This document shows, piece after piece, positions 1 through 64,000 of a DNA stretch of 64,000 nt (position 1 is its first letter; each line of letters starts with the position of its first letter). The stretch lies in contig NZ_ATXG01000004.1 in the NCBI RefSeq assembly GCF_000421565.1, positions 62,001-126,000 on the forward strand. The letters are read 5' to 3'. Below the pieces are notes generated by a model. It was given only the letters and a program-made list of their open reading frames with translations, was not told the DNA's origin and did no database searches. The translations under genes were made by a program, and so were the position numbers. This DNA comes from Agromyces subbeticus DSM 16689. GTDB lineage: Bacteria > Actinomycetota > Actinomycetes > Actinomycetales > Microbacteriaceae.

Positions 1-1
1 C

Positions 2-724
2 GAGAGCATCACGACCCTCGCGTGCGTCTCGAACGAGGTCGGCGGCGAGCTCATCGGCAACGCGGTATGGCTCGGGTATCCGATTCGCGAACTGCTCGCC
101 CGCGCATCGCCGACCCCCGACGCCGACATGGTGCTTTCGCGAAGCGTCGACGGGTTCACGGCGTCGACCCCGCTCGAGGTGCTGCAAGACGACCGCGCCG
201 CGATCCTCGCGGTCGGCATGAACGGCGAGCCGCTACCCGCCGAGCACGGCTTCCCCGTGCGCATGGTCGTGCCCGGCCTCTACGGCTACGTCTCGGCGAC
301 CAAGTGGGTCGTCGACCTCGAGGTCACCCGGTTCGACGCGACATCCGCCTACTGGACCGATCGCGGCTGGAGCGAGCGCGGCCCCATCAAGCTCTCGTCG
401 CGCATCGACGTGCCGCGCCGAGGCCAGTCGGTCTCCGCCGACGCCGCCGTGATCGCCGGCGTCGCCTGGCACCAGCACGTCGGTGTCGACGGCGTCGAAG
501 TGCAGATCGACGACGGCGAGTGGCGCGAAGCCGAGCTCGCGACGGCGATCTCGGATGACACCTGGGTGCAGTGGCGCTACGAGTGGTCGGATGCCGCCGC
601 GGGAACGCACACCGTACGGGTGCGTGCCCTCGGCGCCGACGGCGAAATGCAGATCGCAGACCGCCAGGGCGTCGTGCCCGACGGCGCGACCGGCCTGCAC
701 GAGGTCACGGTCGACGTCAGCTGA
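2..724 (+). CDS. Molybdopterin-dependent oxidoreductase, C-terminal part (sulfite oxidase family)
   Basis: The reading frame is open from the window edge to a TGA at 722-724, giving about 240 residues; the 5' part lies outside. The first visible residues, including SNEVGGELIGNAVWLG, match the conserved molybdopterin-binding region of the sulfite oxidase fold. The rest (from about residue 70, with GLYGYVSATKWVVDLEVTRF and a following beta-rich stretch) resembles the Mo-co oxidoreductase dimerisation domain. Many actinobacterial homologues carry N-terminal membrane helices, but that part cannot be seen. The electron acceptor and substrate are unknown. No partner gene is visible downstream. Confidence 0.85.
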   Translation, partial: ESITTLACVSNEVGGELIGNAVWLGYPIRELLARASPTPDADMVLSRSVDGFTASTPLEVLQDDRAAILAVGMNGEPLPAEHGFPVRMVVPGLYGYVSATKWVVDLEVTRFDATSAYWTDRGWSERGPIKLSSRIDVPRRGQSVSADAAVIAGVAWHQHVGVDGVEVQIDDGEWREAELATAISDDTWVQWRYEWSDAAAGTHTVRVRALGADGEMQIADRQGVVPDGATGLHEVTVDVS

Positions 725-1097
725 TCGACAGCCGCGGTCACCGGCGTATACCAGGCAGCACAGGCCGCACCGGGCTGAGTCGTCCTCCACAACCCGACGG
801 AACGGCGCACTCTCCACCCTGTGCTGGCGGCATTCCCAGAATGCTCGCGGTGCCTTCGTCAGCGACGACTTCGACGACGACGGGATCGTGCTGCTGGTCG
901 AGACAGACGTGATCGACGGCGGCGGCGCAGCTCCGCGACTCCAAGGTCGCGAGCCGCCTGCTCGCGACGCAGGTGACGGTGATCTCGACGACGGCGTTGC
1001 GATTGATGCATCCTGAGCGCTACCGACGGACGATGGCGGAGTCACGCCCTCTGTAGGGGTTCGTGCTCAGCGGTCGACGTGGATGCCGTCGAGGGGC
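725..1097. other. Gene-poor interval of about 370 bp
   Basis: I find no convincing gene between the oxidoreductase stop and the HNH gene. A plus-strand frame stays open to 1016 and encodes an acidic stretch (SDDFDDDGIVLLVETD at about 858-905). It vaguely recalls the N-terminus of ISL3-type transposases, but it has no credible start and nothing transposase-like follows. It could be a decayed insertion remnant or chance. Confidence 0.3.
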
Positions 1098-1469
1098 TCA
1101 GTCCTGCAGCGCCTCGGGCACCGGGAACCGCAGCGCCAGCGCAACGCCGACCTCGTGATGCCGCAGCAGGAATGCCCGCTCGTCGAGCTTCTTGCGCCGC
1201 AGCCACGACGTGACCTCGTCGTTCGACTTGCTCGCGTTGCACGAGCCGCAGGCCGGCACGACGTTGCCGAGCGTGTAACGGCCGCCGCGTGAGATCGGCT
1301 GGACGCAGTCGCGCTGCAGGGGCCGGTCGCTCGCACCGCAGTAGGCGCAGCCCGGCCACTCGGCGGCGAGCGCGGCCCACTGCTCGTCGCTGAGGTCGTG
1401 CGTGTGCTGCGCCATGCGACGCTTGCGCCGACGCGCGTAGACCGCCGTACGGCTCGGACTGACCGCCAT
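1098..1469 (-). CDS. HNH endonuclease family protein
   Basis: A 123-residue protein with a complete HNH core. The zinc-ribbon pair CAYC at about residues 41-44 is followed by the basic first strand RDCVQPISRGG (the DH/DC position of the motif), then NVVPACGSCNASK with the second CxxC and the catalytic Asn. The family cuts or nicks DNA and is usually cytoplasmic. The first 20 residues are Arg-rich. Nothing next to it suggests a restriction or phage role, so the job is open. The downstream amidase gene, on the same strand, is read first and ends 50 bp before this start. Confidence 0.85.
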   Translation of the reverse strand: MAVSPSRTAVYARRRKRRMAQHTHDLSDEQWAALAAEWPGCAYCGASDRPLQRDCVQPISRGGRYTLGNVVPACGSCNASKSNDEVTSWLRRKKLDERAFLLRHHEVGVALALRFPVPEALQD

Positions 1470-1519
1470 GGCGCCAGACTAGCCCGGGCTGCGGCGAGCC
1501 TCGGCCCGCCGCGCCCGGC

Positions 1520-3277
1520 TCAGAGCGACGGCGTGCGCGGCGGTGCTACGCGGCGCGGCGTCGCGGTCGGCAGCGCCTCGAACGCGGCGGCGAGCGCGAG
1601 CAGCGCCGAGTCGTCGTAGGCCCGCCCGGCGAAGGTGAGGCCCACCGGCATGCCGATGTCACGCATCAATCCCATGGGCACGGTGACGGTCGGAATGCCG
1701 AGGTGGCGCGGCACGAGATTTCCGTTCGCGACCCACACGCCGTTGCGCCAGCCGAGATCGGCGGATGCCTCGTCGACGTCCATGTCGGCCGGGCCGACGT
1801 CAGCGACTGCGGGGAAGACCACGGCGTCGAGCCCGAGCTCGTCCATCCACTGCTCGAGATCGATGCGGCGGGTCTCCTCGAGGCCGCGCAAGCCGGCTTC
1901 GAGCTCGGGCATGTCGGCGAACGTCGCGCCGGGGTGCGAGCGCGCCCACTCGGGGTACTCGGCGATGTCGTCCTCGAATCCCGCGTACCTGTCGGGCAGC
2001 GTGCCCTCGGGCTGCGGGAAGATCCGCTCGCCATCGACGTCGGCGAGCGCATGCAGCGCGGGGTCGCCGTTCGCGTCGAGGAAGTCGTTCCAGGCCCAAG
2101 CAGAGAGGTCGACGATCTCGCGGCGCAGGTACTCGTGGCTCACGAGTCCGCGCGTCTCGATCGTGGGTGCGCCCGGTCGGTCGCCCTCGTAGTTCGACAC
2201 GACCGGGAAGTCGACGAGCACGACCTCGGCACCGGCGGCCTCGAGGTCACTCCGGGCCGCCTCCCACAACTCGATCACCGAGTCGCGGGTCTCGATGCGC
2301 TGCCCTGTCGAGCCGCCGATGCCGGGCGTGCGTCCGGGTTCGGCTGTGCCCGCCTCGGGGTCGGCGTTGACGTACATGCGCGGCACACCGAAGCGCTTGC
2401 CCGCGAGCGAGCCGCCCGTGGCCGCCGCATCCGTCGACTGCAGCGCCCGGTACGAGGGAGGGCGCACCGCCGACGCGGCCGGAATCTCGACCCACGGCTG
2501 CGCGCGCCAGAAGTCGCCACGCGTCTCGGGGTCGTCGGTGACGATGACGTCGAGCACCTCGAGCAGGTCGGCCATGGAGCGGGTGTGCGGCACGACGACG
2601 TCCATGGTCGGCACGAGCGGCCAGTTGCCGCGCACCGAGATGACGCCGCGCGAGGGCGTGTACGCGCAGAGCGCGTTGTTCGAAGCGGGCGCACGGCCCG
2701 ACGACCACGTCTCTTCGCCGAGACCGAACGCCGCGAACGAGGCTGCGGTCGCGGTGCCCGAGCCGTTCGACGAGCCCGAGCCGAAGGCGGCTGTGAGGAA
2801 GTCGGCGTTGTACGGGCTCTCGGCGCGGCCGTACACGCCGCGCTGCATGCCGCCGTTCGCCATGGGCGGCATGTTCGTGAGGCCGATGAGCACCGCTCCG
2901 GCGCCGCGCAAGCGCTCGATCGTGAAGGCGTCGCGCTGCGCGACGAGGTGCTCGAACGCGGGCGAACCGGCAGCGGCGGTGAGCCCTTCGGCGAGGTAGC
3001 TGTCTTTGGCCGTGTACGGGATCCCGTCGAGCGGACCGAGCAACTCTCCGCGGGCGCGGCGCTCGTCGGAGGCACGGGCATCGACGAGGGCGTCGGGGTT
3101 CAGCACGACGAGCGCGTTGAGCGCGGTCGCGGTGCCGGGAACGTCGTACGCCGCGATGCGGGCGAGGTACGCCTCGACGAGGCTCACGGATGTCGCGGCG
3201 CCCGACTCGAGCGCTGCGCGCAACTCGGCGATCGACGCCTCGACCACGTCGAAGTGGCGAGGAGCGGCATCACTCAT
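1520..3277 (-). CDS. Amidase signature family hydrolase
   Basis: A 585-residue amidase-signature enzyme. Visible catalytic elements: Lys91 (in YTAKDSY), the cis-Ser region GSGSSNGSGTA around residues 166-176, and a nucleophile block GEETWSSGRAPA, where Ser193 occupies the usual GGS position. The start is ATG at 3275-3277, which overlaps the TGA of the agmatine deiminase gene (ATGA); the frame is open further upstream but only inside that gene. It is the last gene of an operon with agmatine deiminase and an NCS1 permease. A plausible role is hydrolysing the carbamoyl or amide product of that pathway, but amidase substrates cannot be read from sequence. Confidence 0.88.
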   Translation of the reverse strand: MSDAAPRHFDVVEASIAELRAALESGAATSVSLVEAYLARIAAYDVPGTATALNALVVLNPDALVDARASDERRARGELLGPLDGIPYTAKDSYLAEGLTAAAGSPAFEHLVAQRDAFTIERLRGAGAVLIGLTNMPPMANGGMQRGVYGRAESPYNADFLTAAFGSGSSNGSGTATAASFAAFGLGEETWSSGRAPASNNALCAYTPSRGVISVRGNWPLVPTMDVVVPHTRSMADLLEVLDVIVTDDPETRGDFWRAQPWVEIPAASAVRPPSYRALQSTDAAATGGSLAGKRFGVPRMYVNADPEAGTAEPGRTPGIGGSTGQRIETRDSVIELWEAARSDLEAAGAEVVLVDFPVVSNYEGDRPGAPTIETRGLVSHEYLRREIVDLSAWAWNDFLDANGDPALHALADVDGERIFPQPEGTLPDRYAGFEDDIAEYPEWARSHPGATFADMPELEAGLRGLEETRRIDLEQWMDELGLDAVVFPAVADVGPADMDVDEASADLGWRNGVWVANGNLVPRHLGIPTVTVPMGLMRDIGMPVGLTFAGRAYDDSALLALAAAFEALPTATPRRVAPPRTPSL

Positions 3278-4308
3278 CGCGCCACCACCGGCTGCTGCTG
3301 CGTGATGCAGTGGATGCCGCCGCCGCCGGCGAAGATCTGCCGCGCGTCGACGGTCACGGCACGCCGACCGGGGTAGGCCGCCTCGAGGATCTCGCGCGCC
3401 GCGGCATCCGCCTCGTCGTCGCCGAAGCCGCACGCGATGACGCCGCCGTTCACGACCAGGTGGTTGACGTAGCTGTAGTCGACGAAGCCCTCGTCGTCAC
3501 GGATGACCGACGGCGCGGGCAGCTCGGTGACCTCGAGGGTACGACCCGCGGCATCCGTCGACCCGGCGAGCAGCGCGACGATCTCGCGGCTGACCTCGAA
3601 GTCGGGGTGCTCGGGGTTGCGCTGCGCGTGCACGAGCACCTGACCCGGTGAGGTGATGGTCGCAACGATGTCGACGTGTCCGTTCGTGCCGAAGTCGTCA
3701 TAGTCGCGGGTGAGGCCGCGCGGCAGCCAGATGGCCTTCGTCGCCCCGATCGTGCGGGCCATCTCGGCCTCGACGCGGCGCTTGTCTGCGTAGGGGTTGC
3801 GACGCGGATCGAGCTGCACGGTCTCGGTGAGCAGCACCGTTCCCTCGCCGTCGACGTGGATGCCGCCGCCCTCGTTCACGAGCGCGCTCGAGACGAGCTC
3901 GGCTCCGACGAGCTCGGCGACGAAGCGGGCATGCTCGCCCGACTTGTCCCAGCGCGCCCAACTCGGCGCGCCCCAGCCGTTGAAGGTCCAGTCGACCGCG
4001 CCGAGCACGCCGGGGCGTTCATCGTCGACGACGAAGGTGGGTCCGTGGTCGCGCATCCAGTACTCGTCGACGGGGCACTCGACGACCTCCACGCGCGGGT
4101 CGAGCAGCTCGCGGGCCACGTCGAGCGCGTTCGCGTCGACGAGGATCGTGACCGGCTCGAACTCGACGACGGCATTCGCCACCTCGGCCCACGCGGCGAA
4201 GGTCGCCGCAGTCTCCTCGGCAGACACCTCGATTGGGGTGTCGGCCACCGGGAACGCCATCCAGGTGCGCTCGTGGGGTGCGGTCTCGGACGGCATGTGC
4301 CAGGTCAT
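3274..4308 (-). CDS. aguA: Agmatine deiminase family protein
   Basis: A 344-residue protein of the guanidino-group-modifying (PAD) superfamily, the usual length for agmatine deiminase, which converts agmatine to N-carbamoylputrescine and ammonia. Motifs seen: YWMRDHGPTFVV (substrate Asp), NEGGGIHVDG, NGHVD (catalytic His and Asp) and a C-terminal GGGGIHCITQQQP, in which Cys334 is the expected nucleophile. It lies in the middle of a minus-strand operon, overlapping the permease stop upstream and the amidase start downstream by ATGA. Other members of the superfamily act on related guanidines, so agmatine is likely, not certain. Confidence 0.92.
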   Translation of the reverse strand: MTWHMPSETAPHERTWMAFPVADTPIEVSAEETAATFAAWAEVANAVVEFEPVTILVDANALDVARELLDPRVEVVECPVDEYWMRDHGPTFVVDDERPGVLGAVDWTFNGWGAPSWARWDKSGEHARFVAELVGAELVSSALVNEGGGIHVDGEGTVLLTETVQLDPRRNPYADKRRVEAEMARTIGATKAIWLPRGLTRDYDDFGTNGHVDIVATITSPGQVLVHAQRNPEHPDFEVSREIVALLAGSTDAAGRTLEVTELPAPSVIRDDEGFVDYSYVNHLVVNGGVIACGFGDDEADAAAREILEAAYPGRRAVTVDARQIFAGGGGIHCITQQQPVVAR

Positions 4309-5840
4309 GCGGGTACCTCCAGGGTGCGGTCGACGGATGCCGCGGCATCCGTGCTCTCATCATTGCGGGTGGATGCAGAGGGGCGCGCAGCCGGGTCTCG
4401 GTAGGGATTCGTGGTGAGCCACAGCACCGCGTAGAGCCCGCCCGCGACGAGTGGGCCGACGATGGCCGAGAGGTCGGCGCCGCCGAGCGCGGCCGCGATG
4501 GGGCCGACGTAGAGCGTCGTGTTCGCCGAGAGGGCCGCGACGGTGGTGGCGACGAGCATCGCGGCGACACCCGGCCAGAACACGCCCCGGTCGTACCAGA
4601 ACGGGCTGCCACGGCGTTCGTCGGTGAGCGCGCGGCCGTCGTAGCGGTTGCGTCGCAGCAGGATGTCGACCGCGTAGATCGAGACGAGCGGGCCGAGCAC
4701 GGTCACCGCGAGCTCGAGCGACGCGTTCAGCGTGTCGAGGAAGCTCGGCGCGAGGAACACGAACCAGCCCGCGATCGCAGTCGCGACGGCGCCCGTGATC
4801 ACGACGGTCGCTGCGCGAGAGACCCGGAGCCCGAGGCCCTGGGCGTAGAGGCCCGTCGAGTAGGCGACGAGCACGTTGTTCGTGATGCTCGACAGTACGA
4901 TCATGGCGAGGAAGACCGGCGTGAACCACCCGGGCACGATCTCGGCGATCGTGAGCTGCGGGTCGGTCATGTCGATCGCGGTGCCGGCGATGACGCCGAG
5001 CGTGCCGATCACGATGGCGGGAACGAAGCCGCCGAGCGCGGTCCACCAGGCGACCGCGCGCTTCGAGACATCCGTCGGCAGGTAGCGGGCGTAGTCGGCG
5101 CCCGTGCCCCATGACAGCGGGCTCGACGCCACGATCGCGAAGCCGAGCAGGAGCATCGCCCAGTGCTCCGCGGGAGCGAGCGGAACCGGCTCGTAGGCGA
5201 AGTCGGCGGCGCCGAACACGAACACGGCGAGCACGATGAACACCACGGCGAGCGCGGCCGAGAAGTACGGTGCGAGCTTCAGGATGGTCGCGTGCCCGTA
5301 GACGCCGATGACGAAGCTGAGCGCCGCGACGACGACGAGCACGGCCCACTCGGCGCCCGGCGGCAGCGCGACGCCGAACTGGCCCACGAGCGCGAGCGCG
5401 GCGAGGGTCGCGAAGGCGATGTTGATGATCTCGTAGAAGATGCCGATGGCGACGCCGAGGCCCGCGCCGAAGACCCGGCTGCCGCGCACACCGAACATGG
5501 CCCGCATGACCGCGACGCTCGGCGTGCCCGAGGCCGGGCCGCTGATCGCGAGGAGGCCCACGACCGCCCACCAGAGGTTGCCGAGCACCGTGATGAGCAG
5601 CGCCTCCCACAGCGAGAGGCCGAGGAGCATGAGCACCCCGCCGATCACGAAGTAGAGGTAGATGACGTTCGCCGACATCCACACCCAGAAGAGTTCGCGC
5701 GGGCGGCCGTGGCGCTCGGAGGTCGGGATGTGGTCGGCGCCGTGCTGCTCGACGTGGCCGGCACGGTCGGCGGTGGGGGCGCGGTCGGCGGGGGCGGGGG
5801 TGGCGGGGGTGGCGGGGGCCCGGTTGGCTTCGTTGCTCAT
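4305..5840 (-). CDS. NCS1 family purine-cytosine permease-like transporter
   Basis: A 511-residue membrane protein with about 12 hydrophobic segments after a 50-residue Ala/Pro/Thr-rich cytoplasmic tail. Stretches such as LSLWEALLITVLGNLWW, SGPASGTPSVAVMRAMFG and SPLSWGTGADYARYLP are typical of the NCS1 (cytosine/purine/hydantoin) family, which runs as cation symporters. As first gene of the operon with agmatine deiminase and amidase it probably imports the nitrogen compound they break down. The start is ATG at 5838-5840. The promoter region carries a perfect dyad at 5883-5898 shared with the divergent TetR gene. Confidence 0.9.
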   Translation of the reverse strand: MSNEANRAPATPATPAPADRAPTADRAGHVEQHGADHIPTSERHGRPRELFWVWMSANVIYLYFVIGGVLMLLGLSLWEALLITVLGNLWWAVVGLLAISGPASGTPSVAVMRAMFGVRGSRVFGAGLGVAIGIFYEIINIAFATLAALALVGQFGVALPPGAEWAVLVVVAALSFVIGVYGHATILKLAPYFSAALAVVFIVLAVFVFGAADFAYEPVPLAPAEHWAMLLLGFAIVASSPLSWGTGADYARYLPTDVSKRAVAWWTALGGFVPAIVIGTLGVIAGTAIDMTDPQLTIAEIVPGWFTPVFLAMIVLSSITNNVLVAYSTGLYAQGLGLRVSRAATVVITGAVATAIAGWFVFLAPSFLDTLNASLELAVTVLGPLVSIYAVDILLRRNRYDGRALTDERRGSPFWYDRGVFWPGVAAMLVATTVAALSANTTLYVGPIAAALGGADLSAIVGPLVAGGLYAVLWLTTNPYRDPAARPSASTRNDESTDAAASVDRTLEVPA

Positions 5841-5882
5841 GTTGGGGGTCTCATTTCGTCGTGATCGGGGACACGATCACTA

Positions 5883-5898
5883 TTGATCAGATGATCAA
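5883..5898. promoter_or_regulatory. Candidate TetR operator in the divergent promoter
   Basis: TTGATCA-GA-TGATCAA is a perfect 7-bp inverted repeat with a 2-bp spacer. It lies 43 bp before the permease start and 35 bp before the TetR start. Its size and symmetry suit a TetR dimer, so the adjacent regulator probably binds here to control itself and the agmatine operon. Confidence 0.6.
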
Positions 5899-5932
5899 CA
5901 ACTGCAGCGAATGTACATAGACTGGGGCCACG

Positions 5933-6574
5933 ATGTCAAGACCTCCTCGCAAGAAGGCCGAACGCAAGAGCCCGGCCGAGCGTGCATCCGAGATCGCGGA
6001 TGCCGCGCGGTCGATCGCGCTCGAGCAGGGCCTCGCCGCGGTGACCCTGCGCAGCGTCGCCACGCGCATCGATGTCGCGCCCGCGCTCGTCGCCCACTAC
6101 GAGCCCAACATGGAGGCGCTCGTGGCCGCGACCTTCGCGGGCGTCGTGAGCGCCGAGATCGACGAGGTCGTGTCGCTGCTCGCCGAGCACCCGACCCCGC
6201 GTGAACGCCTCGCCGTGCTCCTCACCACGCTGCTCGACGGCACTCGAGACGACGTCACCGTCGTCTGGGTCGAGGCGTGGGCGCTCGGTCGGCGCAACGA
6301 CGCGCTCGCGGCGAGCGTGCGTCAGCAGATGGACTCCTGGCAGGCGGTCGTGCAGGGCGTCATCGAGTCGGGCGTCGCGGCCGGGGAGTTCGAGACTGAT
6401 GACGCGGCATCCGTCGCCTGGCAGCTGCTCGGCATGATCGACGGGCTCAACGCGCAGGCCCTCGTGCTCTGGGGCGAGGCCGCCTCGCGCGGCTCGCTCA
6501 TCGGGCACGCCGTCGAGGGCATGCTCGGCATGCCGCGCGGCGCACTGCTGGTCGCCGCGTCACCTGCCGGCTGA
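5933..6574 (+). CDS. TetR family transcriptional regulator
   Basis: A 213-residue one-domain-plus-ligand-domain repressor. The N-terminal helix-turn-helix spans about residues 18-62 (IADAARSIALEQGLAAVTLR onward, with VAPALVAHYEPNMEALVAA as the recognition and following helices). The C-terminal all-helical half is typical of ligand-binding TetR proteins. It is transcribed divergently from the permease/agmatine deiminase/amidase operon with a perfect dyad in between, which makes it the likely repressor of that operon, with a substrate or product of the pathway as inducer (inference). Confidence 0.9.
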   Translation: MSRPPRKKAERKSPAERASEIADAARSIALEQGLAAVTLRSVATRIDVAPALVAHYEPNMEALVAATFAGVVSAEIDEVVSLLAEHPTPRERLAVLLTTLLDGTRDDVTVVWVEAWALGRRNDALAASVRQQMDSWQAVVQGVIESGVAAGEFETDDAASVAWQLLGMIDGLNAQALVLWGEAASRGSLIGHAVEGMLGMPRGALLVAASPAG

Positions 6575-6665
6575 GCTCGCAGCGCCGGCTGAGTTCGCAG
6601 CACCGGATGGCCCCGATGTCGGCCGCCGCCGATACGGTGAGAGCCTGGCGGCGGAAGGGGCCCGG

Positions 6666-9600
6666 ATGTATCTGGTCGACGGTTCGGTCGTCACGAGCGC
6701 GAGCGATCTGAAGAAGGCATCCGAGTGCGAGTTCGCCTTCCTGCGAGCGCTCGACGCCAAACTCGGCCGCATCGAGAAGGTGCCCGATCCTGAAGACGCG
6801 ATGCTCGAGCGCTCGGGCCGGCTCGGCGACCAGCACGAGCTGCGAGTGCTCGAGTCGTACCGTGCCGAGCTCGGCGAGGGCGTGGTCGAGATCGAGCGCC
6901 CAGACGTGCGCGACGCTGAAGCGGTCGCGGCGGCCGTCGCCGCGACGCAGGCCGCATTCGCCGCGGGGGCACCCGTCGTCTTCCAGGCGACGTTCGCCGA
7001 CGAGGGCTTCATCGGGTTCGCCGACTTCATCGTGCGCCAGCCCGACGGCCGCTACCTCGTGCAAGACTCCAAGCTCGCGCGCCGGGCGCGGGTCACGGCA
7101 CTGCTGCAGCTCGCGGCCTACGCCGAGCAGCTGCAACGCACCGGAGTGCCGTGCGCCGACACCGTCGAGCTGCTGCTCGGCGACGGTTCGACGAGCGTGC
7201 ACCGGCTCGACGACATCGCCCCCGTCTACCGCCTGCGCCGCGAGCGGCTCGAGCTGATCGTCGCCGACCGGCTCGCCGAGACCGGCCCGGTCGAGTGGGG
7301 CGACCCGCGCTACGCGCTCGACGGGCGCTGTCCCACGTGCGACCTCGAGGTGCAGGGCCACCGCGACGTGCTTCTGGTCGCCGGGCTCAGGGTCACCCAG
7401 CGCACCGCACTGTTCGAGGCGGGCATCACGACGATCGACGAGCTCGCGGCATCCGTCGGCCCGGTGCCCGGCGTGCTCGATGCGACCATCGAGAACCTCC
7501 GGGTGCAGGCGCGGTTGCAGCTCCAGGCCGAAGCGGCTGAGGCGGAAGCAGATGCCTCGGGCCTCCGCTCCCCCGACGACCCACCGCTGCCCCCGCCCGT
7601 CGTCGTACGCGATGCGGCCTCGCTCGCCGCGATTCCCGAGCCCGACGCCGGCGACCTGTTCTTCGACTTCGAGGGCGACCCGCTCTACACCGAGGGCGCG
7701 GCCGACGACTGGGGCCTCGACTACCTCTTCGGCATGGTCGACAACGACGAGCAGTTCACGCCGCTCTGGGCGCATTCCTTCGCCGAAGAGCGGGTGGCGC
7801 TCGAGCAGTTCCTCGAACTCGTGGCGCTACGACGCGCGGCGCACCCGAACATGCACATCTACCACTACGCGAGCTACGAGCGCACCCACCTGCTCACCAT
7901 GGCCGCGCGCCACGGCGTCGGCGAGGCCGCCGTCGACCAACTGCTCAACGACGGCGTCTTCGTCGACCTCTATCCCGTCGTGAAGCGCGCGGTGCGCGTG
8001 GGCAGCCGCTCGTATTCGATCAAGAAGCTCGAGCCCCTCTACATGGGCACCGAGCTGCGCGAGGCCGACGTGAAGTCGGGCGGCGACTCCATCCTCGAGT
8101 ACGTGCGGGCCCGAGAGTACGCAGCCACGGGCGGCACCGACCCGGTCACCGGTCTCAGCGGCTCGGCGGCCGCGCAGCACGTGCTCGACGACCTCGCCGA
8201 CTACAACCGCTACGACTGCGTCTCGACCCTGCGCTTGCGCGACTGGCTGCTGGGCCTCGCCCGCGACGCCGGGGTCGAGCCCGTGCCCGAGTCGATGCTC
8301 GTGCAGGCCGCGAAGGCCGCGGGCAAGGTCTACGAGCCCTCGCCGCTCGCACTGCACCTGCAGGCCATCGCCGGGCCGCCCGACGACCCCGATCGCGACG
8401 CCGACCACACGGCGCTCGCACTCGCGGCGGCGGCCATCGACTACCACGACCGCGAAGCGAAGAGCTTCTGGTGGGCCCATTTCTTCCGGGTCGAGCAGCC
8501 GCTCGACGCGTGGGAAGACCATCGCGACGTGCTCGTCGTCGACCCCGAGGCATCCGCGGTCACCCAGCGCTGGTACCGCGAAGACCACCACCGCGTCGAC
8601 CGGCGCGAGGTGATGCTGCGCGGGCGCATCGCGCCGGGCTCGCGGTTCAGCATCGGTGCCGAGCTTTTCGCGCTTTACGAGCCGCCGGCGCCCTTCGCGC
8701 GGCAAGGCCTGCGCCCGGGCTCGCGCGGCCAGAACGCGGTTCGGGTGCTCGAGGTGCTCGACGACGGCCTCGTCGTCGAAGAGCGTGCCATCGCCGGCTC
8801 CACGTGGCACGAGTTGCCGATGGCCATCGTGCCCGGCACACCGCCGCCCGCCGGCCGGCAGCAGGGTGCGATCTTCGAGTGGGCCGAGGGAGTTGCCCGC
8901 GCCTACCCCGCGTGGCCGAGGAACCCCGCCATCGACGTGCTGCGGCGGGTGCCGCCGCGCACTCGCGGCGGCGTGCCGCTCGCTCCGCTCTCGGCCGACC
9001 ACGACTACGTGGCTGCGGTCGTCGCCTCGGCGCGCTCGCTCGACGGCTCCTACCTCGCCGTGCAGGGGCCACCCGGCACCGGCAAGACCTATCTGGCGTC
9101 GCACGTGATCGCCGAACTCGTCGGCCGGCACGCGTGGAAGGTCGGCGTCGTCGCGCAATCGCACGCCGTCGTCGAGAACGTGCTCGACACCGTCATCGGC
9201 GCGGGGCTCGACGCCGAACTCGTGGCCAAGGCCCCGAAAGACCCGAGCGCGCCCGGCGCCCACACCTACACCGCGATCGCGAAGAACGGGGTGGCCGACT
9301 TCACGGCGGCGCACCAGAGCTCGGGCTTCGTGATCGGCGGCACCGCGTGGGACTTCTCCAACACCGACCGCGTGCCGCGCGGCTCGCTCGACCTGCTCGT
9401 CATCGATGAGGCCGGCCAGTTCTCGCTCGCCTCGACGATCGCCACGGCCGTCGCCGCCCGCAACCTGCTGCTGCTCGGCGACCCGCAGCAGTTGCCGCAA
9501 GTGAGCCAGGGCAACCATCCCGAACCCGTCGACACCTCGGCACTCGGCTGGATCGCCGACGGCCACGACGTGCTGCCCGCCGAGTTCGGGTACTTCCTCG

Positions 9601-10238
9601 CCGAGAGCCGGCGCATGCACCCCGCCGTCGCGCGGCCGGTCTCGCTGCTCTCGTACGAGGGCGAACTGCACTCGCACCGCGTGGCGTCCGAGCGCAGCCT
9701 CGAGGGTGTCGCACCCGGGCTGACGGCGATTCCCGTCGAGCACGCCGGCAACACGACGGCGTCGGTCGAAGAGGCGTTCGCCGTCGTCGAACTCGCGTTG
9801 TCGCTCCTCGGGCGCGACTGGGTCGAGTCGGCGGAGTCGGCGGAGTCAGTCGAGTCGGCGGATGCCGCGGTATCCGCTCGCTCTCGGCCGCTCGCCCAGC
9901 GCGACCTCATCGTCGTGACTCCGTACAACGCGCAGCTCACCGTCGTGCGCGCGGCACTCGATGCTGCGGGGCTCACCGAGGTGCCCGTTGGCACGGTCGA
10001 CAAGTTCCAGGGCCAAGAGGCTGTCGTTGCGATCGTCTCTCTTGCCGCGTCATCAGCGGCAGCGGCCCCGCGCGGTGTCGAGTTCCTGCTGCTCAAGAAC
10101 CGGCTGAACGTCGCCATCTCGCGAGCGAAGTGGGCGGCGTACCTGCTCTACTCCCCAGGGCTTCTCGACGCGCTGCCCTACACGCCAGAGGGAGTGGCGC
10201 AGCTGAGCGCGTTCATCCGACTGGTCGGCGTGCGCTGA
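6666..10238 (+). CDS. TM0106-type RecB-like nuclease / RNase H-like / SF1 helicase fusion
   Basis: A 1190-residue multidomain protein. Residues about 40-300 form a RecB-like nuclease of the TM0106 type (FADFIVRQ ... YLVQDSKLARRA, the D...D-x-K signature near 118-135), followed by an RCPTC pair and a helix-hairpin-like stretch. Residues about 330-520 contain DFEGD and YHYASYERTHL, an RNase H-like exonuclease domain of the YprB type. The C-terminal half is an SF1 (Upf1/Dna2-like) helicase: Walker A GPPGTGKT at 801-808, VIDEAGQF near 913, GDPQQLPQVSQG and VDKFQGQE ... NVAISRAK. It should bind, unwind and cut nucleic acid; a DNA repair or defence role is possible. It stands alone, on the opposite strand to its right-hand neighbour. 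Confidence 0.88.
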   Translation: MYLVDGSVVTSASDLKKASECEFAFLRALDAKLGRIEKVPDPEDAMLERSGRLGDQHELRVLESYRAELGEGVVEIERPDVRDAEAVAAAVAATQAAFAAGAPVVFQATFADEGFIGFADFIVRQPDGRYLVQDSKLARRARVTALLQLAAYAEQLQRTGVPCADTVELLLGDGSTSVHRLDDIAPVYRLRRERLELIVADRLAETGPVEWGDPRYALDGRCPTCDLEVQGHRDVLLVAGLRVTQRTALFEAGITTIDELAASVGPVPGVLDATIENLRVQARLQLQAEAAEAEADASGLRSPDDPPLPPPVVVRDAASLAAIPEPDAGDLFFDFEGDPLYTEGAADDWGLDYLFGMVDNDEQFTPLWAHSFAEERVALEQFLELVALRRAAHPNMHIYHYASYERTHLLTMAARHGVGEAAVDQLLNDGVFVDLYPVVKRAVRVGSRSYSIKKLEPLYMGTELREADVKSGGDSILEYVRAREYAATGGTDPVTGLSGSAAAQHVLDDLADYNRYDCVSTLRLRDWLLGLARDAGVEPVPESMLVQAAKAAGKVYEPSPLALHLQAIAGPPDDPDRDADHTALALAAAAIDYHDREAKSFWWAHFFRVEQPLDAWEDHRDVLVVDPEASAVTQRWYREDHHRVDRREVMLRGRIAPGSRFSIGAELFALYEPPAPFARQGLRPGSRGQNAVRVLEVLDDGLVVEERAIAGSTWHELPMAIVPGTPPPAGRQQGAIFEWAEGVARAYPAWPRNPAIDVLRRVPPRTRGGVPLAPLSADHDYVAAVVASARSLDGSYLAVQGPPGTGKTYLASHVIAELVGRHAWKVGVVAQSHAVVENVLDTVIGAGLDAELVAKAPKDPSAPGAHTYTAIAKNGVADFTAAHQSSGFVIGGTAWDFSNTDRVPRGSLDLLVIDEAGQFSLASTIATAVAARNLLLLGDPQQLPQVSQGNHPEPVDTSALGWIADGHDVLPAEFGYFLAESRRMHPAVARPVSLLSYEGELHSHRVASERSLEGVAPGLTAIPVEHAGNTTASVEEAFAVVELALSLLGRDWVESAESAESVESADAAVSARSRPLAQRDLIVVTPYNAQLTVVRAALDAAGLTEVPVGTVDKFQGQEAVVAIVSLAASSAAAAPRGVEFLLLKNRLNVAISRAKWAAYLLYSPGLLDALPYTPEGVAQLSAFIRLVGVR

Positions 10239-10280
10239 TCGATCTTCCGCCCCTGCGCGGGTTCGCACGACCCGGCGGCG

Positions 10281-10718
10281 TCAGCTGCCCGAGAGCTTCG
10301 CGGCGATGCCGTCGATGCGGCGCTGCCGCGTCTCGGCCGCCTTCGCGCCCTCGACCGACGTGACGTGCGCCTTCCTCGCGCTCGGCGACAACGCGTCGAA
10401 CGCGGCCCCCGCCCCAGGTGCGCCGTCGAGGGCCGCAGCGAGATCTGCCGGGACCTCCACCGTGCGCGGTGCCGTGTCGACCTCGAGGTCGACCACGATC
10501 GGGTCTCCGCCGCGGATGCCGGTCGCCGCGCGCTTGTCGGAGCTGAACGAGATCATGAACCGGCCGCCCATGACCGCGACCGTGTTGCGGTACTCGTAGC
10601 CATTCACCTTCACGATGACGGGCGGCTTCTTGCCGGCGCCGAGCGCCTCGATCACCTCGGGTGGCACCTCGATGCCCGTGTTGTTGCCGGTCTGGGTCAT
10701 CGTCGTCTCGAACCGCAT
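10281..10718 (-). CDS. DUF1905 / YdeI-type small protein
   Basis: A 145-residue protein that begins with the DUF1905-like beta-barrel (IEVPPEVIEALGAGKKPPVI, then GGRFMISFSSDKRAATGI). It ends in a helical tail around FDALSPSARKAHVTSVEGAKAAETRQRRI, which resembles the bacteriocin-protection YdeI/OmpD-associated segment. The two parts together are the common actinobacterial arrangement. The molecular function is not established. It converges on the helicase fusion gene and is divergent from a glutaredoxin-like gene. Confidence 0.8.
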   Translation of the reverse strand: MRFETTMTQTGNNTGIEVPPEVIEALGAGKKPPVIVKVNGYEYRNTVAVMGGRFMISFSSDKRAATGIRGGDPIVVDLEVDTAPRTVEVPADLAAALDGAPGAGAAFDALSPSARKAHVTSVEGAKAAETRQRRIDGIAAKLSGS

Positions 10719-10767
10719 GGGGTCGAGTCTGGCACTGGCGCCCGTAGCTGGGAATACCGCACAGGGT

Positions 10768-10779
10768 ACCTACGTAGGT
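10768..10779. promoter_or_regulatory. 12-bp palindrome just before the glutaredoxin-like gene
   Basis: ACCTACGTAGGT is a perfect palindrome that ends 7 bp before the ATG at 10787, where a ribosome binding site would normally lie. It could be an operator overlapping a very short leader. No regulator gene is adjacent. Confidence 0.3.
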
Positions 10780-10786
10780 TATTGGT

Positions 10787-11062
10787 ATGACTTCCTCTGC
10801 CTCCGACCTCACCCCTGCCCGCGTCACGATGTACGGCGCCGAGTGGTGCAGTGACTGCCGCCGATCGAAGGCGCTGCTCGACCGACTCGAGGTCGAGTAC
10901 GACTACGTCGATCTCGAACTCGTCATCGACGGCGCCGACCGGGCGAAGGCGATCAGCGGTCGCACGCAGATCCCCGTGGTGGTCTTCCCCGACGGCACCC
11001 ACTTCACCGAGCCGACCGACGCGGAGCTCGCGGCGAAGCTCGACGAGGCCGTCGCGGCGTAG
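10787..11062 (+). CDS. Glutaredoxin / mycoredoxin-like protein
   Basis: A 91-residue thioredoxin-fold protein. Residues 13-30 give the first strand and the active site WCSDC (a CxxC pair); the cis-Pro motif is in TQIPVVVFPDG; the C-terminal helix is TDAELAAKLDEAVAA. Length and layout match glutaredoxin family proteins such as the mycoredoxins of actinobacteria, which reduce mixed disulfides with mycothiol. The C-S-D-C active site differs from the classic C-P-Y-C. The stop codon lies inside a 22-bp tandem repeat. Confidence 0.85.
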   Translation: MTSSASDLTPARVTMYGAEWCSDCRRSKALLDRLEVEYDYVDLELVIDGADRAKAISGRTQIPVVVFPDGTHFTEPTDAELAAKLDEAVAA

Positions 11063-11118
11063 CAGCGGGGCCACCGCGGCGTAGCAGCGAGCCCATCGCT
11101 GCGTAAGCAACGCATGAG
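11053..11118. repeat. Three-unit tandem repeat, 22-bp period
   Basis: CGCGGCGTAGCAGCG occurs at 11053-11067 and again exactly 22 bp later at 11075-11089. A degenerate third unit (CGCTGCGTAAGCAACG) begins at 11097. The first unit contains the last codons and TAG stop of the glutaredoxin-like gene. Nothing else is apparent in the 200 bp before the next gene. Confidence 0.65.
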
Positions 11119-11264
11119 CAAACCGGCGCTCGGCGTTCGGAGCGCGTAACAAACGGGCGCCCCCTTGGCGATCGGGCGTAGAACTGAGGCATGCCCTCGA
11201 CCACCGGCGCGATCACGAGTCTTCACCACCACTCGTGCTGCGACGGAGCGGCGGTGCACGTCCG

Positions 11265-11870
11265 ATGACCCTCACGCGATTGCTGCCGACGCTTCGGCGA
11301 TCGATCCCCGATCCGATCGATCCCGATCTCTGGCCCGCGGCGACCGACCCGAGCATCACCGATGTCGAGGTCGGCGGTGTCTCATTGCTCCGACTGGCCG
11401 AGCTGTGCGGCACGCCCGCCGTGCACCTCGGGCGGGCCGTCGTGCCCGGCACCGGAGCGGGCTCCGGCACTCGCCCCGCCACCGCGGTCACGGGCAGCAC
11501 GGGAGTCGCGGTCGTGTGCGTGCTCGAGGCATCCGTCGACCAGGGCGGCCGCACGGTCACGATCGACGCAGACCTCGAGCCGCTCGACCCCGCGTGGGCC
11601 GAAGCCCGACTCATCGGCCGGGTCTCGGTCGCACGCACGACGCCGACCACGATCAGGGCCGGAGCGAGCGTCAGGGCCGCGGCGAGTGTCGGGTCGGCGG
11701 CGAGCGGATGCCTCGCCCCTCGGCCGGTCGACCTGCCCGCCGATCTCATGGCCGGCGACCTGCTCGCGCTCCCCTACGCCGCCGTCACCGACGAAGCGGG
11801 CGTCGCCCGCCCGGCGAGCGGCTGGCCCACAACACTCCCCGAATCGACTCAGCAGATACGCACGCTCTGA
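11265..11870 (+). CDS. Hypothetical protein, possible shrunken LysA-like decarboxylase remnant
   Basis: A 201-residue protein starting at ATG 11265; the frame is open 30 nt further upstream. The N-terminus (LWPAATDPSITDVEVGG, LRLAELCGTPAVHL) resembles the N-terminal edge of diaminopimelate decarboxylases. The C-terminal DLPADLMAGDLLALPYAAV resembles the segment after their catalytic Cys region. The PLP-binding barrel between them, including the lysine, is absent and replaced by about 100 Ala/Val/Thr-rich residues. It therefore cannot be an active decarboxylase. The likeness is judged by eye; the protein may equally be an unrelated actinobacterial orphan. Confidence 0.5.
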   Translation: MTLTRLLPTLRRSIPDPIDPDLWPAATDPSITDVEVGGVSLLRLAELCGTPAVHLGRAVVPGTGAGSGTRPATAVTGSTGVAVVCVLEASVDQGGRTVTIDADLEPLDPAWAEARLIGRVSVARTTPTTIRAGASVRAAASVGSAASGCLAPRPVDLPADLMAGDLLALPYAAVTDEAGVARPASGWPTTLPESTQQIRTL

Positions 11871-11896
11871 GCGTTCCAGAACGTGCGTATCTGCTG
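11850..11896. terminator. 15-bp perfect inverted repeat over the stop codon
   Basis: CAGCAGATACGCACG at 11850-11864 pairs perfectly with 11882-11896 across a 17-nt loop. The left arm and loop contain the last codons and TGA of the upstream gene, and there is no T-tract. It sits between convergent genes and may end transcription from both sides. Confidence 0.5.
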
Positions 11897-11978
11897 GGTG
11901 GATGCGCGGGGGGCACGCGGACCCGCTGAGGCAACCGCGAGGCGACAACAGCAAGCGCTCTCGCCCACGGTTCCCGGC

Positions 11979-13418
11979 TCAGCTCGGCGAGCTCGCCGAC
12001 AGGCGACCGGATGCCACGGCCGTCGTGAAGGCGTCGAAGTCGCGCTCGTTCTGGTCGGCGTACGCGACCGCGAACTCGACCAGCGCCCGGTCGAAGCGAT
12101 CGCTCGAGCCGAGGTACGCCGCGATCGCCACCCGGTCGCCTGAGCGGGCGTGGGCCCGTGCGAGGGTCTCGCCGCAAGCGCGTGCATACAGCTCCGCACC
12201 CGACACCAGCATCTCGTCGATGTCGATGCCGCCCTTCCAGTCGTACAGCTGCCGCAGGTAGAAGTCGCGGGCAACGCCGTCGTGTCCGGTCACGCGTTGC
12301 CAGCCGAGGAAGACGTCGGTCGCGGCCTGCATGAGCCGCTGCCCCCGCACGACGCGCTCACCGTGCTCGGCGTACGGGGTGGGCGGCAGGAATCGCTCGA
12401 GCACCGACGCCTCGGCCTGCTTGGCCTGCAGCAGCAGGAGGTCGTCGTCGTCGCGACCCCGCATCAGCACGATCGACGCTCGGGTGCCGACGCTTCCGAC
12501 GCCGCCGACCTTGCGAGCCAGGTGCAGGTAACTGTATTCCGCGAGCGGATGCCGCGCGCCCGGCAGCGTGGTCTGGTAGTCGCGCAGCACCTCGCGGATG
12601 ACCTGCTCGTCTTCGGCCGCCGAGCGCCCGGCCGGTCGCAGGTCTTCGACGGGCACGATGAGCGGCGGGGCCGCAGCGATCCGCAGCTGGCCGTCGACCA
12701 CGTGCACGAGCTTGGAGAGCGCACGAACGCTGTCGCGCGAGCGCGCCTTGGCGAGCGCCGCGTCGGTGCGCTTCACGAGCCGCTTGTCGAGGCCGCGAGC
12801 CTGCTGCTCGGTGCGCACCCACCGCGAGACGTCGTCGGCGTCGAGCCGGTCGTACCAGGCGTCGATCACGCGCGACTCCGCGGCACGGCGCATCCGTTCG
12901 CGATAGCCGCGCACCGCAGCGCGGGTGATCGCCTGACGATCGGCGTCGCTGAAGCTGCGGTGGCGCCCGGCCACCTCGAAGCTCGCGACGAGTCGTTTGA
13001 GGTCCCACTCCCACGGGCCCGGCAGCGTCTCGTCGAAGTCGTTGATATCGAAGAGCAGCCTGCGTTCGGGGGTGCCGAACACGCCGAAGTTCGACAGGTG
13101 GGCATCGCCGCACAGCTGCACGACGATGCCCGAGTCGGGCGTCGTCGACAGATCTGCAGCCATGAGCAGCGCGGCACCGCGGAAGAAGTTGATGGGCGAC
13201 ACCATCATGCGCGCGTGGCGGATCGGCACGAGCTCGGCCACGCGCGTCGCGGCCTGCTGCTCGAGCAGTGAGACGGGATCGATGCGGTCGGCCGCCGGCT
13301 GCCACTCGGCATGCGCAGACCGCGGCACCCGGCGCCTGGCCGCTCGGCCCCAGTCGGCGCGCGCGACGAAGTCGGTCGGTGCCGGTTCAGCCGCGCCTGC
13401 GGCGCTCGCGGCGCTCAT
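11979..13418 (-). CDS. DUF2252 family protein
   Basis: A 479-residue protein with the hallmarks of DUF2252: RVAELVPIRHARMMVSPINF and FFRGAALLMAADL near residues 60-90, then GDAHLSNFG followed by FDINDFDE. The last two motifs look like the catalytic loop and metal site of aminoglycoside-phosphotransferase/kinase-like folds (HGDxHxxN, xDFD). A small-molecule kinase activity is therefore suspected for the family but not proven. The start overlaps the stop of the upstream MFS exporter gene (ATGA, 13415-13418), so the two are co-translated; the pairing hints at a shared small-molecule substrate. Confidence 0.85.
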   Translation of the reverse strand: MSAASAAGAAEPAPTDFVARADWGRAARRRVPRSAHAEWQPAADRIDPVSLLEQQAATRVAELVPIRHARMMVSPINFFRGAALLMAADLSTTPDSGIVVQLCGDAHLSNFGVFGTPERRLLFDINDFDETLPGPWEWDLKRLVASFEVAGRHRSFSDADRQAITRAAVRGYRERMRRAAESRVIDAWYDRLDADDVSRWVRTEQQARGLDKRLVKRTDAALAKARSRDSVRALSKLVHVVDGQLRIAAAPPLIVPVEDLRPAGRSAAEDEQVIREVLRDYQTTLPGARHPLAEYSYLHLARKVGGVGSVGTRASIVLMRGRDDDDLLLLQAKQAEASVLERFLPPTPYAEHGERVVRGQRLMQAATDVFLGWQRVTGHDGVARDFYLRQLYDWKGGIDIDEMLVSGAELYARACGETLARAHARSGDRVAIAAYLGSSDRFDRALVEFAVAYADQNERDFDAFTTAVASGRLSASSPS

Positions 13419-15058
13419 CGCTTCTCCCCGATCGCCGCGTCGTCGGTCTGTTCATCGCGCGGTCGGCCGGCGACATCGGCAGGTATGCCCCTGGAGAAGA
13501 ACAGCGACCCCAGCGCGATGACGATCAGCGCGACGAACGCCACCCGCAGCGACTCGATCTGCGACCGCTCGTAGATCGCCGTCAGCTTCGCGGCATCCGC
13601 TTCGCTCAGTCCCGCCTGCTCTGCCAGGTCGTCGACCGATGCCGCGGGCACGATCTCGACGCCGCCCGCCGTCGCCTGCTGCACGACCGAGCGGGTGTCG
13701 GCCGATAGCTCGCTCGTCGCGACTGCCGAGCCGAACGAAGTGGCGAGCGCACCGATGAGCACCGAGCCGATGAGTGCGGTACCGAGCGAGGAGCCGAGGT
13801 TCTGGAACACGCCCTGCAGCCCACCGACCTCGCTGGACTGCGCCTCGTCGACGCTCGACATGTTGACATTGCCGATCTGCGAGGCGAGCAGCCCGAGCGC
13901 GGCACCGGCTGCGAACATGCCAACCCCGAACGTGAGGTTCTCGAGTTCGAGATCGACCGCTCCGAGCAGCACGACGGCGCTCACGACCAGGATGATCTGC
14001 CCCGCCCTGATGATGCGCCGCGGCGACCAGATGAGCGACAGCTTGGTGCCGAGGATGGAGAAGAGGATGAGCGAGATCGAGAGCGGGAAGATCCGGATGC
14101 CGGTTTCGAGCGCGTCGAGCCCGAGCGTCATCTGCAGGTACACGGGCACCATGAAGAACAGCCCGGCCGTGAGCGCGTACTGCGCCGCGAGCACGGTGAG
14201 GCCGCTCCGCAGCCGCAGGATGGCGAAGAGCGCGACATCGACGAGCGGCGCGCGCTCCGACTCCACGAGGCGCCGCTGCCGATCGACGAACGCCCAGAGC
14301 AGCAGTGCCCCCGCGAGCATGAGCCAGATCGTGAGTGAGACGCCGAGCGGCGCGATCGCCACGCCGTTGATCTCGGGCGACTGCAGCGGGATGACCCAGC
14401 CCCAGGTCTTGCTCTGCAGCATGCCGAAGACGACGAGCACGAGGCCCGCGGCCGACAGCACGACGCTCAGCAGGTCGATGCGCGCCGGCCGGGCTCCAGT
14501 GCGGTCGGTCACTGCGCGCGAGAAGAGCACGACGCCGATCATGATCACGACCTCGGCGACGAAGACGTAGCGCCAGCTCAGGTACGTCGTCAGGAATCCG
14601 CCGATGAGCGGCCCGGCCGCCACCGCGGCACCGGAGGCAGCGCCGATGATCGCGTAGGCGGTGACCCGTTCGTGCCCCTCGTAGTTGTCGGCGATGAGCG
14701 CGGCGATCGCCGGAATCACGAGCACGGCGCCAAGCCCCTCGATCACCGACCAGCCGAGGAAGAGGAACGCGACGTTCGGGCTGAGCGCCGTCACGAGCGA
14801 TCCGACGGCATACACGCACGAGCCGATCACGAACGCTCGACGACGACCCCAGATATCGCCGAGCTTCGCCCCGAGCAGCATGAACGCCGCCATCGTGAGG
14901 GTGTAGAACGTGATCGCGCCCTGCATCGCGGCGACGCTCGTGTCGAGGTCGTCGACCACGGTGGAGATCGAGACGTTCATGACGGTTCCGTCGAGCACCA
15001 TCACGAACTGCGCGCTGCCGAGGATCGCGATGACAGACCACTTCTTCACGAGGTGCAC
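13415..15058 (-). CDS. DHA2-type MFS exporter (14-helix drug/H+ antiporter)
   Basis: A 547-residue membrane protein, with GTG start at 15056-15058. The sequence has about 14 hydrophobic segments, the DHA2 loop motif LDGTVMNVSI in helix 1, LGDIWGRRRAF between helices 2 and 3 (motif A), and the helix-5 antiporter motif region GAASGAAVAAGPLIGG. A 60-residue extramembrane loop (ATSELSADTRSVVQQ onward) precedes the last helix. Family members expel drugs and dyes using the proton gradient. It leads a two-gene operon with the DUF2252 gene. The true substrate is unknown. Confidence 0.9.
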   Translation of the reverse strand: MHLVKKWSVIAILGSAQFVMVLDGTVMNVSISTVVDDLDTSVAAMQGAITFYTLTMAAFMLLGAKLGDIWGRRRAFVIGSCVYAVGSLVTALSPNVAFLFLGWSVIEGLGAVLVIPAIAALIADNYEGHERVTAYAIIGAASGAAVAAGPLIGGFLTTYLSWRYVFVAEVVIMIGVVLFSRAVTDRTGARPARIDLLSVVLSAAGLVLVVFGMLQSKTWGWVIPLQSPEINGVAIAPLGVSLTIWLMLAGALLLWAFVDRQRRLVESERAPLVDVALFAILRLRSGLTVLAAQYALTAGLFFMVPVYLQMTLGLDALETGIRIFPLSISLILFSILGTKLSLIWSPRRIIRAGQIILVVSAVVLLGAVDLELENLTFGVGMFAAGAALGLLASQIGNVNMSSVDEAQSSEVGGLQGVFQNLGSSLGTALIGSVLIGALATSFGSAVATSELSADTRSVVQQATAGGVEIVPAASVDDLAEQAGLSEADAAKLTAIYERSQIESLRVAFVALIVIALGSLFFSRGIPADVAGRPRDEQTDDAAIGEKR

Positions 15059-15205
15059 CGCTCGGCCGTCGATGTCATCGGCTCAGCGGCCACGCACGAT
15101 CTGCACATTCGCATCCCCCACCCAGGCGCACCGTCGACGCCGACCGCCCCAGTCTGCTCCTCAACAGAGGGCGCTGGGGCTGTCGGCGCGGCGAATCTCG
15201 CGAGA

Positions 15206-16816
15206 TCAGTCGACGGGGCGGTTGAACGCGAGCTCGGCTGCGAGGTTTCGTCCGCGCGGGGCGGCATCGTGTCGGGCCCGGGCGGCGGCGGGCGTGTCAT
15301 CCGTGCCGTCGACCGACGGTGCCCGCCGGCCCCACACTGCGAAGAGCACGAGCGCGACCGTGAGGAATGCCGTGCCCCCGATGAGCGCCGCCGCGATGCC
15401 CCGGGCCTCGCCGCCGCTGACGGCGACGGCCGCGAAGACCGTCGTGAGGCCCGCGACGCCGATCGACCCACCCAGCTGTTGCATGCCCTGCAGCAGGCTC
15501 GACGCCTGGCCGGACTCGGCAGACGGCGCCTGCGCCATGACGATCGACGTGATCGGCGCGAAGGTCAGGCCGGCCCCGAAGCCGAGCACGATCGCCGGGC
15601 CGAGGATGCCGGAGAGGAAGGTGCTCTCGGTGCCGAGCTGCGCCATCCAGAGCATGCCGCCGGCCAGCAGCGCGAGGCCCGTCACCGCCACGATCCGCTC
15701 GCCGAGCCGTGCCACGAATCGCGGCGTCAGCTGGTTGACGATGAGCATGCTGCCGACGAAGGGCAGCAGGGCGAGCCCCGTGCCGAGCGGGTCGTAGCCG
15801 AGCACGTTCTGCGTGAACAGCGTTGCGAAGTAGAAGAAGCCGAACATGCCGGCCGGCACGAAGAGCATGACCCAGAACGGCACCGCGGTGCGCGGGGCGC
15901 GGAAGTAGGCGAGTTGCACGACCGGGCTCGCGTGACGACGCTCGATGAGCACGAGGGCGACGAGCGCCGCGGCGGCGACCGCGAAGGCGACGAGGGTGCG
16001 CGGGTCGAGCCACCCCGACTCGGCAGCGACCGTGAAGCCGTAGACGAGCGCGACCATGGCGAGCGTCGAGGTGAAGGCGCCGCCGAGGTCGAGCCGGGCG
16101 CGGCTGCGCGAGGTTTCGCGCAGGAAGGCGAGCGCGCCGGCGACGATCACGAGTCCGATCGGCACGTTGACGAACATCACCCACTCCCAGCCGAGGCTCG
16201 TCGTGAGCACGCCGCCGAGAATCAGGCCGATGGCGCCGCCCGAGCCCGCCGCGAGCACGAAGAGGGCCATCGCCCGGTTGCGCTGTGCGCCCGGAACCGT
16301 GTTCTCGAGCAGCAGTACGAGGGTCGAGGGCGCCGCGAGCGCCGCGCCGACGCCCTGCAGCACGCGAGCCGTCACGAGCATCTCGGGGTTCACGGCGAAG
16401 CCGCCGAGCGCGGATGCCGCGATGAAGATCACGGTGCCGATGATGAGCGCTCGCCGCGCCCCGATCATCTGGCCGATACGACCGCTCAAGAGGATGAGTC
16501 CGGCGAACGCGAGGGCGTAGGACGTCACGACCCACGAGAGGTTCGTCGGGTTGAAGCCGAGCTCGTCGCGGATGTGGGGCAGCGCGACGTTCACGATGCT
16601 CGCGTCGACCACGAGCATGAGCTGGGTGATGAAGACGACGATGAGGCCGAGCAGTGTGCGGCCGGTGAGTCGGGTGGCCGTCTGGCGGGTGCCGGTCTGG
16701 GCGGTGACGGATGCCGCGGCGCTGGCGGAACCCGTTGCTCGTCGCGTCGCCGGGGTGCCGCTCGTTTCGTCGCTCACGGATGTCTCGGAGACGGTCGCGG
16801 GTGGCGCTTCGCTCAT
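15206..16816 (-). CDS. DHA2-type MFS exporter under TetR control
   Basis: A 536-residue EmrB/QacA-type exporter. I chose the ATG at 16814-16816 because an AGGAG lies 8 bases upstream; the frame is open a further 21 nt to another ATG that lacks a comparable site. Helix 1 carries LVVDASIVNVALPHI, the 2-3 loop has SGRIGQMIGARRAL, and helix 5 GSGGAIGLILGGVLT. About 50 Ser/Thr/Ala-rich residues precede the first helix. It is divergent from a TetR gene, with a readable sigma-70-type promoter overlapped by an operator, so it is probably a drug-inducible efflux pump. Confidence 0.92.
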   Translation of the reverse strand: MSEAPPATVSETSVSDETSGTPATRRATGSASAAASVTAQTGTRQTATRLTGRTLLGLIVVFITQLMLVVDASIVNVALPHIRDELGFNPTNLSWVVTSYALAFAGLILLSGRIGQMIGARRALIIGTVIFIAASALGGFAVNPEMLVTARVLQGVGAALAAPSTLVLLLENTVPGAQRNRAMALFVLAAGSGGAIGLILGGVLTTSLGWEWVMFVNVPIGLVIVAGALAFLRETSRSRARLDLGGAFTSTLAMVALVYGFTVAAESGWLDPRTLVAFAVAAAALVALVLIERRHASPVVQLAYFRAPRTAVPFWVMLFVPAGMFGFFYFATLFTQNVLGYDPLGTGLALLPFVGSMLIVNQLTPRFVARLGERIVAVTGLALLAGGMLWMAQLGTESTFLSGILGPAIVLGFGAGLTFAPITSIVMAQAPSAESGQASSLLQGMQQLGGSIGVAGLTTVFAAVAVSGGEARGIAAALIGGTAFLTVALVLFAVWGRRAPSVDGTDDTPAAARARHDAAPRGRNLAAELAFNRPVD

Positions 16817-16855
16817 TGGTGGTGCTCCTGGTCTCATTGGGTTACGCTGTTATCC

Positions 16856-16868
16856 GGAGAGAGTCTCC
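16856..16868. promoter_or_regulatory. TetR operator, copy 2
   Basis: GGAGA-GAG-TCTCC, a 5-bp inverted repeat with 3-bp spacer. It is the same motif as the site at 16886-16900, with centres 31 bp apart, close to three helical turns. It lies just downstream of the predicted start point of the exporter transcript. Confidence 0.6.
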
Positions 16869-16879
16869 CCTTGTCGACG

Positions 16880-16909
16880 ACAATACGGAGATAGTCTCCG
16901 CTTTGTCAA
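16880..16909 (-). promoter_or_regulatory. Promoter of the MFS exporter gene
   Basis: Read on the minus strand: TTGACA (16909-16904), an 18-bp spacer, then TATTGT (16885-16880). This is a near-consensus housekeeping promoter. The operator at 16886-16900 fills the spacer, so a bound repressor would block RNA polymerase directly. The start codon lies about 65 bp downstream. Confidence 0.7.
16886..16900. promoter_or_regulatory. TetR operator, copy 1
   Basis: CGGAGA-TAG-TCTCCG, a perfect 6-bp inverted repeat with 3-bp spacer, placed exactly between the -35 and -10 of the exporter promoter. It shares the GGAGA-N3-TCTCC core with the site at 16856-16868. Confidence 0.7.
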
Positions 16910-16942
16910 GAGGGGCCGTCCTGCGGCCCCGCAGGAGGAACC

Positions 16943-17539
16943 GTGAGCATCGAAGCCGCCGCACCGACGCGGCCCATGCGCGCAGACGCGCGCCGCAATT
17001 ACGAAGCCATCGTGCGGGTGGCCGGCGACGCGTTCGCCGAGCACGGCACACAGGCCTCGCTCGACGACATCGCCTGCCGTGCCGGCGTCGGTCCCGGCAC
17101 TCTCTACCGGCACTTCCCCAATCGCGACTGCCTGCTCGAGGCAGCCCTCGTCGAGAGCCGTCTGGCATTGAACGAGCTCGCCGAGCAGCTGCTCGCCGAC
17201 GATGACGCCGGTGCCGCCCTCGACACCTGGCTGCTCGCGCTCGCGCGGCACGCCAACACGTGGGACGGCCTGCCCGACTCCATCGTCCAGTCGATCAACA
17301 ACAAGCAGTCCCCGCTCGGCGCCTCGTGCAGCACATTGGTCGACGCGACGGGTCGACTGTTCGATCGAGCCCGCGAACAGAGCGCCGTGACGGCGGATGT
17401 CTCGGCACGCGACCTCTTCGTGATGGCCGGCTCGCTCGCGTGGGCCGCGTCACGCCCCCGCCGCGACACCGGCGCCCGCGCCGAGGCATCCGACGACCTT
17501 CCGCGGCTGCTCGGCCTGCTCATGCGCGGCCTCCGCTAG
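16943..17539 (+). CDS. TetR family transcriptional regulator of the adjacent exporter
   Basis: A 198-residue repressor that starts at GTG 16943, preceded by AGGAGG at 16934-16939. The helix-turn-helix spans about residues 15-60 (ARRNYEAIVRVAGDAFAEHG ... VGPGTLYRHFPNRDCLLEA), a textbook TetR N-terminus. The C-terminal half is a ligand-binding domain with an SxxRRDTGA-type basic patch near the end. It is divergent from the DHA2 exporter, with two matching operators between, so it very likely represses the pump and perhaps itself. Confidence 0.92.
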   Translation: MSIEAAAPTRPMRADARRNYEAIVRVAGDAFAEHGTQASLDDIACRAGVGPGTLYRHFPNRDCLLEAALVESRLALNELAEQLLADDDAGAALDTWLLALARHANTWDGLPDSIVQSINNKQSPLGASCSTLVDATGRLFDRAREQSAVTADVSARDLFVMAGSLAWAASRPRRDTGARAEASDDLPRLLGLLMRGLR

Positions 17540-17564
17540 TCGCCACGCCGGCCACCTCACGCTC

Positions 17565-17635
17565 GAGTACCCGATGCGCGCGTGAGTACTCCCGAAGTGC
17601 GCGCAGGGCGGTACTCACGCGCACATCGGGTACTC
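17565..17635. terminator. Long inverted repeat between convergent genes
   Basis: Two 25-bp arms (17565-17589 and 17611-17635) are complementary except at one position, separated by 21 nt. The outer end is GAGTACCCGATG. The single mismatch is C-A in the plus-strand transcript but becomes a G-U wobble in the minus-strand one, so the hairpin is fully paired only in RNA from the oxidoreductase side. A third, imperfect copy of the arm lies in the loop. Likely a bidirectional terminator. Confidence 0.6.
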
Positions 17636-17672
17636 CAGTGCGACACCTCTGCGATGAGGCGGCGCCGACCGA

Positions 17673-18671
17673 CTACTGCAGCGCGGGGATGACCTCGGCC
17701 GCGAAGAGCTCGAGCCCCGAGCGATCGTACGCCGCCTCGGGGAAGTAGTGGATCGAGTACCCCAGACCGAGCTCGCGGCGCTCGGCGAGCTTCGCGGCCA
17801 CTTGCGAGGGCGTGCCGACCGCCCCGCTGGGGCCGCGATAGGCCGACATGTAGGCGGCGGTCTTCTCGGGCCCGAGGAACGGTGCGACCCGCGCCTCGAC
17901 GGCTGCGACGCGTCGCGCGACATCCGCGTCGTCGGCGCCCACGATGGTGTGGAACTCCGACGACCGCGTGATCGCGTCGAAATCGGTGCCGAGCTTCTCA
18001 CAGTGCCCGCGCAGCACCTCGCTCTTGTGCGCGAACTCCTCGGCCGAGCCGGCGAAGTTCGTGTACGACGCGTATTTGGCGGCGATGCGCAGCGTGACCT
18101 TCTCGCCGCCACCGGCGATCCAGATCGGGATGCCGCCCGCCTGCAGCGGCTGCGGCTGCACGATCGCGCCGTCGACCTGGTAGTACTTGCCGTCGAGCGT
18201 GGCCGAACCGGTGGTCCAGGCCTGGTGCATGATGTCGACGCCCTCACGGAGGCGGCCGAGCCGTTCGGGGATCTCGGGGAAGCCGTAGCCGTAGGCCCGC
18301 CACTCGTGCTCGTACCAGCCGCCGCCGATGCCCATCTCGAGCCGGCCGCCCGAGATGACGTCGATCGTCGCCGCGACCTTCGCGAGGTAGGCGGGGTTGC
18401 GGTAGCTCATGCACGTGCACATCTGGCCGAGCCGCACGCGCGAGGTCGACGCCGCGAACGCCGCCACGAGACTCCAGGCCTCGTGCGTGGCCTCGGTCGC
18501 CGAGGGCACGGGCGTCGTGTGGAAGTGGTCGTAGACCCAGATCGACTCCCACGCCGAATCGGGGGCATCGGCCAGCTCGGCGAGCGAGTGCATCGCCTGC
18601 CATTGCTCGGCCGGCGGGATGCCGACGAGGTCGTAGCGCCAACCCTGGGGAACGAACATTCCGAATCGCAT
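17673..18671 (-). CDS. LLM class F420-dependent oxidoreductase
   Basis: A 332-residue luciferase-like monooxygenase-fold protein. It begins with RFGMFVPQGW, has VYDHF near residue 47, SRVRLGQMCTCMSYRNPAYLAK around 80-100, and ISGGRLEMGIGGGWYEHEWRAYGY, the usual cofactor-side region of F420-dependent LLM enzymes. IPIWIAGGGEKVTLRIAA near 175-195 is the phosphate-binding loop seen in this group. These enzymes move hydride between F420 (or flavin) and small organic substrates. The substrate is unknown. The gene converges on the TetR gene across a long hairpin. Confidence 0.88.
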   Translation of the reverse strand: MRFGMFVPQGWRYDLVGIPPAEQWQAMHSLAELADAPDSAWESIWVYDHFHTTPVPSATEATHEAWSLVAAFAASTSRVRLGQMCTCMSYRNPAYLAKVAATIDVISGGRLEMGIGGGWYEHEWRAYGYGFPEIPERLGRLREGVDIMHQAWTTGSATLDGKYYQVDGAIVQPQPLQAGGIPIWIAGGGEKVTLRIAAKYASYTNFAGSAEEFAHKSEVLRGHCEKLGTDFDAITRSSEFHTIVGADDADVARRVAAVEARVAPFLGPEKTAAYMSAYRGPSGAVGTPSQVAAKLAERRELGLGYSIHYFPEAAYDRSGLELFAAEVIPALQ

Positions 18672-18701
18672 TGGTTCAGCATAGGGGCGGAGCCGCCGAA
18701 A

Positions 18702-18713
18702 CGAATCGATTCG
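18702..18713. promoter_or_regulatory. 12-bp palindrome upstream of the F420-type oxidoreductase
   Basis: CGAATCGATTCG, perfect, 30 bp before the ATG at 18671. The same 140-bp spacer also contains CGATCTCAGCGCC twice (about 18733 and 18756). The palindrome could be an operator; no dedicated regulator is adjacent. Confidence 0.3.
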
Positions 18714-18810
18714 ACCCAGGCCCCCGATCGCCCGATCTCAGCGCCGGCCCCGGCCGATCTCAGCGCCAGCACTGAGGACGTCTCACTTTTCAGGCCGTAG
18801 CTTCGAATGC

Positions 18811-19155
18811 ATGAACGCACTGCAGCACTGCGAATTCTCCGCCGCCGACTTCCGCGCGATCGTCATCGAAACGCCCAGCATCCGCCTCATCCACGTCTCG
18901 GGCTCCGGCCTCTGCGCGAGCCCCGGCTGGAAGCTCGAACTCGTCGCCGCGAACCCCGGCGTCGTGCCCCACCCCGAGAGCCTCTGGCTCGAGATTCGCG
19001 AGACGCCTCCACGCACCGACGGCCCGCACCGGCCTGCCGAAACCGCGGTCGAGGCGATCATCGAAGACGCCCGCGCACAAGAGGTCGTCATCCGGTTCCG
19101 CTGGCGCGAGGGCTTCATCCTGCCGCTCCGCGAGCGCGTGGGCGCGCGCCGCTGA
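18811..19155 (+). CDS. Hypothetical protein, 114 residues
   Basis: A short soluble protein beginning MNALQHCEFSAADFRAIVIE. It is mostly predicted strands (IRLIHVSGSGLC, WKLELVAANPG, EVVIRFRWREGF) with two Cys, and no membrane segment or signal peptide. The coding bias fits its neighbours and there is no competing frame, so I take it as real. I do not recognise a family. It stands between the divergent F420-type oxidoreductase and the convergent eRF1-like gene. Confidence 0.6.
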   Translation: MNALQHCEFSAADFRAIVIETPSIRLIHVSGSGLCASPGWKLELVAANPGVVPHPESLWLEIRETPPRTDGPHRPAETAVEAIIEDARAQEVVIRFRWREGFILPLRERVGARR

Positions 19156-19262
19156 CCGAACACCCGGTTCGAGCGACCGACCCGACGGTCGCCTCGAACG
19201 AGCGGATGCCGCGGCTCGCCTGCGCCCGCGGCATCCGATGTCTCGTCGCCCGACGAAGGTCG

Positions 19263-20447
19263 CTACGCCAGGGCGAACCGCAACTCGGCCATCGCCGGTG
19301 CAGACCAGACCGCGCCGTCGAGATCGTCGCTGCGCACCGTGACGACCTTGCCGCCCTTCGACATGACGAGCAGGGCCAACTGGGGCAGCAGGTCGCCGGC
19401 GTGCGTGCCGTCGTCGAGCTGCTCTCCGGCGCCCTGACCGCTCGCGAACCGGATCGCGCCCGATTCGCGGTCGAGCGTGCCGTTGACCGACTTCGTGAAG
19501 TCGAACCACAACACCTCGACCTGGCCCTCGGCGGCCTCGCGTCCGATCGCGGCGAGGTCGCGTTCGACGCGGCCGGCGGTGCCCTCGGTCAGCCCGCGCA
19601 GCGCGGCATCCGCCTCGGCGATGTTCATGGACGACAGCTGCTCTCGCACGGCATCGTCGATTTCAGCGGCGCCGAGCCGATCGGGTGCGCCGGCGACACC
19701 GACGATGCGTCGGCCGTTGTGCACCCGGTCGATGAAGAGGCTGAGCAACGGCTCGGCGGCGAAGACGAAGAGCGGCACGTGCTCGTCGGCGTCGCGGTGC
19801 ATGAGCTCCTGGCGCACCGCGTCGGCGACGCGCTTGGCGTACAACTCGAAGAACCCCTTCTTGCGCTCGTCGCCCTGCACACCGCGGTCGCCGTGCATGC
19901 CCCCGCGCGGCTTGTCGTCGTCTGACGGGTCGCGGTTGATCGCGTCGTCGAGGCTCTTGTCGAAGGCGGCGTCGACGTCGAGCTTCACGGCCCGCTCGGT
20001 GGGCGTCGCGTGCCAGAGCCCCCACTCGTTGGCCGAGAGCGTGAGCGCGAACGCCTCCTGATCTTGACTCGGCGCACGCAACAGCTGACCGAGCGTGAAG
20101 TGCGAGCCGACGTGCACGGCGTCGTCGAGCCGGTTGGGCAGCACGAACACCTCGCTGAATCCCGGCGAAACGAAGACCGCCATCGAGCGGGCGAGCGAGC
20201 CCCAGAGCGTCTGGTCGCCGAGGATGCGATCGCGTTCGGCACGGATCGCGGCGATGTCGGTGCCGGAGACCTCCGTGCCCTTCAATCGCTCGAACGCCTC
20301 GTCGAAGGCGCTCTTCACGGCGATCTCGGCGCGTTCTCGTTCGCTCACCACCGGGGATGCCGACACGTAGACCGTGATCGCGGGATGGTGCGGGCCGGCC
20401 AGCGTCGCGAAGTCGGCTGCCGTGGGCAATTCGTAGTGAACCGTCAT
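19263..20447 (-). CDS. Archaeo-eukaryotic release factor-like protein (BaeRF group)
   Basis: A 394-residue soluble protein. ITVYVSASP near residue 24 and the central PLFVFAAEPLLSLFIDRVHNGRRIVGVAG resemble bacterial members of the eRF1 fold (BaeRF families), which typically run ITLYLD ... VLAG ... LF. The C-terminal third (EVLWFDFTKSVNGTL ... LLVMSKGGKVVTVRSDDL) fits their L7Ae/Pelota-like end domain, where a locus-based assay of an N-terminal peptide switch would be expected. The family may act on stalled ribosomes, but the role is unproven. A GGGGAGGAAACG ribosome binding site precedes the ATG. Confidence 0.65.
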   Translation of the reverse strand: MTVHYELPTAADFATLAGPHHPAITVYVSASPVVSERERAEIAVKSAFDEAFERLKGTEVSGTDIAAIRAERDRILGDQTLWGSLARSMAVFVSPGFSEVFVLPNRLDDAVHVGSHFTLGQLLRAPSQDQEAFALTLSANEWGLWHATPTERAVKLDVDAAFDKSLDDAINRDPSDDDKPRGGMHGDRGVQGDERKKGFFELYAKRVADAVRQELMHRDADEHVPLFVFAAEPLLSLFIDRVHNGRRIVGVAGAPDRLGAAEIDDAVREQLSSMNIAEADAALRGLTEGTAGRVERDLAAIGREAAEGQVEVLWFDFTKSVNGTLDRESGAIRFASGQGAGEQLDDGTHAGDLLPQLALLVMSKGGKVVTVRSDDLDGAVWSAPAMAELRFALA

Positions 20448-20598
20448 CGTTTCCTCCCCAGGAATCGAGTGGTGCGACAGCGATGTCGCTCACACTCCAG
20501 CCTATGAAGCACGGCTCGCGAGCGACACCCCCACTCAGGCGACCCTCAGGCGCGCGCGGCTCGGAATACGGCGCGTCGCGGGCGGGTTGGCGAGAGGG

Positions 20599-21669
20599 AT
20601 GACTTCTTCACCGCGCCTCTCCGTGCTCGACCTGATTCCGGTGCGCAGCGGCCAGACGAGTTCGGGCGCGCTCGCGGCATCCGTTCGCCTGGCGCAGCTG
20701 GCCGACCGGCTCGGCTTCACCCGCTACTGGTTCGCCGAACACCACAACATGCCGTCGGTCGCCTCGACGACGCCGCCCGTGCTGATCGCCGCGATCGCGG
20801 CGCAGACCGAGCGCATCAGGGTCGGGTCAGGCGGCGTCATGCTGCCGAACCACGCGCCGCTCGTCGTCGCCGAGCAGTTCGCGGCGCTCGAGGCGCTCGC
20901 GCCCGGTCGCATCGATCTCGGCATCGGTCGCGCGCCGGGCAGCGATCCGGTGATCACCCAGTTGCTGCGTATCTCGGGACCGACCGCCGACGTCGACCGT
21001 TTCCCCGACCACATCGCCGACATCCTCTCGCTGCTCTCGCCCGATGGCGCCACGTTGCGTCTCACCAGCGGGCGCGAGTACGCGATCACGGCGACCCCGG
21101 CGGCGACGGATGTCCCGACGCTCTGGCTGCTCGGATCGAGCGACTACTCGGCCAAACTCGCCGCCTCGCTCGGCCTGCCGTACGTCTTCGCGAACCACTT
21201 CTCGGGCGAGGGCCTCGAACGGGCGCTCGAGCTCTACCGCACCGAGTACCAGCCGAGCGAGGCGCACCCGGTGCCCGAGACGTTCCTCACGGTGAACGCC
21301 TCGGTCGCGCCCACGGTCGAGGAGGCGCGGGCGCGGGCACTGCCGCAACTGCACTCGATGGCACGGCTGCGAACGAACCGGCCCATGCTGCCGCTCGAGA
21401 CCGTGGAAGAGGCGCTCGCAGCGCCGACGGACTCGATCGGCGACGAGATCATCGCCGCCATGGAGAAGCGCTGGATCATCGCCGACCCGGCGAGCGCGGC
21501 GGGCGAACTGCGCACGTTGGCCGAGCGTCACGGCATCGACGAGATCATGCTCGCGCCCATCGGCGGCTCGTACGAGACCGAGCCGCACGACGCGACGCCG
21601 GGGCGCGAGCAGACGCTCGAGCTGCTCGCGGGCGAGCTGTTCGCCGCCGCGCCCTCGCCGGTCGAGTAG
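20599..21669 (+). CDS. LLM class flavin-dependent oxidoreductase (luciferase-like)
   Basis: A 356-residue monooxygenase of the luciferase-like group 1 type. Markers: LDLIPVRSGQTSSGALAAS, TRYWFAEHHNMPSVASTTP (the YWxAEHH motif), IRVGSGGVMLPNHAPLVVAEQF and GRIDLGIGRAPGSD. I start at ATG 20599, preceded by GAGAGGG. Such enzymes use reduced FMN and oxygen on unknown substrates. The stop is unusual: the last residues V-E-stop are encoded by GTCGAGTAG, which is the first part of a dispersed inverted repeat (21660-21736), so the C-terminus may have been reset by insertion of that repeat. Confidence 0.88.
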   Translation: MTSSPRLSVLDLIPVRSGQTSSGALAASVRLAQLADRLGFTRYWFAEHHNMPSVASTTPPVLIAAIAAQTERIRVGSGGVMLPNHAPLVVAEQFAALEALAPGRIDLGIGRAPGSDPVITQLLRISGPTADVDRFPDHIADILSLLSPDGATLRLTSGREYAITATPAATDVPTLWLLGSSDYSAKLAASLGLPYVFANHFSGEGLERALELYRTEYQPSEAHPVPETFLTVNASVAPTVEEARARALPQLHSMARLRTNRPMLPLETVEEALAAPTDSIGDEIIAAMEKRWIIADPASAAGELRTLAERHGIDEIMLAPIGGSYETEPHDATPGREQTLELLAGELFAAAPSPVE

Positions 21670-21736
21670 CGAGCGCCAGCGAGCGTATCGAGACCACGTG
21701 CGGGGTCTCGATACGCTCCTTCGTCGCTACTCGACC
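21660..21736. repeat. Dispersed inverted repeat family, copy A
   Basis: Starts GGTCGAGTAGCGAG, passes through CGTATCGAGACC, and returns as GGTCTCGATACG and CGCTACTCGACC. It forms a long imperfect hairpin and supplies the TAG of the oxidoreductase gene. It lies between convergent genes. Related copies are at 38648-38734 and 44599-44684. Confidence 0.75.
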
Positions 21737-21746
21737 GACGAGCGGG

Positions 21747-23516
21747 CTACTCGGCCGACGAGCGCGCGAAGACGTTCGCCTCCCACGGCCCCAGCAGCTC
21801 CGACGGGGTCGAGGGCGGGGCATCCGTCACCGCGTTCGTCAGCACCACCTCGGCGCCGCCCCATCGCTCCACGAGTTCCGGAGCGAACTCGGGCCGGTGC
21901 TCGGTGCCCGACAGGTTGACCACGACGAGCAGTCGCTCGGCCCCCAGCACGCGCTCGAAGGCGAAGATCGCGGGGTGACCGGCATCCGCTCGCTCGAAGC
22001 TGCCGTGCGCGACGACGGGCCGCTCGTGGCGCAGGGCGATGAGGCGCCGGTAGTACTCGAACACCGATGACGGGTCGCCGTATTGCGCGGCCGCGTTGAT
22101 GCTCGTGTGGTTCGGGTTCACGGCGATCCACGGCGTGCCGTTCGTGAAGCCGGCGCTCGGTGAGGCATCCCACTGCACCGGTGTGCGGGCGTGGTCGCGG
22201 CTCATGAGCCCGAGGCCCGAGACCGCTTCGGCGGCCGCGGTGCCGCTCGCGACCTCCGCGTGATAATGGTTCAGCGACTCGACATCTCGGTAGTCGCCGA
22301 TCTCGTCGAACGGGGCGTTCGTCATGCCGAGCTCTTCACCCTGATAGACGTAGGGCGTGCCCCGCTGCAGGTGCAGCATCGTGGCGAGCGCGGTCGCCGA
22401 CTCGTGCCAGAAGCCGTCGTCATCGCCGAAGCGACTGAGTGAGCGCGCCTGGTCGTGGTTCGAGAGGTAGAGGCTGTTCCAGCCCACGTCGGCGAGACCT
22501 TCCTGCCAGCGGGTGAGCGAGGCGGCGAGCTCGCCCGGCGCGAGCTGTCGCGGGCGGAACTTCGAGACGCCGTGGTCGAGCCCGACGTGCTCGAACTGGA
22601 AGACCATGTCGACCTCGCGCCGCGCCTGGTCGGTGAACAGCTTCGCCTCGTCGATCGTCACCCCCGGCGTCTCGCCGACGGTGATGAGCCCGGTTCGGCC
22701 TCCGAAGACCTCGCGGTACATCTCCTGCAGGTACTCGTGCAGGCGCGGCCCGCCGGCGTAGAAGGCGTAACCGTCGCCGTAGCGGCGCCCCTCGCGCACC
22801 GGGCCGTCGGGCAGCTCAGGATGCTTCGAGATGAGGTTGATCACGTCCATGCGGAACCCGTCGACGCCGCGATCGAGCCACCAGCGCATCATCTCGTAGA
22901 CCGCGGCCCGCACCTCGCGGTTCTCCCAGTTCAGGTCGGGCTGCTTCACGTCGAACAGGTGGAGGTAGTACTCGCCGGTCGCCTCGTCGAACTGCCAGGT
23001 CGAGCCGCCGAAGAACGACTCCCAGTTCGTCGGCGCTGCGCCGGGCGTGCCGGGCGCAGCGCCCTCGCGGGGCGGGCGCCACCAGTACCAGTCGCGCTTC
23101 GGGTTGTCGCGGCTCGAGCGCGACTCGATGAACCACGGGTGCTCGTCGGAGGTGTGGTTCACCACGAGATCCATCACGAGCTTCATGCCGCGCCCGTGCA
23201 GCGCCACGCACAGCTCGTCGAAGTCGTCGAGCGTGCCGAAGGCCGGATCGATGTCGCGATAGTCGCTGATGTCGTAGCCGTTGTCGGCGTGCGGCGAGCG
23301 ATAGATCGGCGAGAGCCAGACCACGTCGACCCCGAGCCGCTCGAGATGATCGAGCCGGTTCAGGATGCCGCGGAGGTCGCCGATGCCATCGCCGTCGCTG
23401 TCTTGGAAACTGCGCGGATACACCTGGTAGACGACGGCGGACTTCCACCAGTCGGGGCTCGGAGCCTCGGTGGCCGTGGTCGTGTCGGTCGTGTCGGTCT
23501 CTGCAGAATTCGACAT
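21747..23516 (-). CDS. GH13 alpha-glucosidase / oligo-1,6-glucosidase
   Basis: A 589-residue cytoplasmic glycoside hydrolase of family 13, normal length for alpha-glucosidases. Conserved regions: DLVVNHTSDEHPWF (region I, about 116-129), GFRMDVI with nucleophile Asp224 (region II), ITVGETPG with acid/base Glu282 (region III) and LSNHDQ with Asp355 (region IV). QDSDGDGIGDLRGI near 38-51 is the calcium-type loop common in the oligo-1,6-glucosidase subgroup. It should release glucose from alpha-linked oligosaccharides (maltose, isomaltose or sucrose types). No transporter or regulator is adjacent. Confidence 0.93.
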   Translation of the reverse strand: MSNSAETDTTDTTTATEAPSPDWWKSAVVYQVYPRSFQDSDGDGIGDLRGILNRLDHLERLGVDVVWLSPIYRSPHADNGYDISDYRDIDPAFGTLDDFDELCVALHGRGMKLVMDLVVNHTSDEHPWFIESRSSRDNPKRDWYWWRPPREGAAPGTPGAAPTNWESFFGGSTWQFDEATGEYYLHLFDVKQPDLNWENREVRAAVYEMMRWWLDRGVDGFRMDVINLISKHPELPDGPVREGRRYGDGYAFYAGGPRLHEYLQEMYREVFGGRTGLITVGETPGVTIDEAKLFTDQARREVDMVFQFEHVGLDHGVSKFRPRQLAPGELAASLTRWQEGLADVGWNSLYLSNHDQARSLSRFGDDDGFWHESATALATMLHLQRGTPYVYQGEELGMTNAPFDEIGDYRDVESLNHYHAEVASGTAAAEAVSGLGLMSRDHARTPVQWDASPSAGFTNGTPWIAVNPNHTSINAAAQYGDPSSVFEYYRRLIALRHERPVVAHGSFERADAGHPAIFAFERVLGAERLLVVVNLSGTEHRPEFAPELVERWGGAEVVLTNAVTDAPPSTPSELLGPWEANVFARSSAE

Positions 23517-23567
23517 GTGCTCCAGCGTAAGACCGGCGCCTGAGACGCCACAGCTCTTGCGCGGGGG

Positions 23568-23954
23568 CTAAGCGGTAGAGCTCAGCGCCCTCGCCTTGAG
23601 CACCTCGAACTCCTCGGCCGTGATCGCTCCGCTGTCGAGCAGCCGTTTCGCGGACTCGATCTCGGCGGGCGCCGACGTCGTCGCGGCGACACTCCTGATG
23701 TAGTCGGCGCTCTCGTCCGAATCGGCCCGCGCCCTCGCAGCGTTGCGCCCCGACATGGAGCGGCCACGGGCGATCAGGTAGATGATCGCTCCGAGGAACG
23801 GCAGCACGATCAGCGCGAGCACCCAGATCGCCTTGCCCCAGCCGTTCAGGGTGTCATCCCTGAAGACATCGAACAGCACCGAGATGTAGAGCATGAGGCA
23901 CGAGACCGCGATGTAGAACCAGAAGAACCATGCGAAGAAATCCCAGATGCTCAT
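23568..23954 (-). CDS. SHOCT domain membrane protein with PLDc_N-type helices
   Basis: A 128-residue protein with two membrane helices (about residues 5-28 and 42-63) in a PLDc_N-like arrangement, ending RGRSM. A short hydrophilic linker follows, then a C-terminal SHOCT motif (EIESAKRLLDSGAITAEEFEVLKARAL). SHOCT tails are small helical adaptors often found on membrane proteins. It is divergent from the LuxR regulator, across a region with a degenerate ATCACCC-type site. Similar proteins commonly occur beside DUF6325 genes in actinobacteria (from memory). Confidence 0.88.
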   Translation of the reverse strand: MSIWDFFAWFFWFYIAVSCLMLYISVLFDVFRDDTLNGWGKAIWVLALIVLPFLGAIIYLIARGRSMSGRNAARARADSDESADYIRSVAATTSAPAEIESAKRLLDSGAITAEEFEVLKARALSSTA

Positions 23955-24031
23955 GAGCGTTCCCTTCCCTTCGCGATCGTGGGAATCACGCCGCGTCGGC
24001 TCGAAGCTAGTTCGACCGGCACGACCGGCAC

Positions 24032-24050
24032 ATCACCCCGATCGGATGAC
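24032..24050. promoter_or_regulatory. Candidate LuxR operator, degenerate copy
   Basis: ATCACCC-CGATC-GGATGAC has the same 7-5-7 layout as the perfect dyad ATCACCC-GAAGT-GGGTGAT at 27706-27724, with five of seven symmetric positions kept. It lies between the divergent SHOCT and LuxR genes. Confidence 0.4.
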
Positions 24051-24145
24051 ACGCATGCGTGACCCCCGTTCGGGTGGGGTGGGCCGGGCTTTCGCTCAGG
24101 CATACTGACCCAGAGAGAGTTCTGCGCCGAGTTGCGGGGGCATGA

Positions 24146-26809
24146 GTGGTCGAACGTCTCACATCCGAATATCTGATCGAGCGACCGGCGCTCAAGCGGC
24201 GGCTCGCCGCTGCGTTGAGCCTGCCGGTCACGCTGGTCGTCGCGCAGGCCGGAGCCGGCAAGACCGTGCTGCTGCAGCAATGGGCTGCTGATCACCCGTC
24301 GCTGCCGTTCACCTGGATCGACATCGAGCCGGCCGATGACGACCCGGTGCGATTTACGAGCCGGTTGCTCGAGGCGTTGGCACAGGTGCGCCCCGCCGTT
24401 CGCCAGCTGGCACGGCTCTCGGCGCTGCACACCGGCGGCCTCGGTGAGGCGTTGCTGAGTGCGCTCCGGGTGGAGTTGGAGTCGTTCCCACCCATCGTGA
24501 TCGTGCTCGACGACCTGCATCATCTCGGCAACACGGCACTGCTGAAAGACCTCGGCCGCTTCGTCGCCGCGCTGCCTCCGAACGTGCACCTCGTCATCTC
24601 GACGAGGATCGACCCGCCGATCGCCTGGAGTCGGCTCCGGCTGCGTGGCCGGCTGCTCGAGCTGCGTCAGTCCGACCTCGCCATGACCGACGCGGAGTCG
24701 GCGAGCCTGCTCTCCCGCGTCGCGCGACGCGACCTCGGCACCGAGACGATCGACGTGCTCGTGCGCCGCACCGAGGGCTGGGCGGCCGGCCTGCAACTGG
24801 CGGCGCTCACCTTGCGCTTCCACGCCGACACCGCCGAGAGCGCCGAGTTCGTCGCCGAGTTCGACGGCAGCGACCGCCTCGTCGCCGACTACCTGACCGA
24901 GGAGGTGCTCGACGCGGTGCCCGCCGCCGAACGAGAGCTCCTGCTGCGGATGTCGCCGCTCGACATCCTCACCGCCGACCTCGTCGACCACGTGCTCGAA
25001 CGCGACGACGCCCAGCGCCTCTTCGAACAGCTCGAACTCGAATCGATGTTCGTCGTCGGCCTCGATTCGAGGCGCGAGCGCTACCGCTTCCATCACCTCT
25101 TCAGGGACCTGCTGCGCTATCGCCTGCGCGCCGAGGATGCCGCAGAGGAGGTGCGGTTGCTCGAGCGGGCCGCCGACTTCCACCTCGCCGTCGGGGAACT
25201 GGTGCCTGCCGTCGAATACCTCCTGCGCGCCCGCGACTGGGACCGAGCGCTCGCGACGATCATGACCCGCGGCAGCGACATCTTCGAACGAGGCGAGATG
25301 CGCACGGTGATCCGCTGGATCACGAGCGTGCCCGAGCACGTGCGTGCGACGCGACGCGACGTCACGATCGAACTCGGCATCCTCGTGGGCATGCAGGGCG
25401 AGGCTGCGCGAGCGGTCGAACTGCTGAGCCGGGTCGCCGGCGACCCGCAGGCGAGCCTCGGCGAACGGGCGGTCGCACTCACGTGGATCTCGGCGACGAC
25501 GCAGTGGAGCTCCCACCCCGAGACCTGCCTGCGGGCCGCCGAAGAGGCGATCGAGTTGCTCGAGCTGATCGTGCGACGCGATGACGTGTCGCTGCCCGAC
25601 ATCATGGGACTCTCGACGCCCGAGCTGATGATGACGCTCGCGTTGGGCTCGGGCGGGCGGGCGCTCTTCCTGTCCGGTGATCTCGACGCTGCGGGAATCT
25701 GGATGGAACGCGCGTTCGCGAGCGACGGCATCGCGTACCCTCCCTTCCGTGTCGGCATGCTGGGCTCACTCGCGCTGCTGCGGATCTGGAGCGGCCGAAC
25801 GACCGAGGCCGAGCAGCTTGCGGCCGAGGCGGTGCACACGGCGAGTGAGGTCGGGCTGCTGACGCATCCGATCATCGCGGACGCCTATCTCGCGCAGTCG
25901 CTGGTGGCACTCGAGCGCGGCCGGCCCGAAGCCGCCGCGGCGCCGCTCCGCGACGGCGGGATCCGGGCCGAAGCCAACCACCGCACGCAACTGGGCTGGA
26001 TCACGCGGCACCAGCGCGCATTGCTCGCCAGCGCCGAGGGCCGTCACGACGAAGCGCTCGGCATGGTCGACCTCGTGCGGCTCGGCGCAGCACCTGCACC
26101 GGCGCCGGTGATCCGCGAACGGCTGCGGTCGACGCAGATGTCGCTGCTGCGCCGCGCCGGGCGGAGTGCCGATGCGCGTCATCTCGGCGAGATCGAGGAA
26201 TCGACGGGCGCCGCGAGCACCTTCGAGGCCATCGCTGCAGAGTTGGCGCTCGGGCAGCCGGATGCCGCGAGCCGCCGATTCGCGGCCGACGACGCGGTCT
26301 TCACCGCGGCCGGCCCGCGCGGAACGATCCTCCGCGCAATGGCAGCGGCTTGGATCGCCGAATCGCTCGGCGAGCATGCCACGGCTCTCGAGGAGATGCA
26401 GGTCGCACTCGACCTCGCCGCTCCCGAGGGCCTCGTCGCGCTCTTCGTCGATGCCGGACCACAGCCGCTCGAACTCGTCGCGGAACTCGCGGCCGCCCGC
26501 GGCGGCATCGCGCAGGCCGTGCTGCTCCGCCGTGACGAGCTGCGCGCGCCCACGGCGAACGACCAGCTCATCGACCCGCTCACCGAGCGCGAGCTCCAGA
26601 TCCTCGACCGCCTGCCCGGCCATTCCACGAGCGCAGAACTCGCACAACTCTGCTTCGTCTCGGTCAACACGCTGAAGACGCACATGGCGCACATCTACCG
26701 CAAGCTCGGGGTCAACGGGCGAAGCGCCGCGATCGCGCGCGCACAAGAACTGGGGCTGCTCGGATCGCAGGCCGGCCGGCTCAGCCCGGCGGATGCTGCA
26801 CGTGCATGA
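24146..26809 (+). CDS. MalT-like LuxR family transcriptional regulator (LAL-type)
   Basis: An 887-residue regulator, with GTG start at 24146 after GGGGG. N-terminal STAND-type ATPase: Walker A AQAGAGKT at 33-40 and Walker B-like IVIVLDDLHHL near 118. A winged-helix region and the motif FHHLFRDLLRYRL are followed by a long TPR-like helical middle (about 340-780). The LuxR helix-turn-helix is at about 810-870 (DPLTERELQIL ... FVSVNTLKTHMAHIYRKLGV). Proteins of this build are ligand- and ATP-switched activators. Two matching dyads, upstream of this gene and of the arylsulfatase cluster, suggest it controls both. Confidence 0.9.
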   Translation: MVERLTSEYLIERPALKRRLAAALSLPVTLVVAQAGAGKTVLLQQWAADHPSLPFTWIDIEPADDDPVRFTSRLLEALAQVRPAVRQLARLSALHTGGLGEALLSALRVELESFPPIVIVLDDLHHLGNTALLKDLGRFVAALPPNVHLVISTRIDPPIAWSRLRLRGRLLELRQSDLAMTDAESASLLSRVARRDLGTETIDVLVRRTEGWAAGLQLAALTLRFHADTAESAEFVAEFDGSDRLVADYLTEEVLDAVPAAERELLLRMSPLDILTADLVDHVLERDDAQRLFEQLELESMFVVGLDSRRERYRFHHLFRDLLRYRLRAEDAAEEVRLLERAADFHLAVGELVPAVEYLLRARDWDRALATIMTRGSDIFERGEMRTVIRWITSVPEHVRATRRDVTIELGILVGMQGEAARAVELLSRVAGDPQASLGERAVALTWISATTQWSSHPETCLRAAEEAIELLELIVRRDDVSLPDIMGLSTPELMMTLALGSGGRALFLSGDLDAAGIWMERAFASDGIAYPPFRVGMLGSLALLRIWSGRTTEAEQLAAEAVHTASEVGLLTHPIIADAYLAQSLVALERGRPEAAAAPLRDGGIRAEANHRTQLGWITRHQRALLASAEGRHDEALGMVDLVRLGAAPAPAPVIRERLRSTQMSLLRRAGRSADARHLGEIEESTGAASTFEAIAAELALGQPDAASRRFAADDAVFTAAGPRGTILRAMAAAWIAESLGEHATALEEMQVALDLAAPEGLVALFVDAGPQPLELVAELAAARGGIAQAVLLRRDELRAPTANDQLIDPLTERELQILDRLPGHSTSAELAQLCFVSVNTLKTHMAHIYRKLGVNGRSAAIARAQELGLLGSQAGRLSPADAARA

Positions 26810-26999
26810 CCGCCTCGATCTCGATGTTGAAGCTCCGAAGCAGGTCGAGCACGCCCATCAGGCGAGCTTGGTCGGGAACCACCCCGCGCAGTAGCGTCGT
26901 GCCCGCACCGGTCGGAATCACTTCGAACCCGTCGAGCTCATCGGTGATCATCGGCACGAGCTCCCCTCGCACGACGATGTCGAACGTCTCGGCGACCAT
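26781..26999 (-). CDS. Small conserved-type protein, 72 residues
   Basis: A 72-residue soluble protein (MVAETFDIVVRGELVPMITD ... GFEVIPTGAGTTLLRGVVPD, DLLRSFNIEIEAVMHVQHPP). The pattern of alternating strands and one helix looks ACT-like, but I cannot name the family. It starts one base after the stop of the 53-residue gene upstream, so it is the third gene of the DUF6325 operon. Its 3' end overlaps the end of the convergent LuxR gene by 29 bp. Confidence 0.7.
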   Translation of the reverse strand: MVAETFDIVVRGELVPMITDELDGFEVIPTGAGTTLLRGVVPDQARLMGVLDLLRSFNIEIEAVMHVQHPPG

Positions 27000-27000
27000 G

Positions 27001-27162
27001 CTAGATGCGTCGTCGTCGCCCGGGTGTCAGAGCTGCGCCGACGACGGCGGCCTTCGCAACGGGTGCCGGTCCCGGACGCACCGCGGCCGTGACGACCGCC
27101 GCACGTGCAACCGGGGCGCCGATGACGCCGACGCGTCCGATTCGTGCTCGTCTCAAAGGCAT
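27001..27162 (-). CDS. Small Arg/Ala/Val-rich protein, 53 residues
   Basis: Encodes MPLRRARIGRVGVIGAPVAR, an Ala/Val-rich middle, and a basic tail ending PGRRRRI. I start at ATG 27160-27162 because AGGAG lies seven bases upstream; longer frames lack a ribosome binding site. The start is one base from the stop of the DUF6325 gene and its own stop is one base from the next start, so this tiny gene is translated as part of the operon. Short RR-rich proteins of this kind commonly sit next to DUF6325 (from memory). The function is unknown; a membrane-associated peptide is possible. Confidence 0.65.
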   Translation of the reverse strand: MPLRRARIGRVGVIGAPVARAAVVTAAVRPGPAPVAKAAVVGAALTPGRRRRI

Positions 27163-27163
27163 C

Positions 27164-27622
27164 TCAGACTCCTGCCGTCTCGTGAAGTGCATCGGCCTCG
27201 ATCGAGGCGATGATGGCCTGAATGGGAATTCGGCCGTTCGCGATCAGTTGACCGCCGGCGCGGCGGGTCGCTGCGGCGAACGGAGCCGCCCAGAGGTTCT
27301 CGTAGACCAGCACCCCCGCGGTGCTGCCTGGTTCCATGGCGTTGGCGAGGTGCGCCACGTCGTCTGCCGCGAGCAGTTCGGCCAACTGCGACTCGATCTC
27401 CACGAGGGCGCCGAGGTCGCCGGCATCGGCGAGTTCCACGGCATCCAGTGCACCGTTCTCGTCTTTCGTCAGCACCATGGCGTCGATCACCCGAATGGTG
27501 CCCGCGTCGACCAGGTTCACGAGTTCCCGCACGATCTCCCCGGTGAAGTTCGCCTCGCCTGCCGGAAACTCGACCACCAGATAGTCGACCGGGCCCAGCT
27601 CATCCAACGCGTGCTCGTCCAT
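27164..27622 (-). CDS. DUF6325 family protein
   Basis: A 152-residue acidic protein: LGPVDYLVVEFPAGEANFTG, ELVNLVDAGTIRVIDAMVLTKDENG, then AELLAADDVAHLANAMEPGS and GVLVYENLWAAPFAAATRRAGGQLIANGRIP. This is the DUF6325/DUF1269-like layout of a small membrane-independent alpha/beta protein with a GTIRVID core. Role unknown. It heads a three-gene operon and is divergent from the arylsulfatase, with a perfect dyad in the spacer, which suggests shared control by the nearby LuxR regulator. Confidence 0.85.
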   Translation of the reverse strand: MDEHALDELGPVDYLVVEFPAGEANFTGEIVRELVNLVDAGTIRVIDAMVLTKDENGALDAVELADAGDLGALVEIESQLAELLAADDVAHLANAMEPGSTAGVLVYENLWAAPFAAATRRAGGQLIANGRIPIQAIIASIEADALHETAGV

Positions 27623-27705
27623 GGTGCTCCGTTCGTCGAATCCGACCGCCTGCGCGACAGCTTGCCGCGCTCGGGTTCAGGCTGCTCGACCGCGGCCGGG
27701 CGCGC

Positions 27706-27724
27706 ATCACCCGAAGTGGGTGAT
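27706..27724. promoter_or_regulatory. Candidate LuxR operator, perfect copy
   Basis: ATCACCC-GAAGT-GGGTGAT, 7-bp perfect arms with 5-bp spacer, about 65 bp before the arylsulfatase ATG and 84 bp before the DUF6325 start. A degenerate twin lies upstream of the LuxR gene. Confidence 0.6.
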
Positions 27725-27790
27725 TCGGAATGCGCGCCGGATGGCTAGCTTGGCTCGGGTCATCACTCTGCGACCTCACTGGAGGAAGTC

Positions 27791-30160
27791 ATGATTCCTG
27801 ATCGCCATGCACGTTCGATGTTGCCCATTCCGGATCGCCCGGTGCCCGGCCTGACAACCTACGACGCCAAGGACCCGCAGACCGCGTATCCGCCGATCGA
27901 GGTGCTGCTTCCGCCTGATGGCGCGCCGAACGTGCTCGTCATCCTGCTCGACGACGTGGGCTTCGGAGCGACGAGCGCGTTCGGCGGCCCCTGCCGCACG
28001 CCGAACTTCGAGAAGCTGGCCGCCGGCGGCCTGAAGTACAACCGTTTCCATACGACCGCACTCTGCGCGCCGACCCGCCAAGCCATGCTGACCGGCCGCA
28101 ACCATCACTCCGTCGGCATGGGCAGCATCACCGAGACGGCAACCTCGGCACCCGGCAATAGTTCGCTCCGGCCGAATACGATGGCACCGATCGCGATGAC
28201 CCTGAAGCTCAACGGGTACTCCACGGCCCAGTTCGGCAAATGCCATGAAGTGCCGGTCTGGCAGACCTCGCCCGTCGGCCCGTTCGATGCGTGGCCGTCG
28301 GCGGGCGGCGGGTTCGAGACGTTCTACGGCTTCCTCGGCGGGGAGAACAACCAGTGGGATCCGGCGCTGTACGAGGGGACCGCCCCGGTCGAGCCGCCCA
28401 AGACGGCCGAAGAGGGTTATCACCTCACCGAGGACCTCGCCGACCACACGATCAGCTGGATCCGGATGCAGAAGGCGCTCGCGCCCGAGAAGCCGTTCTT
28501 CGTCTACCTCGCCCCCGGCGCCACGCACGCACCACACCACGTGCCGAAGGAGTGGCCGGAGAAGTACGCCGGCGCCTTCGCCGATGGCTGGGATGTGCAG
28601 CGCGAACGCACCTTCGCTCGCCAGAAGGAGCTCGGCGTGATCCCGGCCGACGCGGAACTCACGGCGCGACACGCGGAGATCCCGGCCTGGGACGACATGC
28701 CCGACGACCTCAAGCCCGTGCTCGAGCGCGAGATGGAGGTGTACGCGGGCTTCCTGGAACACACCGATCACCACGTCGGCCGAGTGCTCGACGCGATCAA
28801 CGACCTCGGCGTCATGGACGACACGCTCATCTATGTGATCATCGGCGACAACGGGGCATCCGCTGAAGGCACCGTCAACGGCGCATTCAACGAGATGGCG
28901 AACTTCAATGGCATGGCCGCCCTCGAGACCCCTGAGTTCATGCGCTCGAAGATGGACGAATTCGGGTCGCCGAGCTCCTACAACCACTACGCGGTCGGCT
29001 GGGCCTGGTCGATGGACACACCGTTCCAGTGGACCAAGCAGGTCGCCTCGCACTGGGGCGGCACCCGCAACGGCACGATCGTGCACTGGACGAACGGAAT
29101 CTCCGAGAAGGGCGGGCTGCGCACGCAGTTCACGCACTGCATCGACGTCGCCCCGACCATTCTCGAGGCGGCGGGGCTGCCTGAGCCCACCATGGTCAAC
29201 GGCGTGCAGCAGTCGCCCATGGAGGGCACGAGCATGCTTTACAGCTTCAACGACGCGGATGCCCCGGAGCGACACGACCTGCAGTACTTCGAGATGTTCG
29301 GCAACCGCGGTATCTACCACCGGGGCTGGAGCGCCGTGACGAAGCATCGCACCCCTTGGGAGATGGTCGGCGGCACGCTGCCCGCGTTCGACGACGACGT
29401 CTGGGAGCTGTACGACGGGAGCGGCGGTGACTTCAGCCAGGCGCGCGACCTCTCGGCGGAGCAGCCCGACAAGCTGCACGAACTGCAGCGCCTCTGGCTG
29501 ATCGAGGCGGTGAAGTACAACGTGCTCCCCATCGACGACCGTACCGGCGAACGCATGAACGCGGACATGGCCGGGCGGCCGACGCTCATCCGCGGCACCT
29601 CGCAGCAGTTCTTCTCCGGCATGGGGCGTCTCACCGAGAACAGCGTGGTCAGCATCAAGAACAAGTCGTGGTCGGTCACGGCCGAGGTCGAGGTGCCCGA
29701 CGGCGGGGCGAACGGCGTGCTCATCGCTCAAGGCGGGCGCTTCGGGGGGTGGAGCTTCTACGCCACGGAGGGGCGTGCGAAGTTCGTGTACAACGTGCTC
29801 GGTATCCAGTCGTTCGACGCCGTTGCCGACCGGCCGATTCCGGCGGGCACGCATCAGGTTCGCATGGAGTTCGCGTACGACGGGGGCGGGCTCGCCAAGG
29901 GCGGCGGCGTCACGCTGTACTACGACGGCGAGGCCGTCGGAACCGGACGGGTCGATGCCACCCAGGCGATGGTCTTCTCAGCCGACGAGACGACCGATAT
30001 CGGGTACGAGTCCGGCACGGCCGTCAGCCCCGACTACACCCCGCAGTCGAGCCGCTTCACCGGCAGGATCGGCTGGGTGCAGATCGATCTCGGCGACGAC
30101 GACCACGACCACTTCATCGATCCCGACGAGCGCATGCGCATCGCCATGGCGAGACAGTAG
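27791..30160 (+). CDS. Arylsulfatase, Cys-type (formylglycine-dependent)
   Basis: A 789-residue sulfatase with no signal peptide. VLVILLDDVGFGATSAFGG contains the metal-binding Asp54-Asp55. The sulfatase signature CAPTRQAMLTGRN places the residue converted to formylglycine at Cys92, and FGKCHEVPVWQ carries a catalytic Lys/His region. The last 150 residues form a beta-sandwich (VTAEVEVPDGGANGVLIAQG), as in the large arylsulfatases that hydrolyse sulfate esters. It needs a formylglycine-generating enzyme or anSME, not seen in this window. GGAGGAAGTC precedes the ATG. The adjacent LuxR/DUF6325/SHOCT genes probably form one regulon with it. Confidence 0.93.
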   Translation: MIPDRHARSMLPIPDRPVPGLTTYDAKDPQTAYPPIEVLLPPDGAPNVLVILLDDVGFGATSAFGGPCRTPNFEKLAAGGLKYNRFHTTALCAPTRQAMLTGRNHHSVGMGSITETATSAPGNSSLRPNTMAPIAMTLKLNGYSTAQFGKCHEVPVWQTSPVGPFDAWPSAGGGFETFYGFLGGENNQWDPALYEGTAPVEPPKTAEEGYHLTEDLADHTISWIRMQKALAPEKPFFVYLAPGATHAPHHVPKEWPEKYAGAFADGWDVQRERTFARQKELGVIPADAELTARHAEIPAWDDMPDDLKPVLEREMEVYAGFLEHTDHHVGRVLDAINDLGVMDDTLIYVIIGDNGASAEGTVNGAFNEMANFNGMAALETPEFMRSKMDEFGSPSSYNHYAVGWAWSMDTPFQWTKQVASHWGGTRNGTIVHWTNGISEKGGLRTQFTHCIDVAPTILEAAGLPEPTMVNGVQQSPMEGTSMLYSFNDADAPERHDLQYFEMFGNRGIYHRGWSAVTKHRTPWEMVGGTLPAFDDDVWELYDGSGGDFSQARDLSAEQPDKLHELQRLWLIEAVKYNVLPIDDRTGERMNADMAGRPTLIRGTSQQFFSGMGRLTENSVVSIKNKSWSVTAEVEVPDGGANGVLIAQGGRFGGWSFYATEGRAKFVYNVLGIQSFDAVADRPIPAGTHQVRMEFAYDGGGLAKGGGVTLYYDGEAVGTGRVDATQAMVFSADETTDIGYESGTAVSPDYTPQSSRFTGRIGWVQIDLGDDDHDHFIDPDERMRIAMARQ

Positions 30161-30207
30161 GCCGTCGGTTCGCCCGACCGGTGCTGCCGACCGGGCATGC
30201 TGCCGGC

Positions 30208-30624
30208 TCAGGCCGCGAGGCCGAGCCGGCGCAGGTCGTCGGTCGAGGCGCGGTACTCGTCGCCGTCGGCGAGCGTGAGCTCGCGCGGCACGCGTGCACC
30301 GTTCTGCACCTTGGCGTCGCTGCCGATCGTGGCGTACGGGCCGACGACCGCGTTGCGTCCGACGACGGCGCGGCGGCCGATGTGCGCGTTCACGCCCACG
30401 ACGGCGCGCTCGGCGACGATCGCGTCGCCTTCGACCCATCCGCCCGGGCCGATCCGGGCGCCCCGCTGCACTTCGGCACCGGGGTCGACGTAGGCCGTCG
30501 GGTCGACGAACGCGCTGGGGTCGACCTTGGCGGTCGTGGCGACGAGGCCCCGGCCGTTCACGTGCTTCCGATAGCGACGCAGGATCCCGGCTTCGTCCTC
30601 GAACTCGACATAGCTGATGCCCAC
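30208..30624 (-). CDS. Hexapeptide-repeat (left-handed beta-helix) protein
   Basis: A 138-residue protein that starts at GTG 30622-30624, chosen because AAGGAGGAG lies just upstream; the open frame continues far upstream but only as antisense to the ABC transporter gene. Residues about 28-110 are hexapeptide repeats (KVDPSAFVDPTAYVDPGAEV, IGRRAVVGRNAVVGPYATIG), the left-handed beta-helix of acyltransferases and gamma-carbonic anhydrases. The metal-binding His pattern of carbonic anhydrase is not evident, and the acyltransferase His is not clear. It may be a scaffold or a small transferase. Confidence 0.8.
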   Translation of the reverse strand: MGISYVEFEDEAGILRRYRKHVNGRGLVATTAKVDPSAFVDPTAYVDPGAEVQRGARIGPGGWVEGDAIVAERAVVGVNAHIGRRAVVGRNAVVGPYATIGSDAKVQNGARVPRELTLADGDEYRASTDDLRRLGLAA

Positions 30625-30735
30625 GTTCTCCTCCTTCCGGTGCGGTGGTTCCACACCCGAACACTGATACAACATCGGAGCTGACCGGGGCATTCCCGAG
30701 AGAGCTGCGGCACGGGCCAGCGGCGGCTCGGCTGG

Positions 30736-30754
30736 TGAGGTTAGGCTTTCCTCA
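30736..30754. promoter_or_regulatory. DtxR/IdeR-like iron box
   Basis: TGAGGTTAGGCTTTCCTCA matches the 19-bp actinobacterial iron-box consensus TTAGGTTAGGCTAACCTAA at 15 positions and has symmetric ends (TGAGG/CCTCA). It is 60 bp before the ABC ATPase start, so the transporter is probably repressed when iron is plentiful. Confidence 0.5.
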
Positions 30755-30813
30755 AACCACCACGGATGCCGCGTCGCGGGCCGTCCGCCGATCGAAACCC
30801 GCCCAGGCCAGCC

Positions 30814-32502
30814 ATGCCCCACCCGCCGCTCCTCGAGCTCGACCGCGTGAGCATCCGCCACGAGGGAGCGCGATCGGCCACCCCGATCGACGTGTCGTTC
30901 ACGGTCGCACGCGGCGAGGTCGTGCTGATCCTCGGCCCGAGCGGTTGCGGCAAGTCCACCCTCACCCTCGCGCTCGACGGGCTCATCCCGCACGCGGTGC
31001 CCGCCACGCTCGACGGCACGGTGCTCGTGGCTGGGCTCGACACGAGCGAGCACCCCGTGGGCGCGCTGAGCGAGCACGTGGCCATGGTGTTCCAGGACCC
31101 CGACGCCCAGATCGTCACCGGTACGGTGCTCGACGAGGTGTGCTTCGCGCCCGAGAATCAGCTCGTCGCGGCGTCCGAGGTGCTCGAACGCGCCGAGCGG
31201 GCGCTGAAGCTCGTGGGTCTCTGGAGCCGCCGCGCCGAGAACCCCGACACCCTCTCGGGTGGTGGCCGCCAGCGACTCGCGATCGCGTGCGCGCTCGCGA
31301 TGGCGGCGCCCGTGCTCGTGCTCGACGAACCGACCGCGAATCTCGACCCCGCCGGCATCGACGAGGTCTACGCCGTGCTGCGCGAGCTCGCGAGCGACCG
31401 CGACCACGCCGTGGTGCTCGTCGAGCACAACCTCGACGCGGCCGTCGACATCGTCGACCGGGTCATCGTGCTCGACGCCGACGGACGACTCGTGATCGAC
31501 GGCCCCGCCCGCGAGACGCTGCGCGAGCGCGCCGACGAGCTCGCCGCCCTCGGCGTCTGGCTGCCCGTGTCGACGCTCGCCGCGATGCGGCTGCGCGACG
31601 CCGGCGTCGTGCTCGACCCGCTGCCCCTCACGCCGGCCGAGCTCGGCGCAGCGCTCGACGCCGTGCCCGTGCTGCCGGCACCGCTCAGCGCGTCTTCGCC
31701 CGTTCGGTCGACGGCGCTGTCGCCTCGGCCCGCGGTGCACTCGCCGACGTCGCCGCACGCCGCACCTGCCGCCGCCGTCTCCCGGCGGCTCGGTCAGGGT
31801 GTCATCGAGGCCGATCCGGTCATTCGAGCGCGCGGACTCTCGGTGCAACGCGGCGGGCGGCGCGGCCCGACCGTCGTCGAGGGCGTCGACCCGGCCCGAT
31901 GCGACGCCCGCGATCGCGCCCGGCGCATCGGCTTCGTGTTCCAGAACCCAGAGCACCAGTTCATCGCCCCGTCCGTCGCCGAGGAGCTCGCCCAGAGCCT
32001 TCGCGTGCAGGGCACTCCCGATGCCGAGGCCGAACCGCAGATCGACGCGATGCTGCGACGGTTCGGGCTCGAGTCGCTGCGCGAGCAGCATCCGTTCCTC
32101 CTCTCCGGCGGGCAGAAGCGGCGCCTCTCGGTCGGCACCGCCCTCATCGCGGGAGCTCCAGTGCTCGCGCTCGACGAGCCGACGTTCGGGCAGGACCGCG
32201 CCCGCGCATCGGAGCTGCTCGACATGCTGCGCACGCTCAACGACGAGGGCACGACCGTGCTCGTCGTCACCCACGACCTGCAGCTCGTCGCCGACTACGC
32301 GAGCCACATCGCCGCGATGCACGACGGCCGGCTTCTCGCCGTCGGCCCCGCGGCCGAGGTGCTCGCCGGGCCGCTCGTCGAGCAGGCGGGGCTGCGGCAT
32401 CCGCCCCTCGCCCGGGCGACGCGCGGGCTCGTGCGGCATCCGTCATGGCACGGTGTGAGTCGGATGTCGCAATTGCCCGTCTCCTCGGCGGCGGGCTCGT
32501 GA
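30814..32502 (+). CDS. ECF transporter duplicated ATPase (EcfA1-EcfA2 fusion) with damaged second domain
   Basis: A 562-residue protein with two ABC ATPase domains, as in YkoD-type ECF transporters. Domain 1 is complete: Walker A GPSGCGKST (41-49), Q-loop MVFQD, signature LSGGGRQR, Walker B VLVLDEPT and H-loop LVEHN. Domain 2 has its Q-loop FVFQN, signature LSGGQKRR, Walker B VLALDEPT and VTHD, but only about 38 residues separate its first strand from the Q-loop, against about 85 in domain 1. The P-loop is therefore missing, an in-frame loss of about 47 codons near residue 358. Domain 2 cannot bind ATP normally. The stop overlaps the EcfT start (GTGA). Confidence 0.85.
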   Translation: MPHPPLLELDRVSIRHEGARSATPIDVSFTVARGEVVLILGPSGCGKSTLTLALDGLIPHAVPATLDGTVLVAGLDTSEHPVGALSEHVAMVFQDPDAQIVTGTVLDEVCFAPENQLVAASEVLERAERALKLVGLWSRRAENPDTLSGGGRQRLAIACALAMAAPVLVLDEPTANLDPAGIDEVYAVLRELASDRDHAVVLVEHNLDAAVDIVDRVIVLDADGRLVIDGPARETLRERADELAALGVWLPVSTLAAMRLRDAGVVLDPLPLTPAELGAALDAVPVLPAPLSASSPVRSTALSPRPAVHSPTSPHAAPAAAVSRRLGQGVIEADPVIRARGLSVQRGGRRGPTVVEGVDPARCDARDRARRIGFVFQNPEHQFIAPSVAEELAQSLRVQGTPDAEAEPQIDAMLRRFGLESLREQHPFLLSGGQKRRLSVGTALIAGAPVLALDEPTFGQDRARASELLDMLRTLNDEGTTVLVVTHDLQLVADYASHIAAMHDGRLLAVGPAAEVLAGPLVEQAGLRHPPLARATRGLVRHPSWHGVSRMSQLPVSSAAGS

Positions 32503-33362
32503 GCGCGGGCGGCGGCGTGCTTCCGGCAGGCGGCGACCACGCGGCATCCGGCGCCCTCGACCCCTTCGCCGCCCACCGCTCGCGGCGCCCCGCCCGCTTC
32601 CTCTCCGCCCTGAACCCGATCGCGAAGCTCGCCGCACCGCTGCCGGTGATGGTGCTCGTGATGTTCAGCCGCGGCATCGCCGTGCCGCTCGCGTTCGTCG
32701 TCTTCGCCGCGGCGGTGCTGCTCGTCGGTGCCCGGCTGCCGGGGCGCGCGGTTGCGGCGCTGCTGCTCGGTACGCCGGTCGCGGCGCTCGTGCTCGGGGT
32801 GACGTTCGGCGTATGGATCGATCCGTCGAGCGTGACAGGCGAGCCCGCGGCATCCGTCACCCTCGTCTCGATCGGCGACTGGAGCTTCTCGCTCGCCGCC
32901 TATCTCGTGGGACTCGCGACAGCGCTGCGCATCCTCGCGATCCTGCTGCTCTCGCTCATCGCCGGCGTCACCTCGACCGGTCCCGAGTTCGTGCGCTCGA
33001 TGGTGCAGAACCTGCGGGTGCCGTACCGCCTCGGCTACACGGCGCTCGCGGCGCTGCGTTTCGTTCCGAGGTTCGGCCACGAGCTCGAGATCATCAGGGC
33101 CGCTCACCGCGTGCGCGGCACGGATGCCGGGCGCGGGCCGGTCGCGGCCGTGCGACGCGCCCTCGGCTATGCGGTGCCGCTGCTCGCCTCGGCCATCAGG
33201 CACGCCGAGCGCGTCGCCCTCGCCATGGACGCCCGGGCCTTCGGCGCGCATCCCACCCGCACCGAGCGTTACCGCTCACCCTGGCGGGCACGCGACACCG
33301 TGTTCGTGGCGTGCTTCCTCGCGGCGAGCGCGGTCATCGCGTGGCTGACCTGGGGCCGCTGA
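32499..33362 (+). CDS. ecfT: ECF transporter transmembrane T component
   Basis: A 287-residue membrane protein, with GTG start at 32499 overlapping the ATPase stop. After a 35-residue cytoplasmic lead it has about five or six helices. The coupling region carries the family's two charged motifs, around IIRAAHRVRGTD (residues about 195-206) and ALAMDARAFG (about 243), which contact the ATPases. EcfT joins the energising module to a substrate-binding S component. No S component gene is next to it, so S must be encoded elsewhere or be lost. A 34-bp palindromic hairpin follows. Confidence 0.88.
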   Translation: MSAGGGVLPAGGDHAASGALDPFAAHRSRRPARFLSALNPIAKLAAPLPVMVLVMFSRGIAVPLAFVVFAAAVLLVGARLPGRAVAALLLGTPVAALVLGVTFGVWIDPSSVTGEPAASVTLVSIGDWSFSLAAYLVGLATALRILAILLLSLIAGVTSTGPEFVRSMVQNLRVPYRLGYTALAALRFVPRFGHELEIIRAAHRVRGTDAGRGPVAAVRRALGYAVPLLASAIRHAERVALAMDARAFGAHPTRTERYRSPWRARDTVFVACFLAASAVIAWLTWGR

Positions 33363-33401
33363 CCGGGGCACGCCAGCCGAAAGGCCGGACGGCGGGAACG
33401 A

Positions 33402-33435
33402 CGAAGGGCCGGACGGCATGCCGTCCGGCCCTTCG
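33402..33435. terminator. Bidirectional terminator, 34-bp perfect palindrome
   Basis: Starts CGAAGGGCCGGACGGC and is fully self-complementary. It lies between the convergent EcfT and FKBP genes. A second, one-mismatch copy of the left arm lies at 33378-33393 and could compete for the right arm. There is no long T-tract, as usual in such genomes. Confidence 0.75.
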
Positions 33436-33444
33436 ATCAGCGCG

Positions 33445-34407
33445 CTACTCCGCGGCGGGTGCGGTGTCGACGATCTCGACGAGGAACACGAGGGTCTGGC
33501 CGCCGAGCGCGTGCGCCGCGGCATCCGTACCGTACGCGAGCTCCGGCGGAATCGTCACGATGAGCTTCGTGCCGACCTTCTGGCCGACGAGCGCCGCGCC
33601 GAAGCCCGGAATCACGCCGTCGGTCGTGAAGCTCGCCGGCTCGCCGCGCGTGTAGCTCTGGTCGAAGATCTCGCCGGTGTCCCAGCTGATGCCCTGGTAG
33701 TTGACGGTGACGTTGTCGCCCTCGCCGACCTCGGCGCCGTCACCCTCTTCGAGCACCTTGAGCTGCAGCTCGGTCGACGGGTCGGTGGCCGGCAGGGTGA
33801 CGGTGGGCGGCTCGCCCTCGGCGCCGAACTTCACCTCGGGCACGTTCTCGGTCCACTCGGCGGGCTTCAGCGGCTGCTGTACCTCGACGATGTCGATCAC
33901 GATGACGACGGTCTCGTTGGGTGCGACGCCGATGGTCTCGTTACCGGTCTCGCCGTAGAGCGTCGACGCGGGCGCCACGGTCACGGTGCGCGAGCCGACC
34001 GGCACGCAGTCGATGCCGGCCCGGAACGACTCGAAGACGGCCTCGTCGCCCGCGGTGATCGTGGTGGGCTGCGAGAACAGCGACTCGCCGCTCGTGCCCG
34101 AGAAGGCGGTGACGACGACGTTCATCGGGTCGCCGGCGACGGTCTCGTCGCCATCGCCCTCGATCGCGACGGTGCGCTCGAGCTCGTCGGCCTGGAGCGG
34201 CGTGGTGAACGTCGCGGTCGGCGATGCGGCGAACTCGCCCTCGACGGTCACGCCGTCGCTGAGCTCGCCGGGCTTCACGTCCATGCACGCGGCGGCGGCG
34301 GGAGTCTCCGATGCCTCGGGTGCTGGGCTGCCGGCACAACCGGCGAGGAGCAGGGCTGCCGCGGAGGCGAGCGCGAGGGGCGCGGCGCGGCGCAGGGCAC
34401 GGTTCAT
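33445..34407 (-). CDS. FKBP-type peptidyl-prolyl isomerase lipoprotein
   Basis: A 320-residue exported lipoprotein; ATG at 34405-34407 directly opens a lipoprotein signal (RRAAPLALASAAALLLAGC, lipid on Cys24). The C-terminal 110 residues are a canonical FKBP domain: DNVTVNYQGISWDTGEIFDQ, TTDGVIPGFGAALVGQKVG, IVTIPPELAYG. The middle holds a shorter, degenerate FKBP-like unit (GSRTVTVAPASTLYG), as in two-domain actinobacterial FKBPs. It should assist folding of secreted proteins outside the membrane. Confidence 0.92.
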   Translation of the reverse strand: MNRALRRAAPLALASAAALLLAGCAGSPAPEASETPAAAACMDVKPGELSDGVTVEGEFAASPTATFTTPLQADELERTVAIEGDGDETVAGDPMNVVVTAFSGTSGESLFSQPTTITAGDEAVFESFRAGIDCVPVGSRTVTVAPASTLYGETGNETIGVAPNETVVIVIDIVEVQQPLKPAEWTENVPEVKFGAEGEPPTVTLPATDPSTELQLKVLEEGDGAEVGEGDNVTVNYQGISWDTGEIFDQSYTRGEPASFTTDGVIPGFGAALVGQKVGTKLIVTIPPELAYGTDAAAHALGGQTLVFLVEIVDTAPAAE

Positions 34408-34594
34408 GAGGGGATGTCTCGATTCGATCGTGAGCAGAGTGGCTCCAGTCTGCACCGTTCTGCTTTCGATTGCCTGAATCGGCCGGTTCGATCGCCGACG
34501 AAGGGCATCGGATGTCGCCGCGACGCACCGCCCGATTCGCTGCACGACCGCCCGATTTCCCTCGATCCGGGCCGATCAGGGCCACAATGAGCAG

Positions 34595-35419
34595 ATGGGG
34601 AGCACGGTGGGGGAACCTGATTTCGGTGGAGCATTCGCGGCCGCGGCGGCATCCTTCACCGAGCTCGACGACGTGCTCTGGAATCCGATCTCGACCGCCG
34701 CGGTGGCACGCGCGCGGCCCCGTTTCGACGAACTCGTGTTCGATGCGTGCTGCGGTGACGGGGCATCGGCGCTGCCGACCGCCGAGCTCGTGGGCATCGG
34801 CGGCGTCGTCGACGCGGTCGATCTCGCCGAGCCGCTGGTCGCGGTCGCGCGCGAGCGAGCGGGCGAGCGGATGCCGCAGCTGCGCCTGCACGTCGACGAT
34901 GTCACGAGCTGGGAGCCCACGGGCTACGACCTCGTGCAGTGCGTGCTCGGCGTCTTCTTCTTCCCCGATCTCGACGCCGGCACGCGGCACCTGATCGAAC
35001 GCGCCCGCCCCGGCGGCCGCGTGGCGATCACGGTGTGGGCCCGCGGGGCGTTCGACCCATTGCCCGAACTGCTCGCCGCGGCGCTGCCCGACGGTGGGGA
35101 GGGTCTCGACGAGCGCGCGCCGCGCTCGGCCGGCCTCGAACAGATCGACACCCCCGGCAGTCTCGCCCAGTGGCTGACCGGCCTCGGGCTCGTCGGGGTG
35201 CGCGCCGAAGCCGTGCAGCGGCACCTCGATCTCACACCCGACCTCGCCTGGTCGCTCGTGCTCGGCACTGCGCTGCGCGTGCTGCTCGACGAGCTCGACG
35301 AGCTCGACGACGAGATGATCGCCGGCGTGCGCGAACGCTACCTCGCCGCACTCGCTGAACGAGGCGTGACCTCGATCGACGTGACGACGCTCATCGCGAT
35401 CGGCCGGCGTGCATCGTAG
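34595..35419 (+). CDS. SAM-dependent methyltransferase, UbiE-like
   Basis: A 274-residue class I methyltransferase. Motif I is VFDACCGDGASALP (about residues 48-61), the acidic end of strand 2 is in VDAVDLAEPLV, motif II/III is LRLHVDDVTSWEP, then GYDLVQCVLGVFFFPD and ERARPGGRVAITVW. The two Cys in motif I are unusual in place of L-x-G. The C-terminal 100 residues are a substrate cap. The acceptor is unknown. It is divergent from the FKBP gene and precedes the MerR-linked hydrolase pair without obvious coupling. Confidence 0.85.
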   Translation: MGSTVGEPDFGGAFAAAAASFTELDDVLWNPISTAAVARARPRFDELVFDACCGDGASALPTAELVGIGGVVDAVDLAEPLVAVARERAGERMPQLRLHVDDVTSWEPTGYDLVQCVLGVFFFPDLDAGTRHLIERARPGGRVAITVWARGAFDPLPELLAAALPDGGEGLDERAPRSAGLEQIDTPGSLAQWLTGLGLVGVRAEAVQRHLDLTPDLAWSLVLGTALRVLLDELDELDDEMIAGVRERYLAALAERGVTSIDVTTLIAIGRRAS

Positions 35420-35476
35420 GGATGGCGCCTGCGTCACTGAAAACGCAGGGTCGTCGAGAAGGATCGGGAACACCTG

Positions 35477-35507
35477 TTGACCTTGACCTTGGGTCAGGGT
35501 GCACGCT
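35477..35507 (+). promoter_or_regulatory. MerR-type promoter with overlong spacer and dyad
   Basis: TTGACC (35477-35482), a 19-bp spacer, then CACGCT (35502-35507). Within the spacer ACCTTGACC-TTG-GGTCAGGGT (35480-35500) is a 9-bp inverted repeat with one mismatch. This is the layout MerR proteins act on, and a MerR gene lies in the operon. Confidence 0.6.
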
Positions 35508-35513
35508 GACGAC

Positions 35514-36323
35514 ATGAGCACATCGACATCGACCCGATCGCACACGACCTGGACCGGCATGGTGCCGGTCGATGACACGGCGCTGGCCGTGACCGACACC
35601 GGCGGCCCCGGCATCCCCGTGGTGTACCTGAATGGCTCGTACGCCTCGAAGCGCCACTGGCGCGGCGTCGTCGCCGAGCTCGGCTCGGAGGTGCGCCACA
35701 TCACCTTCGACGAGCGAGCACGCGGAAAATCCAAGCTCTCGGCCGACTACTCGTTCGAGGCGTGCATGCGCGATATCGACGCCGTGCTCGAGGCGAGAGG
35801 TGTCGACCGGCCGCTGCTGGTGGGCTGGTCGTACGGAGCCCTGCTCGGCGTGCACTGGGCGAGCCGCAACCCTGCGCGTGCTCGGGGCGTGGTGGGCGTC
35901 GACGGGCCCTACCCGGTCGGCTGGACCGACGAGGCCGGCCACGACGAGATCCGCACGGTGTTCCGACGCATGAGGCCGATGATGCCGCTGGCTCGCCGGC
36001 TCGGCATGGCCGCGCGATTCTCGGCTGAGGTGCATGCCGAGCTCGCGATCGAGTCGCACCGGCTGCATGCCGCGCTCGAACCGATCCTCGACGGCCTGAC
36101 CGTGCCGGTTCGATACGTCGTCGCCTCCGGAGAGGCGGTCGGCAGCCGCGACGACCTGCAGGAGCAGATGCGAAAGGCCGTCGACCCGGTACTGGCGCGC
36201 AACCCGAACCTGCAGATCAGCTCGAAGGTCGCCAGCAACCACGGCAGCATCCTGCGCAAGGACTCCCCGGCTGTCGCCGCCGCGGTTCGCGAGGTCGCCG
36301 CCCTCGAGCCGAGGGGTCGTTGA
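35514..36323 (+). CDS. Alpha/beta hydrolase
   Basis: A 269-residue alpha/beta-fold hydrolase starting at ATG 35514. VVYLNGSYASKRHW gives the oxyanion region after strand 3 and FDERARGKS the arginine loop. The nucleophile elbow GWSYG (Ser near residue 110) is followed by VVGVDGPYPVGW. The final NHGSIL carries the expected catalytic His. Substrate unknown; esters or lactones are typical. It is four bases upstream of a MerR regulator and behind a MerR-type promoter, so it is probably a detoxifying enzyme induced by its own substrate. Confidence 0.88.
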   Translation: MSTSTSTRSHTTWTGMVPVDDTALAVTDTGGPGIPVVYLNGSYASKRHWRGVVAELGSEVRHITFDERARGKSKLSADYSFEACMRDIDAVLEARGVDRPLLVGWSYGALLGVHWASRNPARARGVVGVDGPYPVGWTDEAGHDEIRTVFRRMRPMMPLARRLGMAARFSAEVHAELAIESHRLHAALEPILDGLTVPVRYVVASGEAVGSRDDLQEQMRKAVDPVLARNPNLQISSKVASNHGSILRKDSPAVAAAVREVAALEPRGR

Positions 36324-36327
36324 GGGC

Positions 36328-37104
36328 GTGACCGCAGGACTCACGATCGGCCTCGCGGCGGCGTTCGCCGGTGTCACGGTGAAGACCGTGCGGCACTATC
36401 ACCGGCTCGGCCTGGTCGAGGAGCCGCAGCGCGACAGCTCGGGGTACCGGCGCTACGGCTCCGAAGAGCTGCTGCGGCTCGTGCAGGTTCGCACCTTGGC
36501 CACGGCGGGCGTGCCGCTGGCCGAGATCGCCTCCCTGCTCGACGCGGGCTCCGAGCAGTTCGCCGCCGCCCTGACCGATGTCGAGCAACGACTGACCGCG
36601 CAGATCGCCGACCTGATCGAGCGTCGCAGCACCCTGCACCGGCTCGCCGACGGCGACCGAGCCCTGCTGCCCGATCGTGCGTGCGCGGTGCTCGACCGCA
36701 TGCGCACGCTCGGGTTCAGTGCCGACTACGTGGCCGGCCAGCGCGAAGGTCTGGTGCTGGCCCGCGCTCTGCTGCCCGATGGCTTCGACGCCTTCGTGGC
36801 CCAGACCGAGCTTCGACTCGACGATCCTCGGTACGTCGAACTGATCCAGCTCGGGTGGGAGGCCGAGAACTGGGACCCCGACGACCCGCGCATCGAGGAA
36901 CTCGCCGCCGCCATGGCCGATCTCTACCTCGCGAACCCGGCTCTGCTGGGTGATCCGGAGGTCATGCGAGCGTGGATCGGCGCCGCCGCCAAGTACACGC
37001 TGATCAACACTCACGGCGAGAACCAGGCGCCGATCTCGACCCGGCTGACCGCGCTGACCGAGGCCAAGCTGCGCGCTGCCGGAATACCGGTGCCGCACGA
37101 GTGA
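36328..37104 (+). CDS. MerR family transcriptional regulator
   Basis: A 258-residue regulator with GTG start at 36328. The N-terminal winged helix-turn-helix spans residues about 5-70 (IGLAAAFAGVTVKTVRHYHR, SGYRRYGSEELLRLVQVRTL), followed by the dimerisation coiled coil (EQRLTAQIADLIERRSTL). A 120-residue C-terminal domain, larger than in metal-sensing MerRs, suggests binding of an organic ligand. It sits in the same operon as the hydrolase and probably twists the 19-bp-spacer promoter at 35477-35507 open when its ligand is present. Confidence 0.9.
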   Translation: MTAGLTIGLAAAFAGVTVKTVRHYHRLGLVEEPQRDSSGYRRYGSEELLRLVQVRTLATAGVPLAEIASLLDAGSEQFAAALTDVEQRLTAQIADLIERRSTLHRLADGDRALLPDRACAVLDRMRTLGFSADYVAGQREGLVLARALLPDGFDAFVAQTELRLDDPRYVELIQLGWEAENWDPDDPRIEELAAAMADLYLANPALLGDPEVMRAWIGAAAKYTLINTHGENQAPISTRLTALTEAKLRAAGIPVPHE

Positions 37105-37284
37105 GGCGACTCGGCCGCCAGACCGTCACCATTCCACAGGCGCCCGCCCACGCATCGTGAGGATCCGCTATCCTGTCGACCGCCTCGATTCGCTGAGAGT
37201 CGGGAGCCGCGGCGACATCCGTCTTCCCAGCCGCACTCGAACCTCCCCCGCGTCACCGACCGCCCGAGAGAGGGCTGCGCCCCC

Positions 37285-38628
37285 ATGTCCGACCATCCCG
37301 GCTTCAGCAACCTCGTCACGACACCCGACTTCGCTGCCCGGGTGAGTGAAGCGCTCGGCCACCTGCCCGCCGACGCAGTCGGCCTGCTTCGTCTGGCCAT
37401 CGTCGAGCGGCTCTCGGTGCCTGAGATCGCCGCTCGCACAGAGCTCGGCGAAGTGAGCATCGAGGCCTCACTGAGTCGCGCTCGCGCCGAGCTGCTCGAA
37501 CTGCTCCGCCACGACACGCCAGATGACCTCAGCGCACTGACGCCCACTCGCGCCCGTGTGCTGGCAGCGCTTCCGGCCGCCTTCGCGATGGTCGACACCG
37601 CGCCCGCACGAGCGGATGACGGCCAGAATGCTGCGCCGCAAGCGACGAAGCCGCCGCGGCGCCAGAAGCCGGCGTTGTGCCGCAGCAGACTGGTCGTCCC
37701 CGCCGCGGCACCACGGCCTCGCCGGGGGCGCTCGAAGGTGGCCGCACTGGCTGCTCCGCCGTCGCCACGCCGACAGTCGCTCGTTGCTGCCGGCACCTCG
37801 GCCGCCATGCTCGCACTCATCGTGACCGCCGGGTTCGCGCATGAGGCCGGGTTGCTCTCGACCGACGGGCACCCCGTCGAGATCGGTGCTGCTCAGGCGC
37901 CGGGTGCCCGGCCGGATCCCGACGCCCAGGCCCACGCCGTGCCCGACACCAACCTCTCCGACCCTCACATCGACGGCCAGCGGTCAGCTTCATCGGCACC
38001 CGACGACGTGGAATCGCCGAGCGCTCCGCGTCCGGCGTCGTCTGCGAAGCCCCCAGTGCCGCTGCCGCACCAGTCGCCCCCGAAGGCGCCGGCGAAGGCT
38101 CCGGCCCAGCGCGCGACGCCATCGTCCGAAGGCGCCGAGAGGCCCGCACCGGCCATCACCGCCGTCGACACGGCCGAGGGACTCGTCTCACCACGGGTCA
38201 GTGGCACGGCCTCGCCCGGGGCGCGCGTGTCGGCGACGACGACAGCAGGTCGCGTCTCGGCGAATGCCGACGAGACCGGCCTCTGGACCATGCTGCTCGA
38301 GGGACTCGACGCAGGTGACACTCGGGTCTCGATCGTGCAGACCGACGCCAACGGCACGACGAGCGGCGCCGTCTCGACCGTCGTCGAACTCGTCGTACCC
38401 GTGGTGACCGTCGATCGCTCTGGCGAGGGCGACGCGACTGTCACCGTGTCCGGGCGGCCGGGCACCGATGTGGAGCTCGTCGTCAACGGGTCCGTCGCCG
38501 CGACGATCGATCTGCCGGAGTCGGGCGCCTCGGTCACTCGAAGCCTCGATGTCGCGGATCCGGGCACCGTCGGCGTGCGGTATCGCGCCGACGACCGCGT
38601 CGGTGCGACCGTCTCGTCGGTCGAGTAG
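37285..38628 (+). CDS. Membrane protein with sigma-region-4-like head and Ig-like outer domain
   Basis: A 447-residue protein. Residues about 25-76 (LGHLPADAVGLLRLAIVERLSVPEIAARTELG ... ASLSRARAELLELL) look like sigma-70 region 4, the DNA- or RNA-polymerase-contacting helix-turn-helix, but there is no region 2. One membrane helix lies at about 165-187. Outside follow a Pro/Ala-rich stalk (about 200-290) and beta-sandwich repeats (about 295-447) like bacterial Ig-like domains. The build resembles an anti-sigma or transmembrane signalling protein, but I do not recognise the family. The terminal S-V-E-stop comes from a GTCGAGTAG repeat fragment. Confidence 0.7.
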   Translation: MSDHPGFSNLVTTPDFAARVSEALGHLPADAVGLLRLAIVERLSVPEIAARTELGEVSIEASLSRARAELLELLRHDTPDDLSALTPTRARVLAALPAAFAMVDTAPARADDGQNAAPQATKPPRRQKPALCRSRLVVPAAAPRPRRGRSKVAALAAPPSPRRQSLVAAGTSAAMLALIVTAGFAHEAGLLSTDGHPVEIGAAQAPGARPDPDAQAHAVPDTNLSDPHIDGQRSASSAPDDVESPSAPRPASSAKPPVPLPHQSPPKAPAKAPAQRATPSSEGAERPAPAITAVDTAEGLVSPRVSGTASPGARVSATTTAGRVSANADETGLWTMLLEGLDAGDTRVSIVQTDANGTTSGAVSTVVELVVPVVTVDRSGEGDATVTVSGRPGTDVELVVNGSVAATIDLPESGASVTRSLDVADPGTVGVRYRADDRVGATVSSVE

Positions 38629-38647
38629 CGCTCGGCCGCAGCTCCGC

Positions 38648-38734
38648 CGGTCGAGTAGCGCCCGACGAAGGAGGACGCGTATCGAGACCAGCTCACCGGG
38701 TCTCGATACGCTCGCTAGCGCTCGCTACTCGACC
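38648..38734. repeat. Dispersed inverted repeat family, copy B
   Basis: Begins CCGGTCGAGTAGCGCCCG, contains CGTATCGAGACC and GGTCTCGATACG, and ends GCTACTCGACCGAC. A separate GGTCGAGTAG fragment at 38619-38628 forms the stop of the upstream gene. The repeat lies between convergent genes. Confidence 0.75.
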
Positions 38735-38749
38735 GACGGGAAGCGCTCG

Positions 38750-39598
38750 CTACGCCACCGGCGAGGGCGACGCGCTCGTGGCGACCGGACGCGAATCGTC
38801 GTTCGACCACTGGCTCCACGAACCCGGGTACAGCGCAGCACCGATGCCGGCGATGGCGAGGGCCGCGACCTCATGCGCGGCGGTCACGCCTGATCCGCAA
38901 TAGGCGGCGACCGCGATGCCGGGCGTGATGCCGAGCTCGGCGAACCGCTCGCGCAGCACCTCGGCGGGCAGAAACCGCCCGCCGGCATCGAGGTTGTCAC
39001 CGCTCGGCGCCGATCGCGCGCCCGGAATGTGACCCGCGCGCGGGTCGATGGGCTCGACCTCACCGCGGTACCGCGGCGCGGCGCGGGCGTCGAGCAGCAC
39101 GCCGCCGGTGGCGAAGTCGGCAGCGGCGTCGATGTCGATGACCGGCATCGAGCCGAAGTGCGCGGCGGCATCCCCCGGCTCGGGAACGACGTCTCCGGTC
39201 TCGAGCGGATGCCCCGCCGAGACCCAGGCTGCCAGGCCCCCGTCGAGCATGCGCACGTCGTCGACGCCGGCGTGCCGCAGCAGCCACCACGCGCGAGCCG
39301 ACGATTGGTTGCCGAGGTCGTCCATGACCACGATCGCGTCGCCGTCGCGCAGGCCCCACCGCCGCATGGCTGTCGTGAAGGCGGCTTCCGAGGGCAGCGG
39401 ATGCCGCCCCTCCCCTGTCACGGCGTGGTCGGCGAGCTCGTGGTCGAGGTCGACGTAGACCGCGCCCGGAACGTGCCCGTCGCGGTACGCCGCCGAGCCG
39501 TCGGGTTCGGCGAGCGACCAGCGCACGTCGAGCACGACGGTGCGCAGCCCTGCCTCGAGGCGTTCGGCGAGCTCGTGCACATCGATGAGAATCGGCAT
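38750..39598 (-). CDS. Sulfurtransferase (two-domain rhodanese, thiosulfate:cyanide type)
   Basis: A 282-residue protein made of two rhodanese domains. The N-terminal, inactive one covers about 5-130 (VLDVRWSLAEPDG, GHVPGAVYVDLD). The C-terminal active one has the loop YCGSGVTA with nucleophile Cys234. CGSGVTA is typical of the 3-mercaptopyruvate/thiosulfate sulfurtransferase group. It moves sulfur to thiophilic acceptors in the cytoplasm. No operon partner. Confidence 0.93.
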   Translation of the reverse strand: MPILIDVHELAERLEAGLRTVVLDVRWSLAEPDGSAAYRDGHVPGAVYVDLDHELADHAVTGEGRHPLPSEAAFTTAMRRWGLRDGDAIVVMDDLGNQSSARAWWLLRHAGVDDVRMLDGGLAAWVSAGHPLETGDVVPEPGDAAAHFGSMPVIDIDAAADFATGGVLLDARAAPRYRGEVEPIDPRAGHIPGARSAPSGDNLDAGGRFLPAEVLRERFAELGITPGIAVAAYCGSGVTAAHEVAALAIAGIGAALYPGSWSQWSNDDSRPVATSASPSPVA

Positions 39599-39715
39599 CC
39601 CTCCATCCTGCCAAGCCCGCGGGCGGCGCCGAGCCGCAGCATCCGTGTCTCCGTTGCATAACGGCGGCTTGCGGATGCCTCCTCACGCAACGTATCGTCG
39701 AGAGAGTCGAAATAG

Positions 39716-39733
39716 TGACCGAATGGTCGGTCA
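39716..39733. promoter_or_regulatory. TetR-like operator before the branched-chain ABC operon
   Basis: TGACCGA-ATGG-TCGGTCA, perfect 7-bp arms with 4-bp spacer, 59 bp before the binding-protein start. The ACCGA...TCGGT form resembles sites of TetR regulators of acyl-CoA and aromatic catabolism. The matching regulator gene is not in the window. Confidence 0.55.
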
Positions 39734-39791
39734 TGAATCAACACCCTACTCAGTGACGAGAACCCGCCAGGGCTCAAAGGAGAGTTCACCC

Positions 39792-40985
39792 ATGCACCGT
39801 GTGCAACGCCGTCTGCTCGTTCCCGCCGCGGTCGCGGCATCCATCGCCCTCGCACTCACCGGTTGCGGCGCGTCGAACTTCGGCGGCGACTCCGGTGGCG
39901 ACGGCGCCTCGGAAGAGGGCCCGATCAAGATCGGCGCCGTGCTCGACATCACGGGCGTCGGCGCGAACCTCGGCGTTCCCGAGCAGAACACGCTCAACAT
40001 GCTCGCCGAGCAGCTCAACGCCGACGGCGGCATCGACGGCCGCGAGGTCGAGCTCATCATCAAAGACAACCAGTCGACCGAAGACGGCGCCGCGAAGGCG
40101 ACGACGCAGCTCATCGAGAACGACGACGTCGACCTCATCATCGGCTCTTCGCGCACCGGCCCGTCGCTCGCGATGCGCCCGCTCGTCGAGGCCGCGCAGG
40201 TGCCCACCATCTCGGTCGCCGCGAACGCCGCGATCGTCGACGGCTCGGAGTGGGTCTTCAAGACCGCGCAGAACGACCTCGTCGTGCTCGAGCGCATCCT
40301 CGACGACGCCGAGTCGAAGGGCTACACGAAGGTCGCCCTCGTTCGCGACGCGACGGGCTTCGGCGAGGGCATCGCCGACATCATCACCGAGCTCGGCGAA
40401 GAGCGCGGCATCACGCTCACCGCGACCGAGTCTTTCGAGCCGAGCGCGACCGACTTCACCGCGCAGATGACGAACATCCGCGGTGCCGACGCCGACGCCG
40501 TCATCATCTGGGGCATCACCCCGTCGGCCGGTCTCGCGCAGGCCGCCTACGTGCAGCTCGGCGTGGGCAAGCCGGTCTACCAGTCGCACGGTGTCGCGAA
40601 CGACGCGTTCTTCGAGGCCGCGGGCCCCGCCGCCGACGGCGTCATCGCGCCGATGGGCCGCCTGCTCGTCGCCGACCAGCTCGCCGACGACGACCCGCAG
40701 AAAGAGGTCATCGACCAGTTCATCGCCGACTACTCCGCCGAGTTCGGCAGCTCCCCCTCGAGCTTCGCCGGGCACGCGTTCGACGCCTGGCTCGTGGGCA
40801 CGCAGGCCATCGAGGCCGCGGGCACCGAGCCCGAGGGGCTGCGCGACGCGATCGAGGCGACCACCGACCTCGTGGGCATCTCGGGCATCTTCACGATGAC
40901 GCCTGACAACCACTCGGGCCTCACGGCCGACGCCCTCATCATGGCGCTCGCCGAGGGCGGCCGCTGGACCCTCTACGAAGAGTGA
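39792..40985 (+). CDS. livJ: Branched-chain amino acid-type ABC transporter, substrate-binding lipoprotein
   Basis: A 397-residue periplasmic-binding-protein-fold lipoprotein. ATG 39792, preceded by AAAGGAG, opens a signal peptide with lipobox LTGC (Cys25). The mature part matches the Leu/Ile/Val family: IKIGAVLDITGVGANLG, LAEQLNADGGIDGREVELI and DDVDLIIGSSRTGPSLAM. It captures the substrate and hands it to the downstream permeases. The substrate could be amino acids, urea, amides or aromatic acids; the operator type leans to catabolic substrates (inference). Confidence 0.92.
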   Translation: MHRVQRRLLVPAAVAASIALALTGCGASNFGGDSGGDGASEEGPIKIGAVLDITGVGANLGVPEQNTLNMLAEQLNADGGIDGREVELIIKDNQSTEDGAAKATTQLIENDDVDLIIGSSRTGPSLAMRPLVEAAQVPTISVAANAAIVDGSEWVFKTAQNDLVVLERILDDAESKGYTKVALVRDATGFGEGIADIITELGEERGITLTATESFEPSATDFTAQMTNIRGADADAVIIWGITPSAGLAQAAYVQLGVGKPVYQSHGVANDAFFEAAGPAADGVIAPMGRLLVADQLADDDPQKEVIDQFIADYSAEFGSSPSSFAGHAFDAWLVGTQAIEAAGTEPEGLRDAIEATTDLVGISGIFTMTPDNHSGLTADALIMALAEGGRWTLYEE

Positions 40986-40995
40986 GCGGCATCCG

Positions 40996-41865
40996 TTGAC
41001 CGACTTCCTCCAGCTGACGGTGGCAGGGCTCTCACAGGGATCTGTGTACGCCCTGCTCGCCGTCGGCCTCATCGCCACCTACACGGTGCGGCACGTCGTG
41101 AACATCGCCCAGGGCGACTACGCGACGCTCGCCGGCCTCGGCAGCATCTCGCTCGTCACGGCCGGGCTGCCGCTGCCGGTCGCCATCCTCATCGCGCTCG
41201 TGTCGGTGACGCTCGCCTCGGTGCTCATCGAGCGGCTCGTGATCGCCCGCGTCAAGAACCTCACGACGCTCGTCTCGATCATCCTGACCCTCGGCGTCTC
41301 GACCCTGCTGCAGGCGATCATGCTGCTGATCTGGGGTGCCGAGGGCCGGCGCCTGCCCGCCTTCCCGGGCAACGACCTCACCCTCGGCGGCGTCAGCATC
41401 CGCTCGCAAGAACTGTGGATGCTCGGCGCCCTCGTCGTGGTCGGCGGCGGCGTGCTGCTCTTCTACGAGAAGACCCGCTGGGGCAAGGCGCTGCGCGCGA
41501 GCGCGGAGCAGCCGGTCGCGGCCCGCATCGTCGGCATCTCGCCCGCCGTGGCATCCGTCATCGCCTTCGCGATCGCCGGCTTCGTCGGCGCGACTGCCGG
41601 CGTCGTCAGCTCGCCCATCTACCTCTCGATCTGGTCGGGCGGCCTGCTGCTCGGCCTCAAGGGCTTCGTGGCGGCAGTGCTCGGCGGGCTCGTCTCGTTC
41701 CGCGCGGCGATCGTCGGCGCGCTGCTGCTCGGCATCATCGAGTCGTACGTCGCCGGCTACGTGGCATCCGGGTGGAAGGACGCCGTCGCGTTCTTCATCC
41801 TCATCATCGTGCTCATCATCCGACCGGCCGGCCTCGTGCTGCGCCCGAACGCCGTGAGGGTGTGA
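40996..41865 (+). CDS. livH: Branched-chain amino acid ABC transporter permease LivH
   Basis: A 289-residue inner-membrane permease with about eight helices, starting at TTG 40996. Family motifs are QLTVAGLSQGSVYALLAVG near the N-terminus, VNIAQGDYATLAG, LRASAEQPVAARIVGI (the cytoplasmic EAA-like loop contacting the ATPases) and GLKGFVAAVLGG. It pairs with the LivM half of the next gene to form the channel. It lies 10 bases after the binding-protein stop and one base before LivM-LivG. Confidence 0.92.
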   Translation: MTDFLQLTVAGLSQGSVYALLAVGLIATYTVRHVVNIAQGDYATLAGLGSISLVTAGLPLPVAILIALVSVTLASVLIERLVIARVKNLTTLVSIILTLGVSTLLQAIMLLIWGAEGRRLPAFPGNDLTLGGVSIRSQELWMLGALVVVGGGVLLFYEKTRWGKALRASAEQPVAARIVGISPAVASVIAFAIAGFVGATAGVVSSPIYLSIWSGGLLLGLKGFVAAVLGGLVSFRAAIVGALLLGIIESYVAGYVASGWKDAVAFFILIIVLIIRPAGLVLRPNAVRV

Positions 41866-41866
41866 G

Positions 41867-43875
41867 ATGTCACTGCTGAACAACGCCGCCATCCGGTCGA
41901 AGACCGGCTTCTGGCCCAACAACCGCGGCACCATCATCGGCGTCGCCGTGCTCGCGGTCATCATCGCGATCGTGCCGTTCACAGCGAGCTCGTCGATGAT
42001 GAACATCGCCGTCTTCTCGATGATCTTCGCGCTGCCGGCCATCGGCCTCTCGCTGCTCATGGGCCTCGCGGGGCAAGTCTCGCTGGGCCAAGCGGCGTTC
42101 TTCGCGATCGGCGCCTACACGCACGCGATCCTGCTGCAGAAGTTCGAGCAGCCCGCCCTCGTCGCCGCGGTCGGCGGGGTCGTCGCGGCGATGCTCGCGG
42201 CGCTGCTCGTGGGCCTGCCGATGCTGCGCCTGCGCGGTCACTACCTCGCGCTCGCGACGCTCGGGCTCGGCTTCATCGTCATGATCGCGGTGCGCGAGTG
42301 GGACTTCACCGGGCGCACGACCGGCATCTACGGCTACGGCCGGCCCGAGGTCTTCGGCATCCCGATCGACAACAACGGCCTCTTCTTCTGGTTCGTCGCG
42401 CCGTTCGTGCTCATCGGCCTCGTGCTCGCGCTGAACCTCACCCGCTCGCGGGCGGGCCGCGCGCTCTCGTCGGTCAACGACTCCGAGCTCGCGGCCGAGT
42501 CGCTCGGCGTGAACACCTACGCCCTGCGCGTGAAGGTCTTCACGCTCTCGGCGGGCTTCGCCGGCCTCGGCGGCGTGTTCTACGCCTACCAGGTGCAGAT
42601 CGTCTCGCCGCAGGTGGCCGAATTCCACGTCTCGGTCGAACTGCTGTTGATGGTCGTCATCGGCGGGCTCGGCTCGGTGTGGGGCGCGATCGCGGGTGCG
42701 TTCATCGTCGAGCTGCTCTCCGAGGGCCTGCGCGAGCTGATCCCCGCGATCATCCCCGGCGCTACCGGCGAGGTGCAGCTCATCGGCTACGGCCTCGTGC
42801 TCATTCTCGTGATCATCCTGTTGCCCGGCGGGCTCTATCAAGTCGTGAAGACGGCGTGGGCGGCGATTCGTAGGCGCATGGGCAAGCGAGCGGATGCCGC
42901 GTCGCGGCCGGTGCCCGACGGCACCGCCGACGCGGGTGCGGGCGATGTGCCGACGCGCGCCTTCGGCGGGCTACCCGGCGAGAGCGCCGCGAGCGCCGGC
43001 ACCGAGGGTCTCGACGACACGACGGATGCCGCGGCATCCGCCCCTCGCATCCCCACCGTCTCGACACCGATCGCGGCCGGCGAGCCGATCCTCGAGGTCA
43101 CCGGGCTCACGAAGCGCTACGGCGGCGTGGTCGCCGTCGACGACGTGAGCTTCACCGTGCCGGCCGGGCGCATCATGGGCCTCATCGGCCCGAACGGCGC
43201 CGGCAAGACCACGTGCTTCAACATGATCACGGGCGCGATCGCGCCGACGTCGGGCACCGTGCGTTTTCTCGGAAACGAGATCCAGGGCAGGAAGCCGCAC
43301 GTCGGCGCCGAGGCCGGGCTCACCCGCACGTTCCAGAACCTGCAGGTATTCTCGTCGACCGACGTCGTCGGCAACGTCTACATGGGCCGCTACCGCAAGG
43401 GCCGAGCCGGCATCCTGCGCGGCATGCTCGGGCTGCAGGGCCGCGAGCAGTACACGCATGAGGAGGTCGCCCGCGACATCCTCGACTCGATGCGGCTCGG
43501 CGACGTCGCGGGCCTCGCCGCTGGCGACCTGCCCTTCGGTCGCCAGCGCATGATGGAGGTCTGCCGGGCGCTCGCCGCCGAGCCCGCCCTGCTGCTGCTC
43601 GACGAGCCGATGGCCGGGCTCTCGGGCCACGAGCGCGAGCTGCTCGCCACGCTGCTACGGGCGCTGCGCGACGCCGGGCTCACGATCGTGCTCGTCGAGC
43701 ACGACGTCGCCCAGGTCATGGCGCTCGCCGACACCGTCGCGGTGCTCGACGACGGTGTGCTCATCGCGCACGGCGACCCCGAGTCGGTGCGCAACGATCC
43801 CGCGGTCATCGTCGCCTACCTCGGCACCGACGCCGAAGAGGCCGAGGCCGAGCTCAAAGAGCTGGAGGAACAGTC

Positions 43876-43879
<4 letters not shown>
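41867..43879 (+). CDS. livM-livG: LivM permease-LivG ATPase fusion
   Basis: A 670-residue fusion. Residues about 20-325 are LivM: around nine helices, with LMGLAGQVSLGQAAFFAIGAY, LRGHYLALATLGLGF and LGGVFYAYQVQ. A 75-residue Ala/Thr-rich linker follows. From about residue 405 comes the LivG ATPase: Walker A GPNGAGKTT (about 442-450), Q-loop TFQNLQVF, signature LPFGRQRMMEVCRALA, Walker B LLLLDEPMAGLS and LVEHDVAQV. In most bacteria these are two genes. The signature Pro-Phe-Gly-Arg deviates from the usual S-Y-G-Q. The stop overlaps the LivF start by ATGA. Confidence 0.93.
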
Positions 43880-44580
<701 letters not shown>

Positions 44581-44598
44581 CGGCGCATCCTGACTCGC

Positions 44599-44684
44599 CG
44601 GTCGAGTAGCGAAGCGTATCGAGACCCAGCGGCGCGCAACGTGGTCTCGATACGCGTGCTCCTTCGTCGCCCGATACTCGGCCG
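44599..44684. repeat. Dispersed inverted repeat family, copy C
   Basis: GGTCGAGTAGCGAAGCGTATCGAGACC on the left (first 12 bases as in copies A and B) and GGTCTCGATACG ... CCGATACTCGGCC on the right. The right arm is more diverged than in the other copies. It lies between the convergent livF and ankyrin genes and does not provide a stop codon here. Confidence 0.7.
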
Positions 44685-44689
44685 ACGAG

Positions 44690-45442
44690 TCACGACAGGA
44701 GCCGCACGATCTCGTCGTAGCCCTTCGCACGAGCGTGTTCGAGCGGGGTGACGCCATCGCGGTCGGCGATCGAACGGTCGGCGCCGCCCTCGAGCAGCAC
44801 GCGCACCGTCTCCTGGTGCCGCGGGCCACCGTCGCCGAGGATGACGGCTTCGAGCAGCGCCGTCCACTCGAGGTCGTTGACGTGGTTCACGTCGATGTCG
44901 GTCTGCAGCACGCGCTGCAGGTACTCGACGTGGGCGCGCTCGCCCGCCGGGATCACGGAGATGCCGCCGTAGCGGTTCACGATCGTGAAGTCGGGGTCGG
45001 CGGGCAGCAGCACCTCGGCCATCGCGACGCTGCCGGTTACACCAGTGACGAGCCAGGGGGTGTCGTGCCGGTCGTCGAGGGCATCGGGGTCGGCGCCCGC
45101 GGTGACGAGCAGCTTCGCGGCCTCGACGTGGTCGCCGGTGACGGCCAGCAGCAGTGCGGTGCGCTGCCGCTCGTCACGTGCCTCGAGCCACGCGCCCGCG
45201 CGGATCGCGAGGTCGACGGTGGCGGCGTCCCCCGCGGCGGCCGCAGCGAGCAGCGTGCCGTCGGGGTCGGGTAGCTGAGGAGCTGGGGTCTCGGTCATGC
45301 GACCATCCTCTCGTGGGGTCGCGCTCAAGGGCGTCGAAGGGGGCGAAGCGGATGTCTCAGGCACAGCCGTGCACCCGGCGAGCAGCAGCGCCGCCGCGAT
45401 GACCGCGACGGCGCCACTGCGACGGATGCGGATCAGCTCCAC
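44690..45442 (-). CDS. Ankyrin-repeat lipoprotein
   Basis: A 250-residue exported protein with GTG start. The lipoprotein signal ends ALLLAGC (Cys24), a Thr/Pro-rich linker follows, then about five ankyrin repeats (GTLLAAAAAGDAATVDLAIRAGA, RTALLLAVTGDHVEAAKLLV, WTALLEAVILGDGGPRHQETVRVLLEGGAD, GVTPLEHARAKGYDEIVRLL). Ankyrin repeats mediate protein contacts; the partner is unknown. The start lies 10 bases inside the upstream beta-propeller gene, so the two are translationally coupled and perhaps act together at the cell surface. Confidence 0.9.
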   Translation of the reverse strand: MELIRIRRSGAVAVIAAALLLAGCTAVPETSASPPSTPLSATPREDGRMTETPAPQLPDPDGTLLAAAAAGDAATVDLAIRAGAWLEARDERQRTALLLAVTGDHVEAAKLLVTAGADPDALDDRHDTPWLVTGVTGSVAMAEVLLPADPDFTIVNRYGGISVIPAGERAHVEYLQRVLQTDIDVNHVNDLEWTALLEAVILGDGGPRHQETVRVLLEGGADRSIADRDGVTPLEHARAKGYDEIVRLLS

Positions 45443-46458
45443 GGCGACCCGACGACGTCGTACGGGCCGGAGGGTGCCGGCTGCTCGTCAAACTTGCTGT
45501 CGACCGCGAGCAGGCGTCCGTGCAGCATCTTCGCGGTCGTGTAGACGCGGTCGGGGTCGCTCGCCTGCTGCGTGACGCGGTTCACCGAGTCGCCGTCCGC
45601 CGAGACCCGCATCGTCGCGACCATCTTCGAGAAGTTGCGGATGACGGTGAGTTCGTTGCCCTGTCGCACGAGACCGTCGGCGTTGACGAGGTCGGCGCCC
45701 TGCGTGTCGATCGCGGAGACCGCGCCATCCGCCGTGGCGAAGCGCCACAGCTGCCCGGTGTTGCCCTGCGCGACGACGAACGCGCTGCGGTCGGCCGAGA
45801 GCACGATGCCGCCGAGGTTGAAGCCCGCGACGCGATCGACCGTGCCCGCGGCATCCGCCCACAGCTCGGCCGACCAGCCGTCGGCCGACTGCGCGACGCG
45901 GAAGATCTGCGGATCGTTCGAGTTGGTGAAGTACGCGGCGCCGTCGGCGCCGATCGCGACGTCGTTGAGGAAGGCGTCGGCGGTGCCGGGCGCGCGCAGC
46001 GCGGCGAGCAGCTCGCCCTGCTGCGAGTACACCCAGAGGTCGGGGCGGTCGGGGTTGCCGATGCCGTTCGGGCCGCCCGCGATGTAGACGTTGCCCGCCG
46101 CGTCGACGGTGATGCCACGAGCCGTGAAGCGGCCGTCGGTGCCGTCGCCCGCGAGCCATTCCTCCGCCTGCGCATCGCGAGCAGTGCCGCGGTGGATCTC
46201 GCCGCCGGTGACCTCGCTCACGTAGAACAGTCCCCGACGCTCGTCGACGCCGATGCCCTCGAAGCGGGAGCCCGCCGCGTCACCCGGCAGCAGGTACCGG
46301 TCGGGACGGCCCTGGTTCTGCTCCTGGTTGCGACCGTTGAGGTGAGCAGCGGATGCCTCGGCTGCCGTTGCCTGGTCGGCGCCGGTCGTGATCGTCGCGG
46401 TCGTGATTCCAGCGGTGAGACTCGCTGCGGCGAGCGCGGTTGCGATGATGCGCTTCAT
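45433..46458 (-). CDS. Secreted SMP-30/NHL-type beta-propeller protein
   Basis: A 341-residue secreted protein. A Sec signal peptide (MKRIIATALAAASLTAG, likely cut after about residue 33 in ATAAEA) precedes a propeller with repeated blade strands: FEGIGVDERRGLFYVSEVTGGEI, ARGITVDAAGNVYIAGGPNG, LNDVAIGADGAAYFTNSNDPQIFRV, GGIVLSADRSAFVVAQGN. This is the gluconolactonase/strictosidine-synthase-like superfamily. The metal-binding residues of true lactonases are not obvious, so it may be a binding protein. Operon with the ankyrin lipoprotein. Confidence 0.82.
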   Translation of the reverse strand: MKRIIATALAAASLTAGITTATITTGADQATAAEASAAHLNGRNQEQNQGRPDRYLLPGDAAGSRFEGIGVDERRGLFYVSEVTGGEIHRGTARDAQAEEWLAGDGTDGRFTARGITVDAAGNVYIAGGPNGIGNPDRPDLWVYSQQGELLAALRAPGTADAFLNDVAIGADGAAYFTNSNDPQIFRVAQSADGWSAELWADAAGTVDRVAGFNLGGIVLSADRSAFVVAQGNTGQLWRFATADGAVSAIDTQGADLVNADGLVRQGNELTVIRNFSKMVATMRVSADGDSVNRVTQQASDPDRVYTTAKMLHGRLLAVDSKFDEQPAPSGPYDVVGSPWS

Positions 46459-46535
46459 GGGATTCCCCTTCTCTGCATGCCGGTCTCGGCGTGCTCATCC
46501 AGACTCCATCCCCATCGCGCATGCCGGCGTCGGGA

Positions 46536-46561
46536 GATCGGCTGCCATCGGGTAGCCGATC
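46536..46561. promoter_or_regulatory. Dyad in the beta-propeller/histidine kinase divergent promoter
   Basis: GATCGGCT and AGCCGATC form perfect 8-bp arms around a 10-bp spacer, 44 bp before the kinase start and 78 bp from the beta-propeller start. It may be the binding site of the adjacent NarL-type response regulator. Confidence 0.4.
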
Positions 46562-46604
46562 GGATGATGCCGGCTGCGCCGCGGCGTGCCTAGGCTGGGC
46601 GATC

Positions 46605-47855
46605 ATGTCCGTTTCCGACCGCAGTGACCCAGAGATCAGCGGTGTCCGCGGCATCCTCGCGCCCGTCGCCCGGCTCGACGGCTGGCTGGCGCTCGTGTTC
46701 ATCGTGCTCGTCGTCACCTCTGCCCTTCGGTACCTCGAACGCCACGGCCTCGGTGCCGACGGCGTGTTCGTGCTCACCGGTGCGGCGCTGCTCACGGTCG
46801 CGTACTCGCTCCGGCCGCTCCTGCCGACGCGCTCGTGGTGGCCGACCGCGTGGGTCGTCACCGTCACCGTGCTCTGGGCACTGCTGACGCTCGCGGCCCC
46901 CTCGTTCGCTTGGTGCGCCGTGCCGCTCGGGTTCGCGGTGCTGCAGGTCCTGCCGTTCCACGGCGCGCTGACCGTCGTCGTGCTCATGACGGCGCTCGTC
47001 ACCGCCGCCGAACTGCGCATCGCCGAGGGCGTCGACCCCACCGTGATCGCCGGCCCGATCGGCATCGCGCTCGTGACCGTGCTCGTCTACCGCGCGCTGC
47101 AGCGCGAGTCGGCCGCACGTCAGGCCCTGCTCGACGAGCTGACCGACGCGCAGCACGAGCTGCTGCAGGCGCAGCACCGGGCCGGCGCACTCGCCGAACG
47201 TCAGCGGCTCTCACGCGAGATCCACGACTCGGTCGGGCAGCGACTGGCGAGCATCACGCTGCTGCTCGCGGCGACCGAGCAGGACTGGGATCGGCGCCCC
47301 GACGTCGCGCGCGATCATGCCGGCGTGGCCGCCGCGACCGCGCGTGACGGACTCGCCGAGGTGCGCCGGGTGGTGCACGGGCTGCCGCCCGTCGAGCTCG
47401 CCGACGACGCCTCGGGCGAGGCACTGCCGTCGGCGTTGCGGCGCCTCGTCGACGAGGTGGCCGGGCCGAACTCCCGCCCCGAGGTGAGTCTGCACGTGCA
47501 TGGCGAGCCGGTCCCTCTGGCGGCGGATGTCGCGGGCGGCCTGCTCCGCTCCGCCCGCGGTGCCCTCGCGAATGCCATCGAGCACTCCGGGGCCGGCCGT
47601 GTCGCCGTCACGCTCACCTTCCTCCCCGACGAGGTGCGGCTCGACGTGCGCGACGACGGCCGCGGGTTCGACGTTGACGCGGTCGCCGGCCGTGCGGCCG
47701 ATGCATCGAGCGCACAGCCGGGGCGCCCCGGGCGGGGCCGCGGCCTGCAAGGCATCGTCGACCGCGCCGCGGGGCTCGGCGGTCGCGCCTCGATCGAGAG
47801 CGCCCCCGGCGACGGCACGACGGTGTCGGTCGAGCTGCCGTTGGAGGCCGAATGA
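46605..47855 (+). CDS. Sensor histidine kinase, NarL/DesK type (HisKA_3)
   Basis: A 416-residue kinase starting at ATG 46605. Residues about 25-165 hold five or so membrane helices with little outside the membrane, so it likely senses membrane state or a lipophilic signal. The dimerisation domain has RLSREIHDSVGQRLASITLLL with phosphoacceptor His207. The ATPase domain carries the N-box around ANAIEHSGAGRV, the D-box VRDDGRGFD and GRGLQGI. It should phosphorylate the response regulator encoded immediately downstream (ATGA overlap). Confidence 0.93.
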   Translation: MSVSDRSDPEISGVRGILAPVARLDGWLALVFIVLVVTSALRYLERHGLGADGVFVLTGAALLTVAYSLRPLLPTRSWWPTAWVVTVTVLWALLTLAAPSFAWCAVPLGFAVLQVLPFHGALTVVVLMTALVTAAELRIAEGVDPTVIAGPIGIALVTVLVYRALQRESAARQALLDELTDAQHELLQAQHRAGALAERQRLSREIHDSVGQRLASITLLLAATEQDWDRRPDVARDHAGVAAATARDGLAEVRRVVHGLPPVELADDASGEALPSALRRLVDEVAGPNSRPEVSLHVHGEPVPLAADVAGGLLRSARGALANAIEHSGAGRVAVTLTFLPDEVRLDVRDDGRGFDVDAVAGRAADASSAQPGRPGRGRGLQGIVDRAAGLGGRASIESAPGDGTTVSVELPLEAE

Positions 47856-48478
47856 CCGTGCGCCTCGTGCTCGTCGACGATCACCCCGTCGTTCGCGCTG
47901 GACTCTCCGCGCTCATCTCGGGCACCGACGACCTCGAAGTCGTCGGCGAAGCGCGCGACCTCGCGACGGCACGCTCGGTCGTCGCCGCGACCCGGCCCGA
48001 TGTCGTGCTCATGGATCTCGATCTCGGCGACGGCCCGGGCGGCGCGGCCGTCACCGCCGAGCTACGGGCACTCGACGAACCACCCCGCGTGCTCGTGCTC
48101 ACGACGTACGCCACCGAGGCCGACATCCTGCGCGCCCTCGATGCCGGGGCGAGCGGCTACCTGCTGAAGGATGCCCCTGCGCCCGAGCTGTTCGCCGGCA
48201 TCCGGGCGACCGCGCGCGGCGAAACGGTGCTCGCACCCTCCGTCGCGGCCACGCTCGTGCGCCGCGCGGCCTCCCCCGGCCCCGTCGTCACCGAACGCGA
48301 AGTCGCCGTGCTCGAACTCCTGGCACAGGGCCTCGGCAACCGCGAGATGGCGAAGGAGCTCTTCGTCTCGGAGGCGACGGTGAAGTCGCACCTCTCGCAC
48401 ATCTACACGAAGCTCGGCGTCGACACCCGGGCGGGAGCGGTCGCCGCCGCCATCGAGCGGCGCATCATCCGCCGCTGA
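47852..48478 (+). CDS. NarL/FixJ family response regulator
   Basis: A 208-residue response regulator. The receiver has the acidic pair VDDHP (Asp9, Asp10), phosphoacceptor Asp55 in VVLMDLDLGD, and Lys in YLLKDAP. The LuxR-type helix-turn-helix covers about 143-205 (VVTEREVAVLELLAQGLGNREMAKELFVSEATVKSHLSHIYTKLGV, split here by function only). Full-length for the family. It acts on DNA when phosphorylated by the kinase whose stop codon overlaps its start. A possible target is the dyad at 46536-46561. Confidence 0.95.
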   Translation: MTVRLVLVDDHPVVRAGLSALISGTDDLEVVGEARDLATARSVVAATRPDVVLMDLDLGDGPGGAAVTAELRALDEPPRVLVLTTYATEADILRALDAGASGYLLKDAPAPELFAGIRATARGETVLAPSVAATLVRRAASPGPVVTEREVAVLELLAQGLGNREMAKELFVSEATVKSHLSHIYTKLGVDTRAGAVAAAIERRIIRR

Positions 48479-48592
48479 CGCCGCCGGCCCCGTAGAGTCG
48501 GCGCCGACGCCGACAACGAGCTCGATGGCTATCTGGGCTCCATGTCTTGAGACCAGGTCACTCCACACCGCCTCAGCGACTCTGCCCGGCCA

Positions 48593-49213
48593 CTACGCCG
48601 GTCCGGTCATGGAAGCACGTCGATCGATCGCGTCTTCGAGAGCGGCGGCGGAATGCCGAAATACCAAGGCGCCAAACCGTGAACTTGCGACGATGAGTGG
48701 GAGCTTCGTGTCGCCATGATCATCTCGAACACCGATGGCGATGCCGTAAAACTCGGTGCCAGAGAGAGGAAGAAGTGCACTCTCGGCGCTCTTGACCACG
48801 CCCCAAGGAATCTGCGCGACCCTCCGGGGATTGGCCTGGCCTGCTTTCTGAATCGACCAGAACGCAAGACCTCCCCTGTCGAGTGAAACCGCCCCGTATT
48901 CCGACGCCTTTGCTTCGCGCTCAGTCACGACTGCGACCGATTCGAGCGAATGACGGAGCTCCTGCGTCCAGTAAATGAGGTGGACATGCTGCACGCCCCT
49001 CGATGCAAGAACATTTCGCAACCGCCGGTGTTTTCCACCCGCCAAAATCGTTACGAGTAGGCCCCCGACGACGCAGCCGATTACGACGACAAGGATCCAA
49101 AGGATCGCTTCACCCAGGCTCATGCCTTCGGCAACAAGTCGCACGACTTGAGTTGTCAACGTTGCTATGACGAGGAGGAAAGCACCGAAAACGAGGGCTA
49201 TGCGCGGCTTCAC
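48593..49213 (-). CDS. Membrane protein of the accessory island, 206 residues
   Basis: Two N-terminal membrane helices (about residues 5-27 and 36-59, the second ending ILAGGKHRR), then a 145-residue cytoplasmic domain (LIYWTQELRHSLESVAVVTE, ISLDRGG-type stretch, YGIAIGVRDDHGDTKLPLIV). I do not recognise the family. Its codon use is visibly less GC-biased than the flanking core genes. It follows the pentapeptide-repeat and RHS genes on the same strand, so it could be a further immunity or accessory protein of that toxin locus, but this is only positional. Confidence 0.65.
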   Translation of the reverse strand: MKPRIALVFGAFLLVIATLTTQVVRLVAEGMSLGEAILWILVVVIGCVVGGLLVTILAGGKHRRLRNVLASRGVQHVHLIYWTQELRHSLESVAVVTEREAKASEYGAVSLDRGGLAFWSIQKAGQANPRRVAQIPWGVVKSAESALLPLSGTEFYGIAIGVRDDHGDTKLPLIVASSRFGALVFRHSAAALEDAIDRRASMTGPA

Positions 49214-49351
49214 AGCGCTGCTCCCAGGGCCAACTTACAAACTGGAGCGTACCGGCCGAGGCCGTGGCTCGGGGCCAGCCCCGCCACCTCGCACACGGTT
49301 GCCCGCTCGATCGCCTGTCCATGACTTCGAAGACCGTCAGAGAACATCGCT

Positions 49352-50350
49352 TCACTCCAACGGATAGTGCTCGTCACGGGAAGCGGTTCGCGCCCGTTCG
49401 AGAACCTGCGCGATTAGGTCGAACGCTGGATCATCTTCGCCCACAGCTTCGAACACTGCAGTCGAGTCAGACGGATCGGGGGGCCCCACGTTTTCGATCA
49501 GTGCGCGCGCGATACGCTCCTCGAGCGAATCGCCGGCGAGGAGCGGCAACGCGAGAGGTGCCAGCGAGTGGATGTCCTCGACGATGAGGAGTCGTTGATC
49601 TTCCGGAAATTGAACGTCCACGAAGCGGCATCCACGGAAGGTCACGTCGACGAAGTGCGCCTCGCTGAAGTCCACCCGCGTCATCGGTCGACATCGCGGG
49701 CCGCTCCCGCCTCTCGGGTACCCGAAGAACTCCGCCCGCTTGATGGAACCGGTGAATCTGCAGTCGCTTATGCTGACGTTTTCGAATGTTGCGCGATCCA
49801 ACTTCGAGCGCTCGAAGGTGCAGGAATTCACGGCGCCCGCCGACATCGATGTATCCCGTAAGTCCGCTCCGTCGAAACAGACTCCTGTCCACAACGGCAA
49901 AGCGGTCTCAGCAACCGGGCCAGGTTCGGCCAACGCAGCGAGGGCGCTTCCACGCATCTTCGCGCCAAGAAAAGAGCTGTCGCGCACGTGGGTGTTCCAC
50001 ATGCGCCAGTCCGTGCAGTCTGCTTGGTCGAAGACGCAGTTCTCAATGGCGACGCCAAAGAACCTGAACGATCGCAGTCTCGAATGACTCAGGTCGATAT
50101 TCGCCAGATGTACGCCATCGAGCTCAACGAAGTCATCTGTGACACCCGTGGTGCGTCCTCGCCCGTCGAGCCTTGGCGCAACGAACGGATCCTCGAAAGT
50201 AAGGCCGCGCAAATCAATGCGCCCTTGAAATGTGCCGAACAATTCGGCACCGCGCGTGTCGCCGCCTTGCGACAGAAACGCCGCAGCCTGTGCCGCGAGC
50301 ATGGCCCCATCAGGCGTTGACCATCGACGGCGAAGAGCGGCGTTGCTCAC
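49352..50350 (-). CDS. Pentapeptide-repeat protein, candidate immunity protein
   Basis: A 332-residue protein with GTG start. Most of it follows the A(D/N)Lxx periodicity: GTFQGRIDLRGLTFEDPF, VELDGVHLANIDLSHSRLRS, VFDQADCTDW, CFDGADLRDTSMSAGAV, FERSKLDRATFENVSISDC and DFSEAHFVDVTFRGCRFVDV. This predicts a right-handed beta-helix. A C-terminal helical tail (about 265-332) is acidic. It starts 25 bp after the stop of the RHS gene, the usual place for the immunity gene of a polymorphic toxin. Immunity is inferred from position. Confidence 0.75.
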   Translation of the reverse strand: MSNAALRRRWSTPDGAMLAAQAAAFLSQGGDTRGAELFGTFQGRIDLRGLTFEDPFVAPRLDGRGRTTGVTDDFVELDGVHLANIDLSHSRLRSFRFFGVAIENCVFDQADCTDWRMWNTHVRDSSFLGAKMRGSALAALAEPGPVAETALPLWTGVCFDGADLRDTSMSAGAVNSCTFERSKLDRATFENVSISDCRFTGSIKRAEFFGYPRGGSGPRCRPMTRVDFSEAHFVDVTFRGCRFVDVQFPEDQRLLIVEDIHSLAPLALPLLAGDSLEERIARALIENVGPPDPSDSTAVFEAVGEDDPAFDLIAQVLERARTASRDEHYPLE

Positions 50351-50375
50351 TTCATCGCCCCTCGTTGGACGAGAG

Positions 50376-51995
50376 TCACCAGAACAGTCCAGTGCCTTCG
50401 CCCCAGTTGCCGTACCTCCTGGTGTGTATCGACCATTGGCCCTGCGCTGTCATGTCCCACCACTGGTTCCCACCCTTCAGGTAGAAGTCCGGCCCAGCCT
50501 GACCTGGCTTCGTAATCCCCACCCCTTTCAAAGCAGGATCATTCGCCACGGATTGCTTCACCCACTTGTCGATCTGGTATCCCTGGAACGCCTTGCGGAG
50601 GTAAGGGTACGATGCTGCCGCACGCTGCTGACCATTCGTGAGCTTAATCCCTCCGCTCTCGAACATGCGGACACCTGCCTGATGGTGCGCCCGAAGGCGC
50701 GTGGTGATCGCCTTCATACTCTTCAAGACAACGGGTGAGCGAAGCGCGGCGGGCGCCGATACGCCACCTCCGCGGCCGCCTCCACCGGCATCACGCGGAG
50801 TGAACGCCGCGTCCCACATTCGTTCTCCGCTGAGGTCGAGTTTGTTGATGGGGTCGGCGGGGTAGTCGTAGTTGTTCGTTACGCCGCCCTCAACAGGGTC
50901 GACCTCGAGGAACCGCCCCAGCGCGGGCACGTACTGGCGGGCACCCATCTCGATCGTCATGATCGAACCAGCGTGTTCGGTGAGCTTGCGGTGCTGGCCG
51001 AGCCACCCCCAATCCGCATCACCGGGCAACGTATCGGGCCCCGCGTCATCCGCGGTCGGTGTGCCGATCTGCCGGGTCAGCGGATCAACGGGTTGACCGA
51101 ACGGGTCGTACCGGTGCACGCCCGTGCTGCGGGTGCCCGCGGCATCCGCTGCGACCGTGATGTCGCCGTGAATGTTCGGATACAACCACGACTGGGCGCC
51201 AGCCGATACGGCAACGGTGACGCCGCCGGGCAGACCCGCCACCCGCTGGATCACGGAGTTCTGCCCATCCAACGTCAACGTCGGACTGTCACCGCCACCC
51301 GTGAACCCACACCGGGTCACGCTCACTGCGGGGTTCTGCCCCGCCGGGGTCTGGGTGCGCTGGATGATGCGGCCCGTGACATCCCGCACATACGCCACGA
51401 CCGTGCCGTCCGTCAGCTTCGTCTTCACATGCTGATCCGACACGTCATAGCCGAGCGTCTGATCAGCGAGGGTCTTCGTGTTGCCGTGCGCGTCATAGAC
51501 CAACTTGGTGGCCGGGATACCACCGGCCACCGGCGACAAGCCTGGACCCGCCGGGGCGCCCGTCACGGTCGTCTGGGTCAGCCGGTCGGTGTGGTCGTAG
51601 CAGTACGACGTGGTCACCGCCGTGCCACCATCGGGCAGATCGGTCGAGCTCGTACGATTGCCGTTCAACCCCGCACCAGCGTTCACACCGCACCCATCGG
51701 ATGCCGCGAACCCATACGTGAGCGCATGACCCGGGATCACCGCCGACACCAAACGACCAGCCCCATCGAACCCATACCGCGAGTCGTAGGCAGTCCAACC
51801 ATCGGTCAAGGTATTTGCCACGATGCGGCCTGACTGAGACCGGAACACCCCATCCTTCACGGCTTGCTGGCCGCTCGGGAACAACCACGACATACCCGTC
51901 AACGCGCCCGCGGGGTTGCGCTGCAGCTCGGCCAATGTAAGCCTCTTTGGAGCTTTATCGAGGTTTATCGAGATTCCATAAAAGCTCTCGAACAG
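50376..51995 (-). pseudogene. RHS polymorphic toxin, 5'-truncated, with REase-like C-terminal toxin
   Basis: The frame is open from 51995, but there is no ATG; the first usable codon is TTG at 51935, giving 519 residues, against well over 1000 for intact RHS toxins. YD-repeat units ([39 protein letters not shown]) lead to the RHS core ([18 protein letters not shown] ... [11 protein letters not shown]). After it, about 148 residues form the variable toxin end: [20 protein letters not shown] resembles restriction-endonuclease-fold nuclease toxins. The secretion and shell parts are missing, so this is probably an orphan 3' cassette. The upstream junction is AT-richer and has TTTATCGAG twice. Confidence 0.75.
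51954..51972. repeat. 9-bp direct repeat at the RHS truncation junction
   Basis: TTTATCGAG occurs at 51954-51962 and 51964-51972, inside an AT-richer patch just before the RHS-like sequence begins. It may mark the recombination scar where the 5' part of the gene was lost. No protein of recognisable family is encoded between here and mrpA. Confidence 0.4.
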
Positions 51996-52152
51996 TCAGC
52001 GACGGCGGATGAACTGGCGCTCCGCCAGGCACACCGGTGCGAGCAATGATCCGCCCTCCGCGCCTCGATTCCGCTCTGGGCATACAACACGCCTCGGGCC
52101 CGAAACCGCCTGCCGATAAACTCGGAGGACGGTGCGAGCGCGAGGAGGGTGA

Positions 52153-55100
52153 ATGATCGCCAGCCTCGCTGCCTTCGCGGCTGCCGCGCTCGTCATGCCG
52201 CTGCTTGCGCGCTGGCTCGGCCGACGCGTCTTCGCGGTCATCGCCCTGCTGCCCGCCGCGGTCTTCGTGTTGCTGCTGACCTGGCTGCCCGGCGTGCTCG
52301 CGGGCACGCCCGTCGTCGAGATCGTGCCGTGGATTCCCGCCCTAGACATCTCGCTGAGCTTCCGGCTCGACGCGCTCGCCCTGCTGCTCGCGCTCATCGT
52401 CACGGGCGTCGGCGCTCTCGTGCTGCTCTACTGCGTGCACTACTTCGCCGACGACGAGCCCGCGCTCGGCCGTTTCGCGGGCCTCCTCCTCGCCTTCGCG
52501 GGCGTCATGTTCGGCCTCGTCACGGCCGACGACGTGTTCATCCTGTTCACGTTCTGGGAGGCCACGAGCGTGCTCTCCTACCTCTTGATCGGCCACTACA
52601 CCGGCCGCAAAGAGAGCCGCGGTGCCGCGCTGCAGGCGCTCACCGTCACGACGTTCGGCGGGCTCGCGATGCTCGTCGGCCTCGTCATCCTCGCCGTTGC
52701 CGGGGGCACCACGAGCCTCTCCGAACTCATCGCCGACCCCGTCACGGGTGCGGCCGGCGAGTGGGCGATCGCCCTCGTGCTGCTCGGCGCGATCTCGAAG
52801 AGCGCGCTCGTGCCGTTCCACTTCTGGCTGCCGGCGGCGATGGCCGCGCCCACACCCGTCAGCGCGTACCTGCACGCCGCCGCCATGGTGAAGGCGGGCG
52901 TCTACCTCGTCGCCCGCCTCGCCCCCGGCTACGCGGAGCTCGAGGTGTGGCATCCGATCGTCATCGGCCTCGGCGCGCTCACGATGCTCGTCGGCGGCTG
53001 GCGCGCCCTTCGCCAGTACGACATCAAGCTTCTGCTCGCCTACGGCACCGTGAGCCAGCTCGGCTTCCTCGTCATGGTGACGGGCTTCGGCACGCGCGAC
53101 GCAGCGCTCGCGGGCGTCGCGCTGCTGCTCGCGCACGCGCTCTTCAAGGCCGCTCTCTTTCTCGTGGTCGGCATCGTCGACCACGCCGCCGGCACGCGCG
53201 ACTGGCGCAAGCTCTCGGGCGTCGGCCGGCGCATGCCGGTGATCGCCACGATCGCGTTCATCGCCGCCGCCTCGATGGCCGGCGTGCCCCCGCTCATCGG
53301 CTTCGTCGCCAAAGAGGCCGTGTTCACCGCCTTCCTCGACGCGGTCGCGGCCGGCGACTCGTGGGCGTGGGTCGCCCTCATCGGCGCGGTCGCCGGCTCG
53401 GTGCTCACGGTCGCCTACACGGTGCGATTCATTTGGGGCGCCTTCTTCTCCAAGACGGATGTCGCTGACACGCCGCTGCACGCCGAGAGCCCCGCGATCG
53501 CGGTCGCCCCGGGGCTGCTCGCAGCGGCGAGTGTCGTGTCGACCTTCGCCATTCCGTTCATCGAACCGCTGCTCGCGAGCTACGCCGACGAGCTGCCGGG
53601 CGGCCACGACTACCACCTCGCGCTCTGGCACGGGCTCGAGCCGGCGCTCGCGCTCTCGGCCGTCGTCTTCGCGCTCGGTGCCCTGCTCGTGTGGGGCCGT
53701 CAGCGCGTCGCCCGTCTGCAGGCCTCCGTCGCACCGGTGCTCGATTCGGCGCGCGGCTACCTCGGCATCGTGTCGGTCGTCGACCGGGTCGCGGCCTCGA
53801 TCACCACGGCGATCCAGGCCCGCGGCCTGCCCGGCTACCTCGCGATCATCATGACCGTCTTCATCGGCGGGCTCGGCGCGGCATCCATCATGAACACGTC
53901 GTGGCCCGCCGGCATCCGCCTCTTCGACTACCCGGCACAGCCGTTCCTCGCCCTCGTCATGGCGATCGCCGCAGTCGCCGCCGCCACGGTTCGCCAGCGC
54001 ATGACCGCGGTGCTGCTCGTGAGCGTCACGGGCTACGGCCTCGTGCTGCTGTTCGGCATGTCGGGCGCACCCGATCTCGCGCTCACCCAGGCGCTCGTCG
54101 AGACGATCGTGCTCGTGGTCTTCGTGCTCGTGCTGCGCCGGCTGCCGAAGCAGATCGCGCAGCGCAACCCGCCGGTGCACAAGCTCGCGCGGGGCATCAT
54201 CGGTGCGCTCGCCGGTCTCGTCATGGCAGTGCTCGGCCTCGTCGCGCTCGGCGCACGCATCCAGCCGACCATCGCCGGCGGTCTGCCCGCGCTCGCGCTC
54301 GAGGCGCACGGCAAGAACATCGTGAACGTCATGCTCGTCGACATCCGCGCGTGGGACACCCTCGGTGAGATCTCGGTGCTCGTCGCCGTGGCGACCGGCG
54401 TCGCGAGCCTCATCTTCGTGTCGGGCCGTACCGGCGGGGCGCCGCGCCTCGACGCGGTCGACGAGGGCGTCAACCGTCGCGACCGCTTGCGTCCGGTGCC
54501 CGAGCCGGCCTGGAGCATTCGGGCGCCTCGCACGAGCCTCGCCGACACTGCTGGCGAATCGGATGCCGCGGGCGAGGCCGCCGAGACCCGGCAGACGTGG
54601 CTCCTGGCGGGCCGCACCATCTCGCCGCGCAACCGCTCGATCCTCATCGAGGTGCTCGTGCGGCTGCTCTTCCACCCCGCGATCATCGTGTCGGTCTTCC
54701 TGCTCTTCGTCGGCCACAACGCCCCCGGCGGCGGCTTCGCGGGCGGCCTGCTCGCGGGTCTCGCCCTCGTCGCCCGCTACCTCGCCGGCGGCCGCTACGA
54801 ACTCGGCGAAGCGGCACCGGTCGACGCCGGCCGTCTGCTCGGCACGGGTCTGCTGCTCGCCGCCGGCACCGCAGCGGGCTCGCTGCTCTTCGGGGGCCCG
54901 GTGTTCGAATCCGCGTGGTTCGAGACCGAGGTGCCGCTGCTCGGCACGATCTCGATCGGCACGTCCACACTCTTCGACATCGGCGTCTACCTCGTGGTCG
55001 TCGGCCTCGTGCTCGACATCCTGCGCTCGCTCGGCGGCGAGGTCGATCGCCAAGAGGAGCGGCAGACGGCCGACGAAGGCGACGGCGCGTTCACGACGGG

Positions 55101-55248
55101 CGACGGCGAGCACGGTGATGAACACGGCGGCACCCCCGGTGAGGGCGCGGAGTTCGCCGACGGCGACGAGTACTCGGCCGGTGCCCGGCTGCCGGGCGAC
55201 GGCGCCCGCCAGCCCAGCGTCGAACGCACCGAGGAGGCACGATCGTGA
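52153..55248 (+). CDS. mrpA: Na+/H+ antiporter subunit A-B fusion (MrpA/MnhA + MrpB)
   Basis: A 1031-residue membrane protein, ATG 52153 behind CGAGGAGGG. The first about 750 residues are MrpA, homologous to NuoL of complex I: FWEATSVLSYLLIG, LPAAMAAPTPVSAYLHAAAM with the conserved His, and the Lys of the ISKSALVPFHFWL helix. A C-terminal block (from about 820, RTISPRNRSILIEVLVRLLF, GHNAPGGGFAGGLLAG) is the MrpB domain, so A and B are fused, as is common in actinobacteria. The subunit carries ion conduction in the seven-subunit Mrp complex for Na+ expulsion and pH control. The stop overlaps MrpC (GTGA). Confidence 0.95.
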   Translation: MIASLAAFAAAALVMPLLARWLGRRVFAVIALLPAAVFVLLLTWLPGVLAGTPVVEIVPWIPALDISLSFRLDALALLLALIVTGVGALVLLYCVHYFADDEPALGRFAGLLLAFAGVMFGLVTADDVFILFTFWEATSVLSYLLIGHYTGRKESRGAALQALTVTTFGGLAMLVGLVILAVAGGTTSLSELIADPVTGAAGEWAIALVLLGAISKSALVPFHFWLPAAMAAPTPVSAYLHAAAMVKAGVYLVARLAPGYAELEVWHPIVIGLGALTMLVGGWRALRQYDIKLLLAYGTVSQLGFLVMVTGFGTRDAALAGVALLLAHALFKAALFLVVGIVDHAAGTRDWRKLSGVGRRMPVIATIAFIAAASMAGVPPLIGFVAKEAVFTAFLDAVAAGDSWAWVALIGAVAGSVLTVAYTVRFIWGAFFSKTDVADTPLHAESPAIAVAPGLLAAASVVSTFAIPFIEPLLASYADELPGGHDYHLALWHGLEPALALSAVVFALGALLVWGRQRVARLQASVAPVLDSARGYLGIVSVVDRVAASITTAIQARGLPGYLAIIMTVFIGGLGAASIMNTSWPAGIRLFDYPAQPFLALVMAIAAVAAATVRQRMTAVLLVSVTGYGLVLLFGMSGAPDLALTQALVETIVLVVFVLVLRRLPKQIAQRNPPVHKLARGIIGALAGLVMAVLGLVALGARIQPTIAGGLPALALEAHGKNIVNVMLVDIRAWDTLGEISVLVAVATGVASLIFVSGRTGGAPRLDAVDEGVNRRDRLRPVPEPAWSIRAPRTSLADTAGESDAAGEAAETRQTWLLAGRTISPRNRSILIEVLVRLLFHPAIIVSVFLLFVGHNAPGGGFAGGLLAGLALVARYLAGGRYELGEAAPVDAGRLLGTGLLLAAGTAAGSLLFGGPVFESAWFETEVPLLGTISIGTSTLFDIGVYLVVVGLVLDILRSLGGEVDRQEERQTADEGDGAFTTGDGEHGDEHGGTPGEGAEFADGDEYSAGARLPGDGARQPSVERTEEARS

Positions 55249-55763
55249 CCGCCTCACTGACCCTCGTCGCGCTCATGGCCGTGCTCTTCGGCGCCGGCGT
55301 CTCGATCATGCTCGAGCGCAGCCTCACCCGGGTGCTCATCGGGTTCCTGCTCGTCGGCAACTCCGTGAACATCCTCATCTACCTGATGAGCGGCGCACCC
55401 GGCCTCGCACCGCTGCTCGGTGAGGGCGTCGACGCCGACGAGATCTCCGACCCCCTTCCGCAGGCGTTCGTGCTGACCGCGATCGTCATCAACCTCGGCA
55501 TCACCGCCTTCATGCTCGCGCTCATCTACCGCTCGTGGTGGCTGGCCCAGCTCGGCGCGGAGGGTGACCTCGTCGACGACACCGCCGACCTCACCGAAGA
55601 CGCCGAAGAGGCGGCCGACCTCATCCGCAGCTCGGCGGCCGACGACCAGGCCATTCAAGACCTCATCGACGCGAGTGACGAAGAGCCCGACGAAGACCTC
55701 GAAGAGGAGCTCGAGCTCGAGGCATCCGCTCGTGATCGAGACGACGAGGAGGGCAAGCCGTGA
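55245..55763 (+). CDS. mrpC: Na+/H+ antiporter subunit C (MrpC)
   Basis: A 172-residue protein. The first 110 residues are MrpC/NuoK-like with three helices (LFGAGVSIMLERSLTRVLIGFLLVGNSVN region, QAFVLTAIVINLGITAFMLAL). The last 60 residues are a strongly acidic Asp/Glu tail, longer than in the standard about 115-residue MrpC; its role is unknown. GTG start inside the mrpA stop; its stop overlaps the mrpD start. Confidence 0.93.
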   Translation: MTASLTLVALMAVLFGAGVSIMLERSLTRVLIGFLLVGNSVNILIYLMSGAPGLAPLLGEGVDADEISDPLPQAFVLTAIVINLGITAFMLALIYRSWWLAQLGAEGDLVDDTADLTEDAEEAADLIRSSAADDQAIQDLIDASDEEPDEDLEEELELEASARDRDDEEGKP

Positions 55764-57340
55764 CCGCCGTGCTCGTGCCTCTCGTCGTGCTGCTGCCCCT
55801 GCTCGGGGCGGCGAGCGCGCTCATCCTCGGCCGGCACCGCCGAGCGCAGATGGCCGTGAGCCTCGGCGTGCTCTCGGCGGTCACGGTGATCGCCGCCGTG
55901 CTGCTCGTCGCCGTCGACACCACCGGCCCCGCGGTCGTCTACGTCGGCGGCTGGGATGCCCCGTGGGGCATCACCCTCGTCGTCGATCGACTCTCGGCGA
56001 TCATGCTCGTGATCTCGGCGATCATGCTGCTCGTCGTGCTCGTGTACTCGGTGGGCCAGGGCATCGCCGACCAGCATCGCGAGACGCCGGTCTCGATCTT
56101 CCACCCGAGCTACCTCATCCTGTCGGCGGGCGTCTTCAACGCCTTCATCGCCGGCGACCTCTTCAACCTCTACGTCGGCTTCGAGATCCTGCTCTCGGCG
56201 AGCTACGTGCTGCTCACCCTCGGCGGCACGGGCGAGCGCATCCGCGCGGGCGTCACGTACATCATCGTGAGCCTCGTCTCCTCGCTCTTCTTCCTGAGCG
56301 CGATCGCCCTCGTCTACGGCGCGACCGGCACCGTGAACATCGCCCAGCTCTCGGTGCGCCTCGCCGAGCTGCCCGACAGCGTGCAGCTCATGCTCCACCT
56401 GCTGCTGCTCATCGCGTTCGGCATCAAGGCGGCGGTCTTCCCGCTGTCGTTCTGGCTGCCCGACTCCTATCCGACGGCGCCAGCACCGGTGACCGCCGTG
56501 TTCGCGGGCTTGCTCACGAAGGTCGGCGTCTACGCCATCATCCGCACCGAGACGGTGATGTTCGTCGAGAGCGACGTGACGGTGCTGCTCATGGTGGTCG
56601 GCGCACTCACCATGCTGATCGGCATCCTCGGCGCGCTCACGCAAGCCGACATCAAGCGATTGCTCTCGTTCACGCTCGTCAGCCACATCGGCTACATGAT
56701 CTTCGGCATCGCGCTCGGCTCGCAGCTCGGCTACGCGGCGACGATCTACTACGTCGTGCACCACATCACGGTGCAGACGACCCTCTTCCTCACCACCGGA
56801 CTCATCGAGCGCTTCGGCGGCGCGACCTCCATCAACCGGCTCGCGGGCCTCTTGAAGGCCTCGCCGCTCCTCGGCGTGCTGTTCTTCATTCCGGCGCTGA
56901 ACCTCGGCGGCATCCCGCCGTTCTCCGGCTTCCTCGGCAAGACCGGCCTGTTCCTCGCCGGCGCAGAAGGCGCAGCGGATGCCCCGGGCACGGCCTGGCT
57001 CATCTGGGTCGTGATCGGCGTCGGCGCACTCACCTCGCTCATCACGCTCTACGCCCTCACCCGGTTCTGGAACATGGCGTTCTGGCGTGGTCGCTCAGAA
57101 CTCGAGGGCTACGAGTCGGTGCTGCTCGGTTCGGTGCTCGAGGCGCCCGAGGGCGCGACGGTGACCGCGACCCGCACGACGCCAGTGCTCATGGTCGTCG
57201 CGACGAGCGCGCTCGTGATGCTCACGATCTGCCTGACCGTCTTCGCCGGCCCCATGTTCGACCTCACCGGCCGCGCGGCCGAGAACCTCCTCGACGCAGG
57301 CGTGTACGTCTCGACGGTGTTCCCGGGAGGCATCCGATGA
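55760..57340 (+). CDS. mrpD: Na+/H+ antiporter subunit D (MrpD)
   Basis: A 526-residue NuoM/NuoN-like membrane subunit with about 14 helices, GTG start. It keeps the core elements: FEILLSASYVLLTLGG with the transmembrane Glu, KAAVFPLSFWLPDSYPTAPAPVTAVFAGLLTK (key Lys and Pro-broken helix), QADIKRLLSFTLVSHIGYM and PPFSGFLGKTGLF. It moves protons in the Mrp complex. Overlaps mrpC and mrpE by stop-start pairs. Confidence 0.95.
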   Translation: MTAVLVPLVVLLPLLGAASALILGRHRRAQMAVSLGVLSAVTVIAAVLLVAVDTTGPAVVYVGGWDAPWGITLVVDRLSAIMLVISAIMLLVVLVYSVGQGIADQHRETPVSIFHPSYLILSAGVFNAFIAGDLFNLYVGFEILLSASYVLLTLGGTGERIRAGVTYIIVSLVSSLFFLSAIALVYGATGTVNIAQLSVRLAELPDSVQLMLHLLLLIAFGIKAAVFPLSFWLPDSYPTAPAPVTAVFAGLLTKVGVYAIIRTETVMFVESDVTVLLMVVGALTMLIGILGALTQADIKRLLSFTLVSHIGYMIFGIALGSQLGYAATIYYVVHHITVQTTLFLTTGLIERFGGATSINRLAGLLKASPLLGVLFFIPALNLGGIPPFSGFLGKTGLFLAGAEGAADAPGTAWLIWVVIGVGALTSLITLYALTRFWNMAFWRGRSELEGYESVLLGSVLEAPEGATVTATRTTPVLMVVATSALVMLTICLTVFAGPMFDLTGRAAENLLDAGVYVSTVFPGGIR

Positions 57341-57939
57341 CGCATGCTGCAGCGGATGTCTCGCGCTGGCGCTCCGTCTGGCGCCAGTTGCCGCTCCTCG
57401 TCGCCCTCGTGTTCCTCTGGGTCTTCCTCTGGGACCAGGTCACCGTGCTCACCGTGGTCACCGGCGTGCTGCTCGCGATCGGCGTGACCCGCGTGCTGTA
57501 CCTGCCACCGGTGCTCTTGAGCGGTCGCTTCAACGTGTGGCGCGGGCTGCTGCTCGGCCTCCGCATGATGTGGGACGTCACGATCGCGTCGCTGCAGGTC
57601 GCCGTGCTCGCGATCGACCCGCGGTGGAAGCCGATGAACTCGATCATCGCCGTGCAGCTGCTCACCCGCTCCGACCTCGTCACGACGCTCACGGCCGAGG
57701 CGATCTCGGTCGTGCCGGGCACCGTGGTGGTCGACATCGACCGCGAGCGCGGCCTGCTCTACCTGCACGCGCTCGGCACCCGCACCCAGGCCGACATCGA
57801 CCGGGTGCGGCGCGACGTGCTCGGCACCGAGGAGCGCATCGTGCTCGCCATCGGCACCCGCGGGCAGGCGGCATCCGTTCGGGCCGCTCGTCGTGAACGC
57901 CGCGCAGCACACGACCACTCGAAGGGAGTCCGCGCATGA
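57337..57939 (+). CDS. mrpE: Na+/H+ antiporter subunit E (MrpE)
   Basis: A 200-residue protein starting at ATG 57337, overlapping the mrpD stop. Two or three N-terminal helices (LPLLVALVFLWVFLWDQVTVL) are followed by the MrpE hallmark LRMMWDVTIASLQVAVLAI and the soluble part with LTRSDLVTTLTAEAISVVPGTVVVDID. A basic tail (RAARRERRAAHDH) ends the protein. Needed for assembly of the Mrp complex. Confidence 0.94.
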   Translation: MTHAAADVSRWRSVWRQLPLLVALVFLWVFLWDQVTVLTVVTGVLLAIGVTRVLYLPPVLLSGRFNVWRGLLLGLRMMWDVTIASLQVAVLAIDPRWKPMNSIIAVQLLTRSDLVTTLTAEAISVVPGTVVVDIDRERGLLYLHALGTRTQADIDRVRRDVLGTEERIVLAIGTRGQAASVRAARRERRAAHDHSKGVRA

Positions 57940-58208
57940 CGTTTCTCGAGATCGTCAGCATCATCGCTGGCGTGATGTTCGGCATCGGTGCGATCGCGGC
58001 CGTCTTCCGCATCATCCGCGGCCCGTCGATTCTCGACCGGGCCCTCGCGACCGACGTGCTGCTCGCCATCGCGATCTGCGCGCTCGGCGCCGAGATGGCG
58101 ATCAACACGCACACCGACACCCTCGTGGTGATGCTCGTGCTCGCGATGTTCGCGGTCGTCGGTTCGATCTCCATCGCACGATTCATGGCGAAGCAGGATG
58201 CCTCGTGA
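57936..58208 (+). CDS. mrpF: Na+/H+ antiporter subunit F (MrpF)
   Basis: A 90-residue protein of three membrane helices: IVSIIAGVMFGIGAIAAVFR, GPSILDRALATDVLLAIAICAL (the family's GP-x3-DR motif) and TLVVMLVLAMFAVVGSISIARF. Normal MrpF length. Overlaps mrpE at its start and mrpG at its end. Confidence 0.95.
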   Translation: MTFLEIVSIIAGVMFGIGAIAAVFRIIRGPSILDRALATDVLLAIAICALGAEMAINTHTDTLVVMLVLAMFAVVGSISIARFMAKQDAS

Positions 58209-58558
58209 GCGCCGCCGAGATCGCTGTCGCGCTGCTCATCCTCGTGAGCGCCTTCCTGTCGATGGCCGCCGGCATCGGCATCGTGCGCTTTCCCGACGTG
58301 CTCACCCGCCTGCACGCCGCCACGAAGCCGCAGGTGCTCGGCCTCGCGACGGTGCTCGTCGCGATCGTCGTGCAGGTGCCCACGTGGGGCGTGCTCACGA
58401 CGGTGGTGCTCGTCATGACGTTCCAGCTGCTCACCCAGCCGATGACGGCGCACATGCTCGGACGCTCGGCCTATCGCAGCGACCACGTGCGCCGCGACCT
58501 GCTGATCGAAGACGACCTCGACCGCGACATCTCCGACCACGACCAATCCGGCCAGTGA
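58205..58558 (+). CDS. mrpG: Na+/H+ antiporter subunit G (MrpG)
   Basis: A 117-residue protein with GTG start at 58205 overlapping the mrpF stop. Three helices, with the MrpG motif GIVRFPDVLTRLHAATKPQVLG around residues 25-46 and LTQPMTAHMLGRSAYR. An acidic tail (DDLDRDISDHD) follows. It completes the seven-subunit A/B-C-D-E-F-G operon and is followed by a hairpin. Confidence 0.95.
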   Translation: MSAAEIAVALLILVSAFLSMAAGIGIVRFPDVLTRLHAATKPQVLGLATVLVAIVVQVPTWGVLTTVVLVMTFQLLTQPMTAHMLGRSAYRSDHVRRDLLIEDDLDRDISDHDQSGQ

Positions 58559-58559
58559 A

Positions 58560-58590
58560 CTGAGACGCGCGGTCGAGCAACGCGCCTCAG
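58560..58590. terminator. Hairpin after the mrp operon
   Basis: CTGAGACGCG at 58560-58569 pairs with CGCGCCTCAG at 58581-58590, with one mismatch that becomes a wobble pair in the minus-strand transcript. It sits at the convergent end of mrpG and the Tat-exported hydrolase gene. The loop GGTCGAGCAA recalls the start of the dispersed repeat family. Confidence 0.5.
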
Positions 58591-61500
58591 GGCGCGAGTT
58601 GTGCGGCCTTCAACCGCACCGGCTTGCCAGCCTTGTACGGCCGGGTCACCGTGTTGCCGCCGCCCTCCACCGTGATGCGGTCGCGCGTCACCCGCACCTC
58701 GTATCGCTTGCCGTGCCAGTACAGGTTGCGCACACCGGCATGGCTCAGTGTCGACGGCAGGTTCGGAGTGATCACGAGGGCATCGGGCTCCGCCTCGACG
58801 CCGATGAAGGCGTACATGAAGCTCGCGGGCACGAGGCCGCTCTCGGGGAATGGGATGTCCGTTCCGACGGAGGTGCTGCCGGTGCCGCTGTCGACGGTGC
58901 TCTCGCCTCGGAAGAGCGGGGTGCCGCCCGAGATGTGGTCCGGCTCGTTCCACCGATCGAGAATCGCGGTCAACCGCGCCCAGGCGTCGTCGGCCGATCG
59001 GTATCGGGCACGGGCCATCACGTCGAAGCCCGAGGTGTAGAGGATCGCTCCGCCGTCTTGCACCTGGTGCTCCCACGGGGTGTTGAGATTGTTGAGGAAG
59101 AACCAGTAGTTGTTGCGTCGAGTCGTCGCCCTCGGTGCGAAGACCCATCTCGAGTAGATGTCGGCCGGCCCCTCGAAGTGCTCGCCCAGTGCTGCCACGA
59201 ACCGCGACCTGGCATCCACTGCGGGGAGCCCATCGGCATACGCGAGCGCACCGGGCACCGACGTCATCGACGACCACCATGCGAGCGTGCCCGTGACGTT
59301 CGAGACCTCGAGGTAGTACACCCCGGGCGCCTGCTTCGGCACGTCGATGTGCGCCACGCTGCCGTCGCCCCAGTCGCTGAACTGCCGTTCGGCGATCTGC
59401 ACCGGTGACGTGCCATCGGGCACGCCCTGGTACAGGGTCATCGTGAACGTGGCGCCGCGCGTGCCGTAGGTCGGGAACCGCGCGGCGACGCTCGTGAACG
59501 CGGCGTTGGCGGTGAAGCTCTGCCCCATGGTGCGGTCGGGCTCGATCTTCGGCGCCAGGCCGCCGCCCTCGATGAGCACGACCGAGTCCTGCAGCTCGGT
59601 GTGGCCGTGGTCGAGCCACTCGAAGATCCGTGCGGCCTGGCCCTCGGAGGGCAGTCCGAACGACGCGGCTTCGAGGTTGACGTAGGTCGCACCGTAGTCG
59701 TGCACGACTCCGTCGACATCGATGGACTGGATGTAGCGACCGTCGGTGTCGTTCCAGAAGAGCTCGTTGTAGCGCTGCGCGACGATCGGCCGCAGCGCTC
59801 TCAGCTGCTTCGCGCGCTTCTTCTCCTTGACGAAGTCCTCGAGTTGCGCCATCGCTTCGAGGGCACCGTAGAAGTACGCGTTGACGTACGCGTCGAGATG
59901 CCCGTGCGAGGTGATGTCCCAGTAGTTGGAGGGAACGGCGCCGTCTCGCCCGCTGTGGTCGGGCGAGTCGATCGTCACGGCTCCGCTGCTCCCGCCGAGG
60001 GAGTCGAGGTAGAAGTCCATGGCCTTCCTCGCCCGCGGCAGCATGGTGGTGAGGAACGCGGAATCCCCGGTCCATGAGAAGTAGCGCCACGTCGCGAGCA
60101 CGTACATCGCGTTGGAGGTGAAGTGTCTGCTGTCGTAGAGCTTCGGATCGGGAAAGGGCCAGCCCTGCGAGTCCGGCCACGACCAGACGTACCCGTTGTC
60201 GTCGAGCTTCGTGTTGAGCAGGCTGGCGGACTGCTCGTCGGCGCCGACCGTTCCCGTCCAGTCGAGGATGCGGCCCTCCCAATCGGCCCAGTCGGCGGCG
60301 TGCCCACTGAACCGGAAGCTCAGCGCCCTCTCCCAGTAGAACGTCGAGAGCTGGGTGGCTCGCACGTCGTCGGATGCGGTGAAGACGGGGAAGACGTCGG
60401 GCAGGGCGTCGGTGTGAGGCTGCACCTCGATGGCGATCGAACGCGAGATCACCGTCGCGGCGTCGGTGCCGCCCGTGTTCAGCGTGAGGGCCATCGAGTC
60501 GGCGGCCATCGTGCCGTCGAGGATCGGCACGGGCGCCGAGATGCGAAGGTCGTACGGGCCGGTTCCGGTGGCTCCGACCCACTTGTTGCCGAGCACGGGG
60601 TTGGTCCACGCGGCACGGCGCTTCAACTGCTGCGACGGGATGTAGTAGCCGTCGTCACCGATGAAGCGACTGAACAGCACCCCGTCGGCGGCGTCGATCG
60701 AGTAGCCGTCCTTGACCCACGAGGTGTTCATCGTGAGGCCCGGATCGGCGCGCGGGTCGCCCTGCCATTCCAGCTCGTACGACAGCTGCAGAGTCGGACC
60801 ATTGAGTTCGAACTGCCACGATGCGAGGCCATCGACGTTGAAGCCGACGACGTCGATCGTCATCGTGCGCCCGCTTAGTTGGGTGCGATCGGCGTACGAC
60901 GAGCCGCCGACATCGACGGTGGTCGAGCCGCCCTGCGCCCACCACCCAGGCGTGCCCGCGGCATCCGACGCCTCGAGGTAGTAGACGCCGGCCGGCTGGG
61001 CCGGCACGTCGACGTAGGCCCAGCCGTTGTCTTGCACCGGGCTCACGACCGTGCTGCCGATCTCGGTCAGGCCGGTCGCCGGGGTACCCGAGTAGAGCGT
61101 CAGCTTCATCGATGAGTTCTGGTTGCTCCACGTCGGGAACTGGCCGCCCACGCGGAAGAAGCGGTGCGCCGACGCCGTGAACGTCTGGCCGAGCGTCTGT
61201 CCGGGGTTGAGCGGCACCGGCGCATTGAGCTGAGCCTGCCGAAGGTCCGACGCCGACGGAATCTGGATGCCCGTGACGTTCAGGGTGGTCTCGGTCGCCG
61301 TCCACGCGACGCCGTCGTTGAAGCCCGCCTCGTAGAAGTCGGACTCGCCGATGTACAGCGAGCTGAATGCGGTGGGTTGGTACTGCCCATTGCCCGTTGG
61401 ATCGCACGCCAGCCGGGTCAGCTTGCCGTACGCGCCGGCGATGCTGACGAAGCCGTTCTCGAGTCGATAGGTCGCGGCCTCCGCCGCGGCTGCGGTCTCG

Positions 61501-61604
61501 GCCTGCGCAGTGCGCCCCACCAGCGTGGTCGCGGCGGCGACGAGACCGGCCCCCTTGAGGAACGAACGTCGACTCGCCGTGAAACGGTTGCTGCTCATGC
61601 CCAT
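58587..61604 (-). CDS. Tat-exported six-hairpin glycoside hydrolase-like protein
   Basis: A 1005-residue protein starting at ATG 61602-61604, chosen for GGAG seven bases upstream; an in-frame GTG at 61649 lies inside an operator. Tat signal SRRSFLKGAG (11-20), cleavage near AQA-E (35/36). The centre has the repeated helical hairpins of (alpha/alpha)6-barrel glycosidases (TSNAMYVLATWRYFSWTGDS, NYWDITSHGHLDAYVNAYFY). Two similar beta-sandwich units are present: about 133-226 (TLGQTFTASAHRFFRVGG ... PAGVYYLEASDAAG) and about 688-778 (TMGQSFTANAAFTSVAARFP ... APGVYYLEVSNVTG), the second inserted within the catalytic part. The family is probably GH78/GH63-like; the substrate is unknown. A LacI-type operator lies just upstream. 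Confidence 0.78.
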   Translation of the reverse strand: MGMSSNRFTASRRSFLKGAGLVAAATTLVGRTAQAETAAAAEAATYRLENGFVSIAGAYGKLTRLACDPTGNGQYQPTAFSSLYIGESDFYEAGFNDGVAWTATETTLNVTGIQIPSASDLRQAQLNAPVPLNPGQTLGQTFTASAHRFFRVGGQFPTWSNQNSSMKLTLYSGTPATGLTEIGSTVVSPVQDNGWAYVDVPAQPAGVYYLEASDAAGTPGWWAQGGSTTVDVGGSSYADRTQLSGRTMTIDVVGFNVDGLASWQFELNGPTLQLSYELEWQGDPRADPGLTMNTSWVKDGYSIDAADGVLFSRFIGDDGYYIPSQQLKRRAAWTNPVLGNKWVGATGTGPYDLRISAPVPILDGTMAADSMALTLNTGGTDAATVISRSIAIEVQPHTDALPDVFPVFTASDDVRATQLSTFYWERALSFRFSGHAADWADWEGRILDWTGTVGADEQSASLLNTKLDDNGYVWSWPDSQGWPFPDPKLYDSRHFTSNAMYVLATWRYFSWTGDSAFLTTMLPRARKAMDFYLDSLGGSSGAVTIDSPDHSGRDGAVPSNYWDITSHGHLDAYVNAYFYGALEAMAQLEDFVKEKKRAKQLRALRPIVAQRYNELFWNDTDGRYIQSIDVDGVVHDYGATYVNLEAASFGLPSEGQAARIFEWLDHGHTELQDSVVLIEGGGLAPKIEPDRTMGQSFTANAAFTSVAARFPTYGTRGATFTMTLYQGVPDGTSPVQIAERQFSDWGDGSVAHIDVPKQAPGVYYLEVSNVTGTLAWWSSMTSVPGALAYADGLPAVDARSRFVAALGEHFEGPADIYSRWVFAPRATTRRNNYWFFLNNLNTPWEHQVQDGGAILYTSGFDVMARARYRSADDAWARLTAILDRWNEPDHISGGTPLFRGESTVDSGTGSTSVGTDIPFPESGLVPASFMYAFIGVEAEPDALVITPNLPSTLSHAGVRNLYWHGKRYEVRVTRDRITVEGGGNTVTRPYKAGKPVRLKAAQLAP

Positions 61605-61636
61605 CGGATAGCTCCATTGCTCGATGTCGGTGATAC

Positions 61637-61648
61637 TGAAACGTTTCA
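61637..61648. promoter_or_regulatory. LacI-type operator 1 (hydrolase gene)
   Basis: TGAAACGTTTCA, a perfect 12-bp palindrome, 33 bp before the hydrolase start. LacI/GalR proteins favour such sites with a central CG. Confidence 0.75.
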
Positions 61649-61747
61649 CGCATCGTATTCAAGAATCCGGCCACTGTCAACAGGTTCCGCCACGGATGCG
61701 CGGACATGCAGGGCGCGTGGTCGACGACCCGAAGCGCCGCTGCGAAT

Positions 61748-61759
61748 TGAAAAGTTTCA
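61748..61759. promoter_or_regulatory. LacI-type operator 2 (lacI gene)
   Basis: TGAAAAGTTTCA, one base off the palindrome at 61637-61648. It lies 79 bp before the LacI start, in the shared divergent region, and suggests autoregulation. Confidence 0.6.
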
Positions 61760-61837
61760 GATCGAGCCGGGCGAATGGTCGGTTCACGGCCCGGCCGACT
61801 CCTAGGATGGAGCTCACACCGAACGGTCGGAGGGGCG

Positions 61838-62842
61838 ATGGGCAGGGCAGTCGGCATACGGGATGTCGCCGAAGCGGCCCAAGTCTCGGTCGGCACCGTC
61901 TCGAACGCGCTCAACAAACCCGATCGAGTTTCTCCCACGACCCTCGCTCGAGTGCTCGCGGTGATCGACGAACTCGGATTCGTGCGCAACGACCTCGCTC
62001 GCCAGCTCAAGATGGGCGCCGGCACGACGCTCGGCATGATCGTGCTCAACGTGGCCAACCCGTTCTTCGCCGACCTCGCGCACGCGTCCGAAGCGGCCGC
62101 CGAGGAGGCCGGCCAGACCGTCGTGCTCGGCTCGAGTGACCAGCTCGAGGCCCGGGAAGATCGCTATCTCGATCTCTTCGAGGAGCAGCGGGTGCGGGGA
62201 ATGCTCGTCGCGCCACTTGACGGCATCACGCAGCGCATGCGGCGGCTGCGCGCCCGGGGCATGCCGCTCATCCTCTTCGACATCCACGCCGATCGCGATT
62301 TCTGCTCGGTCACACTCGATGGCCGAGCCGGCGGCGAGCTCGTCGCACGCCACTTGATCGAGTCGGGCCGGCGCCACATCGCCTTCCTCGGCGGGCCCCT
62401 GCATCAGGTCGAAGACCGGTGGCTCGGTGCGCAGCGGGTCTGCGCCGAGCACCAGGGCGTGCGCCTCACGCACGTCGACACCGACGATCAGACCATCGCC
62501 GACGGTCGCGCCGCCGGCGCGGTCATCGAGGCGATGCCCGCCGCCGAGCGCCCCGACGCCGTGTTCGCGGCGAACGACCTGCTCGCCCTCGGGGTGCTGC
62601 AGGCGCTCGTGATGTCCGATCAGCTCAGCGTGCCACGCGACATCGCCGTCGTCGGCTACGACGACATCGACTACGCCGAGTCCGCGATCGTCCCTCTCAG
62701 CACAGTGCGCCAGTCCACGGGTCTACTCGCCGAGCACGCCATCCGCCTCGTGCTCGACGAAGCCGACGACCCCGATCACAGCCACGAGCAGTTGAAGCTC
62801 TCGCCCGAGCTCATCGTGCGAGAGAGCTCCTCTCCACGCTGA
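61838..62842 (+). CDS. LacI family transcriptional regulator
   Basis: A 334-residue regulator. I start at ATG 61838, behind GGAGGGG; the frame is open 63 nt further without a ribosome binding site. The HTH and hinge helix cover residues about 5-55 (VGIRDVAEAAQVSVGTVSNAL ... ARQLK), followed by a periplasmic-binding-protein-like sensor: GMIVLNVANPFFADLAH, VRGMLVAPLDG, IAFLGGPLHQVEDRWLGAQ and AVVGYDDIDYAESAIVPLSTV. It probably senses a sugar. Three near-identical operators, at the hydrolase, lacI and exporter promoters, define a local regulon. Confidence 0.94.
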   Translation: MGRAVGIRDVAEAAQVSVGTVSNALNKPDRVSPTTLARVLAVIDELGFVRNDLARQLKMGAGTTLGMIVLNVANPFFADLAHASEAAAEEAGQTVVLGSSDQLEAREDRYLDLFEEQRVRGMLVAPLDGITQRMRRLRARGMPLILFDIHADRDFCSVTLDGRAGGELVARHLIESGRRHIAFLGGPLHQVEDRWLGAQRVCAEHQGVRLTHVDTDDQTIADGRAAGAVIEAMPAAERPDAVFAANDLLALGVLQALVMSDQLSVPRDIAVVGYDDIDYAESAIVPLSTVRQSTGLLAEHAIRLVLDEADDPDHSHEQLKLSPELIVRESSSPR

Positions 62843-62888
62843 CCGGTGCTTGACAGCCCCGGAGCATCACTCCATGATGACTCGTCAG

Positions 62889-62900
62889 TGAAACCTTTCA
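62889..62900. promoter_or_regulatory. LacI-type operator 3 (ABC exporter gene)
   Basis: TGAAACCTTTCA, one base off the perfect site at 61637-61648, 77 bp before the exporter start. It places the exporter gene under the adjacent LacI regulator. Confidence 0.6.
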
Positions 62901-62976
62901 GTCTCGCTTTCCCGAGGTGACCGATCACGAGCCGTCGCGCTCTGGTCCGCACCCGCCCCCGAGCTTCGGAGCTGTT

Positions 62977-64000
62977 GTGCACGTCCGTGCAAGTCACCCC
63001 ATCCGGTCCATCGGCAGCATGCTTCGCCCCTATCGAGGTCGTGTCGTCGCGGCGGTGCTGTTCCACGCCGTCAAGGACTGCCCCATCTGGCTCGTGCCCG
63101 TCTTCACGGCGCAGATCATCGACACCGTCGTCGCCGGTACCGAAGGCGGGGGCGACGGGGCCGACTTCGGGCGGCTCTGGATCCTCGTCGCCGGAACGGT
63201 GCTCGTGCTGCTCCTGAACACCCCGAATCACATCTGGTACGTGCGGATGTACAGCAGGGCGTACCGCTCGGTCGCCGCTGACCTGCGCAATGCCCTGACC
63301 GACCACTTGCAGGGCCTCTCCATCGGCTATCACACGCGCAAGAGCGCATCGATCATCCAGACGAAGATCGTTCGCGACGTCGAGAACGTCGAACTGCTCA
63401 TGCAGCAGGTCTTCCCCGTCGTCGCAGTCTCGCTCAGCATCCTGATCGGCTCGATCACCGTGACGGCGATCCAGGCTCCCGCCTTCCTCCTGGTCTTCGC
63501 GATCACCGTGCCGATCGCGGCCGGCCTCGTAGCCGGCATGCGGCATCGCGCGGCCCGACGCAACGAGGCGTTCCGGCGCGAGATGGAAGACCTGTCGGCA
63601 CGCGTCGGCGAAATGGCCTCGCTCATCCCGATCACGCGCGCGCACGGGCTCGAACGCACCGCCTCGACCCGCGTGGCCGAGACGGCGGAGAACGTCAAGC
63701 GGGCCGGCCTCGCGCTCGACCGCCTGAACTCCCGATTCGAGAGCATGTCGTGGGTCTCGTTCCAGGTGCTGTCGACCCTCTGTCTCGGGCTCGCGGGATG
63801 GGCGGCCATCTCGGGCATCGTGCCGATCACCGCCGGCCAAGTGGTGCTGCTCAGCACGTACTTCGCGACGCTGACGAGTGCGATCACCCAGCTCGTCGGG
63901 CTCACCCCGATCGTCTCGCGCGGCGTCGAATCGATCAAGTCGATCGCCGAGGTGCTCGAGGATCCCGATCTCGAGCGCAACGAGGGCAAGACCGTGGTCG
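62977..64000 (+). CDS. ABC exporter (type IV fold) half-transporter, 5' part
   Basis: An open frame from GTG 62977 (preceded by GGAG at 62968-62971) runs off the window end, 341 codons seen. It covers the transmembrane domain: six helices starting GRVVAAVLFHAVKDCPIW, with the long cytoplasmic loops MYSRAYRSVAADLRNALTDH and ARRNEAFRREMEDLSARVGE, and the segment THAHGLE-like ITRAHGLERTASTRV that couples to the ATPase. The ATPase domain is beyond the edge. Such proteins export peptides, lipids or drugs as dimers. Control by the LacI operator 77 bp upstream links it to the hydrolase gene, an unusual pairing. Confidence 0.85.
   Translation, partial: MHVRASHPIRSIGSMLRPYRGRVVAAVLFHAVKDCPIWLVPVFTAQIIDTVVAGTEGGGDGADFGRLWILVAGTVLVLLLNTPNHIWYVRMYSRAYRSVAADLRNALTDHLQGLSIGYHTRKSASIIQTKIVRDVENVELLMQQVFPVVAVSLSILIGSITVTAIQAPAFLLVFAITVPIAAGLVAGMRHRAARRNEAFRREMEDLSARVGEMASLIPITRAHGLERTASTRVAETAENVKRAGLALDRLNSRFESMSWVSFQVLSTLCLGLAGWAAISGIVPITAGQVVLLSTYFATLTSAITQLVGLTPIVSRGVESIKSIAEVLEDPDLERNEGKTVV

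Follow-up and report, generated by a model that had tools for sequence, protein, structure and literature searches.

The question raised by this locus is whether an ECF importer can run on a fused ATPase whose second domain has no P-loop, or whether such a gene records a recent lesion, an old decay or a faulty assembly. The window, that is, the whole 64,000-nucleotide stretch of Agromyces subbeticus DSM 16689 that was analysed, comes from a 4.3 Mb draft genome in 34 contigs. At 30814-32502 on the forward strand, it contains a fused ECF ATPase gene (EcfA-EcfA'/YkoD type) of 562 aa, recognized from its open reading frame and family matches, which lacks 129 bp present in its relatives. Two ABC domains lie on one chain, and the ABC_tran model (PF00005) matches in two stretches with 139.6 bits. 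The similarity is of the ECF type: the best two NCBIfam matches are ECF ATPase models, both under their cut-offs (TIGR04521, 305.5 bits with a cut-off of 330; TIGR04520, 303.2 with a cut-off of 315), and the cbiO model TIGR01166 is passed (232.2 bits, cut-off 211.8). In the same operon lies an intact gene for EcfT, a CbiQ-family protein (forward strand, 32499-33362; PF02361, 84.8 bits); one candidate start, a GTG, overlaps the stop of the ATPase gene, and another lies at 32517. The pairing of an EcfT/CbiQ gene with an ATPase that has both ABC domains fused in one chain resembles the YkoD-type fusions of the group I ykoEDC systems (PMC5037267). One feature of a fused ECF ATPase is incomplete here: the Walker A motif, expected in both domains, is found in domain 1 only.

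The original prediction, made from the letters of the sequence, described a complete domain 1 and a domain 2 that has no Walker A and keeps its later motifs in an open frame, and each of these points was borne out. In domain 1, Walker A is GPSGCGKS at residues 41-48 (30934-30957, forward strand), with G41, P42, S43, G44, G46, K47 and S48 invariant in a 46-sequence alignment whose first row is the window protein. The domain 1 signature, identified as a motif, is the non-canonical LSGGG (residues 147-151, 31252-31266, forward strand); among the best 80 loci of 560 relatives, 74 have LSGGGRQ. This substitution for LSGGQ is common in the subfamily, and the genome's own YkoD paralogue, 40.6% identical to the ATPase, has LSGGQ there. 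The Walker A of domain 1 is the single GxxGxGK[ST] in the entire protein. The later motifs of domain 2, all on the forward strand, are in place: the Q-loop region FQNPEHQF (residues 376-383, 31939-31962), found by motif and alignment; the signature LSGGQ (residues 430-434, 32101-32115), found by motif search; the end of Walker B, LDEPT (residues 453-457, 32170-32184), and the H-loop histidine (residue 487, 32272-32274), both in invariant columns. Specifically, Q377, L430-G433, D454-E455 and H487 are invariant in the same alignment. Relatives have LSGGQ as the domain 2 signature at 70 of the best 80 loci of 560, and LSGGE at the remaining 10. No stop or frameshift occurs within the frame at 30814-32502.

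What is missing can be measured exactly. From the GRRG or GRRG-like motif to the FQN of the Q-loop, the window protein has 28 residues, compared with 71 in all 12 of the relatives displayed, and with respect to the Agromyces orthologues the loss is exactly 43 codons (129 bp), in frame. A clean in-frame loss had been proposed, of about 47 codons near 31885-31910; its character stands, its size is smaller, and the junction falls within 31882-31891, slightly to the left of that interval or overlapping it. Pairwise BLASTP against 11 Agromyces loci placed a 43-residue gap at one position in nine, and split it in the other two (30+13 and 27+16, each totalling 43). Intact Agromyces orthologues (for example, loci L012, L018 and L019) are 77.7-79.0% identical to the window protein and carry the 43 residues. 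For three loci from outside the genus (L032, L034 and L043) BLASTP opened no gap, and the MAFFT alignment shows that they contain the block that the window lacks. As judged from alignment to the relatives and to solved ABC chains, the missing block takes in the second strand, the P-loop along with its own strand and helix, and the strand that comes after them.

We searched for the same gap in relatives, as alignment with related fusions had been proposed as a check, and did not find it: relatives that are complete in this region keep the second P-loop. Our scan of 560 relatives retained the best 80 loci, 16 of them from Agromyces, and some of these genomes also occur in the genus survey. Two Walker A motifs are present in all 80 of these best loci, and the presence of the domain 2 P-loop in every one of them suggests a requirement for it in the family. 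Of 60 genomes in the genus survey, 47 matched at an E-value of 1e-110, the window's own included, and 13 had no match at that E-value; a search with domain 2 alone at 1e-45 found six of the 60 and is too strict to serve as a census. Of the 46 other matched genomes, 45 have the domain 2 P-loop, including one (G021, locus L177) in which the start of the gene is cut off; in the 46th (G002, L164) the contig ends before the P-loop is reached. An ancestral loss common to the relatives was rejected, since the relatives are intact. Because those with a complete gene keep the piece, the window most likely holds a recent inactivating deletion and not a new kind of motor. Judging from these comparisons, we regard it as probable that the deletion has inactivated the ECF module and that the window carries a recent null allele.

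The junction suggests how the segment may have been lost. The window has only one copy of GGCGTCGACC, at 31882-31891 on the forward strand, at the point where comparison with relatives places the missing 129 bp. Seven relatives have exact repeats on the 129-bp diagonal, of 10 bp in L013 and L016, 8 bp in L015, L020 and L021, and 7 bp in L012 and L014. The single copy in the window is likely the footprint of a repeat-mediated deletion, in which 129 bp of domain 2 would have been removed recently between two short direct repeats; such a deletion is automatically in frame because both repeat copies share one codon phase. Counted against this mechanism is the fact that the repeats are shorter than 10 bp in five of the seven relatives, including the sister genome G009 (L012, 7 bp). 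Each of the seven genes has 16-23 direct repeats of at least 10 bp at spacings of 12-599, of which 14-22 are spaced in frame. Since such repeats are common in these genes, this one is an expected substrate and not a rare coincidence, and we treat it as supporting evidence only.

The junction also bears on a possible error, in which the gene would be whole in the organism and library preparation or assembly would have dropped the 129 bp; we consider this unlikely. The genome is a draft in many contigs, and the loss occurs in this genome alone among those examined, as would be the case for an error. However, a junction at a short direct repeat is like those of real deletions, and a repeat of 10 bp is far shorter than the usual assembly k-mers, which would also argue against an assembly artefact. 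Moreover, the missing stretch has no close copy elsewhere in the assembly: when the genome was searched for an intact copy with the sister's DNA, none of the 39 matches was close. The best was 71% identical over 138 bases, at another ABC gene, and the leading matches were short or lay at other ABC genes.

The surrounding genes offer a further check on the assembly. The order hexapeptide gene, ATPase, EcfT, FKBP is the same in loci L017 and L018; L019 has its FKBP gene about 2.7 kb further along, and at other Agromyces loci the neighbours largely match, with insertions between some genes. Six other syntenic genes, each compared with at least three loci and with gaps of at least 8 aa reported, have no gap of at least 15 aa common to two relatives, which again speaks against a fault of assembly; this count leaves out two further stop-to-stop frames that overlap the ATPase gene on other frames. 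The gaps that do appear are one of 42 aa with respect to a single relative (L023) in the gene at 34478-35416, gaps of 11 and 13 aa at one place in the gene at 38753-39682 (with respect to L021 and L023), and one of 13 aa in the gene at 39459-40982 (with respect to L018).

We also searched seven genomes, the window's included, for S components and CbiQ genes that could be partners of the ATPase. Each has one strong and one weaker match to PF09819 (YkoE-type), one or two BioY genes and three or four CbiQ genes, and none of the seven has an ECF_trnsprt (PF12822) S component. In the window's genome, the PF09819 matches are on contigs C2 and C7, with none at the ATPase locus. The strong match, on C2, adjoins the intact YkoD paralogue and a TPP riboswitch. 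The weaker one is a 196-aa protein on C7 (L150 5022-5612, reverse strand; about 154192-154539 of C7 in the genome, G000), located between genes that resemble, by eye, polysaccharide-export ABC genes. Of the 64 loci from outside Agromyces among the best 80 of 560 relatives, 54 have a gene similar to this C7 candidate that ends within 1 kb upstream of the ATPase; in the other 10 it is farther upstream (six) or downstream only (four). Among the 16 Agromyces loci in the same best 80 of 560, it is upstream in none and downstream in one (L024). The conserved neighbourhood outside the genus makes the C7 gene the likely candidate for the S component of this module, unlinked from it in Agromyces. Loci L032, L044, L055 and some others have a further, weaker relative of the candidate downstream of the module, at about 7500-9300. 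An S-component candidate from PF09819 is a further likeness to ykoEDC (PMC5037267). Unlike the YkoD-type systems, the locus has a domain 2 without a P-loop and no S gene beside the operon. The YkoE gene and TPP riboswitch that mark a thiamine-type ykoEDC operon are both absent here; the window contains no TPP riboswitch at the gathering threshold, the C2 ykoEDC locus being where one is present.

We estimated omega for the window branch and the background using a purpose-written branch codon model on eight genomes (seven for the S candidate and FKBP). For the whole ATPase with its linker (544 codons), there is a mild rise on the window branch (0.064 against a background of 0.039, p 0.032). Without the linker (484 codons), the values are 0.053 and 0.035 (p 0.107), with 0.09 the first grid value rejected, and domain 2 alone in this run gives 0.048 and 0.041 (p 0.689; first rejected 0.10). 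Taken separately, domain 1 has 0.054 and 0.025 (p 0.064), and domain 2 has 0.053 and 0.041 (p 0.458). EcfT, with 277 of its 287 codons in gap-free columns of an alignment with seven relatives, has 0.054 and 0.080 (p 0.277), and the S candidate 0.028 and 0.028 (p 0.982). The control neighbours give 0.033 and 0.077 for the hexapeptide gene (p 0.276), 0.040 and 0.047 for the sulfatase (p 0.349), and 0.115 and 0.110 for FKBP (p 0.872). By these estimates, purifying selection is strong on the remainder of the ATPase, on EcfT and on the likely S component encoded elsewhere, and in a simple mixture of omegas the neutral share of the window branch is at most about 6%.

There may be weak relaxation on the window branch. 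Without the linker, its omega of 0.053 is the second highest of seven branches tested, exceeded only by that of G009, the intact sister (0.066, p 0.063); values for the remaining five run from 0.007 to 0.031, two of them significantly low. Private substitutions number 6 of 232 in domain 1 and 6 of 161 in domain 2, the highest after the outgroup G024 (the sister G009 has 4 of 230 and 4 of 159), and 2 of 24 in the linker, tied with G024. We do not read the raised window values as decay because the intact sister behaves alike, and with so few private changes in what is left of domain 2, adaptation to the loss is not clearly indicated. In the sister's own orthologue (G009 C1 2703659-2705437, L128), omega of domain 2 is raised (0.206 against 0.035, p 0.010). 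Given the constraint on what remains of the gene, on EcfT and on the S candidate, either the loss is recent or tolerated, or it is an artefact of assembly. The estimates give no clear decay, with the window branch on the high side, and are compatible with a very recent null, a functional allele or an assembly error, for the last of which the constrained look of the remaining gene is a point in favor. The open frame and the constraint count against a null allele, as a functional protein would also give both. Old decay of the locus was set aside, there being no further lesions in addition to this constraint. Of the outcomes originally listed for the locus, inactivation is the one we favor, as a recent deletion and not in the sense of long decay.

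In an ABC dimer, one ATP site is formed by the P-loop of domain 1 and the LSGGQ of domain 2 (site 1), and the other by the P-loop of domain 2 and, here, the LSGGG of domain 1 (site 2). Both motifs of site 1 are kept. The product of the window's gene would be unable to form site 2 and, because the core of domain 2 has lost the P-loop strand and the helix after it, would presumably have no working dimer fold. A misfolded domain 2 and no transport are to be expected on this structural reasoning, and the ECF module of the genome would then be inactive, leaving the intact ykoEDC and a BioY-associated system.

The original proposal that the transporter works with one ATP site found no positive evidence, and we consider it very doubtful. 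It would have the domain 1 P-loop and the domain 2 LSGGQ still bind and hydrolyse one ATP, the lost site having been the weaker, so that one composite site suffices even after complete removal of the second P-loop, strand and helix, the LSGGG/LSGGQ asymmetry having made the second site dispensable. The kept frame, the retained site 1 motifs and an EcfT and S candidate that are intact and constrained are consistent with such a transporter, as is the pairing of the lost site with LSGGG, the deviation prevalent in the subfamily. Against it stand the universal retention of the domain 2 P-loop in the best 80 of 560 loci, a deletion that reaches beyond the lysine to a core strand and helix, and the lack of clear compensating changes. 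Published kinetics are relevant too: in PMC7755397, ECF transport rates are sigmoidal in ATP, that is, cooperative between sites, which argues against a single-site importer, and earlier ATPase assays are described there as having a hyperbolic, not sigmoidal, ATP dependence. In PMC5997447, the authors speculate that two ATP are used.

Less probable still, to the point of being highly improbable, is that the truncated protein uses its domain 1 together with another ATPase, either a second copy of itself or the intact YkoD, with domain 2 as dead weight. Domain 1 is intact and constrained, and the genome has both the YkoD paralogue and the BioY-associated system as possible sources of partners. 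However, the constraint on domain 2 is close to that in the relatives (p 0.689 above), which would not be expected of dead weight in an old allele.

A recent null allele remains our preferred reading. CFTR, ABCG5/G8 and Cdr1 are ABC transporters with one degenerate ATP site, and they share with the window's ATPase an asymmetric pair of sites. In those proteins, substitutions shared across a family have made the site degenerate, whereas here the P-loop is absent together with its strand and helix, in one genome. Among the literature matches listed, as far as their partial text goes, the phrase for ABC proteins lacking Walker A does not appear, and none by title concerns Agromyces ECF transporters.

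If the allele is a recent null, it would be a loss-of-function mutation of an ordinary kind whose cause is unusually easy to read, and it would provide a natural knock-out of the ECF module. If instead the protein works, an ECF importer would be able to work with a single ATP site and no second P-loop, which would bear on the number of ATP used per cycle. In either case, the LSGGG/LSGGQ asymmetry of the subfamily offers a testable hint that the two sites may be unequal.
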